DNA of 64,000 bases from Rhabditophanes sp. KR3021 (lineage: Eukaryota; Nematoda; Chromadorea; Rhabditida; Alloionematidae): positions 8,804,001 to 8,868,000 of the forward strand of contig CAUJLY010000006.1 in the NCBI GenBank assembly GCA_963281155.1, given 5' to 3'. Under the pieces are notes generated by a model, which was not told the origin of the DNA, made no database searches, and saw only the letters and a list, made by a program, of their open reading frames with translations. Shown one piece after another: positions 1 through 64,000 of the stretch (within the stretch, counting starts at the first letter, position 1; every line of letters starts with the position of its first letter). The translations under genes and the position numbers were made by a program.

Positions 1-213
1 AATCACCAAATTAATTAAAATCACCCTTTTAAACATCACTCAAAATAGAAAGAGTAAAAGGATGGGTGGTGTTTGATGAGGTGAAAACCTTTCATCTATC
101 CTCAAATTAAGCAATTATTACACAACTTTCAATTACTTGTTTACTTCTCGCCCTCATCAATTGTCAATGGGGCTTGGCAGTGAAAGATGTTAATTAATTA
201 AGTATGGACCTAC

Positions 214-3200
214 CGCTGAAATTGGGTAAACATTGGCAATGGTAGCCATTTTCGAGTGACAGGCAGGTTCCATTATTTTTGCAATAGTCTGCGTAACACA
301 TGTCAATTTGTGCATTGCATTGGCCTAGTTTGTCAGAAACGGTTCCAAAGCCAGATGGGCATTCGCAACGATGGCTTTTTTTGCTTTCGAAGGATTTGAA
401 GATAAAGTTATCTGTTTCGTAGACACGACGGCCTGGCCCAACAAATCTAAGCGTTTGGCGGCATTTCTGGTAGTATGGGCAAGGTTCGATGTTGCAAACT
501 TCGTCACTTCCGATTTCTACCTTTCTTCCTAGTAGGCTTGAGATATTACCCATTGCCTCAGAAACTAATTCTTCCACTCTCCATGTATTAATCATGCCAT
601 TTTGCTCGGTAATGAAAAAATGAACCACGACACTTCCATTAACTTCCTGAATATCAAATACAACCACATTTTCCTCAACCCAATGTGAATTGAGCATCGC
701 AATAGATCCAACAAATCTCCTGTACATGTCAACATCCAAAAACTCATCCTTTTTGATGCCATTGATAACAACACCTACAGCTTGTTCAAGTCCCTCCACC
801 GAAATAGGATGATATTTGACATGAGCCAAAGCACAAACTGTATTTGGTCCATCTGCAAAACAAAACCATGCAATTATATAATGGGATAATAAATAAAAGA
901 GATGGTTGCGTGGCCTACCATACCATTAAATATGGCAAGGTGTTATTCATTGGCACGTCTTTTTGTTAACTAACAATAATACTATATAATTTAATGGGTA
1001 ACATTAGAGTGTGTCTACCAAGCTTAATATAAATTAACAAACAAAGTTGATTACGCAAACAAATAGATCTCACTTTAACAGCCATGCATTTGTGTAACAA
1101 AAGTGGCAAGTGTTATTTTAATGGCTTTAATTTTTAATGGATCTTACCAGAAACACAAGTCTTTAGTTTTAAGGACACGTGACGATTCAGGTGTGACAAT
1201 AAATTCAATTTGCCTGTATTTTCGTCCACACTAACTACTTGATTGGCTTCTAAGAAATAAGTGAGGGTTGCATTTTGATCGGGGTCACTGGAATGGAATT
1301 AAGTATGATGTAATTTGCTTGTTTTAATAATAACTTACAATGCCGGAATTGAACCGATGTCTTCTAAGTATTGAGTCGAGTAGCAAGCAATTAACAGGAT
1401 AAACTCTCTTAGTTGAGGTGAGTTGTCATTTTTATCTGTTACGAAGATATGAACTGGGACAGTTGAACTTAGTTGCTTGGAACTGGCTTGTAATTCAAGG
1501 TGAAATTTGTTGATTTTGTCTTCGTAATCAAATTCAACTCTTGTGTAGATGTGAATCGTTTTACTGTCATTGTCGTCAACTCCGATGTCAAAGAATTTTG
1601 CGTCTAATCCACCAAATATTTTAAACTGAATGTCACCATTATCATCAATGTCAGGATCAGTCGCTGACAACGAACCAACCAAAAAACCAGGTGGCATATT
1701 CTCAGGTATATGAAAGGTATAAGATTGCGAGGTGAACTGAGGTGCGTTATCATTAACATCCTTCAACTTGATAGTGACAGTACTCTTGGAAGCCTGTGGA
1801 GGAACTCCCCGATCCCTTGCAATGATAGGCAAGACAAATAGCTCAACCGTTTCCCTATCCAACTTATCATTTATTCTCAAAGTTCCAGACGTCCGGTCCA
1901 ACCTAAACTTGTCCATTTTAACAAAGACATCTTCCTCTTCCAGGAAATAGTCTACAATTGCATTGCTTCCCATATCAATATCAACCGCATTAACTTGCAA
2001 AAACGAAGTACCCATTGCCATGTCTTCTGATATTTCCATAAAATAAGATGACTCCGCAAATTTGGGTGCATTGTCGTTTACTGAAAGTTGGCATTTATTA
2101 AAAAAGTTCATGTGTTTGTATAGATTGTTTGTTATTTAGTATAATTTGCTAAGACTGTACGAGGTTATGATTGTCAAAATTTAAAAGGCATATGTTACAA
2201 AAACAAACTCCCCACTTACTCAAGAGGTGAGCTTTTATCGCAAGTTGTAAGTCATTGCTATCAATAGGATTAATGTGTAAAGTAGACTGTCTATTGTATT
2301 ACACATTCAATAGCTTATTAGTGAAGGAGAACATAAAACAGATGTTTTGAAACTAATTAAGTGGATGGATTAACTGAACAAAAGTATATATTTGCTTTTT
2401 GTCCCTAAATACATAAAATATCCTTTTAAAAGCATGACCTTGTGATATTTATTTGGCAATATTGAATCTTATTATCTTGAACTTACCATCGTCAAGCAAA
2501 ATTTCTAGCAATGTTTCGGTGGATAGTGGTGGTGTTCCATTGTCAGTTACGCTTACTGTTAGAGTGTATGAGCTTTGTGTTTCACGGTCAAGCTGTTTGC
2601 AAACAGTAATTACTCCTGTTTGCTTGTCAATGCTAAATTAGTATGTTAATGAATATATTATGGTGATTAAATTTACAGAAAGTCGGTATGATCAATTTGG
2701 TACGTTAAATTAGCATTTTGGCCACGATCTGTGTCACTGGCTTTCATCTGAACGACATGAAAGCCCATTTTTGAGTCTTCGGGAATATGGACATTGAATG
2801 AGTGTTTGATAAAGAATGGCTTTTCATTGACGTCATTTACATAAATTGTTACATTTGCAAATCCCTTTTGACCACCTTGATCAACAGCAGAAATGACTAA
2901 ATTCATTTCAGTATCCTCAGCATTGAATGTTCTTGTCAATCTCAACAAAGCTCCATCACTGCCTCCCAAATTAGTCAATGAAAAGATATCTTTATCGCCA
3001 GATTCGATCTTATAAAACAACTTTGCATCATAATCAGCATCAAAAGCTTTTACTATTAATAATTGAGCTCCTTTTTGAACATCCTCAAGCATGGTTACTT
3101 CATAATTTGATTTTTCGAAAATAGGAATGTTGTCATTAACGTCCTTAACAAGTATTGAAATTTTACAAGTTGCATTTAGCGAAGGATTGCCACGGTCTTT

Positions 3201-4934
3201 CGCCATTACTTCAAGATCATATGAGGATATCTTTTCACGGTCTAGTTTGTTATTAGTTGTAATTTGGCCCGTCAACTGGTCAATTAGGAAGTCACTCTGA
3301 GTTGTGTTTTTGAAGAGATAACTGATCTCGCCATTTACTCCAAAATCATCATCCATTGCTTCTAGTCTGCCGACCTCGAAGCCTTTTTCTAAATTTTCTT
3401 CTACCAAAAATTCCGTTTGAAAAGTCAAAAAGATAGGCGAATGGTCGTTGATATCAACAACATGGACATTAATTGTGGCTCGACTAGAAAAAGCCGGCTG
3501 GCCCGAGTCCTTAGCCCTGACAACAAAAGTATAGGGACTTAACTTAGGATCTAATTTATCCTTCAAGGTAATTTGGCCACTCTCATAATCTATCGAAAAT
3601 GAGTTTCCTGAAGTTGTCACAATTGAAAAATGAACTTTGCCATTGTCACCGGAGTCTAAATCTGCCACATTTAGAGTAATTAACGAAGCAGGTACTACAA
3701 CATCCTCGTTAACCGTTACATGATACTCGAGCTGATCAAACTTAGGAGCATTGTCATTCACATCCAAAAAGCTGATTTCTACAAATGCCGAAGTATTAAA
3801 AGGTGGATTGCCATTATCTTTTGCAAATACTTTTAAACGAAGCAATGAAATGGTCTCTCGATCTAATTGCTTGTTGGTTTGGATGACTCCTGATTGTGAG
3901 TTTATTTTGAGTAAATCACTACCATTGGTGGCTTGAATGAAATACTCTACTTGACCATTGGAGCCAGAGTCTTTGTCTTGAGCAAATATGGATAGCACAG
4001 TTGTTCCTATGGGTGCATCTTCACGTATGTCAGCAAAGTAGGAGTTTCTCTCAAATATGGGATAGTTGTCTTGGACATCAGTTACATCTACTATTACTAA
4101 TACACTTGTAAATACAGATGGATCTAATCTTTCAAAAGCGGTCACTTTAAGCACATGTTTGGATAATGTTTCGTGATCTAAACCTTTGACGAGTGTGATG
4201 TCGCCGGTAATAGTATCTAGAGCAAACAAGTCTCCTGATCGGGAGTCTTCAGGTGCCGTCATAGAGTAGTATATTTGATGTCTATTTTCATGCTCCCCCT
4301 GATACTGAGGATTAAGCTGTTGAGAGGGGCATCCTCCAGCACTTGAACATTATACTTGTCTTGGGGAAGGCGGAATTGGAGAAACCACTGGATTTCTTCT
4401 TTTAAGCCATCTCTTGGTACGTTTACGACCGGCCACGGCCTCAGACGGTACGATTGCAGTATTAGTATAGTCATTAGAACCCGAGAATGAGGAAAATTTA
4501 CGATGCCCAATTATAAATGTACCACTATTTAGTTGTTTATCATTACGACATTTAAAATGGTAATTTATTTTGATATACGAGTGGTAGAAGCACATTCTCC
4601 TTTTGGCAAAGACCAAGCCACTATCAAAATCGTAAGATATATCAGTAGATTTGAGGTCCGTAATAGAGTTGGTGGGTACCACTTGTTGGTGGTTTTGACA
4701 TGTCTTTGATGGCATCATAAAAATTGGATGTCCCTCATGGAGACAGATTGGTCTTGAGGCAGGTAGGAGGATAGTAGTGTCATTGTTGCCAATAAAGCAG
4801 GACGATGTTTCATTATTGATAGAAAGTGGCAAAACTTCGTACAAGGAAGGGTGATTGATAAGACAGGCACACGATTTTAGTAATAAAAGCGAATATATCA
4901 AGAGGCAGTTATGCAATTGATAGAGTTTTGTCAT
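214..4934 (-). CDS. fmi-1: Flamingo/CELSR-type seven-pass cadherin, N-terminal half (partial, runs off left edge)
   Basis: Planar-polarity and axon-guidance adhesion GPCR; only the ectodomain start lies here. Exons on the minus strand: 4934-2677, 2632-2487, 2080-1339, 1287-1148 and about 851-214; the introns between them are 44, 406, 51 and about 296 nt. The start at 4934 gives a signal peptide (LLIYSLLLLKSCACL), then a Cys-containing prodomain and a basic RKRTKR site. Nine cadherin repeats follow, with linker motifs such as DVNDNAPKF, DINDHSPIF and DKNDNSPQ. The CELSR hallmark YSMxAxxDSRSxxLFxLD is present in EC1. After EC9 comes the CELSR EPCPYYQKCRQTLRF block and a first EGF (CYADYCKNNGTC). 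LamG, GPS and 7TM parts are outside the window. Between 4370 and 4300 the EC1 strand is read in a different frame from both flanks (see findings). Family assignment is firm; exon 1 integrity is not. Confidence 0.9.
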
Positions 4935-6842
4935 TATTAAAAGCAGTGCTCTTTAGGGACTATTCATTCGAAATAGGTACAAATTTCTTTTTTGTTAGTA
5001 TCAATTATAAAAATAATAAATAGTTTGGGTATAATTGTTTTGTTAAGTGGAGGAAAATATATTTTGTATTTATTTATATACTAGGCTGGTGCAAATATAT
5101 ACTTTGGTATTATAAATTAAATGGTTGTATTAATTTGAGAGTGGTCCAAAATCATAAATATATAAATTAAATTTTTGTTTCTGAAATGTGTTTAAAATTA
5201 GAAAATGGTAAATATCATAAAAATAAAGTATAATTAAACAAAATTAAATTGTACTGACTAGGGTAGAAGGCATGTGTGCTAAAAGCAAGGGTAGGATTAA
5301 AATTTAGTTGTGAATATAATTAAAATGTCTTAAAAATTGTTGCTTTGTTAGGTTTTAGTGGTAAAAAAGAAGTATGATAACCATCAAACAGTGCCTTTAT
5401 ATCACTTCTTTTTTCAGCTAATATGTGAAAAGGAGAGAGATATGAAAAGTACTCGGGACAGATATATATTGTACTGACCCACCCTCATTATTGCCTAGTC
5501 TGTCTTATTTGTGTATGATGTTGATGCCCTATTTAACTGAGATGAATGGACAAAAATAGGCGTAAATGGTATAGGTCCAAAAGAATGGCTCGGGTAGGTC
5601 CAAGCTTAATAGCAAAGAGCTTTTGATAAAACATAAAAAGTGTTAATGAATGGTAATACAAAAGGAACACATGAGGATTGTCTTGATAATTTTTAATTAA
5701 CTTTGGTAATTTGAATAAGTAAAAGGAAAGGCGAACGAGGATAATGGAAAATTCAGTAATTTAATCAACCCTACAAACATACCCAAATCAAAGTTAATAC
5801 ACATTTATTTTACTATTAAGTTAGTACACATTTATATTATTATTAAGTTAATACATACAATTAATGTGATTTATATTATTTAGTTTGAAACATACTAATT
5901 ACTAGTTCGGTACATTCTAAATATTAGTTAGTATTATTAAGTTTTTACCTGAAAAGTTGCATCTATAACACCATATGTACACATAAACAAATTAAGGTTT
6001 GTTAGCTGTGCGGTAACTTTTAATAATAATTAATACGCAGTGTGTACAAACTCTTCAAACAGTCATTAAGTTCATCTCTTGAACAAGCAAAACACACCTT
6101 ATTAGCCCTAGATTTATTTCATAACTGTTTTGGAGAAGTCACTTTACTCTTAGATTTGACCAATCCTCTCATGAATGCCGCCTTTAATGTTTAATAACAC
6201 TTTTTTAGCCATATTTAGGAAACAAAGGATAAATAGATATCAAAGATGGCACTCTGACAATGTGTAGTCTAATGAAATGTCAGAAATATTTGATAATAAC
6301 AAAGTGTACACCCTTTTAATAACCAAACAATCAAGATACATCACTTGGTTCCTTTGATATAGCAATCCGGGCAATGTCAAAAGCAACAATTTGGCATTTG
6401 CATCAAAAATATATAGATTATAAAGCACCTCTCGCCATATACATCCAACACATATATTGGTTCCAACCGTTGTCGTCAACTACAATTCTCATTCAAACAG
6501 ATGGATGACCATTTTTGCCGATTTTAATTTAATGTTATCAAAACCTCAAAAAGGGTTAGGCACTTTGAATAAAAGTGTCGACATCTTTCTCGTAATTACA
6601 AAGTATTATTAAATTTAACTTTATTAAATACTCGAGACACACCAATTACACTTCATACCCTACATAACAATAGCTTTAATTATCAATTATATGCATACAT
6701 AATTGGCAACAAATATTAGAAAGTCAGAGCTTTCGATACGTTTGGATAGTATTAGTGTTGTTATGACTATTATATGCCATTGCGGGGTAAAAGTTTTTGA
6801 GTTCATAATAATAATTAAGTAATTTTAAATAAATTATAAAGT
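4935..6842. other. Intergenic, between two minus-strand genes
   Basis: About 1.9 kb of AT-rich DNA holding the likely promoter and 5' region of the Flamingo gene and the 3' flank of the fucosyltransferase. The only structure noticed is a 27-bp tandem repeat at 5791-5860. The 79-codon ORF at 6240-6479 has no recognisable domain and is not called. Confidence 0.5.
5791..5860. repeat. 27-bp tandem repeat, about 2.5 copies
   Basis: Units begin AAGTTAATACACATTTAT at 5791, AAGTTAGTACACATTTAT at 5818 and AAGTTAATACATAC at 5845, so the period is 27 bp with a few substitutions. No function is evident. Confidence 0.7.
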
Positions 6843-7955
6843 TTACAGTAGCTTCCACTTGGATGGAACGTAATTATCGTTCAAGCATCGACTTGCATTG
6901 GACATCCATTTTCGAACATCTTTGTAAACCTTCCTCCGGCCCGTTTTTAATAATTTACGGACTTCTTCACATAAATAGCAAAAAGAAGTGTTTGCTTCTT
7001 TGTACCAGACGTCTTTTCGGAAATCAAAATACTTAAGGTATTCTGTTTCGTTGGCTAATAGATAACTTAAGTACAAAGCCATCTCCTTTCCCGAGTTAAA
7101 ATCATCCATTGCAATGAAGGAGTGCGGGGGCACGTGATTTTCATAGATTTTCCTAACTGACACAATCGGAATTGAGTTGTAACGAATTCGTTTCCAATAC
7201 TTTTCTGTAATATAATCGGTGCAATCTGTGTTTTCTGCAGCTATATAAAAATAAAAATGCTCATACATTTCTCTTTCTTCACTTTTAAGCATTTCTGGAT
7301 AAGGCTTGCCATTGCAGTACCCAAATTTCTCAACATGGATATGTTTTGACAAATCTTTTATGGCAATTTCCCTTCCCGATGAAGTATTACAATGGGAAAC
7401 AAACCAAAGGATGGTATTATTTTTATTGTTAAAGTGAGTAGTTGTTACCTTGGGCTCGAAGAGATGATTTGTTTTGTTTCGGGATTTGTTTAGTTTCATC
7501 CAAGGACCACCATAAGTTTTGTGAATGTCTGAGGTCTTGGCATAGGTGTATGTAAGGTTGAAATAATTGGGCGGATAGTGGTAATCATATTCATTGGCAC
7601 GACTGTGTAATCTATTTACATTTTCTCCCAAGCCATAAATAAATAATTGGGCCGTATTTACTCGCTTAGGTAACCAGGATGATGAGGAACCAGGTGGTGT
7701 TACATGGAAATCATTTATTAATACAGCATGTGCCTGAGACAGTTGCTTTTTGTCTGTCAAGATGTGACAATCAGTATTTGGACACAATTCGTATTCGTTC
7801 TGCCAAGGTCTCTTAGTCCAACTTAATATCGTCAACTAAAAAGACGTAAAAATGTTGATAAAAGTCATATCAAAAAATTAGTTTACTCTTTTATTATCTA
7901 AACTCGAGTGCGTAAACCCACACAAGTAAAGCAAAAGAAGAAAGTTGATAATCAT
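6843..7955 (-). CDS. Alpha-1,3-fucosyltransferase (GT10 family)
   Basis: Golgi/ER-lumen enzyme transferring fucose from GDP-fucose to N-glycans or LacdiNAc-type acceptors. A short first exon (7955-7887) encodes a hydrophobic leader, MIINFLLLLYLCGFTHSS. A 51-nt intron follows, then exon 2 (7835-6843) carries the catalytic domain. The GT10 C-terminal motif is clear: FYIAAENTDCTDYITEKYWK (20 residues), followed by RIRYNSIPIVSV, matching the family pattern of a nucleotide-binding ENSxCxDYITEK loop and a following PIV. The N-terminal acceptor-side domain carries AVLINDFHVTPPG. About 353 aa in total, at the short end for the family because the stem after the leader is only a few residues. The leader could be a cleaved signal peptide or a type II anchor. 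The acceptor specificity cannot be read from the sequence. Confidence 0.9.
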
Positions 7956-8602
7956 CTTTTGAGAAGTGATAAAAAAAGCTCTTTCCATAAATAGTATGAT
8001 AAATACTTTTCCAACACTTTAATGGCTAGTAACGTCCTTATTATACTCGACGCGAAGGGATTAGAATATTTAATTTTAAAATTAAATAATGCACAATAAA
8101 CTTTGAAATTTGAATTAAACCACCAAGTGTACATAATATATATACAATACATCTTTATAAATTTTTTATCTTGTCAGTCAAAACTACTTTTTTAGATTAT
8201 AAATTATTCATAAAAGTAGGTCGCTTACAATTTTAATAAAAAGTTAATGAATATGGTTTGGGGGGTGTAGAAGGAGTATGACTTTATAGTTGTGTATATA
8301 TACAGGATTAGAAAAGGATATGTATACTTTCAAGCTTTTTAATAAGGATATATTACAATACGATCAACAAAAACAAGCAAAATGTTGATATTTTTTAATT
8401 TTTATTCAGCAAATATGGAGACGACAAAAGTTTTTAATTTTGAATACTGTTTCGTAAATCATCTTCATTTGTTATTATTTAGGGAAAGACTCTTTTAAGT
8501 TTATGTAGTCAATCGGAATAAAGAATCACTTTGAATTGGAGAAGTTTGAATTTAAGTAGGTGAAAGTGAAATGATGCACTTTTTTACACTATTTTAATAG
8601 TT
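7956..8602. other. Intergenic
   Basis: About 650 bases between the fucosyltransferase start and the stop of the secreted orphan, both minus strand. AT-rich; the 66-codon ORF at 7952-8152 overlaps the fucosyltransferase leader and resembles nothing. No element was recognised. Confidence 0.4.
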
Positions 8603-8989
8603 TTAGACTTCGATTTCTCGACACATGATTGGCATCTTGCGGTTGATGAACATGTGGCGATAGTAAGCAGTTTCCTTGCAAACGGTCTTGAGAGCCTTCT
8701 TGGAAACAAATGGAAGAGACGGGCGTCCGTGTCTGTCAACAAACTTGAAGTTTCTGAACCTGGGCATCTCAGTGATGACTTCAACAGGAGTGTTCCAGAA
8801 AGAGCCTTGATCCCCTATCCAATTTGTCAAGGCAGTTGGAGTGAAGATTTCAGACATGAAATTGACAGGATTGGCAATAGAATGCTTGCCAAAAATGTTG
8901 TTTGCATCAAAAGTAAAAGGGGGGAATTGATAGCATGGAGCCACAAGAAGAGCAACAATCAAGAAGCCTGATCTGAAGTTAGCCATCAT
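8603..8989 (-). CDS. Small secreted protein of unknown family
   Basis: A 128-aa single-exon protein with a signal peptide (MMANFRSGFLIVALLVAPCY). The mature part of about 105 residues is rich in Phe, Pro and basic residues (DRHGRPSLPFVSKKALK) and has two Cys near the C-terminus (one in KTVCKETAYY, one in PIMCREIEV) that could form one disulfide. I do not recognise the family. The ATG at 8989 is chosen because a perfect splice acceptor (TTCTTTCAG) lies about a dozen bases upstream, as expected for a trans-spliced nematode mRNA. A TATA-like sequence (TATATAAATA) lies near 9096-9107 on the minus strand. Codon use is less AT-rich than the surroundings, so it is very probably real. Confidence 0.75.
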   Translation of the reverse strand: MMANFRSGFLIVALLVAPCYQFPPFTFDANNIFGKHSIANPVNFMSEIFTPTALTNWIGDQGSFWNTPVEVITEMPRFRNFKFVDRHGRPSLPFVSKKALKTVCKETAYYRHMFINRKMPIMCREIEV

Positions 8990-9093
8990 ACTCACCGAAT
9001 CTGAAAGAAGAATAAGAATTTAGTTGAACAATGAAAATGTAGCAGTAAATGTTTAAGTGGATAACTTGTCGACAATTGAAAAGGCCCTGTTAT

Positions 9094-9108
9094 TTATATA
9101 TTTTTGAA
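9094..9108 (-). promoter_or_regulatory. TATA-like box upstream of the small secreted protein gene
   Basis: The minus strand reads ATATATAAATAACAG about 110 bases upstream of the ATG, with a splice acceptor between them. It would suit a short trans-spliced outron. Inferred from sequence only. Confidence 0.4.
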
Positions 9109-9109
9109 A

Positions 9110-9646
9110 ATAATAAAAATAGTTTAAATAATTCAGAAAATGGGATGGGCTCTCGAAATAGAGGCTAAGCTTTTAACAAATTGAATAGAAATGACTTTTT
9201 TTACCTTTTTATGAGTATTTTTCGGCATTTCGACATGAATAAGAGTTTTCTCGAAAATTGGCCAAATTTAATTAATATTTGTGGAGTGAAAGGTACATTT
9301 TTTGGTTTCAAATTATACACAATTGAGTGCATGCTAATTGTATGGAAGTAAGGATATAATTGCACACAATGTTTTTAATTTACCAATCCCTTAATGCCTT
9401 TGTATGATGAAAATGAATTTAAATCATATGCCATAATATGGGAGAGTTTCGAAAGTGTGTCTTTTGACGCCATCTAATAATGGACTTGAGATTTCAAAGA
9501 ATGGCAATTCCATTTAATAAAAATGATATTTCAAAAACTGCACAATTAAAATGAAATCATTTTTGTTTATTCTAACATTGAAAAAGGTAAAGCATTGTAA
9601 TTTGTATACAAAAAAGTAAGCTAAGGTTCTGGGAAAGTATTGTTAT
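9110..9646. other. Intergenic
   Basis: About 540 bases of AT-rich DNA between the promoter of the secreted orphan and the IDH stop codon. No ORF, RNA or repeat was recognised. Confidence 0.4.
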
Positions 9647-10907
9647 TTAGAGAATTTTACGGTCCCACCTCTGGAACTTTCCTACGCCTTGAGAAGTGGC
9701 CTCGATACTTGCCATAATTGCGGCATAGAAGTCCGATGTTGACAGATTACCTCCCATATCTTGGGTTCGCAAATTCTTAACACAAATCACATCAAACAAA
9801 GCATCACTTATCAAATCAGCATGCTCCGAAACTCCCAAATATTTCAACATGTCGACAGCGGCACGGATGAAAGCTGTTGGGTTTGCAATATTCTTTCCTG
9901 CCAAATTGGATCCGGTATTACGAGTGCCCTTAATTATAATGAAAATGATTCACTAGAAAACAAAAAACACTCACAGTTTCAAAAACAGCATACTCAGAAC
10001 CAACATTCATTCCGGGGATTATTCCTGGCCCACCAAGAATCCCACACATAACATTTGAAATGACATTCCCATACAAATTGGGGCTAACCATAACGTCAAA
10101 TTGCTGGGGTCGGGAAACAAGTTGCATTGTGGCGTTGTCAACAATCATACTTTCAAATTGAATTTGAGGATATTCGGCTTTAGCCATTTCACTAACGATC
10201 CTCAAGAAAAGACCGTCAGAAACTTTCTGAATGTTGGCTTTGTGGACAGCCGTCACTTTTTTTCTACCATGAGTAACGGCGTATTCAAAGGCAAATCTTG
10301 AGATTCGTTCTAATTTGTCACGGGTACAAACTTTGAGTGACTCAACAACACCTGACACGGCCTCATGTTCGAGGCCTGAGTATTCACCTTCCGTATTTTC
10401 CCTAATCATGACGATATCAATGCCCTGATGACGAGAAACTACATTTGGAATGGTGGCACAATGCAAAACATTGGCATACAAATCCAGTCTCCTTCTAATT
10501 TCCATGTTGCGAGAGAAAAAGGTCGGGTCATCGTGTTTTGTTTCAATATTTCCTTTTAAGGCAACGGTGTTTCTTTTAATAGAGTTAACAGCCATTTCAA
10601 AGTCGTCTTCCGTGCAGGTAGGTAGAGATGTTAGTTCGTGGATTTCAAAGTCGACGGGAACCATCGCGAATTTGAAGATATTCTTCACTATTTCAACCAT
10701 CTCTGGTCCGATTCCATCTCCAGGCAAAACAGTCACTAAATATCTACCACCAGATTTATTTTTCAAGTTGTTGCATGGCAGGATAGGTGACCGAAAACGA
10801 TCCTTTTCTGTTATCAGCGAGACGGAGGTTGTCTTTAGGCCTGCAGTGTTGAAAACTTTCATCACATGGAAGTTACCCAAGCCTTTTGCAAGTCTATTAA
10901 AATTCAT
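9647..10907 (-). CDS. NAD+-dependent isocitrate dehydrogenase, gamma-like regulatory subunit, mitochondrial
   Basis: Non-catalytic subunit of the TCA-cycle heteromer that oxidises isocitrate to 2-oxoglutarate. Exon 1 (10907-9975) and exon 2 (9928-9647) are joined across a 46-nt GT-AG intron to give YAVFET|GTRNTG. The first 40 or so residues are basic and Ser/Thr-rich with few acids, as in a mitochondrial presequence. Then come [76 protein letters not shown] and [21 protein letters not shown] and ETGTRNTG point to gamma rather than alpha; the tail [13 protein letters not shown] is somewhat beta-like. Length of about 404 aa is normal for the family. Confidence 0.92.
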
Positions 10908-11602
10908 GCTCTAAAAAGGAATGTATGCAATTTATTCTTATATGTAATTTTTATACGAAATTTTTATATGCAATTTTGACAAGAAATTTTCATAAATAAT
11001 GTAATTTCTATATTATGATTAAAATTTCTGTTGACAGCACACACTCGCTAACATAATAAACTTTAAAAGGAATAAGACGAAATGTGAATATTTAGGTACA
11101 TTTTTTCTTCATCCAAAATCAATATGACAATCCAATTTTTTAAACTCGGCACTCAGCTTAATCTACTACTTCCACAGCGACAGTTGGAAAAAAGCAGCTT
11201 GGTCCAGATAGCATTTAAAAATTCAATTTGATGATAATGTACACTTATTCAAACAGGGAAATATTGCTAAGTGTAGTAATGTTTTGAAGAGAGAAAGCTC
11301 AACTATCATCACATTATAAAATTGAAATCAAGTAAATAAGAGAAGAGATTGTTATAGACTTTATTTTATCTTTACAGAATAAGTTAAGATGAAGAGATGG
11401 TATAGTTGCGAGCTAAAAATCAAAGACAACAAAAATGTGTCCTCACAAAAGAGATGCGGTTGTTTTATTCAAACAAATATATACACACCAACCAAAGAGA
11501 ATCTTCTTGAACAATTCTACAAAATTTAAGTTGTGTCTTTAGTTAGGACAGTTATATTAATCTAGTTGTCTTTATAATATTAACACTTCTCATATTTAAA
11601 CT
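10908..11602. other. Divergent intergenic region between IDH (minus) and atlastin (plus)
   Basis: About 700 bases that must hold both promoters. AT-rich, with no recognisable motif beyond pyrimidine-rich stretches that could serve as trans-splice acceptors. Confidence 0.4.
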
Positions 11603-13334
11603 ATGTCGTTTGATTTTGACCTAACGGCTCCTTTTTACGCCAGATTTCAGTACGAAGGATCAAATTGAACATAGGCACAAAATTCAACCTATACAAATTA
11701 TTGCCCCCAAAGATGGTGGTGGTTTTAAGCTGAATGAGAGTGGATTGAATAGTATTTTTAAACACAAATCCATTCTCAATAAAAAAGTTGTTGTTGTGGG
11801 TATTGCCGGAGCCTTCAGAAAGGGCAAGTCTTTTTTGTTAAATTTTTTCTTAGAGTATTTGTATTGTTTGCAGAAGTCTCAGCAGGTAATTTTTGATTTG
11901 ACAACAATTAAAGAAACTTGTTTTTGTTAGAATGACATTACTTTGGATTGGTTAAATGAAAACACCCAATTACAGGGTTTTCATTGGAGAACAGGTGTCA
12001 AAAGAACCACAATTGGCCTATGGATGTGGGGCGAACCGATTATAATCGAAGCTGAAAACCATCAGAAATATGCCATTATTTTGGTGAGTCTTATTTAAAT
12101 ATTTATTTTCTTAGATATCTCCATGTATTCTATTAAACTTTCCTATTTATTAAAGATGGATACCCAAGGAACATTCGACAACAATTCCACCTACAATGAA
12201 TGCAGCACCATCTTCGCTTTATCAACCATTTTGAGTTCTGTTCAATGTTACAACTTATTTGACAACATTCCCGAAGACGCCTTGCAACATCTAAGTATTT
12301 TCGTCGAGTATGGAAGGTTAGCATTACGAGAAAGTCAATATGTTGGCAAACCACTGCAGAATTTAACCTTCATCGTTCGGGACTTTAAAAGCCCCGACGA
12401 GTTTGAGTATGGCAGAGAGGGAGGTAAACAATTTCTAGAACAAGTAATGGCCGTCAATCCTGAAAGTGATGATGAGTTAAAGGATGTACGTGAACATTTG
12501 GGGAATTGTTTTGAAAACATAGAATGTTATTTATTACCACATCCGGGCCATAAAGTCGCTGAAAGAGGATCATTTCGTGGTCATGTTCGTGACATCAGGC
12601 CAATATTTAAAGAGGAAGTTAAAAAAATGGTATCAAATATTTTGGGACCTCATGCTTTAAAGCCAAAAAATGTCAATGGGAGAGAGATGACTTGTAGGAA
12701 GATGATTGAATTTACAAAGCAATATTGCAAGGTTTTTGAAGGTTCTAACGTTCCACAACCCAAAAATATCTTGAATGCTAACAGTCATTTGCTGTGTATT
12801 GAGCATGCTCATGAAGCTAAATTAGCCTATAGCAGAGGAATGGCAAGAGCAACAACGGATGCTAGAATGTTGTCTGAAAAGAGATTACTAGAAGCGCATA
12901 TCAAGCATGGAATTACGGCTTTAAATATATTTGATAAATGCCCCAAATTCGGAAGTCCATCCGTTCGTAATGAATACCTGGCTAGATTACAAGAAGATGT
13001 TAACGCTGAGTTTGAGAAATACAAAAAGTTAAATGAGGATAAAAGAGTTACTGGATGTGCATCAATAGCCATGGCTTGCGGTGATTCCTTATTTTTAGGT
13101 TTAGGTTTAGCCGGAGCTTCCACTGCTGCCATTGGAGCTGCGTACGTGACTATGACTATGGGATTGGTAGCTACTGGAATAGTGGCAATCCCCATAACCT
13201 TCACGTCGATGTTTTGCATATGGTCATATGTGTACATAAGTGAAAAGATATTCGAATGCAGGGGTCAAATTGCTCTAAAAAAAGAAGATGGTAAAAAGAA
13301 TATCAAGAAAACCAAATTTATGACCAAAGTTTGA
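11603..13334 (+). CDS. atln-1: Atlastin, dynamin-like GTPase for ER membrane fusion
   Basis: Mediates homotypic fusion of ER tubules. Exons: up to 11885, 11931-12083 and 12156-13334; introns are 45 and 72 nt. The GTPase domain has P-loop GAFRKGKS, switch FHWRTGVKRTTIGLWMW, G3 MDTQGTFDN and the G4-type VRDF; the middle helical domain has HPGHKVAERGSFRG. Near the C-terminus are two hydrophobic stretches (GDSLFLGLGLAGASTAAIG and TMGLVATGIVAIPI), the ER hairpin, and a basic tail ending KKTKFMTKV. The start is uncertain. The ATG at 11603 opens MSFDFDLTAPF but runs out of frame one base before the confident coding region (from about 11652), at a TTTTT run near 11630-11636. Either one T is excess or an upstream exon exists. 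Confidence 0.88.
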
Positions 13335-14770
13335 TGCTGATAACATATGCTATTATATTATCATTTCTGACACATTTAGAATGTATAATCATCAAATGTC
13401 ATTTAATAAATCTTATAATTCTTAATATTAATAAATATTTTAAACAATTTATATCCATCAAATAATATGAATTTGTTTTTTCATAATACTAAAATAAAAG
13501 TTATCATTTCCACAGGTTCTTGTTTGATGTCAAATGTGACCTCGAAAACAGATGAAATAAATTTATTCATACATGTTAATTTAGTTTATATGATGGCAGA
13601 CTTAATCCATATTTTTTATATATTTGGATTTTATTGTCGCTATAATAAAAGGACAATAAAGATACCATTTTATGATTCTAATAATTATTTTATTTCTTTT
13701 TGGGCAATTCGGTTGGGATGATAACACTTCTGATGTGTTATCCCTAAAGTTAATAGACAAAATATTCAGGCAATAAAACATGCAAGATTATTGGTTTCAT
13801 AAACTCATTAAACTTTGCATGTTTCCGAGCACATATTAGAATGTTTATTTGGAGAGTTAAATATTTTGCCTAATACTTACTGGTTTTAAAGACAGTCGAG
13901 TACAATATCAAAAAGGACCTGGCTGGAGCAATGTAGTGTCTATGTTTCATCCATTTTTGATAAAAGTACGCCTTCCATAAACGCTCTTGTCGTTGAAGGA
14001 AGAGACACTTATGGACTAAAGTTAGATATAGCTTTGATTATGCATTTTAACATCATATTCAAGACTGTGATTGGTTCAGGGTAATAGATGATGATATTAT
14101 TGCTGTTTAGAACATTTGCGATTTTATTTATAAACTCAGAATGAAAATAGGCCGTGTCATTATGGACACAAATTGAAACAATTAAAACCGACAATTATTA
14201 AAAATGGATTTATTCGAGGTGGATCAAGGGATATTCTAGTTAGTAAAGCTTTTTAAAATAATACACTATGCTTGGATGAAAAAGGGATTTTTAACTATCG
14301 AGATGTCTTTACAATTTGAATGTTCTAATGGTCGACACAAGAGATCATTAACAAAACCGATATTTTTCCCTAGTACACTCACTTCTTTTGTTACGCCATA
14401 TAAAACAAAATATATTCCAAATTTGACAAGATGAATTTTTACTAAATTAAAAACAAAGAATTTTCAAATATGTCAATTTTGCCCGTATGATTTCATTATG
14501 TGACTGGAGAAAGTGTGTTTTATCTAGAATACATGTTGTACCAAGCAAAAGTCTTTTCCACAGGTTCCCGTTTACCCCATTTTTGACCAAACAAATATGA
14601 TCAGAAAGTCTAATTTTAACAATAATGGATGAATTACATCAAAATTCATCAAATGCATTTTAAAATTACAATACTCATTGTACTATTTATTTACAGATGA
14701 AAAAGATTTGTATTTACTTTAATAAACTTTATTAATACCAATAAAAAAGATTTGCAAAATGTTTACTTTT
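13335..14770. other. Convergent intergenic region
   Basis: About 1.4 kb between two 3' ends. ORFs at 13467-13721 (+) and 14009-14194 (-) have AT-driven composition and no domain, start context or splice logic; not called. Polyadenylation-type AATAAA sequences occur near both gene ends. Confidence 0.4.
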
Positions 14771-15925
14771 TTAAACTAAACTACGTTTTAAATCTTCCTT
14801 ATATTGCAGCCCAACAAATCCAATGTATTTAAATAATTCAGCCGTAACATATTTGTTAGTACGAATTAAAAGATCATTGTAATACCAGTTTTTATCATTA
14901 TTCTTTTTATGACATAATTTCATGTTGAATTTTATTGTATTCCAAGGAGCTGTCCAGGAACGTTCATTGTCTGTATTTAGATTGCTCATCTTGAGGTCAT
15001 GCAGCAAAAAGTCTGAAGGAGCCCATATGGAATTTAAAAGCCAGATATCTCTTGACCATCTTTTCGAATTCTCTTTCTTTAAAACTTTTACTTTGCCATC
15101 ACCAAAAAGATATTCGTTATTGATAGTTGAGTTGCTATCGCTGATATTATTAATGATATTTCGCATACAAGCTACATAAATTCGAATATCCTGCCATGTT
15201 CTACTGCTCTTCCACAGCTTCATACAATGTTGATATTTTTTATCAATTTTCTTCTTCCCTTGTCCGAATAAATCAACGAAAACATTGTGAATTGCAGCAT
15301 TGTCAGAACCATCAAAAGATTTAGGCTTTTTAAAATCATAATCAGCCCAATACATTAAAAACTTTTGTGTAAAGATAGTATTTTTTCCAATAAAACTTCC
15401 AGCCATGATTTCGTGATTATACATTCGTTCATAAAAAACCAAATTCTCGTTGTCTCGTGGAAGAAAAGATTCCAATAGGTGGTTTGGATTAACAACACCA
15501 ATATCAGCATCTATGAAAATAAAATATTTGGGTGGGGTATGGTTGTAATCAAGATAATTAGCCAAAACACAATGTCTTTGATACATAAAATCTGTTTGCT
15601 TGCATGATTTTGAATACCTTGTATTTTTTTTGACATTTATCAAAACGTAGCGGTAATTATATTTGATGGCGTAACATTTCATCGACTGTAATGCAAGAGA
15701 ATATTCAGTCACATTTTCTGTATTAATAATCGTAATAATTGCAATACTATAATTATTTTTAAATTGTTGTTTAGGCATCATAATAACACTCGATAACTTG
15801 GAAACATTGTGTGAATTAATAATAGAAGTAGTGATGTCATTAATAGGTGCTTTTATTTGGTCATTTTGAAGAGACTTTTCGAAATAAAAGAATTGTAAGA
15901 GAATGAAGTAAAGGAATTTCATCAA
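14771..15925 (-). CDS. DUF273-family nematode glycosyltransferase, secretory pathway
   Basis: A single-exon 384-aa protein. A hydrophobic leader (MMKFLYFILLQFFYFEK) suggests ER entry or a type II anchor. A GT-A-like core follows: SIAIITIINTENVTEYSL, YRYVLINV, a metal-binding DxD in YFIFIDADIGVVNPNHLL, then FYERMYNHEIMAGSFI and KSFDGSDNAAIH. This order (FIDADIGVVNP, then EIMAGS, then DGSDNxAIH) is what I know from the nematode DUF273/PF03314 family, related to galactosyl/mannosyltransferases of the GMA12/MNN10 type. Donor and acceptor are unknown. No introns were seen, consistent with the intron-poor genome. Confidence 0.85.
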   Translation of the reverse strand: MMKFLYFILLQFFYFEKSLQNDQIKAPINDITTSIINSHNVSKLSSVIMMPKQQFKNNYSIAIITIINTENVTEYSLALQSMKCYAIKYNYRYVLINVKKNTRYSKSCKQTDFMYQRHCVLANYLDYNHTPPKYFIFIDADIGVVNPNHLLESFLPRDNENLVFYERMYNHEIMAGSFIGKNTIFTQKFLMYWADYDFKKPKSFDGSDNAAIHNVFVDLFGQGKKKIDKKYQHCMKLWKSSRTWQDIRIYVACMRNIINNISDSNSTINNEYLFGDGKVKVLKKENSKRWSRDIWLLNSIWAPSDFLLHDLKMSNLNTDNERSWTAPWNTIKFNMKLCHKKNNDKNWYYNDLLIRTNKYVTAELFKYIGFVGLQYKEDLKRSLV

Positions 15926-18900
15926 AATACAGATTTCTTACAAAAGAAATGTGCAAAAATTGAACATGTTTGAATCATTTTTCCAAGTTTTATTCATTAT
16001 CAAGTTCCTGTTCTATTAATTTTATTAACCACATCTTTGAATTAAAAACAAATTTGTTTTTATTTACCCCAAATTGATTCAACTGATACAGATATATATG
16101 TAAAATGCATTATTTGAAGTTTCAAAATTTATAATAAACAAATATTTAAATAAAGTTATGTTTTATGATCATCTCAAGGTAGAAGACATTTCACTTTGTC
16201 GGTAAGGTGAGTCACAAAAAAAGACTGTTTCAATTCAACTTTCAGCTTTTTAATTGTCTTTGATGATTGCTTTGTGGTTGAGTAAGTGATATATTATTTT
16301 AGTAAAAATGAAACTAAAGCAAAATTACGCATTTTTAGTATGAGTAATAAGATGGACAAACATTTGTTAATTTTGATCACCGAACAATTTTTGACAAATC
16401 TTTTGATATGCACTAAAAGTTTTGAACAAGCTCAATATGACTTTGATCACGATTTTTTGTTAAAGAGAATGTATGTTGTTGTTGTGAACATTAATTTTTG
16501 ATATGAAAAAATAAATCAAAACAGTCCCAATTGTTTCTAAAGAGTTTCTTCCTTACTTGGTTTGTTTTTCAAATAGTCAACATACACACAATATTGTGAC
16601 TGTATATTAGGGGAAAACATACATGGAAAGGAAATTGTGTTAGTAAAATGATGTGAATGTTTACTAATAACTGAAGTGTATAAAGATAAAGTAGCCATCT
16701 AAATATATCTATATATTTGATGCAATCAACAAATGTTTGATAAGTATAGTTATGGTCAGTGGGGGATCAGACGATGACCAAATATGTATACATATATTTA
16801 ACTGAATTCACAACTTTTATTTTGATCTATAAATATGTTACATATGTATTAATTGTATTTTGATTAATAAATTTGAACAAATGTCTGGTTTATAATAAAA
16901 CAACAGATGTTTGTTTCTTGCTTGTTTTTAGATTTACAGTATTTAAGTAAATTTCAAGTAATTTTAACCAAATTTTATCTATAATTTATCTTAATTTAAC
17001 CAAATGTGGTGTATATTTTACGATTAATTACTTTTTATTTTGTTTAAAGTCGTATAGTATCATCTGTTTGCAATGACTTGCATAAAAGTTTAATAAAAAT
17101 TATTGCAGCTACATAAAACATGTTAGATTAATGTTTCTTTTTGTATAATAGTTAATTTTGGCTAAAGATGATAACATTTGATGTGAAAAGACAGTAATTA
17201 ATAATGTAAGAACTAATTTTTACGTTGTATCGTGATCACAATTTGAATTAATAAATTATATGTTAATCTTTTTATTCAAAATATCATTTTCGGCCTTAAT
17301 TTGTGATATACGATGATTTTTGATCATTACATAGTGCAGCTGTACATGTCTTTAAATGCCAAATTGTTGAGTAATTCGACCATACTTCCTATTCTGTATG
17401 CATCTTATTATATACAATTTTTATTGTAATTTATTTGGCCTTTATCCTATCTATAATTACTCACATAAGACGTCTTTGTAAGTTCTAAAAGCATCAAAAG
17501 TTTCATTGCTCAAATTTGTGCTTAGGTAACCTGTTTTAAGCTCACAATAAGCATGATTCTGGTTAGCTTTATAATCTTTTTGATTAAATTGAAGAACAAG
17601 ATTTCATACTTTATTGATACCTTAATTTTTTGTGATTATATATGTACATCCCTATCTAATCATTTTTTGAGTTTTTTGAGCACTGCTGTTATATTCTACA
17701 TTACTTTTTATGTTCCGTAATCGCTAGAAACTGTTTCCAAATTATAAGCACCTTTGACAAAAAGCCTATGGAAACTTTAAAAACAACAAGCTTATCTGTA
17801 AATTTAACCGACCAGACAAAACAAACGTTTCTACCTCACTGTGTGGATGCAGTAAAGCGTTTTATAAAGGTAACCTGTAGCTATTTGAGTAGTTTCTATA
17901 ATACTAATTTCTTATGTTAATCTCCTTCAGAAGATCATCTATAACTATTGCTCAAATCGTTGCATCTTGTATAATTTGTAAATTCATGAATGTTCGTTAG
18001 AAGTAGTTAAGGTCTTAGAATGCTTTTTGTAGCTTTACTTTTTGATATGGCTGGTTATCTATTTTTTAAGATAAGAAACGGACGTCGGTCATTTTATGTA
18101 TATAGTGAATTATTTTATTTGAATTCGAATAGGTAAGAGTATTTTTTGGAGTATGTAATTTTGGTTAATCTTTTTTTGACAGTCATTGTAAATATTCAAT
18201 CATGAATTGTCATTGAATTAACACAATTTAAGTGAGTTTTACCATTGTCTATATGGAGATTATTGGTGTGGCGAGCCGCTCTAATATTTCTTTTAAATAG
18301 ATCCATTATATAAATGACCACATTGATGGATGTCACTTTTACCTGCCATGTTATTCAAATCATTTTACAACAGTTTTGACAAAGGATTAAAATAACTTTG
18401 GAGTTTATAAGGGTATATGTGTTTGATTGCTTAATTATTCGTGAAATAGTATACTATTTATATTTGTCTAGGGTCTTTATAAGTTTACAAACTTTGAATA
18501 TGTATTTATCAAACTTTTTATGCGTCTTTTTTTGTGCGAGTTAAATTATAACCACCAGAGATCTTGATTGTTCATTTAGGCATCAAAAATTTATTTTGTA
18601 TATTACTTGTAAGTATTTTTATGCGTAGGAGTAATTATCTGTGTCAATAGTAGTAAAACGAAGAACTTGGAACTATTCATTTTTGTTTACACAAACTTAA
18701 AAGCTAAATATTTTACAACTTTATATTGGGTGACTTAATATCTAAACTGAAGATAAATTTAAGCATTGCTAATTATTTCGAAAATCATTTCATTGCACTT
18801 TACGATTAACCACCTTCATTAAATGTTTGACAGGAGTGACCTTGAAGCTACATTTCAGTGAATTACAACGCCTTACTTTTTTCAATCATTTCCTATTACA

Positions 18901-21071
18901 AACCAAATATTAAACAAACTTTTTCATTCATAAGTTGTAAACTTTATTAAAGTTTTTTATGAAGGAAGAGAACGTTCATCACCCTCACACCATTATTTTA
19001 CGTCATTCTGGGATAGTTTACAAACTGTCAGAGGTTGATTACACTTTTTCCAAAGATTAAACGCATTCATTCAAAAATTAGAGGTTTAAAGTGTGCGCCC
19101 TATTAATTGAGCAAAATTTTAAAAACATAAATATTTTAAATTCATAGATAAGCTGATAAGCCATATGCGTGGAAATCAGTAAACTGTATATGTCCACAAT
19201 TAAACTAGTTCACATTGTTTTTTATACACCGCTATTACTTCTCATTTTAGTCAAAAGTTACCAGACTTTTTTCTCAAATTTATACAATAGCTGACTTACT
19301 TTAAATGAATGATAGTGCACTGAGAAGCTTTCAAAATTGCGACGGATTAGTTGAAAACAGTTGGTTCATAATACCAATACGGTTGATTGTATAAAGGCTT
19401 AAGGGTCAAAAAAAGGCGCTACCATAAATTGTTTTAGTTGATTTAATTCTAGTATCAAAAAGAGACCTCATTCAAATATTTATTTTAATCCGGAAGCAAA
19501 CATTAGCTACCGAATTATGTTTGATTTCACAATTGATTCCACAACTTTCTTAATAGCAACTTTTGAATGAAAATAATTTGTTTGAAATTTTAGACTTTCC
19601 AATTTTGATGTAGCAATAGCTCATTACAATGCTTTTTCTTGATTTGTTGTAAAAAGAACAATAGTAAGCTACAACGCAAGAATGAATTCTTAGTGTTAAG
19701 TCTAGGCGTACCTAAAGGAACCTATTGTATTTCCATGATCCCTTCATACATTTTCATGATTACTTCATGACTTTAGCCTTTTCACAATTGCTTGCAATCT
19801 ATATATGTATAGGAAAATGTATATATGCATATAAAAATGTATGTATATGGCTCTTATAATAATTATATTTCTATATTTTGGTACATTTATGTAAAATATA
19901 ACTTTAAGTGTCAAATGTATTAAAAAATTATTACAATTTGTTTGTAGAATCTATTTCTATTATTAATTGGATTTTTGTGGGGTGGCTGTGATTAGGTAAT
20001 CAAATATATAAAATATATACCAGTTATGTGTATGCTTTTAATTTCTTCAACTACAACACATTTTTCGCCTTAAACTATGTCCTCTTATTTATCTAGTTTT
20101 TGGATAAAAGAAACTTATAAAAAAGATTGAATATGTTCCGCTTTATAATTTAAACTTGTGCTAATTTTTCTCTTTGCACACATTTTTTGATAATAGTTTA
20201 TAAAACATAAGTGTCTCACAAATCAGGTTATTCCAATTTTGTTCACAATACTATTTTGACTTTGCCATTATAAGTATGAAATGGAGCTTTTTAAAGTCAG
20301 ACTTATTTTATCAAGAGCATAAAAAGATGTCGGTTGTTGAATCATAAAAATAATAAAGACTTTTGCTTATTTTTGTTGCGCAGTTTTTTTACTTGATCTT
20401 AGATTTTTGTCTCTATTGTTACAATAAAGTTTATGTACATAATAACAAAATAATCCTTTAACTTTAGCGTAATTGGTATCACAATTATTCTATTTGCAAA
20501 AATTAAATGCATTGTATTCATTTTTTACGCTTCCAATTATCCGTTCCAATTTGTACAAATAGAATGCCTTTGTTGTATACAATTGTAATCTGTAATGTTT
20601 AAAGTCATTTTTTCGTCAGATTCTCATTTCCAATTTTTGACTCGACTTACCTTACATTTGCTCTCAAAAACAAAAAGCGACTAATATTAGGAAAGATCAA
20701 ATCTTCTCCTCAAGCTAGATACATGTCTAAAATAGACAGACAAACTAGTTTGTATACACGCATTCCAAATTACATATATACCTTGGTGTAAATATAAATT
20801 TTTTGCCTTCATGTATTGTGTAATCATACCTTTACCCGCAATCGTAAATACTTCTTTTGATAATTTGGATCATTCCTCGCAAAACTAATTTTAACTAATT
20901 ACAATATTTTTAGGCTTAACCATTTTTTGAGGTAAGAAATTATTTTACTGCAAATTACGCAATAAAATAAACTTCTATTTTAAAAGATTGGTAATAGATT
21001 TATTTCTTCTATAATTAGAACATTCGTTGTCAAAAGACATATCCAATTCTTTCACATAATATTACACCACA
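15926..21071. other. 5.1-kb region without a confident gene
   Basis: Very AT-rich, with stop codons in all frames. I looked for RNA genes, tRNA B-box-like sequences, known nematode miRNA sequences and large repeats and recognised none. The only coding-like patch is the two-exon candidate at 17768-17992. It probably contains the upstream regulatory region of the MAP kinase gene. Confidence 0.5.
17768..17992 (+). CDS. Candidate two-exon micro-ORF (hypothetical)
   Basis: An ATG at 17768 opens METLKTTSLSVNLTDQTK and continues to FIK at a clean donor (AAG|GTAACC, exon end 17869). A pyrimidine-rich acceptor (TCTCCTTCAG, ending 17929) precedes an in-frame continuation KIIYNYCSNRC and a stop after about 50 codons. 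The patch has a more balanced base composition than its surroundings. No family is recognised. It may be a genuine short gene, the edge of a larger one, or chance. Confidence 0.2.
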
Positions 21072-22595
21072 ATGCCCCCTACATATCAACCTGCTTTCAA
21101 TAGAATCCTCGATGATCTAGCTCGTCGACAACTTAAGTTCGATTTTGATTTCGGAATACTTAATGAAGATTATGAAGCCGAAAGGAATGTTGGCTCCGGC
21201 GCTTTTGGAATTGTCTGCGAAGCGTTAGATAAAAGAAATGGTGACAAGGTAAGTATAAAAACAAATAAAAAGTGTTTTCACCGTTGTAATTATTTTTAGA
21301 CTGCTATTAAGAAAATCGGACACGCTTCCGCAACACCTACCTTAGCTCGAAGAACTTTAAGAGAGATCAGATGTTTACGGTTTATTGAACATGACAATAT
21401 AGTGACACTAAGAGACATTTTTAGAACAAAAGGAAGCCTCGGCGTTAATGTTTTTCTCGTAATGGACTTGATGGAAGGTAGTCTCCATCATGTGATTCAT
21501 GGATCTGCTGAAGCCTTAGACTGGGAATTAATTTCTTACTTTACCTTCCAACTACTCAAGGGTCTTCGTTTCTTGCATGCTGCGGGAATCTCTCATAGAG
21601 ATTTAAAGCCCTCAAATCTACTGGTCAATTCGGACTGCCATCTAAGAATTGCTGACTTTGGAATGGCGAAGCTTTCAATGCCAAATTTCTATGACGAAGC
21701 TGATGAGTATTGCTTTTATATGACTCAACATGTCGCCACTCTTCCTTACAGAGCCCCTGAACTTTTGTTTGTTATGCCTGAACACTCAATGGGAGTTGAT
21801 ATGTGGGCTGTTGGATGCATTTTGGCTGAAATGATACTTAGGAGGGAAATCTTTCCAGGAAGAAGTGTCAGCAACCAAATAAAATTAATTGTGACGAGAT
21901 TAGGTACACCATCTAGCAAGGTTGTTGATGAAATCAGATGTGAGAAGACCAAAAAGTACATCGAAGGTTTTGGAAATATCACGGCTTGGGATTGGAATGA
22001 TATTGTTCCTATGAATGAAAGACACAACGAAGAAGCATTGGAATTGATGCAAAAATTAATAACATTCGACCAAGACGACAGATACACCGTTTTTAACGCT
22101 ATTCAGCATCCATTTTTAAAAGAATTCAACCAAAATTTGGTTGCTGAGCCGAGTTGTCCATTTAAGGTAAAGATGGATATGGCTGCTGTTGAGTCATTGG
22201 ATCACGGAGAATTGCTAAACGCAATTGTCGAGGACATCCGATCAGCTGACTATTTTGAAACAAACATAACTACCAGTAATTCCAGTAACTCTCCCAATCA
22301 AGATCAGAACAGTCAAGTTTGTGAAAGTTATGAAATATCAAAGTCAAGTGACAGTAGCGATATTTACACACATTCGTCATCAGGTAGTTCAGGTGTAATG
22401 GAAGGTTCATCTTATCAAACATGTACCGAAAACTCCTCTGGAATGAATTCACCCTCATCAAGTGTTAGCAACAATTCCAACCAATTACGCCCCCCTAATC
22501 CTATCGGCAGAAGAAAAAAAGAAATTGAAACAGACTCAGCCTATAATGACGATGACATTTCTTCCACCGAAATTGAAGAAGTAACCTCGTTATAA
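21072..22595 (+). CDS. ERK5/MAPK7-like mitogen-activated protein kinase with TQH activation lip
   Basis: Exons 21072-21248 and 21300-22595 (51-nt intron) give about 491 aa. Kinase landmarks: Gly loop GSGAFG (residues 41-46), ATP-binding Lys in TAIKK (Lys63), catalytic HRDLKPSN (Asp160), DFG (Asp178) and the APE equivalent YRAPEL. KxIxHA..TxxARRTLREI, DLMEGSLHHVIH and DFGMA resemble ERK5 more than NLK or ERK2. The dual-phosphorylation motif expected as TEY reads Thr201-Gln-His203, followed by VATLPYRAPEL in place of VATRWYRAPEL. The C-terminal 130 residues are Ser/Asn-rich and acidic, likely disordered. C. elegans relatives would be the SMA-5/MPK-2 group, from memory of the family. Activation by a standard MAPKK tyrosine phosphorylation seems impossible. 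Confidence 0.9.
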
Positions 22596-23143
22596 AATTT
22601 AGATCACAGATATATACCATAAAGTCGCAACTCACAATTCCGACTTACTCTGACACCAAATTAAATAATTGATGTCGAGGATGAAAAGATCAAGTGCGGG
22701 TATAAATAGATTCTAAGGATGATTTAAATTAACCACAATTAGTGTTATTATCATTAGTTTGAAGGATGAGCTCATATTGTTCAATTATTTTTAATACACA
22801 CCATTACATGATATTTGTAAAAAATTACCATTTAAATAAATTATATTTTAACTTATTTTACATATATCTTCTTGACCCTATATAAAATAAAACGCTTTTT
22901 ATTTATGTACACTTTAATAATTGTTCGATAATCTACTATTAACATTACATTTTTTAAAAATGTTAAAAAGAGATGCATTTTTCGAAAAAGCTCAATTTAA
23001 ATCTCCTAGGCCTATTATAATATTTTAATTATTCCCCCATATATGTAGTCGAGTTTTGACCAAAAAAATATTTTATTGTGACATGTTTAAATGTTACAAA
23101 AGAATAAAATCACTTTACAAAAAACAGTAAATAAAAATATTTA
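22596..23143. other. Convergent 3' flanks
   Basis: About 550 bases between the kinase stop and the Pmp3-like stop. It holds AATAAA-type signals on both strands (for example AATAAA near 22836 and, on the minus strand, TTTATT near 23131). Nothing else was seen. Confidence 0.4.
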
Positions 23144-23380
23144 TTATTCGGTAATAATACGAGCGGTATCTTGTTGTTGATGCAAAACGTAAACTGGTGG
23201 TGGATCTTGACACCAAAGTACCCAAGCTCCGTGAATGTATCCCGGAATGATTCCAAGGAGAGTCAAAATAAAGTTGATCCAGAAGTCATTGCCACATCCT
23301 TTGTCGCATAATATAGCAAATGGTGGGCAAATCAAGTAGATTATGAAAATGCAAATATTAGCACAGCATCCATAGACCAT
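23144..23380 (-). CDS. Pmp3/UPF0057 small membrane protein
   Basis: A 78-aa single-exon proteolipid with two membrane segments: ANICIFIIYLICPPFAIL and FWINFILTLLGIIPGYIHGA. PPFAIL...G...FWINxxLTLLGxxPGxxHAxW is the core signature of the Pmp3 (SNA/RCI2/stress-induced hydrophobic peptide) family, which affects membrane potential and ion homeostasis. The short tail is Gln/Pro-rich (VLHQQQDTARIITE). A paralogue with a much longer His-rich tail lies at 34388-34795. The ATG gives MVYGCCAN, matching the paralogue's MAEGCCAN start. Confidence 0.92.
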   Translation of the reverse strand: MVYGCCANICIFIIYLICPPFAILCDKGCGNDFWINFILTLLGIIPGYIHGAWVLWCQDPPPVYVLHQQQDTARIITE

Positions 23381-24018
23381 TTTGTTTCTGACAGATTTCG
23401 AACAATGTATGAATTTGATCTATAATAAATTTAAAAAAATTATTAGATATTGTAAATGCGTGCAAGTCTGTAAAAACTATCGGTATACAAAAACTTAGTC
23501 ATGTGTAAATGATTAAAAAAAGCAAAAAGTGTGGAGATTGTTTTAGCTGATAATGAAATGATAGTAGTATACCTAGATATACACAATTAGAACATAATGA
23601 CTAATACTGGGCAACAATTAAGTAATAATTGCGACTAAAAATAAGGTAGTAATCGTATCATGCACCATTTATTTTTGAGTAAGGCATTGAGAACATAAAT
23701 TATTATGACTGAAATTGTAAATATTTTTGTCGTGTTAAAAGAACATGTGTGATGAAGAAATGCAAAAGTCCCAGTACTTAGTTGGAACAGCATAGATGGC
23801 TAAAAATTGACTGAGTATCATATTAAAAACAATTGGTGGGTATTAACATATCCTAATCAATATACTTAGTTTGAAATAGGGACCTGACACGGGTTAAAAA
23901 GTATAATGTTAGATTCAATTAGCGTTCACCGCATAAGCACTTGGTGATTTCATAACTATCATGGAATGAATTTGTGTTGCCAACGAGGATGAAAAGTGGA
24001 TCTAAGCTTTAAAAGTCA
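23381..24018. other. Divergent intergenic region
   Basis: About 640 bases between the Pmp3-like start and the chemoreceptor relic; AT-rich, no element recognised. Confidence 0.4.
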
Positions 24019-25062
24019 ATTATCTCTTCTCACTATTATGTATTCTCAATTGTCATTCATTTGATTGTCACTGTTGTCAGCTATATTTGATACATATCTG
24101 TCTTGGTTGCTATTTTTATGAGAAGGCAGAGTACTGATTTTAATAGTTGCTTTTTAAAAATAGTCCTCATCCAAGGAGTTGTTGATATTTCCTTTCACCT
24201 GGACAATTTGTTCACAGGGTAGGTTAAGATAATTAACCTTTTCAAGAACCTTGCCACTTTATCCTCCATTTGCCGAGTCCTGTCTAACATTTGGAACAAC
24301 CTATTGGTCGAGACCCATTTTCTACATTGGCTATGTTTTTGTCCAGATTTTTAATAACTTTTATATCAGTGTTTACAGATTTATGGCTGTTGCGTATCCC
24401 ATGCAAATGTCTCATGTAATTTATTTAATCTAATATTAATTTGTTAACTTCTAGTATATGGATCGTTCCTTTCCGTATGTAGCTACCATAGGTATATGTT
24501 TATGCTTTGTCCCGTGTTTCTATTTTTGCTATCAAAAGGATACTTTCAAGTTTACAAAAATGATAACACAAACAACCAGGTTATCGGACAGTTTAAGTCT
24601 GAAGCTCTGGCCAATTTTGCGTCAATAGCCATGATGACTTGTTTTTACATTATCAGTTTGTTTTCAATAGTCACTTCTGTAGTTAATACTATCACAAGTA
24701 TCTTTCTATGGAAAAGAGTTACAGGCCTCACTCGTTTAGAAAGAAAAATGTCCATTTATGGAATCTTGAATTTTATTTCTCAGCAATTTTACAGTGCAAT
24801 GTTTATGGCGGTATATTTCTCTCCCTCTGAAAAAAGAAAACAGTCTTGTGTCATTAGTAGCAGTAATCAGACCGTGGGCCTTCAATCTGATGTGTTTCAT
24901 ACCTGCCTACAGTTTGCTTTACTTAAGCGACGAAATCAGAAGAGTCGTCTTTGCCAATCTAGGCATCTATAAGCTTTTTTGTATTAAAAGTGTTGTGGTA
25001 CCTCTTAAAACAAATATGCATGGGGCGAGTCCATCAGTACGATCTCGGACACGGGAAATATA
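24019..25062 (+). pseudogene. Serpentine chemoreceptor (7TM, srv/srg-like), probably a pseudogene
   Basis: All seven helices can be traced: TM1 IVIHLIVTVVSYI...YISVLVAIFM, TM2 VLIQGVVDISFHL, TM3 FYIGYVFVQIFNNFYISVYR followed by FMAVAYP, TM4 FPYVATIGICLCFVPCFYF, TM5 TCFYIISLFSIVTSVV, TM6 SIYGILNFISQQFYSAMFM and TM7 WAFNLMCFIPAYSLLYL. The intracellular YRFMAVAYP after TM3 is typical of nematode Srv/Srg receptors. Lesions: no Met upstream of TM1; TGA inside TM1 (24088-24090); a one-base frame change at an AAAA run after TM4 (about 24537); another at an AAAAAA run before TM7 (about 24831-24836). An unusually short 28-nt GT-AG segment (24219-24246) would join TM2 to the next exon; a normal intron lies at 24416-24454. 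The two A-run shifts could be assembly errors; the TGA is harder to explain that way. Confidence 0.65.
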
Positions 25063-25347
25063 AAATGCATAACTACGTACTATATTTACATCATTTTTCA
25101 ATTTACTCGTTACCTTTATGCTTTTAATACTGTCATTTACAATACCTTAAATAAATTGTCCTAAAAATAGATTTTATTGAATACATTCACGAATAAAAAT
25201 AGTCCACATCGGAAAATAATTAAAAGGGCATTAAAGACGTGTCTTGTATAAATTACCTCCTTTAATAAGTTTGAAAGCGTTAAAATTATTTTTGTTAATA
25301 TAGATTTATTAATAATTATTAGTATGCAAGCAATAAAGATGGAAGTA

Positions 25348-26869
25348 TTAAACGATTCTTTGGTAAGTCAATTTGAAACTATGTGTAGCAGCAAGACCTG
25401 GAAAATGAACCATTGCTAAATTTCTAAAGGAAGTCAATGTTCTAACCGCAGTGCTTGTTCCGCAGAAAACTGGTCCCGAATAAGCCATATCATTTTGAAA
25501 CTTTACTTCAAGTCCCCTTCCGACAACACATGGCGCTACGTTTGATACTGCTACGGACATCACAATAATTCGTATTTTATAGTTGGCATCCGTTCTAATA
25601 GTGAAGAAACAATTAAGGGCACCAGTTTTTGTTAATGTTTGCACGGCTGTAGTCGCTTTCAATTCAACGGTTCCGCAATTTGCCCCAGTTCTCTTAACTT
25701 CCGAACAAGTAGTGCCCCCAAATCCGTTTGGACATATACATTGATTACAATTATTGGGATTTTGGATCCCACCGTTCCAGCAATAGATTTTAGTCACACA
25801 GACGTGGCTGCAATAATGCAAATTTATCATCTTATAATCGGTAAATGATAATCTTGAATGCTGTCCCATGCCTTCACTGTAAATTGTTTGCTTAGGAGCT
25901 ATCGTGTTTTGCCCATTTTTACTAAAAGCCTTACTCTTGTACAACATTCCACTACCTACAATTAGATATTATTTAGTTGGCAAAAATAGCTTACCCATGT
26001 CGAATTTTATTCCATAATCGTTAACATTAGTTATTGAGGATTTGACAAATTGATCTTCAGCACCGGGAATCATATTAGCAGGATAGAGGACTACATGGTC
26101 ATCTCTATCGGGTCTTGATTGTTCATGCTGAAGTCCGAGAGCGTGTGAAAATTCATGTTGGACAATGCCAATATGCTGGCAACCTTCTCCGATACTTAGA
26201 TCTTGTGGTCGATTGGAATATATTTGTCCTATATAAGACCAGCATCCATTTTCTTTCATAACATTGATTCCTGGTCCTCCCTGGATTGGGGCAGTTTGTT
26301 TGGCAAACTTGATGCAGGTATTAGCTTTAAATTCCGTCAATGCATTTTCAATTAGCTTTTGATCAACCGGGTTTAAGGTCGGGCCAAGAAAGTATTTAAT
26401 TGGAAATTGCCATTTATAAAACATGGGATTAACGATGGATCTTTTGGTTCTCTCGGAAATAGCTCCGACTTCAGTGTTATTATCCAATTCATTTTGGATG
26501 TCATTAATCACTGTGTCCATTTGATTATCCGTAAGGAACATATCCCCTTGGAACATATACGGATTAAGCATTGGGTCGGCGGTTATTTCCTCACTTTCAA
26601 CAGTTGGAGATTTCAAAATAATTTCAGAAGACGCGTTGTTTTGTTTCTTTTCGAAGATCTTTCTTTGAAGAAGGCGAATTCGTTCCAATTTCTTGACATT
26701 TTTATCAAATTGAAGTTGTTGTTCACTCGTAAGATGGGAGCGTGTTGCTTCAAAGACGTCATCTTTTTTGACCTTAAGAAATCGTTTATAAAATACCCAG
26801 ATTTAATTAACTTACCGCTTTGACACCAGCAACGAAAGGAAGGCACAATAAAAGTAACACAAATTGCAT
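25348..26869 (-). CDS. Astacin-family zinc metalloprotease with EGF and CUB domains (NAS type)
   Basis: A secreted protease. Exon 1 (26869-26816) is just the signal peptide MQFVLLLLCLPFVAGVKA; exon 2 is 26772-25995 and exon 3 25955-25348; introns are 43 and 39 nt. The prodomain ends at a basic SERTKR site, then the catalytic domain begins (FYKWQFPIKYFLGPTL). Zinc site HEFSHALGLQHE fits HExxHxxGxxH; the Met-turn region reads MGSGMLY across the second intron. A Cys-rich EGF-like module follows (CWNGGIQNPNNCNQCICPNG), then a CUB domain (NCGTVELKATTAV ... FCGTSTAVRTL). The order prodomain-astacin-EGF-CUB matches C. elegans NAS subgroup III; substrates are unknown (often cuticle or hatching). All motif residues are intact. 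Confidence 0.93.
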
Positions 26870-27981
26870 CACAACTTAATGAATATCATTTTTCAGAATT
26901 TTTTTCATTTATATACCAATTTTGAACCTTCATCCTTGGTGTTCTTTCAGGTATCACAAATTTTAACAACACTATAAAAAACTAATCCTCCACCTGTTAC
27001 AAGAATCAAATCATTTTAGTTCAAATATGTACTTACATAACAGTTTATTTTATATAACAGCTAACTTTCTATAAGAGTTAATTCTTTGCACTTTCAAGCT
27101 AGATCATCGTACTACGTTTTTTACACATGATTCGTAAATTACAATATATTAACAGCCATGATTTTTGGTATACCAGCTATTTAAATAACTCATGCTTTAA
27201 ATAAATTAAATGTGGAGGCGTTAAAGGATGTTTAACAACTGGTTTTTTACATGAATTGACCTTTTTATTTATAATCTAATATTTGTTTATTAATTTTTGT
27301 AAATTTATACATACAAAATGCTATTACTTTTTAAATATTTGTAGTGTCTTGTATACAATTGTTCAATTGAAATGATGCCGTGCATATTGTTTCATTCAAA
27401 TTGACGCTCAATCAGAATATTATATTGTTTCGTTGAAATTATTACATATTCTTAATTATTAAATCTTTTGAAATGCACTTTTCTCGCTATTCATTTCAAA
27501 GGTGATATCATTTGAATAACACGACCTCTCATTTGAAAAAGCCTTACGAAGTTCATTACACACGATGACAGCGTAACTCTTATAAAGTCCATTTTTTTAA
27601 TTTAATGGCCTATTATTTTTATTGTGCTTGGCGGAGCCAGTCTTTTGTACAGATTGAACAATACTTATATTCAGTACTCCCAACTCCATATATTCATTAC
27701 TATTACTTATTACCAAAAGTGCCAACTTGATAAGTATGTGTGTGATAAGCATAGCTCTTTGTGGTTTCTACTTAACAATAAAAAAATAATTAAATAGTTA
27801 GTGTTAGGGAAGTGGAGGTGTATTTTGCACAATCTTTATTAAAAAATAATGATTAAGAAGCAACCTCTTCATGTAACCCGTTTGTTTTACAAGCGATTCA
27901 ATTTTTTAAGCGTGCTCGTTTAAAGACAGCGGTTGTCAAAATATGATTAAAAGTAAGCATATCATGGTTTAAATATTGTGA
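26870..27981. other. Intergenic
   Basis: About 1.1 kb upstream of the astacin gene and beyond the 3' end of the F-box-like gene. AT-rich, no ORF or repeat worth calling. Confidence 0.4.
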
Positions 27982-30526
27982 TTAACAGCTCTTAGCATAC
28001 AAATCCCAGTCGGTGATTGATTTTAAATTGACTGCAACTAATTGGCCTTTTGTGCCGATTTTGTTAAAAATGTGCTTGAATCCTGGCTTTAAGCATTTGC
28101 AGTTGCAGGTTTTTGGGAACGTAGGTTCATTTTGACTGATGTGGCAGATATTACGAACAAATAAAGACATACATTTATCAGTAGTGTGAGTGTCTCTAAC
28201 AAGCTCGAAATCATCTTCTGTGTCTGTGTCAGTAAAAGCACTTTCGTCTAAGCAATGAAGCAATGGAGTTGTGGGTTGTGATACATTTTCTTCATCACAG
28301 AGCATTTCATATTTGATGTTCTTTTTTTGAAGACGTTGAATAGTTTCTCTCCTTGGCGACCAATAGGTCCCACACGTGACACCAAGTACTCTCAAGCATT
28401 CGGGGAAAGAAAAGTGCTTGTTCTGCAAGCAGCTTACATATAATTCTTGCAAATTTTCAAACATTTCAAAGGCATCAAGATTTCTTTGGAAAAAGATGGA
28501 TACTTTGGAATAGCAAATTTCTAGTTTTTTGAGATTTGGATAATGGCGATTCAATGGGATTGTGTAAAAATCAAACGATCCCTCACCTACCAATGTTTTA
28601 AATGACTCCACTCTTGTGGGGAAATTATTGAATAGATGTGTCCTGTAACTTTCAACTTGCAAATCATTAGTAGATGAAGGAGAAAATACATAAGTGAACT
28701 CAGTCAAACTCGGTAATGTAGAAAGGTTTTCAAAAGCAGCGATAACATCTTTCTCATCCATTGATGGGCATTTGTCTTCTCTAATTGTCAAATTCTTCAA
28801 TTTAGTGCACTTTTTAACTTTCTTTTCATCCTTAAAATATTCAACAAAGCCTACCAAATCTACTACCATTGCTTCAAACAAATTAGTCGCTAATATTGGA
28901 AGGACATTGGTCCCTTCAAATGTTGTCAAAATTGATATTTCTTTCAAATCATGTTGATGCATTTTAATTTGGAGGATAAAATGATCCATGCCGGTAGTCC
29001 CCTCGAAATTGAATTTGATTCTAAAAAATGACTGCCTTCTCATTCTTGGGGAATGCGATGCTGGCAAGTGCCTGATATACTTTGAGAAGATATCTAGCAA
29101 CTGTTTTCCAGCAAATAACTTCTTGTATTAAGAACTTGCTGATAGAGCATTTAAAGAGGATAAATCGGAGAGATGGGTTATTTGCAAAAAGAGTTTGGTA
29201 ATTGCAACGGAGGTAATTAATAAAACCAACCACACTCATAGGATGCTGGAAAAAAAATTGGAAGGAATTGACGTTTTTAGTTTGAACCGAATTGATAAAG
29301 GTATAATCTTCGTCTTTTCTTGACAAATAAATACATCTTTGATAATTATTGATTGGTCTGATTCGGAAAACTACTGCTTTGATATGCTCGAATGGATCCG
29401 TCATAGCAGAGATCATAATTCCTATCTCGCTTACGGATCGTGTGTCATCAACAAAAACGGCATTATGATAAATATCAAAGAAAAGCTTCCTTCTTGGATT
29501 AATAAGTTCATAACTAATACTCGACTTAAGTAAATCAAGGTCAATTTCGGTAAGGATCCTAAAGCCAAACATTGTTCTCGAATGTATTTTGGTTTCATGT
29601 TCCGAACAAGTGGCGTAGAAGTGAATCATGCCATAGACAAGTATGTCCCCTCCATAGAAACAGATTGACTTACTATCTATGTGCTCTTTCAACATGTAGT
29701 CGTTTTTTGCCATATTGATCAAAGATAAAATATCTACACTACCACGATCTTCGACCTTCCCACAAATCGCCATATTTTTAAGCATTTGATTAGTCAATTC
29801 CAAATCACTCATTACATTATTATAAGTTTCGTTTGATGTGTGCATGGTGTTTTCCTCCGTAGCTTCGTCACTTGAAGCACCTTGGACGTCCAAAGACTTC
29901 AGTAGAATGACTTCATCTGGATGCCTCTCTCCGAGTCTACGACCAGCATATTCCATTTTCCGTTTAGCCACCTTCCGAACATTGTCAGATCCTCCGCGAG
30001 TAGATTCATCTATGACTAAAAATAAGATTGGCAATTAATTACTAATATCGATGCTCTCTTCAAAAGACAATTAAAACTTACAATTACTTTGGCGCAAAGA
30101 TTGTAACATCGCATCAAATACCTGTTGATTATTGTGCATTATCATACTACGCCTCCTATCCTCACACTCTTCGGGTGACAAAATTGATTCTATCTCTCTG
30201 TCCTCGAGTGTATTTCTGTTTTCACCCATTTCGAGCTGATTCTCACCATAATCGGTGGTTGTGGAAATATCAACACTCATGTTTTCTTCAAAATCTTGGC
30301 CGAAATTGAATGTGGTAAAAGAATATTCGCTTCCCAGTGAACTAATGGCACCAAAATTAGCTAAACCATCGTTCTTCTCCTTATTATTATTTTCAACAGA
30401 AACACCTTCACTTGTCAAATTAGAGTTAACGGTACCATCTTTATATTTTGAATTATTAACAAAGCCATCTCCAGTTGTTGACTTATCCTCAACTATATCA
30501 ATACCAGCTCCTGCAATATCTTCCAT
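27982..30526 (-). CDS. F-box/LRR-like protein with a frame break in the middle
   Basis: The start at 30526 (MEDIAGAGIDIVEDKS) follows a splice acceptor GTTAGTTTTAG directly, suggesting trans-splicing. Exon 1 is 30526 to about 30079; a roughly 64-nt intron joins at SN|FIDESTRGGSDN. A Ser/Asn/acidic N-terminus precedes a possible weak F-box (MSDLELTNQMLKNM ... DILSLINMAKND). The C-terminal half has LRR-like lines: LSTLPSLTEFTYVF, HYPNLKKLEICYSKV and MFENLQELYVSCLQN, typical of nematode F-box proteins that recruit substrates to SCF ubiquitin ligases. Near 29018-29023 the frame changes by one base at a TTTTTT run; one T fewer would join FPKNEKAVIF to RIKFNFEGTTG. About 830 aa if joined. The F-box call is inference; the LRR character is moderately clear. 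Confidence 0.55.
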
Positions 30527-33500
30527 TCTAAAACTAACAAAATACTATCAAATAGGCAAGGATGCGATATAGCAAATCTAAAAATGAGATAGAATGACAT
30601 GATTCCAACTATACATATCCAAATATTTTGTTACTTTCTTCTCGACCAAATTGATACGTCAAAAGGGCGTACAAAAGAGACTATATAGGATTTAGCGTCG
30701 GATAATCTGGCTGCTATATGACATTCCATGGGCGGGAGAAGTATGTAATTATTAATAATAGAGCAGATGTAATACATTTTTTACAGAACCAGATTATCGG
30801 ATGCTTAAACTTAATTTTTGGTCATATTAATTCAAAAAGAGAAACTCACGACGTCGTATCTGATACCTCTTTAGCTGGTTTTAAGCAATAGTTTGATAGA
30901 GAACTTTTGAAATGCATAGCAAAAATATGTATATGTTTAAGAATGAGTTCAACCTTAGCGCCAGACACCGCATTTTTGTTATTACGTACAATGGTCAAAC
31001 CAACCCAACAAAAAACAATGCCCATGGAAATTAATGTGTACTTTTATCATGACATAAACAAAAAACACAGGTTAATAATGCGACAATTAGTTTCAATGGC
31101 GGGAGATTTAAACGGTGCACTAAAAAGTGATAGCCAATTATTTGATGGCATTTAATTAGCCAAAATTACCGACTATAAATAATTAATTTGAAAGTATATC
31201 ATCATATTCACGTTCGTTATTCATTTAGATTTTGCTTTTATAAGTATGGTGATATAGAAGGGTTGTTTATAGGATAAACTAAAAACAACTGGTGTTTCTA
31301 AATATTCTAATTTTCGTTGCAACAGTATTTGTGAACATACCCCACAAATACTTCTTTCTCAATTGCTCCCCCATTGATTATCTGTTACGTGTGGGTTACT
31401 CATCAATTGTTCATGAGTTACTTATCAAATTGCTTCTCCTAAGAGAAGCTTCCCAAAAAGTCATGTTAATGTCATGAATAAATAGCTGCACGGAGCTTTT
31501 TAGTAAAAGGCGAAAAAGCTGCTCGTTTTAATGCAGCTATTTAAGACTTGTCCTTTTAACTTTTTCAACCATCTTTTACCTGTTCAATGTTTACGGACTA
31601 ATTGGGTTAGAGTGTTTCAGTTTAAGACGATTGCACATACAATGTACCAACTTTTATTTAATAAACATGGCATACTCAGATCAGTACAATCTTTAGCTAT
31701 AAAAGAAGTTTAGAAATATTACATTAATGTGAAAGTTACTCATTTTTAAAATATGCCGTCTTAAACATATCTGACAAAGATACGACGCAGATTTTGTCAA
31801 CCTGGCCCATTTTTGTTGGAGGTTGATTGTTGGAAGGTGATTGTCGCAGGTTTCCCCAAAATGATATGCTTCTCTCTAAAAACTTCCGTGATCAGTTTAG
31901 ACATTGCATTAATTGAATTTCACAAAAGGGAGAAAATGACATGCAGAATATTATTTAATTATTTGGAATTCATTTATATTTTGACTTTATTTATATTGTA
32001 TTTGCGTCAAAATAACCGACTTTACTCAGTTCATTATTTCTTCTGTTTTAACGAAATAGGTTACAGAACGTCAATTTTTACTGTATCTTTCCGTTTTTCA
32101 ACCTTTTCAACAACTTAATTATTATTCTTTGGTAATGACTGTTATACGGTTGGTGTTATAAAGATGGATATAACAAAAGCACGCTTATCGCTAAAGTTTA
32201 CTGAAAGTCATGTCCGTAATAACAATGGTAAATAGATTTGCATAGCATGTACGATATAAGACATAATAGAGTAAGGAAAATTGATTTAAAACCATACCAT
32301 CTTTGATCGGACTCTTCCATTAATTGAAGTTCGTGATTATCATGCGTATTACTAAATTTTTTCCCCACAGAATTGTAATTTCAGTAATGATTCTGAGCAA
32401 AACACTTTGGATGTATAAACTGGTATATTCTGGCTCATAAATACAAAAAGCATCAGTTTCAACTAGCAATAAAGAACAATTGTTCATCAAATTATCGGGG
32501 CTATCGATAGACTGCATTATCACCAATAGTTAAAATATAATTGTTTCTAAAAATATAGATTGTTAAAAGTAAATAAACGACCCTTTTCAATGGCTAAATT
32601 AAATATCTAAAAATAGACGCTCATTTGTACCTCTAATATTACGTGTTTTGACAACGTGCCGAATTTAGTAAAATTGCCAAAAAGGAGATTGCATGTTTGT
32701 GTAATAAAAGGATCATTTTTCTCTGTTCTGCTTACGTAGCGGTAGGGCACAATTAAGTTAAATGAATACAATTTTTAAGAATTTAAATTACGTAAATGAT
32801 TTGTAAGAACATCATAACGCTTTTTGGAATCACAACATATTTGATATTTCACATAAAAACAGACAAACAACGCAAAAATGGGTGTTATTCCTTGAACATA
32901 CATGTTAGAACTTTGGTTAAAATTTTAACTATAATCCTTAGGAATAAATTTAATTAATATGCATAAGTTTGATTACGACTCCATTCAGATCAAAGGGTTT
33001 GAAAATAATTACTTGGAAAATATTTTTTATTCTTGTTATTTATACCTTGACATTTATAAGGACATAACCTTTATCAATTTTGTATTTAGTGGATTTCAAA
33101 GGACCTTATTAAGGAATTTTTTACTATAATGTCAAATGGGCTTATGACAGTGGTAGAAGTTCTCCCTGTTTACTACATAAATTGTATGCCTTGTTTTAGA
33201 CAAACAAGGCGAATTATTGCCCAATAGGTATCTAAAAATATAATGTCAATGAGCACATGATATAATTTACTACGCTTATTAATTATAAAAGATTTATTAA
33301 TGCAAAGTAAGTGAATGACGTCAATACAACGTACAAATATATTTTGAATTTATGTTGGAGTGCCGAGAAAGTTTTATTAAGCGTTGTTGGGTTTGAACAT
33401 GAGTTCCGAACATCATTGTTGCATGACGATTAATGACATCTTAAAGTGCCAGTGTATTCGATTCAAAATACGATTCTGTTTAACAAATTATCAAAAATAA

Positions 33501-33644
33501 TGAATAAATAAATCTACTTCCACAGTATCAGTTTTTAAATAAAGTAAATTGAAATTAATTTCGGAGTCTCGGATATTACAATAAATGAGCTTACAAATTA
33601 AGATAATCTTCATTTATATCTAGAAAAATGTTGCTAAAATTTTA
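30527..33644. other. 3.1-kb gene-poor region
   Basis: AT-rich. Plus-strand ORFs at 30907-31155 and 31813-32118 and smaller ones show no domain or signal peptide and are not called. A perfect 9-bp hairpin lies at 33188-33210. The right end leads into the first SL RNA gene. Confidence 0.45.
33188..33210. other. Perfect 9-bp inverted repeat (hairpin)
   Basis: GCCTTGTTT, loop TAGAC, AAACAAGGC. It lies about 440 bases beyond the 3' end of the first SL RNA gene. It could be part of a small RNA or a chance palindrome; no Sm site was seen next to it. Confidence 0.4.
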
Positions 33645-33738
33645 TTAGATACTTCTTCAAGTTTCATTCCAAAATTTGCTTGCAGAATTCGTATAGAATC
33701 CTGAACGCATACTAACCTCAAACTGGGTTTTTTAAACC
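33645..33738 (-). ncRNA. Spliced leader (SL) RNA gene, copy 1
   Basis: A trans-splicing donor snRNA. The 22-nt leader (33738-33717) starts GGTTTAAAAAACCC and ends AGTTTGAG, the same length and ends as nematode SL1, and is followed at once by a splice donor GTTAGT. Downstream on the minus strand come a stem CAGGATTC-TATAC-GAATTCTG (8 pairs, one G-U), a canonical Sm-binding site AAATTTTGGA (about 33668-33677), and a 3' stem GAAACTT-GAAG-AAGTATC (33665-33648). This leader, donor, stem, Sm site, terminal stem order is that of an SL RNA. The leader is not canonical SL1 or SL2. The 3' end is estimated. Copy 2 has the identical leader. Confidence 0.9.
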
Positions 33739-33775
33739 GTCTTAGTCTGCTTTACTTAACTTTGTATAGTCGACT
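33739..33775 (-). promoter_or_regulatory. Conserved proximal element of SL RNA copy 1
   Basis: The 37 bases directly upstream of the leader are conserved with copy 2 while more distant sequence is not. On the minus strand the shared pattern is AGTC..CTATA.AA.G...AGTAAA.CAGACTAAGAC up to the first G of the leader. It would fit an snRNA-type proximal sequence element and start site. Confidence 0.6.
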
Positions 33776-34387
33776 TTGGGATAATCGAAAGTAGTCCGTT
33801 GAATCAAAATGCAAACATCCGATAAAAGATGTGTTGTATTCAGATATACTTTTCCCCAACTTGCACATTTCAACAGCTTCTTGTTCACCATTATATAAAT
33901 TATTAAAAAATAGTTAAATAAACAAACTATACATTTGTATCATAATTTATGATGTTGGGTCTTTAAAGGTTATGTATTAATTGGATTTATATATATCTTC
34001 TTCAATATCAGGAAAAGGCGTAGGATTTTCCGTCAAAGAATACAGGCGGCTCCTTTGATGTATGAAGAAACAGTCACAGTTAAGTGTAAAAGCATGTTGA
34101 TCCAAAATTCCTTTAAACAATCATTCTTTTGATTATATAAATTCAAGATTGCTTAAAATAACAAAATTACTGTGTTTGAAATTATAATTGCTAGTGTGTG
34201 GTAGAATTGGATTAAAAACATTTGACATCAAGTTACATTTATATGAAAACGTTTATTTGCAAATGCCAAATCGCTCATCATTTTTTGCTCATTGTATTGA
34301 ATATTATAAGGAATTGGATATTACAAATTAATTTTTTTATTTAATTTAACAGAATCAAAACATGTTTCATATGTATTTAAAAGTCAA
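33776..34387. other. Intergenic between SL RNA copy 1 and the Pmp3 paralogue
   Basis: About 610 bases of AT-rich DNA; the left end may include further SL RNA promoter sequence. No gene was recognised. Confidence 0.4.
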
Positions 34388-34795
34388 CTAATGTTTTGTA
34401 ACAATTAAAGTGTTGGCAGGTTGTTGTGGAATTATATATTGTGGCGGAGCACAATCGATTACTTCACGGTGATGATGATGATGCTGATGATGCTGATGAT
34501 GAGGAACAATAGGTTGGTGAACTACAGTTTCACGAACCACATACTGCGCTGGTGGCGGTATATGTGTATGAATTTGATGAGTTACATATTGAGTGTGAAC
34601 GTGATGATGGTGTGGTTTTTCCTGGAACCAAATTACCCAAGCTCCGTGAATATAAGAAGGAATAATCCCAAGAATCCAACATAAAACATTTATCCAAAAT
34701 GCATCTGTACAGCCTCTATCCATTAAAACGGCCAAACAAGGGCAAAAGCAATACACTATAAATAGGAAACAATTGGCGCAACATCCTTCAGCCAT
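34388..34795 (-). CDS. Pmp3/UPF0057 small membrane protein with His-rich C-terminal tail
   Basis: A 135-aa single-exon protein. Residues 1-58 are a Pmp3 core like the 23.1-kb paralogue: MAEGCCANCFLFIVYCFCPC, then FWINVLCWILGIIPSYIHGA and WVIWFQEKP. The remaining 75 or so residues are His/Pro/Gln-rich, with blocks HHHHVHTQYVTHQIHTH, HHQHHQHHHHHR and PPQYIIPQQPAN. Such a tail could bind metals or be intrinsically disordered, facing one side of the membrane. The gene lies between the two SL RNA genes, all on the same strand. Confidence 0.9.
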   Translation of the reverse strand: MAEGCCANCFLFIVYCFCPCLAVLMDRGCTDAFWINVLCWILGIIPSYIHGAWVIWFQEKPHHHHVHTQYVTHQIHTHIPPPAQYVVRETVVHQPIVPHHQHHQHHHHHREVIDCAPPQYIIPQQPANTLIVTKH

Positions 34796-35581
34796 TTTAA
34801 CAATAGGATTTTGGATTCAAAGTAATATAATGTTCACCGATCAAAAGATGTTGTAAAGTAAATGTGCTTTACCAGAGTTAAGGTCTTTCTTAAATGCTCC
34901 TTTTAAAAAAGAATTTACATGATAATAGTACAAGATGTATACTTATAATATTAAGTGATTAGAAATAAGATTAGGGTGAAAAATGATATTAAAAATTAGC
35001 CACACCAATATAATAAACAATTCTTTCGTTAGAACCGGAAATGCATCTAACTTTTTGAGTAGGAAGTTTAATTGCAATAATAAGATAGTGAAAATGACAA
35101 AAACCTGGGGGAGAATAAGCTAAAAATGTAGATGAATTCTTTTATTTTTACATGAGTTACTGTCGTACCATTGGATGTTTGAACTTGAAAGTGTTTTTTA
35201 ATATACAAAGAAATACTGATTTTAGTTACCGGTCCAAAAGCCATATTTGTAACAGGCAAGAAACTATTTCAATCGAGATATTTAGTAATAAAGAGTGATA
35301 AACACTAATTACTTTAAATAGGTATATCTACTTTTGATGAATAGCCCTGTGTTAAACCAAATACTTTTTTCAAATTATGTTGAATACGCGTACAACAAAT
35401 ATCCTGCTAAGAAAATGTAATTACATACAATTGTACAATCCAACCTGATTAGGTCTACGTGAGCGTGAGAATAAAAAGTCCGTTATCAATGTTCTCGTGG
35501 AAGGAATTTATCCTTAGCAGAAATATTGCTTCTAATTAGTTTTTTCTGGTAAAAATGTGTTGATAACACTGGATAATTTTA
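34796..35581. other. Intergenic upstream of the His-rich Pmp3 gene
   Basis: About 790 bases. The minus-strand ORF at 35068-35259 contains one beta-strand-like line (GPVTKISISLYIKKHFQV) faintly like a Cys-loop receptor exon, but nothing around it supports a gene. Confidence 0.35.
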
Positions 35582-35675
35582 TTAGAGACCTTTTCAAATC
35601 TCATTCCAAAATTTGCTGACAGAATTCATATAGAATCCTGAACGCATACTAACCTCAAACTGGGTTTTTTAAACC
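35582..35675 (-). ncRNA. Spliced leader (SL) RNA gene, copy 2
   Basis: The leader (35675-35654, 22 nt) is identical to copy 1 and is followed by the same GTTAGT donor. The first stem is CAGGATTC-TATAT-GAATTCTG, the Sm site AAATTTTGGA is unchanged, and the 3' stem is GAGATTT-GAAA-AGGTCTC (35602-35585) with a GNRA-type tetraloop. The 3' stem differs from copy 1 at several positions yet keeps its pairing: copy 1 has one mismatch, copy 2 none. This argues for a functional RNA rather than a random duplication. The two copies are 1,937 bp apart in the same orientation. Confidence 0.9.
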
Positions 35676-35712
35676 GTCTTAGTCTGTTTTACTCGGCCTT
35701 TTATAGGTGACT
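35676..35712 (-). promoter_or_regulatory. Conserved proximal element of SL RNA copy 2
   Basis: The counterpart of 33739-33775. Within 37 bases most positions match, including CAGACTAAGAC directly before the leader and the CTATA core about 25-30 bases upstream. Confidence 0.6.
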
Positions 35713-36130
35713 ATGCGAAAGTCGGAAGTAGGACATTCTGCTAACACATAAAGACACACCTACTATATATCTATGCATACATAATAGTTAAATTGAAACA
35801 TATAAATTCTCTGGATAAAGACATATGCTACCAACTTTACTATTTCAACATCTTCTTGTTCACAACCTTTATTTTGAACTGATAAATAACAAAACAATCT
35901 TGGTTATAAAAATATTATATGCGTAATTGCTTTAATGGAAGAGTAAGTTAAATAATCGGAGGATTCCAATGTAAAGTATCAGCTCTTTGTAATTTATGCT
36001 TGATAAAATGACTAATATCTCAGTTATTAAGATCTTCTTGAAATCAGCTAAAGACATTTACGATAAGAGTACTTAATTTATTATGAATATGTTGAAATTA
36101 AGGGATCAGTTTTAAAAGACGAAATTCTAT
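35713..36130. other. Intergenic
   Basis: About 420 bases of AT-rich DNA between SL RNA copy 2 and the LRR relic; nothing recognised. Confidence 0.35.
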
Positions 36131-36965
36131 TTACTCTTCCCGAGCGATAATAACCTTTAGGAGAGTTCCTTGAATCCATCTTTCGTATAATTTGCATTCT
36201 AGTGGGTTATCAGAATGTATATAAATATTTGCTTTGGAGAAGCTACTATATTTTAGAACCAAATTTTTTAATTTGGGACAGTTGTTATCGTTAAATATAT
36301 TATGACTACTTGTTTTTTATGCATAATTTTTATAATGTATTTCGTTTAATTGAATAATCGATTCTGTACTTTCATTATCAAAAACTTAAGCATAATCTAA
36401 GATGCAAAAGTAATCCGAGATTTTCAGGAAGTGAGAATTCAATTTTGCCAGTACACCGTAAATAAAGTATTTCCAAAGATTCAGGAGGTAATTGATATCA
36501 TAAGTTTGAAGTGTCGCTTCTTTTATCATTAATTCTTTCAGATTCGAAAAACATTTTTGCCAGGTTCTGATTTTGCTGGAAAATGCTCTCCTAGGTGTTT
36601 GTGAAGCACTTCTGTTCTTCTCTCCATTTCCTTTGGACATTAGACTGGTAGAAAAATAACTTTATTCAAGTAAAATAGCTTCATCATATTAGGATAAACA
36701 TCGATATAGATAGAATATAAATCTACATAATAAATTATAAATATGCATATTATTACTATGTTAATAATATAACAGTTTTGTAAAATCATCAAAAGAAATT
36801 AATAAATGGAAAATAGTCAATGTAGCAGAAAGAGGGAGTAAAGAGTGATCTATTTTGAATTCTCCATAATAATCAGACGTTAAACTTTCCTTGAAAGAAA
36901 CTATTTTTAAATTTGTAAAATATTTAAAACCTGTGCATTCTTTTAAATTATATATGTTGTAAAGC
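36131..36965 (-). pseudogene. Decayed F-box/LRR-type gene fragment
   Basis: Three separate LRR-like coding blocks lie on the minus strand in different frames. From about 36965: LKECTGFKYFTNLKIVSF ... DHSLLPLSATLTIFHLLIS. From about 36575: CFSNLKELMIKEATLQTYDI, which jumps frame to QLPPESLEILYLRCTGKIEF and SLPENLGLLLHLRLC. At 36300-36131: CPKLKNLVLKYSSFSKANIY ... GTLLKVIIAREE and a stop. The alternation of LPPESLEILYL with SLPENLGLLL is the nematode F-box/LRR style. No N-terminal F-box, start codon or splice pattern reconnects the blocks. It resembles the C-terminus of the 28-30.5 kb gene in type, not obviously in sequence. Confidence 0.5.
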
Positions 36966-37475
36966 CTGCAAAATATGGATATCAAAATCAACAGCTTTCT
37001 GTTCACAATTAACTAAAAAATTACTTTTTTTTGTAGAAATCAACGATCCCTGATAGATACTATAAAAAGTCCTTTTATATGGAAATTAAAACGTAACCTT
37101 TTATTTATTTTTTTGGTTGGATATATAGTATTCATGATCTGATTCTTATGCATCCATTTGTCTGATCCTATACATTTATTCTCTTTGTTTGATCATCATA
37201 TGTACTTAATTTCTTTGTCTGATTATGTCATATTCACAAATTATGACAATAATGATCTAAGTCTCATACAAACTAAAAGGATTGTTCTTTGTTGAACAAT
37301 CGAGAATTTGTGTCAAATTTATTAATAGCTTAAAAAAATAAATTTATTTCAAATATATAGACAGTATAAAAAGCTATTTTTGAGTCCAAGACCTGTATCT
37401 TATATTTGGGTTAAAATATATTATTTGTAGTTTAGCTGAGATATCGTATAGAACATTACATTTTTATTCGACATG

Positions 37476-38664
37476 TTAATCAGAGTCTTGATTAATTAAT
37501 TGTGCATCGTCTAACCCGATTGAGATCAATGTTTCTTCTGTACCCGAACCATCTAGATGTAATTCTTGTTTGCGATATCTGTCAAACAGAGCATTTCTGT
37601 TTGGTGAGATTAATGCTAGTGAAATGAAGGAAATCATTGTTAGTTCGATGATTGTGATAAAGTTGCAAGTGACTAAAATTAATGGACATTATTGTAGTTG
37701 CAATTTAGCTAACTTACATTTAGCTAAGTCTTTTGGATTTAATAAAGGCCCGCATTGAAAGATTCCTGTACGCATCAAGACATTATCAAATATTAAAGGT
37801 TGTTGTGCAGAAAAGAATAACAATGAAATGTCAACAATTCTAAAGATGATTATGAAACCATAGTCTTGTAATTGATGTCTCACTAATCTTGCTAATGTAT
37901 GTATTCCAAAAATTGCAGATAACAAAGATACCAGCGTGATGATGTCTCCTAATTTAATCCAACTACAAACAAATCATTATTAAAGACCAATAATTAAAAA
38001 TCATATCTTACCTATTAGCATCTTCTCTTAGCTCAGCTAATAGCACAACTTGAACAAAAAATATGATTGCTCTAATAATTGGTGCTTGGAGAACCATAAT
38101 CTCAAGTATTCTGATTTTACTAGCTGTTGGGCTAATACTTGGTAAGAAACATGGAAACAGGCAGCAAAACGGAGGATTGTTTAAATGTAACTGAGTTCCG
38201 ATGTGATTTAGTCGTTCGGTCAAATGTTTTCTTGGGCCTGATAATTGTCTAATGAGAGCAGTTAACATGAATAGGCATAACAAAAAGTAAAGTAATCCAA
38301 GTGAAGACATGATTGTTGCTGATCGTGGAGACAACATTCCTGTCAAACAACATATGCATGTAACTGGGAGCAAAGAAGTCAAAAAGACTAATTGGCCTTG
38401 TCGACTTTCGAAAGAAATATACTTAAAGATATGATACATTTGGGTTCCAGAAATTGCAAAAACTATGGAAGTTGAGATACAAGCAACTGTTAAAGCGGCA
38501 ATATATCCTCCTGTCATGTGAGTCAGAAAGATAGACGCTGGTGGTTGATCGTGCAAATCAGGAAACCCGTATTCTGTACAGTTGATTTTTACCAAATCTG
38601 GATTAATTAATGTCAAAATTATACGGAATATTTTAGCTATAGCATCTTCAAATGTATCCAACAT
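37476..38664 (-). CDS. Organic solute transporter alpha (OST-alpha/TMEM184 family)
   Basis: A seven-TM transporter subunit for sterol/bile-acid-like solutes at the plasma membrane. Exons 38664-38012, 37962-37718 and 37672-37476, introns 49 and 45 nt, summing to exactly 364 codons. Helices: GGYIAALTVACISTSIVFAI, GQLVFLTSLLPVTCICCLTG, TIMSSLGLLYFLLCLFML, IIRAIIFFVQVVLLA, IITLVSLLSAIFGIHTLARL and FITIIELTMISFISLALISP. The Cys-rich CCLFPCFLP after the fourth segment and the LVFLTSLLPVTCI helix are family marks. The track of exon 2 into exon 3 (NPKDLAKF|TCNFITIIE) confirms the last splice. The tail is acidic and Asp-rich. C. elegans has three such genes (osta-1 to osta-3); which one this matches cannot be said. 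Confidence 0.88.
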
Positions 38665-40825
38665 AACTTAAGTAATATCTATAAATAAGAGAATATAAAT
38701 TAAATCAAATTGTAGTATAATAAAAGTAAAGTAAAATATAGGATATCATGTCTGAATGCATATATGTGTAAGTAAAGAGAATGCTAAAAGAATAAAAGTA
38801 ATTTAAAAATTAAAAAGCAAATAGTACTAAAAATGATATTTAGGTATATTATGTCTTATTTTTGTACTCAATAGAAAGCTGTGTAAATACAGCTAACGAC
38901 ATAATCATAAATGTATAGTTACAAAGGTATGAGTGAAAAGTGTCTTGAGAAAAGTACTATTTGATAGAGAGCTGAAGTAAAGCAAGTTTTAAGTGTACAC
39001 AGTCAAACCTGAACTTCAATAGATGTAAGTTTGTGCTTAGTTTACGGAAATCATTTTTTCTAAAAAATTGTTATGGTTTGGTGATTCTTTTCGACGACGT
39101 CCAAATCAACGAAAGATGTACATAGTTAGGGACTTGATTTTTTCAGGTGTGAAATAGTATTAAAAAGCTTTAAAATATGATTTTATGCGTGATCATAAAT
39201 TTGTACAAAGGAATTGATGATTCAATACATACAGATGACTAATTTTAAAAACATGGATTGTCCTTATCAAAATTGCTACGCACAAATTTTAATTATCTGT
39301 AAATGTGTATATTTCATTACAATAAACATTAAATATTATTTCTAAAGACCACGTTTTTGTATTTATCTAAACACATTTATTACTTTAAAAAATACAAGTA
39401 CACCATATAAATATGTTTTAGGAATGGATTTGCGAATAGTGTATAAGAACACATTTACTTGATATTATTATATACATATAAGATGGCTGCTTTTTAGTTG
39501 TAAGTAGTAATAGGATGGGTTGTGACAAAACATTCAAATAAAGTGAAAGTAATAAGTTAGTAACGCATCGTTGACAATTAAACTGCTTTGATAGCCGCAT
39601 TAAAAAAGTTCATGTGATGATATCGAAACTATTTAAAGTAAAATTGTAAATATTTAATCTTACTCGGTTACAACAAGCAAAGTCAATTGTAATGTTTAAA
39701 ATCATTAGCCCAAAATAATAGTAGGACATAAATATAGCGTATCTCCTTTGACACAACCAGTTATGATGCGATATAAATTGGCTTAGATCTATGAATCATT
39801 CTATTGTTGATTCAAGGCGTATGCGTAATAATGAAGAAAAATGGAAAATTATTCTTGATACGGGAAATATTATGTTGATTAAATATATTTTAGTCCTGTG
39901 TAGTCAATAACTGTATACAGAAGCACTAAAAGTTATTATAGTGTAAGGCTGAGTTCATAAAAACAAAAATATGTATTAAAATAAATAAGCACAATTTTGA
40001 AATACTTGTGTGATTCAGCATAGTATTATCGTCCAACGCCTTATATGCCATGTAGTAAGATACGGAAGTTCTTTGAATATTAAATGCCGGAGAGTTCAAA
40101 AGAAATTGATATTTAAAATAATAACGTATTTACATAACAGGCTCTTAATTTTTAGTGTAGTATTATTCATTTGATGTGCTTCGATTATCCAGAATTTTTT
40201 AACCCATACAGATATTATGAAACGCGTCATAAATTCAACTTGAGTCAATTTAAGAGATAAATCTTCTGAATGTTCTTCAAAAGTAAAAAATAAATTGCAT
40301 TTTATTATTAAATTTTCAAATTAAAATTTATAATGCCTGCCATACATCAAAAATGAACAGACATTTCTCAATATAAAGTCTTTTATCATCTTGCATCATC
40401 GGCAATTTCAATGCTAAAAAGTGTATTTTTGAACTATATTATACAAATATAAACACAGAGACCATTCACTTCATTCGTATTACGAAACAAAGATAAACTA
40501 TTCATGCCGTGTGCTAAAAATTAAAACGCGCACTACAACAAATAATATTAATTAACTGAATAATATAAATAACAAAGTTACGGCTGAATGTGTCTGCTAT
40601 AAATGGTACTATTTTACAATATACGTATGTACACTCTATTTCTCACACACTAATTTTACTGAGAAGCCATAGGTATATTTGGCATATTCAGTTCTGAATT
40701 AGAATATCACTTATTTACTATTTTGCTTTGCACCTTTGCCAGGCCTGAGCATAAGTGGAATTTGCATTACTTTTATTATTTACTAGTTTGCAATATTTTT
40801 ATTAATTTAGAAAACTTGGCTAATT
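38665..40825. other. Divergent intergenic region
   Basis: About 2.2 kb between OST-alpha (minus) and the TTC39-like gene (plus). AT-rich; the 60-codon ORF at 39418-39600 has no support. No RNA gene or repeat recognised. Confidence 0.4.
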
Positions 40826-43800
40826 ATGGACAAACCAGCGAAATCTGACGCTTTGTCGAATCAAAAGCGTAATTCTATTTATGAAGATGCCGAGGAAGGT
40901 ACACCTGAGTTGCATAGGTAATTATTTAACACTTTTAAACAACACCCTGATATTATTTAGCATTTTTACACTATTGGAAACATTTAAAGATACAAAGTTG
41001 GCATTACATTTGTTCATGAACAATAAATTCGAAGAAGCTGAAGAAAAGCTAATTTCAAAGAGCGATAAAAGTATCTATCATGCACTTGGATTTGGTGTCA
41101 TTTTATTCATTAAGTCCATGATGACATGTGAAAGAAAAGATCTCGAAACAGCAGCAGAAGCTTGTAAGAAGAGTGTGTCTATAATTGAGAAGTATAGAGC
41201 AAAGAATGTTTTCTTAAATCCAATGTCATGGTTATCCAATTCAAATAAGAATTTGACAGACGATCAAATTCATGCAGAATTATGCTACGCGGAAACTTTG
41301 TTGTTAAAGGCTGTTTTAGCTTTCTTTACGGATGAAACCTTTTCAAGTTTTATCAAAGGAGCACTAAAGGTGAATACCTGTCATTCTATTTATAGGTAAG
41401 CAAAGAAGACAAGTTCCGGTCTGATGACTTAGTAAATGATAAATAAATATATGTGATGTAACGATAAGTATATATTACGCGGATTTTTACTTATAGAGAG
41501 TGTTACAAAATTATCAATACTACTCAGTGGGAAGAAAGAGATGCGGTGGTAAGGGAGCAATTTGAAGCGGGAACAAGGATGGGTATCGGAATATTTAACA
41601 TGATGATATCCATTATGCCAGCCAAGATATTAAAGCTTCTCGAGTTTTGCGGCTTTTATGGAAACAAAGTAAGTAGTAAAGATAAAAAGATAGTATTTAT
41701 TTAAAATGGTCTATTGAATTAAGAATATCGAATAATGTTTGTTATTGGTTTTTGTCTGCAAATTAGTTGCGAACAGATCCTAAGAAAACAACACACACAG
41801 CTTTTTCATTTGTCTTAGTGTCGAAGAGTTGCCAGTTAACTTGGACGTCAACGTTGGGATATTCAGGGCGAATTGGTACTCCTTGAATGTACGTTTGAGT
41901 GTCTCCGACTGTTAATGGGCATTTTAAATTTCCTGTTACACATGCATCCTCGTTTTCTAAGTGGAATTCGACAAATGACGTATCTAGCTTAGCTTTAACA
42001 GCTACTTTTAATCCGTCAGCAGCAGCAGCTAAATAACCATAAATTAGATTTATATGTAAATGTGCCAACTTACTAGGTTTAAAAACAATTTTAAGTAATG
42101 GCTCTTCTCCGCTTGACAAAACACACTTGCCATCTTCAATTTTGCAATTAGATTCAACTCCAACGATTTCGTATTTGGAATTACAATTTTTAAAATTAAT
42201 TGGGTTGAATTCTGCAGCGCTTGAGATAGAGCCAGCAATAGCTGTGATAATCAAAAGGGTAAATAAATGGGAAACCATATTTCTCGAATGAAATAAAAGC
42301 TATCAAAGGGTTCTTTTAAACACTTTAAAGAAGGGTGTTTCCTAAAAGTTGCCGTCTGGGATGATTGATCCAGACTTAGCATTGTCAGCAAATGTCAAGG
42401 TTTCGAATGGCATTTCAAGATATCGTCTTTTCCTCACAAAAATATGATATATCGCTTGTTGATAAGGTGAAAGTAAGAGCTTTTTACTTAAATCTGTAAA
42501 CACAAACTTGAATCAAATAGTGCCGCAAGATTGTGTAAAAATGTTCTAAAAACGTTGCCATCGCACAATATAGATCAAAAGACGCACATTCTAAATCGAA
42601 AGAGATGTATTCTATTGAATCAAAGATGTATATGTTATTAAATCAAAGGAGGTTTATTTTATAAAATCAAAGGATGCTTATTTTATTTAACAAAAGTTTA
42701 ACAATTTAATTTTCAACTGATCCGAGGAAGACGATGCATACGGCAGCTTCCTTAGTTTCATTGTCGAAAAGTTGCCAGTTGACTTGGACTCCAACATTTG
42801 GGTATTCTTCGCGAATGTTGACTCCTTGGATGTACTGTTGAGTTTCCCCGGGGGTTAATGGGCATCTCACGTTTCCAGACAAGCAGGCATCGTTGTTATC
42901 CAGAGTGAAGTCGACGAAAGAAGAATCAAGCTTAGCCTTCACTCCAGCAGTTAATCCAAGGGCAGCGTTGTCTAAAAATATGTTTAAACTTATTAAGCCT
43001 TTCTTTACTTACTTGGTCTGAAGGTGATCTTGAGAAGAGGGCTTTGTCCATGTTTGAAAATACATTTGTCGTCAACGTAGTTGCAAGTAGATTCTACCTT
43101 AACAACTTCATACTTTGACTTGCAATTCTTAAAATGGACATTTGACCAGACGCGTTCAGGGTAACAATTGACGGTGATAGCACAAATTGCCAAAACAAAG
43201 ATAATATTGCTGCAGCTTGTCATCATAACAAAAGTGGAGTAATTTAAATGCCAATGAGTAGATATATATACCTACTTGACAATGCATTTCTTTGCCATAC
43301 CTTTGAATATATTTTCAATAATTCATCTTCTTCATCTTCTGTTTCTAACAAAAAAGTATGATACATTTGTTTAATTAACTCACCAAGACCTCAACAATCA
43401 CCAAATTATCACCGACAATAACCATTAATTTGATTAGATCTCTTTTACCTTCCAATATTTTTTACTATCAACCTAAGAATGATTTATTTTAGGAGTTTGG
43501 GATGAACGAACTTACTCAGGCAAGTAAAATGACAGAAACAATAAGACAACCGATGGCTTGTATTTATTTGTTAGGTTGGGAATTGATAGGATCATTTGTG
43601 TTAGGTAGCGGGCAATGCGATTTCGCTTTCTGTGAAAGATTACTTGATCCTCTGTTGTCCGATTATCCGGATGGTGCCATTATTCTATTTTTGAAAGGAA
43701 GATACTATTTGATACGAGGAGATGTTGATAATGCTATACATTTTTATAACAAAAGTATCAAAGTTCAAGATTCTTACAAACAATTTCACCACATCTGTTA

Positions 43801-44503
43801 TTGGGAACTTTTATTCGCCTTTTCTTTCTTACAACAATGGGATAGAGCGGCTCATAACACGAAAAAGTTGCTAGATGAATCAAAGTGGTCGAAGTGTGTT
43901 TATACTTATTTGATGGCAATTTTAATCAACGCCGACAAAAAAGTTGACAAACGGAAGGAAACAGTTGCGTTGTTGGCAAATAAAGTTGGGAAACTGAGAT
44001 TAAGAATAGCAGGCAAAAGCATACCTGTCGAAAAGTTTTGTGAGAAAAAAGCAGCTCGTTACTTAAAAACAGGCTCATTTATGTTGTCTCATTATGAGTT
44101 TTTTTATTTTTGGCACGCTTTCAACATCTTGAATTCCAATCAAAGACAAATAAGATTAATTTTAAATGACATCGAGGCAACATCAAAACAAGTGGTTGAG
44201 GAAAAGGAAGTTGACGTGAATGATCAATGTCTGTATTATTTTTTGACTGGAGTTTGTTACAGGGTTCTTGGACAAATTGAGGATGCCAATAGTGCTTTCA
44301 ACTTCGTCATTTCAAATGAGTCAGTCTTAACAGATTCCTTTTATTTGGTTCCAAATGCAACGTATGAGTTAGCGTTACTCCGTAGAGACTCTGGAAATTC
44401 AGAGCAATGTGACGTCTTGCTAAAGAAAGCCTTAATTTATCGTGGATATTCACTAGAAACACGGCTTCATCTTAAAATTCATAATATTGCGTCATATCTC
44501 TAA
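40826..44503 (+). CDS. TTC39/IML2-family tetratricopeptide protein, with nested genes in intron 3
   Basis: Exons: 40826-40917, 40961-41395, 41497-41668 and 43493-44503; introns are 43, 101 and 1,824 nt. The start at 40826 (MDKPAKSDALSNQKRN) follows a splice acceptor AATTTAG about 16 bases upstream. Helical repeats include LALHLFMNNKFEEAEEKLIS, SIYHALGFGVILFIKSMMTC and LLAFSFLQQWDRAAHNTKKL-type segments, and the family block GTRMGIGIFNMMISIMPAKI (20 residues) followed by LKLLEFCGFYGNK, matching G.xFNL.iSllPxkilKlLeFxGFxGd. About 570 aa, the usual TTC39 length. The family is linked to lipid droplet or lipoprotein traits; the biochemistry is unknown. The third intron contains two minus-strand ML-domain genes. 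Confidence 0.88.
41763..42278 (-). CDS. Secreted ML-domain (NPC2/MD-2-like) lipid-binding protein, copy A
   Basis: Signal peptide MVSHLFTLLIITAIAGSISS; the mature domain has the ML layout: INFKNCNSKYEIVGVESNC, then KCVLSSGEEPLLKIVFKP, FVEFHLENEDACVTGNLKCP, YIQGVPIRPEYPNVDVQVNW, and the end ACVVF-like KAVCVVFLGS. Six conserved Cys suit three disulfides. A 45-nt GT-AG intron (42073-42029) splits FKP|TAAADGLK; being a multiple of three without a stop, it can also be read through. About 156 aa after splicing. It lies antisense inside the TTC39-like intron with copy B. It would bind sterols or other lipids in the extracellular or lysosomal lumen. Confidence 0.88.
   Translation of the reverse strand: MVSHLFTLLIITAIAGSISSAAEFNPINFKNCNSKYEIVGVESNCKIEDGKCVLSSGEEPLLKIVFKPSKLAHLHINLIYGYLAAAADGLKVAVKAKLDTSFVEFHLENEDACVTGNLKCPLTVGDTQTYIQGVPIRPEYPNVDVQVNWQLFDTKTNEKAVCVVFLGSVRN
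42571..42700. repeat. Degenerate 21-24-bp tandem repeat with AATCAAAG cores
   Basis: Cores GATCAAAAG (42573), AATCGAAAG (42594), AATCAAAG (42618, 42641, 42665) and AACAAAAG (42689) are spaced 21, 24, 23, 24 and 24 bp. It lies downstream of ML copy B and upstream of ML copy A, so could act on copy A. The core resembles the TCF/LEF site (A/T)(A/T)CAAAG. Confidence 0.6.
42706..43226 (-). CDS. Secreted ML-domain (NPC2/MD-2-like) lipid-binding protein, copy B
   Basis: A tandem paralogue of copy A. Exon 1 (43226-43013) gives signal peptide MMTSCSNIIFVLAICAITVN and VHFKNCKSKYEVVKVESTC; a 41-nt intron (43012-42972) falls at the same position as in copy A (RP|NNAALGLTAGVKAKL). Exon 2 (42971-42706) holds FVDFTLDNNDACLSGNVRCP, LTPGETQQYIQGVNIREEYP, VGVQVNWQLFD and AVCIVFLGSVEN. 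All six ML cysteines are kept. A TATA-like TATATATAT sits at about 43261-43269 on the minus strand, 35-45 bases upstream of the ATG. About 159 aa. Confidence 0.9.
43259..43272 (-). promoter_or_regulatory. TATA-like box of ML copy B
   Basis: The minus strand reads AGGTATATATATCT about 35-45 bases upstream of the ATG, giving a very short leader if used. Confidence 0.4.
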
Positions 44504-44984
44504 TCATCATATAAATATTATGTCAATAAAATAAACTAAATTGTACGATTTTTATTACAAACAATTTATAAAGTTGTGCCAATATCCTTATTTATACACA
44601 TTTATGCATATATTCATAGGTCAAAGCTCATTAATATTAAAAAACATTTCTTTTTAATAGTTGTCATAATAAATAACAATCCACAGGAAAGGAAATAAGG
44701 ATATATTGTTTGCTTTAAAGTAATTATTTATTTCTTCTAATATATTTTACAAAAGATACATAATTATCTGGATACATTTTTACTATAAAAAAGTATTTTG
44801 ATGACAAATTCAAGTCGTATGTGAAAGTAAATATAATGACATGAGAAAGGTCTAAAAATAACATTTCCGTGTAATTATCTGAACTTATTTTGATGAGTTT
44901 ATATAAATGTTGTCCATACAGATCAACAAGTCACAACATGTTTTTAGTACATTTTGCTTTGAGGGAGTAGTTTTGTTTGGTTAG
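44504..44984. other. Convergent 3' flanks
   Basis: About 480 bases. AATAAA occurs shortly after the TTC39-like stop (CAATAAAATAAAC near 44524). Nothing else was seen. Confidence 0.4.
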
Positions 44985-47011
44985 TCAAATCTTAGGCACA
45001 TTGCAATTTTTGTCTGAGGCATGGATAGGAGTTTGATGCGTGATTACAATACTTTCATACGATCCTTCCCTTTCATTTGGGTGCTTAATGTAATGGGATA
45101 CTTTTTCTCCTATTGTACTTTCTAGATATGATTTGTGCCGAGCATTATTTATCATACCCCACACTGATTTAAATAGATACATAAATATTTCCAGTAATGT
45201 GACGCAACTCATTCCCAGAAATAAGCCCATAGATCCGGCTACTAAACTCAGCAAGTCAACGGCAGTTATTTTTTTACTTTGTCTTTGAATTTTCGTCATA
45301 GAATGCTGCCAGTTTATTTTTATAGAAGCAGTCTCACTACAAAGTAATTATTTATGAAACCATTCCTCAACACCACGCACTTACTTTGCCAAAACAGGTT
45401 CTAATTTGCTATAAGAAACGGTTTGATAATCATAGTTGATGCGGTGGCATTCCATAGGGCAGTTACATCTATCAAGTTTGTTTCCTCTCTCCAGTTCCCG
45501 CACACAATATAAAGTTTCCTTTAAATTACACTCTGGTACCGTATTACGAGTGTCGTTTTTTGTTTTAAAAGAATAAGGAACACAATTACATTTTTGTATA
45601 AATTGTTTTCTTTTGCATACCCTAATGCAGCCTTCTCGGTCCGTAAATGTTTCGGAATCTACTTGATGTCTGGATAATAAATTATTCATCCGGCAATTAC
45701 CCCAATTGTGTATATCTAGATATGTTTGCTAAAAGATTTATTTAGATATTTTGTATCCTACTTCTAAGCTTATATCCTTACATTTGTAACAGTCAAAGAA
45801 GCAATCACACGCTTTCCTATTGTGACATGAAGACCTTTTGCATCTAAGTTTGGATATATTTCGTCTCTTTGTACGCCAAATACAATTTCGTCTAAGTTAA
45901 TTCAATTGATTATGGCTTATTTTTAATCTAAAGGTTACCTTTACTAGAATGCATTTGAACATTTAATGAAAAAAATTGTTGTGAAGATTCACTACTTATA
46001 CTAGCCAATTGCCAACAAACACCATCGTCTGTTAAGACCTTCCGGCTCCTGCCCGCGCAAATATTTTCTAAGTATGTCGAGCCTATCCACGCACCTTGAA
46101 ACAAATCTTCACAATCATAACTAAAAAGAGATGTTTCCTGATAAACTTTTCTTTACACAAACCTTGTATCTAATAAATATTGTGAAATGCTAAAGTTGAA
46201 GCCATTTCTTTCTTTAAACTGTTCTTCATAACTAGCCCATTCCCTATATTCAGCCGGATAATTTGTTATTATAAATTCCTTGGCAACAACTCCCCTCAAA
46301 AAAAATGCTGCCACTTTGGTAACATTATATTCTACAATTTAATTAATCAAATATAGCAAGCATTTTGGTAACATTAATTCAATTTTAATGGAACCTTAAT
46401 TGGTAGACACCAAATTAAGCTTTATCCTCTTAGCCATATTTTTAATTGGATTACCAAAACTTGCCTTTTACTTTTTTGGGATCTTGGAAGTAACGTTTAC
46501 ATATAGTGATGGTAGGGCTGACATCCATATGAGCTCGATTGTATAAAGTTTCTTTGATGAAGGTTGGATGCGAATTATAGTATGTTAATAATAAACCACA
46601 ATGTATCATAAATAATGTGACGCAAGTGACAACCACGAGACACCAGAAAATTAGGGAAGGCCATGTTGCTGAATTATAAATTCGTACCTAAAATTTAATT
46701 TAAATGTCATACTTATAAAAGCGTACTTTAATTGAAATTATAGTCTCATTCATTTCATTAAAGTGGGAAGTCTAAACGTGTCATAACAATCTATTTTCAA
46801 ATTTTTTTACACTTGCCATTCCGTGGTATGTTGTGAGGGAAGTAAACTCCTTGCTTTCATCGTCGTAAACGCGAAGGCTAATTCGTTGATTAATTTGTAA
46901 CAACTCGTCTTCACTATATATTAAGTCCTTCTTAGATTCATCATCCTCTTTGGATAGGTCTTCTGACGAAGGTGTATGTTCACTGCCGTCTTTAATATGA
47001 TTCGTTTCCAT
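44985..47011 (-). CDS. DEG/ENaC amiloride-sensitive sodium channel subunit
   Basis: Exons 47011-46811, 46687-46455, about 46331-46163, 46120-45939, 45891-45782, 45728-45385 and 45336-44985. The N-terminus has the gating box TTYHGMAS; TM1 is SLIFWCLVVVTCVTLFMIHC; the first ectodomain motif SPTITICKRYF follows. The large Cys-rich loop includes CEDLFQGAWIGSTYLENIC, KVLTDDGVCWQLAS, REGCIRVCKRKQFIQKCNCV and CNCPMECHRINYDYQTVSYS. TM2 is LLSLVAGSMGLFLGMSCVTL with the G-x-S filter (GMS) and a downstream LLE. Intracellular ends are short and charged. The joint between exons 2 and 3 is out of phase by one base; removing one T from the TTTT at about 46457-46460 would fix it (KGKF|EYNVTKVA). Otherwise every junction is in frame and all core motifs are present. 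Confidence 0.88.
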
Positions 47012-48314
47012 AATTCTTAATATAACTATTTCTTCAAATATATGATTCTAATATGGTTATAATATAATTATAGTATAATTCTAGCTCGTGCTATAGTTTC
47101 AATTAGGTATTCTTAAATCAGAATGGTTTAGTATTTAGTTTATTAGTAAATTAAAATGTCTTTAAAATATGTATGCTATATTAATTTTTTGCTTTATATT
47201 AATAGGATCTTTGTTATATATTTTGCACATCATGCTAATAAATTCTTTACGATTATGAACACACCATCGAAGGGGTGATCTTATCGACTAGGTACATTCA
47301 AAAATTGGATCCATTATCATGACACTGATAGTATTGAGTTTATAGTTTGATAGTACTTTATTATACCCTTAATGCAATTGCTTCCTACCAAGTAATTTGA
47401 TAAAAAGGAAAAAGCATTCTTTAAAGATTTAGAGTATAACAGGAGAAACGTCATTTTCCAGAGACAAAATGATTGGAGCATTATGTTTTTTAATTAAAAT
47501 GAAGAACCACACACATCTGCCATTGCAAAAAACCTTTTTTACTCGTTAACTCATTGAAGCAAAAAATGTGCTGTATAAATTTACCAAATTTGTTCCTACA
47601 CTTATCCTTAAAGAAAGAGAGGTTACATTTTATATCTAAACTACAATTTCCTTATTTTTCTTTAATCCCATTATCAGAGCTTTCACTTCCAAACAATTAT
47701 TGTTTGGCTCAGTTTGTGTTAATCTCTTTTTTGATAGTTTTAATCTGAATTGTGGAGCTCCATAATAGTTTGCGTCGGTTTAAAATGTTGTTGATTAATT
47801 ATTTATAGTTTAGGGGGAAGATTTAAATGAATATAAACTCATCAATGGAGTCAATCTTTGAATCATTCTTTATTAGACACTTTCAATTATTTAGATACTT
47901 TGCTTTTTATATTTAAGGCACTGTTATTTCTTAATATTTTGACTTATAAGAGATATTTAAAGCAAGTTTGGTGATGATGACGCAGTACATAATTTTTCTT
48001 GTCATTTTTTGATGAATTCAACAATTTTATACTTAAATCTTCTCATTTATTTAGTCATCCATTATTCGGGGTCGCTTTCATTTACCAGATATCCTATAGA
48101 TGGCGTTAACTGATAACTTTAAACGGAAGTTGATTTGTGATAAGAGATTAAGCTCATTATCGTAGGCTTTTGTGGTTTAGGAAACATGACTTTAAATACT
48201 TCAAAATTTGTGTATTCCGAAGTGACGTTTGTTTAAATAAATGTTTGGTTATAACTTTTTTATCCCTTTATTACTGTTCCAAATTCTAGCATTCTTTTTG
48301 ATTTTAGACGAAAT
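47012..48314. other. Divergent intergenic region
   Basis: About 1.3 kb, AT-rich. The 64-codon ORF at 47554-47748 has no domain. A splice acceptor GATTTTAG at about 48301-48308 sits just before the insulin-like start. Confidence 0.4.
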
Positions 48315-48718
48315 ATGGTTGTATTTGGGGGACAGTCTATGTTAAAGTCCACCTTCGTGTTACTTTTTGTATTTATTCTGATAGGAATACTAAGTGTTGG
48401 AGAAGCTGCAAAACCAAGATCTGGAGTCATACAAATGTGTCCACCGGGAGGTGAAAGTTTTGCCTTTGCATGGCAACTAACGTGTGTAATGAAAAAGAAG
48501 CGTAGTGGTAAGGTAGACAGTGTTGATGTCAGCAGTAATGAAGATAAATTATGTTAGTTATGAAAGCAATAAATAAATTGACCACCACTCTTTTAGATAC
48601 CAAATCAAAACAATTCCAAAAACGTCGATCCTATAGACCTTTGTCAATTGAGGAGCTGATGCATTATTGCTGTGTCTATGGTTGTACACCTGTTGAAATT
48701 TCCTCTTACTGTTTCTAA
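48315..48718 (+). CDS. Insulin-like peptide precursor
   Basis: Two exons (48315-48552, 48597-48718) across a 44-nt intron with a GTTAGT donor. Met1 (48315) or Met9 (48339) both precede a signal peptide (MLKSTFVLLFVFILIGILSV). B-like chain: CPPGGESFAFAWQLTC, with 14 residues between the two Cys. Basic sites KKKR and QKRR bracket a short C-like linker. A chain: CCVYGCTPVEISSYCF, a textbook CCx3Cx8C. Stop right after the last Phe. The 5' splice acceptor 6-7 bases upstream suggests a trans-spliced mRNA. It would act through a DAF-2-like receptor; agonist or antagonist role cannot be told. The second exon is too short to be seen as a separate ORF, so the A chain is easily missed. Confidence 0.9.
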
Positions 48719-50224
48719 TTTTAGAAGTTCACATTTTGAATTGTAACCAATCCCAAATATATTTTCTATTTAAATTTTATCGAAAGTTTGTTGTACTGTG
48801 AGGATGCATACATTTAAGCGGATTTATTTTTTACATAAAGAAGGATAGTCATTTTGCTTTGCTTTATTGATATTATTGTTAATTTAATTAATGCCAATAA
48901 TATCCTATATATCCACATCTTTATTCAACTCAACTTCATATAAAATTGATGAATATACAATTGAATATCCAATTCTTAGGAAATGTTTATTTGTACTTAT
49001 ATGTTTCAAAACAAAAAGAAGTTTTAGTTGAAAGACGTGCATAAAATACACACTTTTTTGTCATTTGCTTAGGTTGAAAACATTTTAAAAATAATAGATT
49101 TGTTTAATAAATTAGGATAATATTATCCCTTATAAATAAACACTATTTGGTTAATGATGGAAGTAAAAACAATATCTTGATTTTATATTAAGAAAAGAGT
49201 ATTCAGGGAAAGCTTTTAAATATGTTATTATCTGTGTGTCTAATCAAGACACTTGGAAGATAAGATTAATCATCTGCTTTTAATTCTAATGTTATCCACC
49301 TCTGCATTTTCACAGATACTGAATGGAGATTGGATAAAGATTGAACAAAAATTGACAGTTGCAAACAATTTTTAAAGACCGAATTTTATTAGAATCAAAA
49401 CAAATTTTCAAGTGATTTTAGTAGAACGATAAATTGAAGGGTGTATAAAATATTTTGTTTTCTGTCTGTCAATGGTATATTGATATTAATAAATGATGTA
49501 GGAATGATCATTTCAAGGTATAATATTTATGCATAACTTTCTTTAAATTAACCAAATTTAAAGGGAGGCATAAAAGTAACTCGTTAAAACTATACACGAA
49601 ACTTGTAGTAGATTAAAAATTAATATATATTTAATGAATAATATAATATTGGATTGGGCATAAAAACATAACACGTTAAGATTAGTTTTTTGTTGACAAA
49701 AAACATGCTGGACAACAGTATCTGAGAGATGATGGAGAATTTAGTTAAGATTTGGTACGAAAGCAGTTTGTTTGTGTTTTTCTTTGCTTCTGGTAAATCT
49801 GATTGCAAATCTTAAGAGATAAAAGTGTTGGATATACATTCATATGAATTATGTAAAGTAAAATTTGGTTTCGTAAATATTAGTTGACACGGAGCCTTGA
49901 ATCACTAAAAAATATTTGTTTTACTTTGTTTCATGAAAATTTGTTGTTCTTAATTAAGCAAAATGACGACCAAAATGTGGTGTTGGATAAAATAATTGTA
50001 TGCTTGAATATTTGTGGTTAAATGGATGGTGAATAATATTGATAATGGAATAATCTTTCTTGCAAGTCAAGGAGAACACAGATACTCAGGGGTAACGACA
50101 AAATCATTTTAATACAGAATGAATGCAAATCCATTAACATACGTCCAATGACAAAGCCAAGAGAAAATGATAGTCTCTCTTTTGTTGCTTGTACAATATC
50201 CATTCATATTCTTCTTTAGTAGGC
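48719..50224. other. Convergent intergenic region
   Basis: About 1.5 kb; AT-rich. ORFs at 49620-49808 and 50018-50203 on the minus strand lie in the probable 3' UTR of the GW182-like gene and have no domains. Confidence 0.4.
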
Positions 50225-53014
50225 TTAAAATTGACGATTGAGATCATCTGAGGAATAAGGTCCGCCATAACGTCCCATCATATCTCCAGACATCATATTG
50301 TTGTTACTGGAATTTCCCATCCATTGGTTTGAACTATTGTCACCGTTTGACCACTGTTGGAATTGTTGTTGATAACTGTTCATATTTCCTTGCGGTTGCT
50401 GGGGTTGTGATTGCTGTGGTTGCTGTTGCTGAGATTGCGGTTGATAATACATGTATCCAGACACCTTCGTAGAACTAGCTAAGGTTTTTTGGAACCGTTC
50501 AAAATCATACTCACTCAAAAACTTAACAGTGGTGTTTTGGTAGTTATTTGATAACTCAGCCTTAATTCTGTTCAAGCATAGAACGTAGTTCGAAGTATTC
50601 AACTTGAACATGGCCATATTGTTGATGGCTGGGATGTAGTTTACAAGCTGGGCAACTTTCTTAATAATCGACAATACGATTTGTTCGGTGATACCATTCA
50701 AATTGACTAGCATCCAGAAGGTCTTTCTCAAATCGTCAGTAGCATTTAGCATTGTTTGTCTTTGTGCAGCTGTAGCACTTTGGTTGTAATAGTTGGCTGC
50801 ATCACTTCCAGAACTTCTAACCATCCCATAACCTGCTTGATTAGATACAGTTTGTGGATTTGTTGGAATGGCAGAAGTCGTGTTAGAACGAGCGCGACCA
50901 CCGACAGCATTGTTAAGCATATTATTGTATGCTCCTGACATACCAGAGTTGTAGTTGCTATATCCCTGATTATAGGAATTCGCCATGTTGTAATTGCCAT
51001 AATTACTTTGGGTGCTATTGGCAAAAGCAGTGTAATCTCTGCTGGTCGGAGAAATAACTAATGGATTTGGTTTAGATGATCCTGGAGTAGCGTTTGGATC
51101 CTCAGCAAGAATCTTTGGATCTCTGTATTCCCATTTCTTGCCAGGAATAAACTCCTGGGGGCCGTCATCGTAATCATTAACTCCAAGGACTCGATCAAAA
51201 CTGTTAATGAGATCGTCAGACAATCCGTGTTGCATAATATTAGAAGTACCCATACTTGGCGGAGACCAGTCTAATGCACCGCATTTCCAGGTATTCCCTT
51301 CGTTGTTGTCATCACTTTGAAGACTCATCATTTGAATGGAAGAGAACATGTTTTTGACACCTTGGGGCATCTGATCGCCTCCCATGCCACATTGTTTCGT
51401 CCACTGGGTAAGTCTAGATTGGTTTTCAATGATCGAGTTTGACATGCCACTCATGTCATTTCCGTGAATATATTGACCTGTTTGATTGTGAGACATTTCA
51501 TTTTTGGTTTGCACTAATTCATTGATAAAGCTGTCGTCATCGATCTGTAAATTGTTAAAGATAAGAGGATTAGTACTATAATAATTATGATGATATATAC
51601 GTACCGTATCTTTGAATGGTTGTTGTCCCATAGACAAGGTTGCGAGAGTATCATTGTTGATATTTTTCATGTTGATTGCGGCATTTGATTGCTCTAGTAA
51701 ATTGTTATTTTCAACGGGATTCATAGATGGAGAAATGTTTGTGTTAGACCAGTTTTCGAGATTATTTTGGCCTGTAGAGCAAGATAAATGAGAGTAAGGA
51801 AGTCTTGGGTTGCCTTGTTGGGGAAGGATGGCAGCTGACTGAGCTGGAATCGGAACCTGTCCACTAATATCCCAACAATTGCCAACATTTCCATTTTTAC
51901 CTGAAGCTCCGTAGTTAAGGGAATGTTGAGACCAGTCTGAATTTCCGGGATAAAGAAGAGACATTGAGGAGACGGTATCGTCGCCCTCGTCAATTTTCCA
52001 TCTTTTGATTTCCTAGATAAAATTATTATTGTTTTAAACCATTTTTTACTCACCGGTTGCTGAGATGGATCGCCCCATATGCCAGTTCCAATGTCTCTTT
52101 GTATTTTCTTGAGCTTTGGATTCGGATCTTGCCACATCATGTCATTACTAGCTTCACCTGTTTGTGGAGCGACCCAATGACCAGAATTCTGGATATGTTG
52201 TTCGTACATCATTTTGGTATGTTGAGAAGAATCGCCCCCACCACTGTTTTGACTCCATTGCTGAGATTGTTGAGACATTGGATTGGCAGTTCCTCCTGCA
52301 GTCATCGATAAAGGCATTCCTATCGTATTTCTTTCGACAGAAGACATATTGGGGTTGTTGTTGATTGCTGAAGATATTAAGTTTGGATTAACACCCATAC
52401 TGGAATCCCATGGAGTTCCTTGATCAATTTTTACATTACCCCATTGCTGATTACTTACACCCCCTCCATCGTACCCTCTTATATTATTTTGAGTGGTGGG
52501 CATGCCACCGCTTAAGCTACCATTTGAAGACATACTTCTGGACCCGGAAACAGGAGAAGACGAATTTTGATGCATATTCTTTTTGGCATGATCAGCATAC
52601 GTACTAGTGCCGCCGGACATCCCGGACCAGCTATTTCCTTGGGTCCAAGCAGTAGTTTGTGGTTGAGTTTGTTGGTTGTTTCCTTGTTGCTGTTGTAGTT
52701 GATTGTTTGAGGCGAGATTTTGATAAGCAGCGTTACCTTGCTGATTATTGGATTGTTGATTGAAGCCTGGGTTTGGCCAGGCAGATGCGGGTGTACTCGA
52801 AGTATTGGTAGTATTTTGGGAAGAATGATTAGGTGTTTTAGTATTTACTCGACTATTACTAGTGTTCGCAGACCATACGGCATTGGGAGCCCCATTATTG
52901 GCAGACTAAAAAATCATAATACAACATCATATGATTGATTGTATTCATTTTAGGACTTACATTCCATGAAGGATTAAGCGTTGCCGTTTCGGCGCCACTT
53001 TCGCTATCCCACAT
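50225..53014 (-). CDS. GW182/TNRC6-family miRNA silencing factor
   Basis: A cytoplasmic scaffold linking Argonaute to deadenylases. Exons 53014-52961, 52905-52054, 52012-51605 and 51544-50225; introns 55, 41 and 60 nt; about 877 aa. The N-terminal half is Gln/Asn/Ser/Gly-rich with scattered Trp (ATLNPSWN, TTAWTQGNSWSG, GTPWDSS, TGIWGDPSQQP). The family core follows: IWGDP ... EIKRWKIDEGDD ... SLLYPG, and later GPQEFIPGKKWEYRDP. A divergent RRM-like domain reads FWMLVNLNGITEQIVLSII ... AMFKLNTSNYVLCLNRIKAE ... TTVKFLSEYDFERFQKTLAS, in the position of the TNRC6 RRM. The end is poly-Gln and Asn-rich. Start MWDSESGAETATL is preceded by a pyrimidine stretch without obvious competing ATG. Compared with C. 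elegans AIN-1/AIN-2 (no clear RRM, from memory), this looks closer to the animal norm. Confidence 0.85.
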
Positions 53015-56000
53015 TCTCTATGAATAGGTAAAGATTAATACCGTGGGATGATTTTATATTTAGTAGAAGCCACAATTTTAATTGTTAACAGCAACTTTCT
53101 ATCTATAAATATCATAAAATGAGACGAAGTTGATGATGGTGCAATTAGTGAAATTAATATCATATTTAAATTGGAATGTGTACAAGAAGTGTAACGCAAA
53201 ACCACACATCCGAACAAAAAAGAACCATTTCTGTACACGTATGTCTATATATTTATTTAATTAAAAAGCAAAAAATATTTCCTTGTAATTGAGTATATTT
53301 ATTCGCAGTTGTTTCAAATAATTATTCAAAGATAATTCATATGTGTAAAACAAATAAATTGCCTCCTCTTTCGGCATATGTTAAAAACGAATTAAGCAGA
53401 TGAGGATGGCGAAAGGGTCTTTCAAAAAAGCGACCAAAAAATTGTAATTATTTGGTCATCATCTATCCAATTAAATGGAAAGCGAGAGATAGTGAGTGTC
53501 GATACAAATATGATGCGATATCTAAATAACTTTTGAACCTTTCACAACAGCTATTATATTATTATATTAGTGGAAAAATCGCATATCAATCTTAGCATTA
53601 CTCGCTTTCAAATCAGCTTATTGATCAATCACTAAAAATTTGTTTATTCTTAAGAGACGCAAATATATACATATTTATCTATATATATTGAAGTATATTT
53701 ACTTTGACAAAATAAAACGGTACCCTTTTTAATAATGATATGTATTCGAAAATGGACGATTAAAGTAGTAGGTACTAATTTTTTGTAATAATTTATCCCA
53801 CATTATTGGAATTAATTATAGGTGAGAGATGGTTTGTGCCTTTGAACCAATCAAATTTAAAATATTAAGAGATAATTGTTGTCAAAAAAAGAAGAAGAAA
53901 CTACTGCCATACAACAATATAAAGACGGTTAAATTTTTATGTTTCTTCGTCTTTTGCAACTGTCGTGAATTGTTTACACTGGCTAGTGTAGTCTTTATCA
54001 GAGAGCAAAATTTACTTGGGGCTAGTGCGCTAGTTGTAACAAAAATATGTAGATATATGTACAAGAAAGTATTTTGATAGGAAAGTAAGCGAGAATATAA
54101 GAGAGGATGGTAGGAAGAGAATATTTATAATGTGGTATATAAAAATGTCCGTTCACGACCGTGTAAAAACAGAAAGAGATAGATAATAATGGTGGCCGTT
54201 GAGCGGCAGCCGCTCACCAAATCGCTACTACCAAAAAATAGAACTTATTGGGTGGTGAGTGTCAGACAATGTCAATGGGAAGTATGTTTTAACTCTTGCG
54301 TCTTCTCAACCTTTGTGTTTAAAATTATCTCTTTAGAAGGGACTGTCGAAATTGAGGCTCAAAGATTGGTCCACTCAAATTATAGTAAAAAGAGTTAGCA
54401 GTACTTAACTGGCAGCCAATAGCATTTTTAAATAGGGAGCAACCTTGGCTTTATAGTTGAGTAAGTTGAGCTTTGTTCAACGTTTTTCCTTCTTGACTAG
54501 TCATAAGTAAAATAAATCGAAAATAACAAACAAATGCACCTTAAACTATTACCGGCCAAGTTTAGATCTGATTCAACTTGTAAGTTAAAAAAGAACAACT
54601 ATATAAAGTCACATCTAAATTTTGAAATAACAACCAGCCAATCTTGCTATAAATATATTATTAAAGAACACTCTAAAATAATCTTCTTTCTCACAATCTC
54701 CTTTAAAACATTGTCATTTAAATAAATTAAACAGAAAATATGATGTGGTTTAAAATAGTTTTGAGCGACTCTCTTCAATCAAAATCATACGGACATCTGT
54801 GCATTTATACGCATATTAAAAAAATCATCTCCCTTTTAGAAATAAAAAAGACGCACTGTGTGACATATGCTAATATTCGGTTAAAATACATTTTTGACTG
54901 ATTTATATGATAAACATCTAAACTATTGTATTGTTAAAAATTGTAAACACATTCATCCAAAAACAAAGGAAAATACTTTTGAAATTATATTTGTTTATTT
55001 TTGAAAGCTGTGATTTTTCAACAACTGCACGTATCTCGATCTAATTTACTGTTTATCTAAATGGGTAAGCGGTAGATATAGATTAGTTTATGAAGCTGCA
55101 GAGGTTAACTCAATATCCAAAGTCATAAAATTAGTGTTAACTTTTACTTAAAAAATAGCCCATTAGATATGTGTAAAAAACAGAAAAACACCCAACTATT
55201 GGCCAACATTTTTGGATAACGAATTTACGAATAAGTTACAATAAAGTTGAAAAATGATGATAACTTGTACATTTTGTTTTTATAATTCAAGCCTTAAAAA
55301 CAAAATACCGTAAGATGACGTTTTGCCTATATGTGGGGGATATCTTTAGAAGATGCAATTTTAAAAATAATACTTTTAATGATGCGCCAATAATTTTACA
55401 ATACCAAACTCTGGTTAAATGAAATAACGATAGATATCTATATAGAAATACAAACAAATTCATATTTAATATTGAGATCTTGTGACGCAAAACCTTTCGC
55501 AAAATTTTGTGTCATTGTAAACATTTTGGGTGTTAGAGGATGGAGATATACATAGATATGTATGTATATTTTTTTATACGAATAATATTTAGATTAAACT
55601 TCTATTCATCACAAAAAATATATGTACATGTATATATATAATATTATAATCCCATGTAGTCATTTAATGTGTGTATATTTATAAATCAACTGAAAACATG
55701 TGCCAACCAAATTAGCTTTATTTTAATTCACAAAAAACACATCGAATGAGGGAAACAGTTTTGTCATGCTCATGAATACCATTTTATTAATTTCATATAG
55801 TTCAGTGGAATCAATGCCATTAAGTTTAATGTTTTCCAAATATAACATACTAAATCGACTGAAAAAGAATGTTATTAAAAATAATTTAAAATTTGTACAA
55901 CCAAAAAGACACTTCTGATATCATGTTCCAGACCCAATAAAAAAGAAATAGGGTGTTTGTTAAATTGAAATAATGGATATACAGATGTGTAGTAGTGTAT

Positions 56001-59000
56001 GTAAAAAGTGGTAGTGAATATGTTTTATTTTGTTTGTTAAATTACAAACACTTTTGGTATCAAGGTTGTAATGTACGTTTTTTGGCCAAATAATAGTAAA
56101 TTGTATTGGTTGTTTGGTGTGCTTCAAACTAATAGGTCATGTGATATACATCTACTACATACACACTCTTTTTTCGATACTTACCCCTTTTTTATTTAGC
56201 TATTTTGTTAAGTTGTGATGATGATGTCAGCGAGTAAATTTTGAGAATAAAAAATATGTACATGAAATTGGTGGAAGAATAGAAAGTAATTAGAGCTAGG
56301 AACAGTGTTACTTGGCAATAAGCTTTGTTATAATATTTATGTATTTATGTCCAAAAGTGTTGTTACTGATTAATATTTGAAGGGAAAGAGAAGTAGGATG
56401 GTGCACGTCAAATATAGATAAGGTGCAATACAATTTTGTAAGTATCACAAAAAACGAAGTCTAATTAGTTAAGTAACGCTAATAAATTTATACATTATTA
56501 TCGGACGATTGCAATTTTTAAGATACAAAATTGTCTTTTGTTTTTAATAGAAAGTAATGTGTATATACATACAACACCATCCCCACACATGTACATCTAT
56601 TTTTTGAGGAATTCCGACAAAAGAAATGAATAGAAGCAAGTGTAGGATGATATGTTTGATTGTTGAAGCAAAATAACCATACATACACATATACCGGCAA
56701 CAAAATTGATGCGAGGGTTTTTTGATGGTTGTTGATAGCATGTGTAGATATATATTTTTAAGGGTAGTGTTTTTTCTCGTGAAGGCTTGAAATTAAGGGC
56801 TGCCGTCTTTTATTAAATATAAATTGGTAAATGGAAAAGATATCAAAATGTTTGACAAGAAAGTTAAGTCATATAATATATTAATAAGATAGAGAGACCA
56901 TTAAAATGTGAGATAATTCTAGAAGAAACTATTTATTTTTATGTAATAATTCAATTTTCTGTTAGTTATGGCTATCTATAAATACATAACAAAAATATAA
57001 CCAGAATATTAACAAAATATAATCGGTATCCGGCAATATAAATGTACACCAGTGATGTATATGTTTGGCGAAAAAAGTAAAAAGTCGGCTATTATTATGG
57101 TTTGGTAGTGTCAAAAGTGTGGTAGAGAATAAACTTTTAATCACGAAGGAAGGGGTGAGGCTCATTGAATGGTAATGCTTTTTTTGAAAATAAAAAATAT
57201 AAATACGAAATGTATAAAGCATCAATAATATGTATGCAATTCAATTACAAAAAAAGATAATCAAAAGCTCTTGTCTTTTATTCACGCTATAAAGTATAGT
57301 TAAATTACAAGCACCAAAAATGTTTCTTAAATAAATGATTTTTTCCATAAAATTAAATGGACAAATTACGCATGTGAAGTGAATATATTTTGTTTGTATG
57401 TAAGATAGCACAAACAATTTTTTGTACATATATGTGTGAATAAAAGTACATTTTTTAAAGATATGGAATGTTAACTATTGTTAATTGAGCAAAATGAGTA
57501 TGATGATAATTTTATTAGTCATTTAGATCATGTGATTTATAATGAGTTTTTTGGAACTTATGATGGTTAAGATGCAAAAAATTGATAATAAAAGCTTTTG
57601 AGAAGTTCAATTTAAAGTATGGCAAATGTTTTCCAGAAAATGGGGAAAGCATCAAACATGTTTATTCAAGTGGGCCTTGAAAGTGGCTCTGTTGTCATAT
57701 TACACATTCGAGAATTGAAAAAAAGAATATGTAAAATGCAGTAAGAGTTTAACCATGTTAAGAAGGTTAAAAAGTTTGGGAAAAACCTTGATAAATGGGT
57801 ATTTACGAAAGAAGAAGGATAGGAATATGTAAAATGTTTGCTAAGATTCAAAATCGTTTTCATTTATTATATGTATAATTTTCCTCAAATGACACAAACG
57901 CATATAGATACACATTTTTATATATACTTGCAACAAAAATAGTTGATTGTATATGTAGGTTGTCTCTGAATGAACAAATTATGATGGTAATTTGGTTTGC
58001 GATGCTTTATATATTTTGATTCACAAATGACAACATCATACTTGCAGTCAACATCAATTTTCTGACTTCAACGAACAAGTTTTCAAATTTACAAAAGTAT
58101 GTTTGATAAGTTTAACAAATAAGTATAAATAACTTAAATAGCACATCCATGTGAAATTAAATTTGAGTAAATATATATGGGGGAGATAACAATGAATCTA
58201 TGGTATTGTAACATCAATAAGTAGTCTATTCATAACATATTTTCCTATTAATTATACCTTTGATCAAAACTATTTTTGTGCGACTTGTCAACAAAAGGGG
58301 ATACCTCTTTTTGTACCACTATACAATTTGATTCTCTAATCAATGTTGTGACATTCCCAACTTTATTCTTAAATATTTAATGATCATGACCCGAATGCAT
58401 TGTACCAATAATTTCGAGCATGCAAAATATTATTTCCACTATATATTACGCTTAATATGGTAATTAGGCAATATAGTCAGAAATTCTAGATAAGATCATT
58501 GCTGCCAACACTAAAGACGCGTCTTTCCATCACATATTGCGTCCGTGTATGTCAACACATAACACATACTTAGCTGTTACTTGCCTGATAAAAACATAAA
58601 ACTTTGTCAAGCTTTGAATAAGGCAACTAGTCTTACCATGTATTAAAAAATATTATCTTAAAAGTGAATTAAATAAACTCTTTTTTGATGTAAAAAGTTT
58701 GAGGATAATTTGTCAGAGTCTGCCTACGTGTAAGTTCTGTCGTTTAGTACGTTTTGTGTTTTTAAATTGCGCATTTAGTATTCATGTTCATATAAGGTAT
58801 ATTATATGCAGATGACTACTTTACATCAAGGTTTATTTATATATTACCCTACATTTGTTTCCATTACTACTGCGAATTTCTGGCTGATTGTAACTGAGTT
58901 TGTTATGACCAAAATTGTAGAACAGATATATCTACACGCAAAGCACTTTTAAAAGTTGTCAAGTTTTTATTTTCCATATCATAAGCAGCTAATAGGCATA

Positions 59001-59591
59001 TACATTATTTACCCTAGACATATTTAAACTTATCCAAAAAATAGGCTGGTTCATTATTCATCCATAAAAGACATTATTTAAAAGAAGAGAATCAGCGTCA
59101 AACTTTAAAAAATACAGGTAAAAATATTAACAGTCATTACACCCATATACATTACATTCCTTTTTGTTAATTCGCAAACGTATGTGATTCTCTTACAATT
59201 GCACATATATTTTGTTTGTTTCGTCTATGAAGGTAATTAAAATTAGACCTCTCTTTGTAGACAATTGTTTGTTGAAAGTTTAAAAGTATGTTTTTCATAT
59301 AAAAATGTGTGCATTCATTTGAACATAGCACCTATCTATTGATAAGCGGCTAGGCATTGTTTATATAATTTGTTTTGACCATAAATATCATCTACTAAAC
59401 AATATTATAACGATCCAAATGTTTTGTAATTTATTTCTCTTTTGATTGCTATTAAATGTGTGCATATGTACACAGCTTTTAATTTTAAGCCTTCAATACT
59501 CGTGATTTGTTTAAATAAAGTCTTTTAATTACAAAAAACTTTAAAACTTGGATTACTTTTAGCCACCTTTGTTTTCGCATTTGTGTCTAAA
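53015..59591. other. 6.6-kb region without a confident gene, between divergent GW182-like and epsinR genes
   Basis: Very AT-rich with many TATA/ATGTA microsatellite-like runs (for example 55610-55645). ORFs here are 60-90 codons, low-complexity, with no domains. The one patch with balanced composition is 54189-54251, an ATG ORF ending at a strong donor. No tRNA, snRNA or SL-type RNA was recognised. Confidence 0.45.
54189..54254 (+). other. Candidate isolated 5' coding exon
   Basis: An ATG at 54189 opens MVAVERQPLTKSLLPKNRTY followed by WV, in locally GC-richer DNA, and meets a perfect donor GTG|GTGAGT. No downstream exon was found in the following kilobases. Could be the first exon of a gene with a long intron, a relic, or a chance ORF. 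Confidence 0.2.
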
Positions 59592-61229
59592 ATGTCGGAT
59601 TTATTTAGTGGCATTGCTGCTATTACTAAAAATATTCAAAGCTCCTTTAATACATATGAAATGAGAAAAATACAGGAGAAAGTGTGAGTTTGTTTTTTGG
59701 AAATTTAATTTATTCTCCTTTTTACAGACAGGGATTTGTTATGAATTTTACGGAAGCTGAGAGTAAAGTACGCGAAGCAACTAATGAGGACCCTTGGGGG
59801 CCTACTGGGCCAGAGATGCAGGAAATCGCAAATTTGACATTTCAATATGATGCTTTTTCTGAAGTTATGTCTATGTTGTGGAAACGCATGTTTGAAGAAA
59901 ACAAGGATGCTTGGCGTAAAATTTACAAAGTAAGTACGATCATAATATTTTTGATAATACCTATTTTATTTGTAGTCTTTGATGCTTTTGACATTCTTGC
60001 TTAAGAATGGAAGTGAACGCGTCATACAGCAAACTAGGGAGCGTAGCTATCAGCTGAAAGCATTGGAAAGGTATAATCACATCGATGAGAAAGGAAAAGA
60101 TCAGGGTGTTAATATTAGACACAGGGTAAAATTGCTCCTTGAAATGTTGGATGATGATGAAGCGCTCGAGGAGGAACGCAAGAAAGCAAAAAACATTAAT
60201 CGGTCAAAGTATTGTGGTTACACGAAGGATGACATGAGTAGGATGTCAACTACCCATGGTTACTCAAATAACGATTCAAGTTATGATCAAAAAAATGATT
60301 GGAGTTCAACCTCTAAAAGTAGGTACGATGAGGACGAATCAACAAAGGAAGTCAATTCCTTTAATTTCCCAATTGAAAAGAATATTGATCACACTGAGTT
60401 AGGAATCAGAGATACATCGTATGACGATCAACCAGCAGATGATGATTTTGGGGAGTTTGCCTCGGCTACTCCTGTTGCCAACACAGCTAAAGTGGTAAGA
60501 GCAAGCTCAAACTCAATTGTCATTCCACATATCATTCCTCCTCCCGGCTCAGGAGTTGCCAACAAAGGAACACCAACAAAATCCAAAGTTGAAGAACCAA
60601 CCAATTTATTAGAATTAGATGATTGGGGTGTAGTTTGTTCACCTGTTACCACCAATTCGCAACAATCTAAAAACGTAGAAGATTTATTTGGAAATTTTAC
60701 CACAGTGCCTTCCAATGCTTCAATTACTACAATTAGTCAATCAGTGTCAGATCCATTTGATTTGTTAGGAGGATCAATCTCAACCCCAACAACGACCGTT
60801 AAAAGTGTTGCGAATGAGGATGTCTTTGGTGATTTTGAGTCAAATATTCCTCACAACACAGGTTCAATCGCAAAAGATCCTTTTGAAGATTTTAGAATTA
60901 TTCAAAGCCAGCCAAATGACATTTTTAATTCATCTTCCTTCCTAACAAGCCAGTCCAGTAATAGTGTGGATCAGAGCATTCTTGATTCACCCGGGCAATC
61001 TAGTCTTCGCCCTTCATCATCTGCTTCGACATCCAACCAAACCAAGCAAGTAAAAGTTGGTAGTACATGGGGTGATTTGGGTTCGCAGTAAGTAATTATT
61101 ATTTAAAAACAGTGTAATCATCGTCTTCTTTATAGGTTTGGATTAGATTTTGACAACTTTAGCCTTAAAAATGACGCAGCATCTAAAAAGAAAATGACTA
61201 TGAATGAGCTTCAACAAGGGAGAAATTGA
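59592..61229 (+). CDS. EpsinR/CLINT1-type ENTH-domain clathrin adaptor
   Basis: Acts at trans-Golgi/endosomal clathrin coats. Exons 59592-59683, 59728-59929, 59976-61087 and 61136-61229; introns 44-48 nt. The ENTH domain spans about residues 30-165: NFTEAESKVREATNEDPWGP, MWKRM-type LWKRMFEENKDAWRKIYK, SLMLLTFLLKNGSERVIQQ and DEKGKDQGVNIRHRVKLLLE. The EpsinR subtype is favoured by ESKVREATNEDPWGP and DQGVNIR. The disordered tail carries adaptor/clathrin-binding short motifs: DDFGEFAS, DLFGNF, DPFDLL, DVFGDFE, DPFEDF and a final DNFSL, of the gamma-ear and AP type. About 500 aa. A splice acceptor lies about 30 bases before the ATG. Confidence 0.92.
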
Positions 61230-61917
61230 TAATTATAGTACTGTCTGATTTTTAACCTATAAAATATATACATATAAAATTATATCAAACATTCTAAACT
61301 GAGTGTATATTTAGTTAATTAATGGATACGTTTAATCAAGAACCATTTATATTTGTTTTCATAAATGTTCAATATTTTTCAAACAAATTATTTTTGATAT
61401 TATAAATGTTGATTGGTACTTTTATTAAATAGAAAGTTATTCGTCATTGATCATTAGCGAACCAACATTTTATCACATATACTTGTACCAATCTTTCATC
61501 CCAAACACATAATAATTGTGCATTTTAATAATGTCAATTTTAGTAACTAAATCTGATATATATCAAGAACTTCATATAGGATTAAAAATAACATTGAAGT
61601 AAGTAGTTTTTGTCTTTAGAATTACGCATTAACGGTAATTTATATAATTAATCATTTTTAATTATTTTTAGAATAAAAATTCTGTAAGCAGCTGCATAAT
61701 TTAGTTAAATTATTTTTATCGAAATTCTAAGATATCATTTCAACACTTCAACAATTAAGTAGCAATAAAGCATTGTATCACTTTATATCTAAAAGAATTA
61801 ACTAATAAATATATCTTGACCAGTTATAAATAAGACACACAAAACTTTTGCTACAATTTAAGATGCAAATTTATTCCAAATTAAAAAATGATTTATCGGA
61901 ATAAAATATTTGCTGTC
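61230..61917. other. Convergent 3' flanks
   Basis: About 690 bases of AT-rich DNA between two stop codons; AATAAA-type signals on both strands, nothing else. Confidence 0.4.
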
Positions 61918-63646
61918 TTACATATTGTAATGACCATAGAAGCCTCCATTGTCAGTAGGTCTCATTTTTTGGCTGTTACCGTTGTATAGTGGTTGTGGTT
62001 GTTGCTGATGTTGGTGAAGATGCTGCTGTTGAGGTGGTGGTTGTTGCTGATTCTGATAATGGACACTTTCATTAGCACCTCTTCTATATCTAATAATGTT
62101 ACTACCGTTATAACCTGCATTTTGATTTTTGATAAACCGACCATGCTGAAGTTGCTTAGTTGGAGAATCAAAATGTTGTTGGGATTGAGTAAGTGGGGAA
62201 GGCAAGTCAGAGGTAGGAGTTGTTTGCGAGTTTCCAGTTACACTCACATTTAAAGAAGTGTCAACACGAGGAACTAAAAAGTAACTATTTGAATTGTTCA
62301 CATCATCCATTATCTTATTCACTGCAGCCGGAATTTGAATATTAAATTCACGACACAAACTTTTCTTTTCATGCAGAAATTTCAAGAAGTAATAATGTTC
62401 GAGTGTCAAGTTCATCGCAGCTGAATTTGGTGCTTCTTTGGTCAAATGAGTGGCAGTGTTAGTCATAGATGGTTGCTGTTGGCTGTAATTTCCATTTGCT
62501 TTATATTGGTATTCTTGTTGTCTTTTGGATGGTAATGAGTTTTCTGAGTAATTAGGACTTGGAGTGGTCACATTTTGATGATAAGGAACATGAGGACTGT
62601 CTGAATATTGGGAAGCTTCCAACTGTCCATTGTAATTTTCATGCCCATTGTAGGTATTAATGTTCGTATTTTCATACTGATGGGCAATATTTGAGACAGA
62701 ATGACTTCTCTTAGAATTGGTCAAGTTTGTGGCATTACCAATAAAGTTACTTTTTGGTGTATGATTGTTCGAAAAGACTGCACCCGTATTCCACTTCTCT
62801 CGAGTATTCCAAACATCAGCTATAGACTCTTTACTAACAGCTTCCTTTATTTGTTCACGATCATACCAAGGATTTGAATTATTTGCTTGAATAGCCAGCA
62901 AATCCATTGACTTTCCCTTTTTCAATGGCTTCATTTGATCACTTAGCAGTCTAATCTTGTTCCGTTCAATTGCTGCATTTCTTTCAGTATTTTCCATCAT
63001 CTGTTGGCGGTAGTCTGGAATAGTACTATCCTTGGGAATTAGCTTTGCTTGATTTGATGATGCGACTAAAGAAGCAGACATTGCATCCATGGATCTCCAT
63101 CGAGGAAAGTCGAATGTTTTCTTTTTAGTCTTGAGCATATGTAATTCCTTAACCTAAAAATAGCTGTTTAATCTGTTCAAAAAGTGTTTGTCAAGTTATG
63201 AAAATAGTTGTAGTATATGCGTATATTGATGTTTAAGTAATAGACAAACAAAACTTACTCGATCCAAGTTTTCTTTCTCAATATTTCTTTCCCAATATTT
63301 TTTAAGCATTGGTGTACGAGTTTCTAGGTGGCGTTGAATAGACCGATTAGATTGGTTGCGAAAGGTAGCTGGTAATGAAGATTGCTCGTATGGATGAGAG
63401 TCACCTACAAAATTATGAATAAGGGATCTGGTATATATTTTTAATTAGTAAAATATTGAGTGAGATGGAATTATGACTTGTCTTAGGAAACCCTATTCAA
63501 GTGTCAAAATATGTTCACATTGGACACCTACCTGTCTTGGGTGAGGTTTTTTCAGACTCAGGCTGAAACGTGGTATTTAGATTAGCCTGTTCATTTAAAT
63601 TGGTTACGTCTTCGAAGGTATTCTTACTTTCGGAGGTCACAATCAT
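61918..63646 (-). CDS. Unrecognised low-complexity protein
   Basis: Three exons (63646-63532, 63404-63259, 63153-61918; introns 127 and 105 nt) in frame throughout, about 498 aa. The N-terminal third is charged and helical: RSIQRHLETRTPMLKKYWER, NIEKENLDRVKELHMLKTKK, then KTFDFPRWRSMDAMSASLVA and RNKIRLLSDQMKPLKKGKSM. The middle is Asn/Ser/Thr-rich and the end Gln/Pro/His-rich (QPPPQQQHLHQHQQQPQP). One conserved-looking helical patch is LEHYYFLKFLHEKKSLCREF. I do not recognise the family; no signal peptide or membrane segment. The ATG at 63646 (MIVTSESKNTFEDV) is the first in frame. Coiled-coil cytoskeletal or RNA-granule roles are possible but not supported. Confidence 0.8.
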
Positions 63647-64000
63647 CACTGAATTACAATAATTTGCGCACTAATCTGAAAGTAAAGACAATGAAAAAGT
63701 GATCACTTTTGTGAATAATATTGTTTTGACATGGCAAAGAAAAAAATAAGAAAACGGTTTTGAACAATAATAGGAAGAAAAAAGTATTGAAAAAGAGAGG
63801 ATCAAAAGTGTATTGAAAAAGAAGTGTTTTCAGAATATAGGAACAAAACAAACTAAACTTTAATATGAAAGCGAATCTAAAAGACAATTTGTGATGTAGT
63901 GGTGTCTTCTGCTTAATTCAAGCAGCTTTACCAAAGTCAAGGCCCGACCTGTATATCATCTTCTTTAATTTTTGTCTGTTAACAGTTGATATAAAGAAGA
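63647..64000. other. Upstream flank at right window edge
   Basis: About 350 bases of AT-rich DNA upstream of the 63646 start; a run of purine/pyrimidine-biased sequence but no motif recognised. Confidence 0.35.

Follow-up and report, generated by a model that had tools for sequence, protein, structure and literature searches.

The canonical SL1 leader of nematodes is GGTTTAATTACCCAAGTTTGAG. In the available portion of a study of Strongyloides ratti, which belongs to the Tylenchina (clade IV), only SL1-like variants were observed, a precedent for divergent leaders, and the SL1-like exons of Tylenchina follow the rule GGTTT-(5 to 8)-CCCA-(5 to 6)-AG, mostly ending in GAG (PMC1657053). Rhabditophanes diutinus is a free-living nematode of clade IV (PMC10676810). 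We found nothing on a Rhabditophanes spliced leader or SL1 in literature full text (most subscription journals and bioRxiv preprints lie outside this search), and in the available part of PMC10676819 we met no trans-splicing data for Rhabditophanes. Neither the 22-nt leader described below nor its first 14 nt, in DNA spelling, appeared in literature full text, a search that has figures, supplements, most subscription journals and bioRxiv preprints outside it.

The window, that is, the whole stretch of 64,000 nt analysed here (GC content about 32%), contains two loci that a sequence-only reading had proposed to be minus-strand SL RNA genes 1,937 bp apart with an identical, noncanonical leader, and for which it had suggested folding, a covariance-model search and a genome-wide copy count as checks. 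Our own reading of the sequence confirmed the leader, donor, hairpin, Sm site and terminal stem that it had described. The leaders start at 33738 (copy A) and 35675 (copy B), both on the (-) strand, and each copy has the same 22-nt leader GGTTTAAAAAACCCAGTTTGAG, then the donor GTTAGT, an 8-bp hairpin at RNA positions 36-43/49-56, the Sm-site-like AAATTTTGGA, and a 3' stem. Copy B occupies 35582..35675 (94 nt by alignment to Rfam SL1), with the leader exon, an exact 22-mer, at 35654..35675, the 8-bp stem II hairpin at 35620..35640 (from pairing across the family and the fold), the Sm-site-like element at 35605..35614, aligned to AAAUUUUGGAA of Rfam SL1, and stem III, with the 4-nt loop GAAA and covariation across the family, at 35585..35602. 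Upstream of it, on the same strand, are a TATA box at 35698..35705 (-30 to -23) and an SL-type proximal element at 35713..35731 (-56 to -38) with 2 mismatches. Copy A, a full-length match to Rfam SL1, occupies 33645..33738, with a leader of the same letters at 33717..33738, stem II at 33683..33703 (from sequence reading, family pairing and the fold), the Sm-site-like AAATTTTGGA at 33668..33677 (from sequence reading and the Rfam SL1 alignment) and stem III at 33648..33665; its TATA-like box, TATACAAA, is at 33761..33768 (-30 to -23) and its proximal element, with 2 mismatches to CTACTTCCGATTNTCA, at 33776..33794 (-56 to -38). With the best register used, stem III has 7/7 pairs in copy B and 6/7 in copy A, and every scored feature is kept in both copies. 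On the same strand, the interval between the two SL genes holds an ORF for a Pmp3-family membrane protein (PF01679, 34388-34816).

The leader has the general form of a nematode SL exon, 22-23 nt with GGTTT...CCCA...GAG followed by a GT donor. By eye, it differs from the canonical SL1 22-mer at 4/22 positions. With 6 nt between GGTTT and CCCA, 5 nt between CCCA and AG, and the end GAG, it falls within the S. ratti and Tylenchina SL1-like rule, so the leader is of a kind already known from clade IV.

Comparison with Rfam gave a divided outcome. A permissive scan over 3,501 bases listed 3 matches, of which the best two were to SL1 (RF00198) at exactly the proposed sites, both full length, 35582-35675 (model positions 1-103, 22.6 bits, E 0.68) and 33645-33738 (19.3 bits, E 3.6), and the third was an unrelated snoRNA at 13.5 bits; both SL1 scores nevertheless miss the gathering score of 75 that the strict SL1 class requires. 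At the Rfam gathering cut-off no SL family was found in the window, where U5 alone was detected, and genome-wide, in a search run without a positive control, RF00198 gave 0 matches among the best 50 of 14192 candidates scored. As the scores are weak but both matches run the full length of the model at just the sites proposed, we treat the RNAs as resembling SL RNAs and not as strict SL1. They share with RF00198, which is of the C. elegans type, the order of parts, the length, the AAAUUUUGGAA site and a 3' stem with a 4-nt loop, but their donor is GUU where RF00198 has GUA, and the 10-bp leader-donor stem is reduced.

Within the window alone, counts fall short of significance: the first 14 nt of the leader were found 2 times at up to 2 mismatches versus 1.12 expected, and the upstream element 3 times versus 1.27 expected. 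The case therefore rests on the genome-wide family. The suggested copy count, over 44,845,725 bases in 6 scaffolds, found the leader 134 times with up to 3 mismatches tolerated, and the reversed pattern 2 times. Our family statistics rest on 122 copies read among these matches, with about 12 left out. The leader is exact in 113 of them, has an extra seventh A (23 nt) in 4 and is otherwise changed in 5, so that 117/122 are exact or longer by one A; a GT donor follows in 121/122, and an Sm-type site lies between two stem-loops in 120/122, as judged from sequence only. The leader (exact or with one more A), proximal element, TATA-like box, GT, Sm site and stem III are combined in 99/122 copies. 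The canonical SL1 leader had 0 matches in the genome at up to 2 mismatches. The first 119 copies read comprise 100 distinct 99-mers, so the constancy of the leader does not come from recent copying alone. The exact 22-mer was found 0 times in bacterial and archaeal contigs, and a looser leader pattern 0 times in viral contigs. The number of SL copies is ordinary for a nematode: C. elegans has ~110 SL1 genes (PMC1657053) and Pristionchus pacificus 187 SL1-type genes (PMC7986045).

Since a search with the leader favours constant leaders, we also searched with a promoter pattern (proximal element, gap and TATA box, built from copies already read, with up to 2 mismatches allowed). It has 78 matches in the genome and 0 for the reversed control, and in 78/78 cases the leader is present 53-55 nt after the start of the pattern, 74 times exact, 3 times with A7 and once with one mismatch. 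Copy B is among the 78; the TATA-like box of copy A is too distant from the consensus for that copy to be counted. In the 74 promoter-defined copies with an exact leader, columns of the donor region average 99.5% identity, those of the Sm stretch 98.9%, those of stem II 93.4% and those of stem III 88.8%, and the 3' flank averages 49%.

These figures bear on whether the copies belong to a dispersed family of repeats or pseudogenes that derives from SL genes, with few active members elsewhere and a dead pair in the window. The copies are indeed scattered and segmentally duplicated, copy B having a twin at C6:8678360 that is 98.4% identical over 871 bp, and 23/122 copies miss at least one scored feature, including L061, which has no recognisable promoter. 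Against this, 99/122 copies retain all scored features while the 3' flanks, in the promoter-defined set, have drifted to 49%, the 3' stem has compensatory changes, and the window pair has lost none of the scored features; we consider a decayed family exceedingly improbable. The Rfam matches, the genome-wide family and the covariation together back the proposal that these are nematode SL RNA genes whose leader is a variant of the SL1 type, and we are very confident that both loci are functional SL RNA genes of R. diutinus with a divergent SL1-like exon.

The structure of the RNA was examined in an alignment of the 100 distinct copies, and the covariation counts are not independent because all of these copies are paralogues of one genome. 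In stem III (74-80/85-91), 93.7% of cells are paired, and there are 36 double-change cells with compensatory changes in 7/7 pairs, compared with a shuffle mean of 10.4 and maximum of 19; 0/500 shuffles attain the observed values, and six slid registers all score lower. Stem II is paired in 94.5% of cells across the 100 copies, with no excess of covariation over shuffles. At its base, the pair 31-61 changes from G-C to A-U in 8 copies, and the three pairs at this base have a shuffle mean of 1.1 double-change cells and a shuffle maximum of 4. The Sm-site columns are 96-100% identical at positions 62-70 and 89% at 71. Folding separated the two window copies: copy B folds better than 200/200 shuffles (z -2.60), but the fold of copy A is not clearly beyond shuffles (z -1.45, 14 of 200).

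The 10-bp leader-donor stem of Rfam SL1 has 4/10 pairs broken in the Rhabditophanes RNA, which departs from the class in this respect, and the first 31 nt fold with -2.6 kcal/mol, versus -9.1 for the Rfam consensus. Our folding models thus indicate that the canonical leader-donor stem is weakened and largely lost in Rhabditophanes. When the whole consensus RNA is folded with the Sm site open, two alternatives, 1-5/9-13 and 10-13/22-25, differ by no more than 0.2 kcal/mol, and a third, in which the donor is paired with the Sm site, is 1.4-1.6 kcal/mol lower than the open-Sm pair. This donor/Sm helix (17-25/63-71), which is part of the minimum-energy fold, was set aside because it would mask the Sm site and because no copy has any of its pairs altered at both positions.

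Upstream of the 119 copies, the consensus is CTACTTCCGATTTTCACAT at -56 to -38, TATAAAAG at -30 to -23 and ACTAAGAC at -8 to -1. We compared this with the snRNA genes of the same genome, counting full-length genes and leaving out two lower-scoring U6 matches and two U2 fragments. In all 18 full-length U2 (11) and U5 (7) genes a TAACCCA element begins 58-60 nt upstream. The 4 full-length U6 genes, compared by eye with the SL promoters, have TAACCCACC in 2 cases and GGCCCACC in 2, somewhat farther upstream, the TAACCCA element being found in 2/4, and their TATA box is TATATAAAAG in 3/4 and TATGTAAAAG in one. What the SL and snRNA genes have in common is thus a proximal element ~60-70 nt upstream and, for U6, a TATA box; what differs is that the SL genes carry CTACTTCCGATTTTCACAT in place of TAACCCA or GGCCCACC. 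The window supplies a comparator in its U5 gene at 31430..31550 (-), 2.1 kb from copy A (77.5 bits, cut-off 40), which has TAACCCA at -59 and no SL-type element. Two other U5 genes, at C6:4895511 and C6:5301188, sit 2.6-2.7 kb from SL genes as well, so that 3 of 7 U5 genes, the window gene included, are near an SL gene.

The idea that the SL-type element is a common snRNA element was rejected, as the SL matrix scores under the shuffles' 95% mark on each of the 18 U2 and U5 upstreams. Conversely, the U2/U5 matrix has a median of -3.4 on 110 SL upstreams versus -2.3 on shuffles; the best single SL upstream, 1 of 110, reaches 14.0, exceeding the shuffled maximum of 10.1, and is perhaps a copy with both elements. 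The letters TATA occur at -35 to -18 in 9/18 U2/U5 upstreams as well as in 95/119 SL genes, so the two groups are told apart more clearly by the proximal element. As a class, the SL genes carry their own proximal element together with a TATA box, and not the U2/U5 element.

A U6-type TATA box raises the question of whether the SL genes depend on RNA polymerase III for their transcription. The SL box TATAAAAG at -30 to -23 does resemble the TATATAAAAG of 3/4 full-length U6 genes, and in Plectus sambesii the TATA box is at Pol III, not Pol II, snRNA genes (PMC6436959). However, 118/119 SL copies contain an internal run of 4 T, and TTTT occurs at +92 to +115 in only 13/119, versus the T-run ends of the 4 full-length U6 genes, and C. 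elegans SL1 is a Pol II transcript (PMC11822377). The internal T4 runs and the scarcity of TTTT at +92 to +115 favour Pol II, and we regard transcription by Pol III as very unlikely. Most likely, then, RNA polymerase II transcribes these genes from the SL-specific proximal element and TATA box.

Taking promoter and structure together, we put forward a combined proposal that we hold only tentatively and with some doubt. The SL promoter may be a private class, its element having diverged from that common to U2, U5 and some U6 genes and a U6-like TATA box having been gained, so that SL supply would be controlled apart from that of the snRNAs, and the leader-donor stem may have been replaced by two alternatives of nearly equal energy, in which the 5' GGUUU and the donor GGUU compete for the same AACC, possibly as a switch that exposes the donor.

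Each SL gene would give rise to an RNA of ~94-98 nt, with the divergent SL1-like exon as its first 22 nt, followed by the GU donor, a stem-loop, a site for Sm proteins and a 3' stem that often has a GNRA-type loop. Such an RNA would, like nematode SL RNAs in general, bear a trimethylguanosine cap, be loaded with Sm proteins and act as an snRNP, from which the leader would be trans-spliced onto acceptors in pre-mRNAs. Two gene pairs in the genome are relevant here, and their names are our own reading beyond the Pfam families: what we take to be rpl-27a (PF00828) is followed by a presumed rpa-1 (PF00428) with 224 nt from stop to ATG, and a presumed tct-1 (PF00838) follows one of two rpa-0 genes at a distance estimated by eye as about 190 nt. 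Acceptor-like sites were also seen by eye before ATGs, such as TTTCAG one base before that of rpl-27a. The two rpa-0 genes (L145, L146) are near-identical and 19 kb apart on C4, and only one of them has tct-1 within the following 1.5 kb. In C. elegans rpl-27a/rpa-1 and rpa-0/tct-1 are each an operon, and potential operons have been reported in S. ratti (PMC1657053). The adjacency of two conserved operon-type gene pairs makes trans-splicing of the leader onto mRNAs likely in R. diutinus. The leader would then cap single genes as well as downstream genes of co-transcribed pairs such as rpl-27a/rpa-1 and rpa-0/tct-1, and it would predict the 5' end of many R. diutinus mRNAs, as the sequence-only reading had anticipated.

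It is also conceivable that this leader serves one class of mRNA only, and that a second, SL2-like family resolves the operons, as Rhabditina put SL2-like leaders on downstream genes (PMC1657053). However, S. ratti, which belongs to the same clade, relies on SL1-like leaders for operon resolution (PMC1657053), and the R. diutinus genome contains only 3 leaders that keep CCCANTTTGAGGT and have a non-A in the middle stretch. We therefore think a second family unlikely, and a single SL1-like leader acting at both single genes and operons remains our preferred reading.

Canonical SL1 was not observed among the S. ratti clones (PMC1657053), nor did it turn up in the Rhabditophanes genome at up to 2 mismatches. 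The RACE clones of S. ratti contained 19 leader variants (PMC1657053), whereas one leader is found in 113/122 Rhabditophanes genes, although these counts are unlike in kind, the former being of mRNA ends and the latter of genes found by their leader or promoter. A near-uniform leader beside 19 S. ratti variants raises the question of whether leader diversity arose with parasitism. If, as is probable, the leader tags the 5' ends of R. diutinus mRNAs, it would help to annotate operons, start codons and the ends of transcripts in this free-living nematode related to Strongyloides, and the separate SL promoter is a case in which a divergence of SL from snRNA transcription can be tested. As far as the literature searched shows, the genome-wide census of SL genes, their nearly uniform leader, their separate class of promoter and the weakened stem I are new.

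The sequence-only reading had described the genes as dispersed single copies outside any 5S array. This is correct in the window, but elsewhere 46/122 placed SL copies are in ~240-bp tandem neighbours, and 7/47 scored 5S genes are within 1 kb of an SL gene. The 122 placed copies stand alone or form mini-arrays of 2-4, no ~240-bp run being longer than 4. The 7 of 47 compare with a mean of 0.48 and a maximum of 3 in 500 jittered trials, although the independent events are fewer than 7, as some of the pairs look like duplicates of each other. A scan of 20 of the 90 SL loci turned up one further 5S gene within an SL mini-array (L072, C6:357-358k). Compared with the 5S-SL1 array of C. elegans, the number of SL genes is similar and some adjoin 5S, but the Rhabditophanes SL genes are single or in mini-arrays and the 47 scored 5S genes are dispersed; these were scored among 650 candidates, so further 5S genes, and even an array, may exist. 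One long tandem unit of SL and 5S was not seen among the 122 placed SL genes, in an assembly that may hide collapsed arrays. Oscheius tipulae, in which 5S and SL1 are unclustered, provides a precedent (PMC8022731). An old 5S-SL linkage may have broken up here, with promoter-plus-gene units spreading by DNA duplication.

The regions within 200 kb of a scaffold end, which make up 5.4% of the genome, contain 44/122 placed SL copies. The scaffold ends themselves lack a TTAGGC array in 12/12 cases (L102-L113), each strand having 0-1 copies of the repeat within 4 kb; for S. stercoralis, short reads likewise yielded no telomere repeat, and 105-111-bp repeats have been proposed from long reads (PMC12134996). 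Three of the four copies with a 23-nt, seven-A leader (L027, L028 and L140, but not L098) have the start of a 5S gene 256-511 bp away. The duplicate that includes copy B spans 35211-36081 of the window and C6:8678360-8679230, and a second part of the window, 27925-32671, has an inverted copy of 98-99% identity at about C6:8.889-8.894 Mb.
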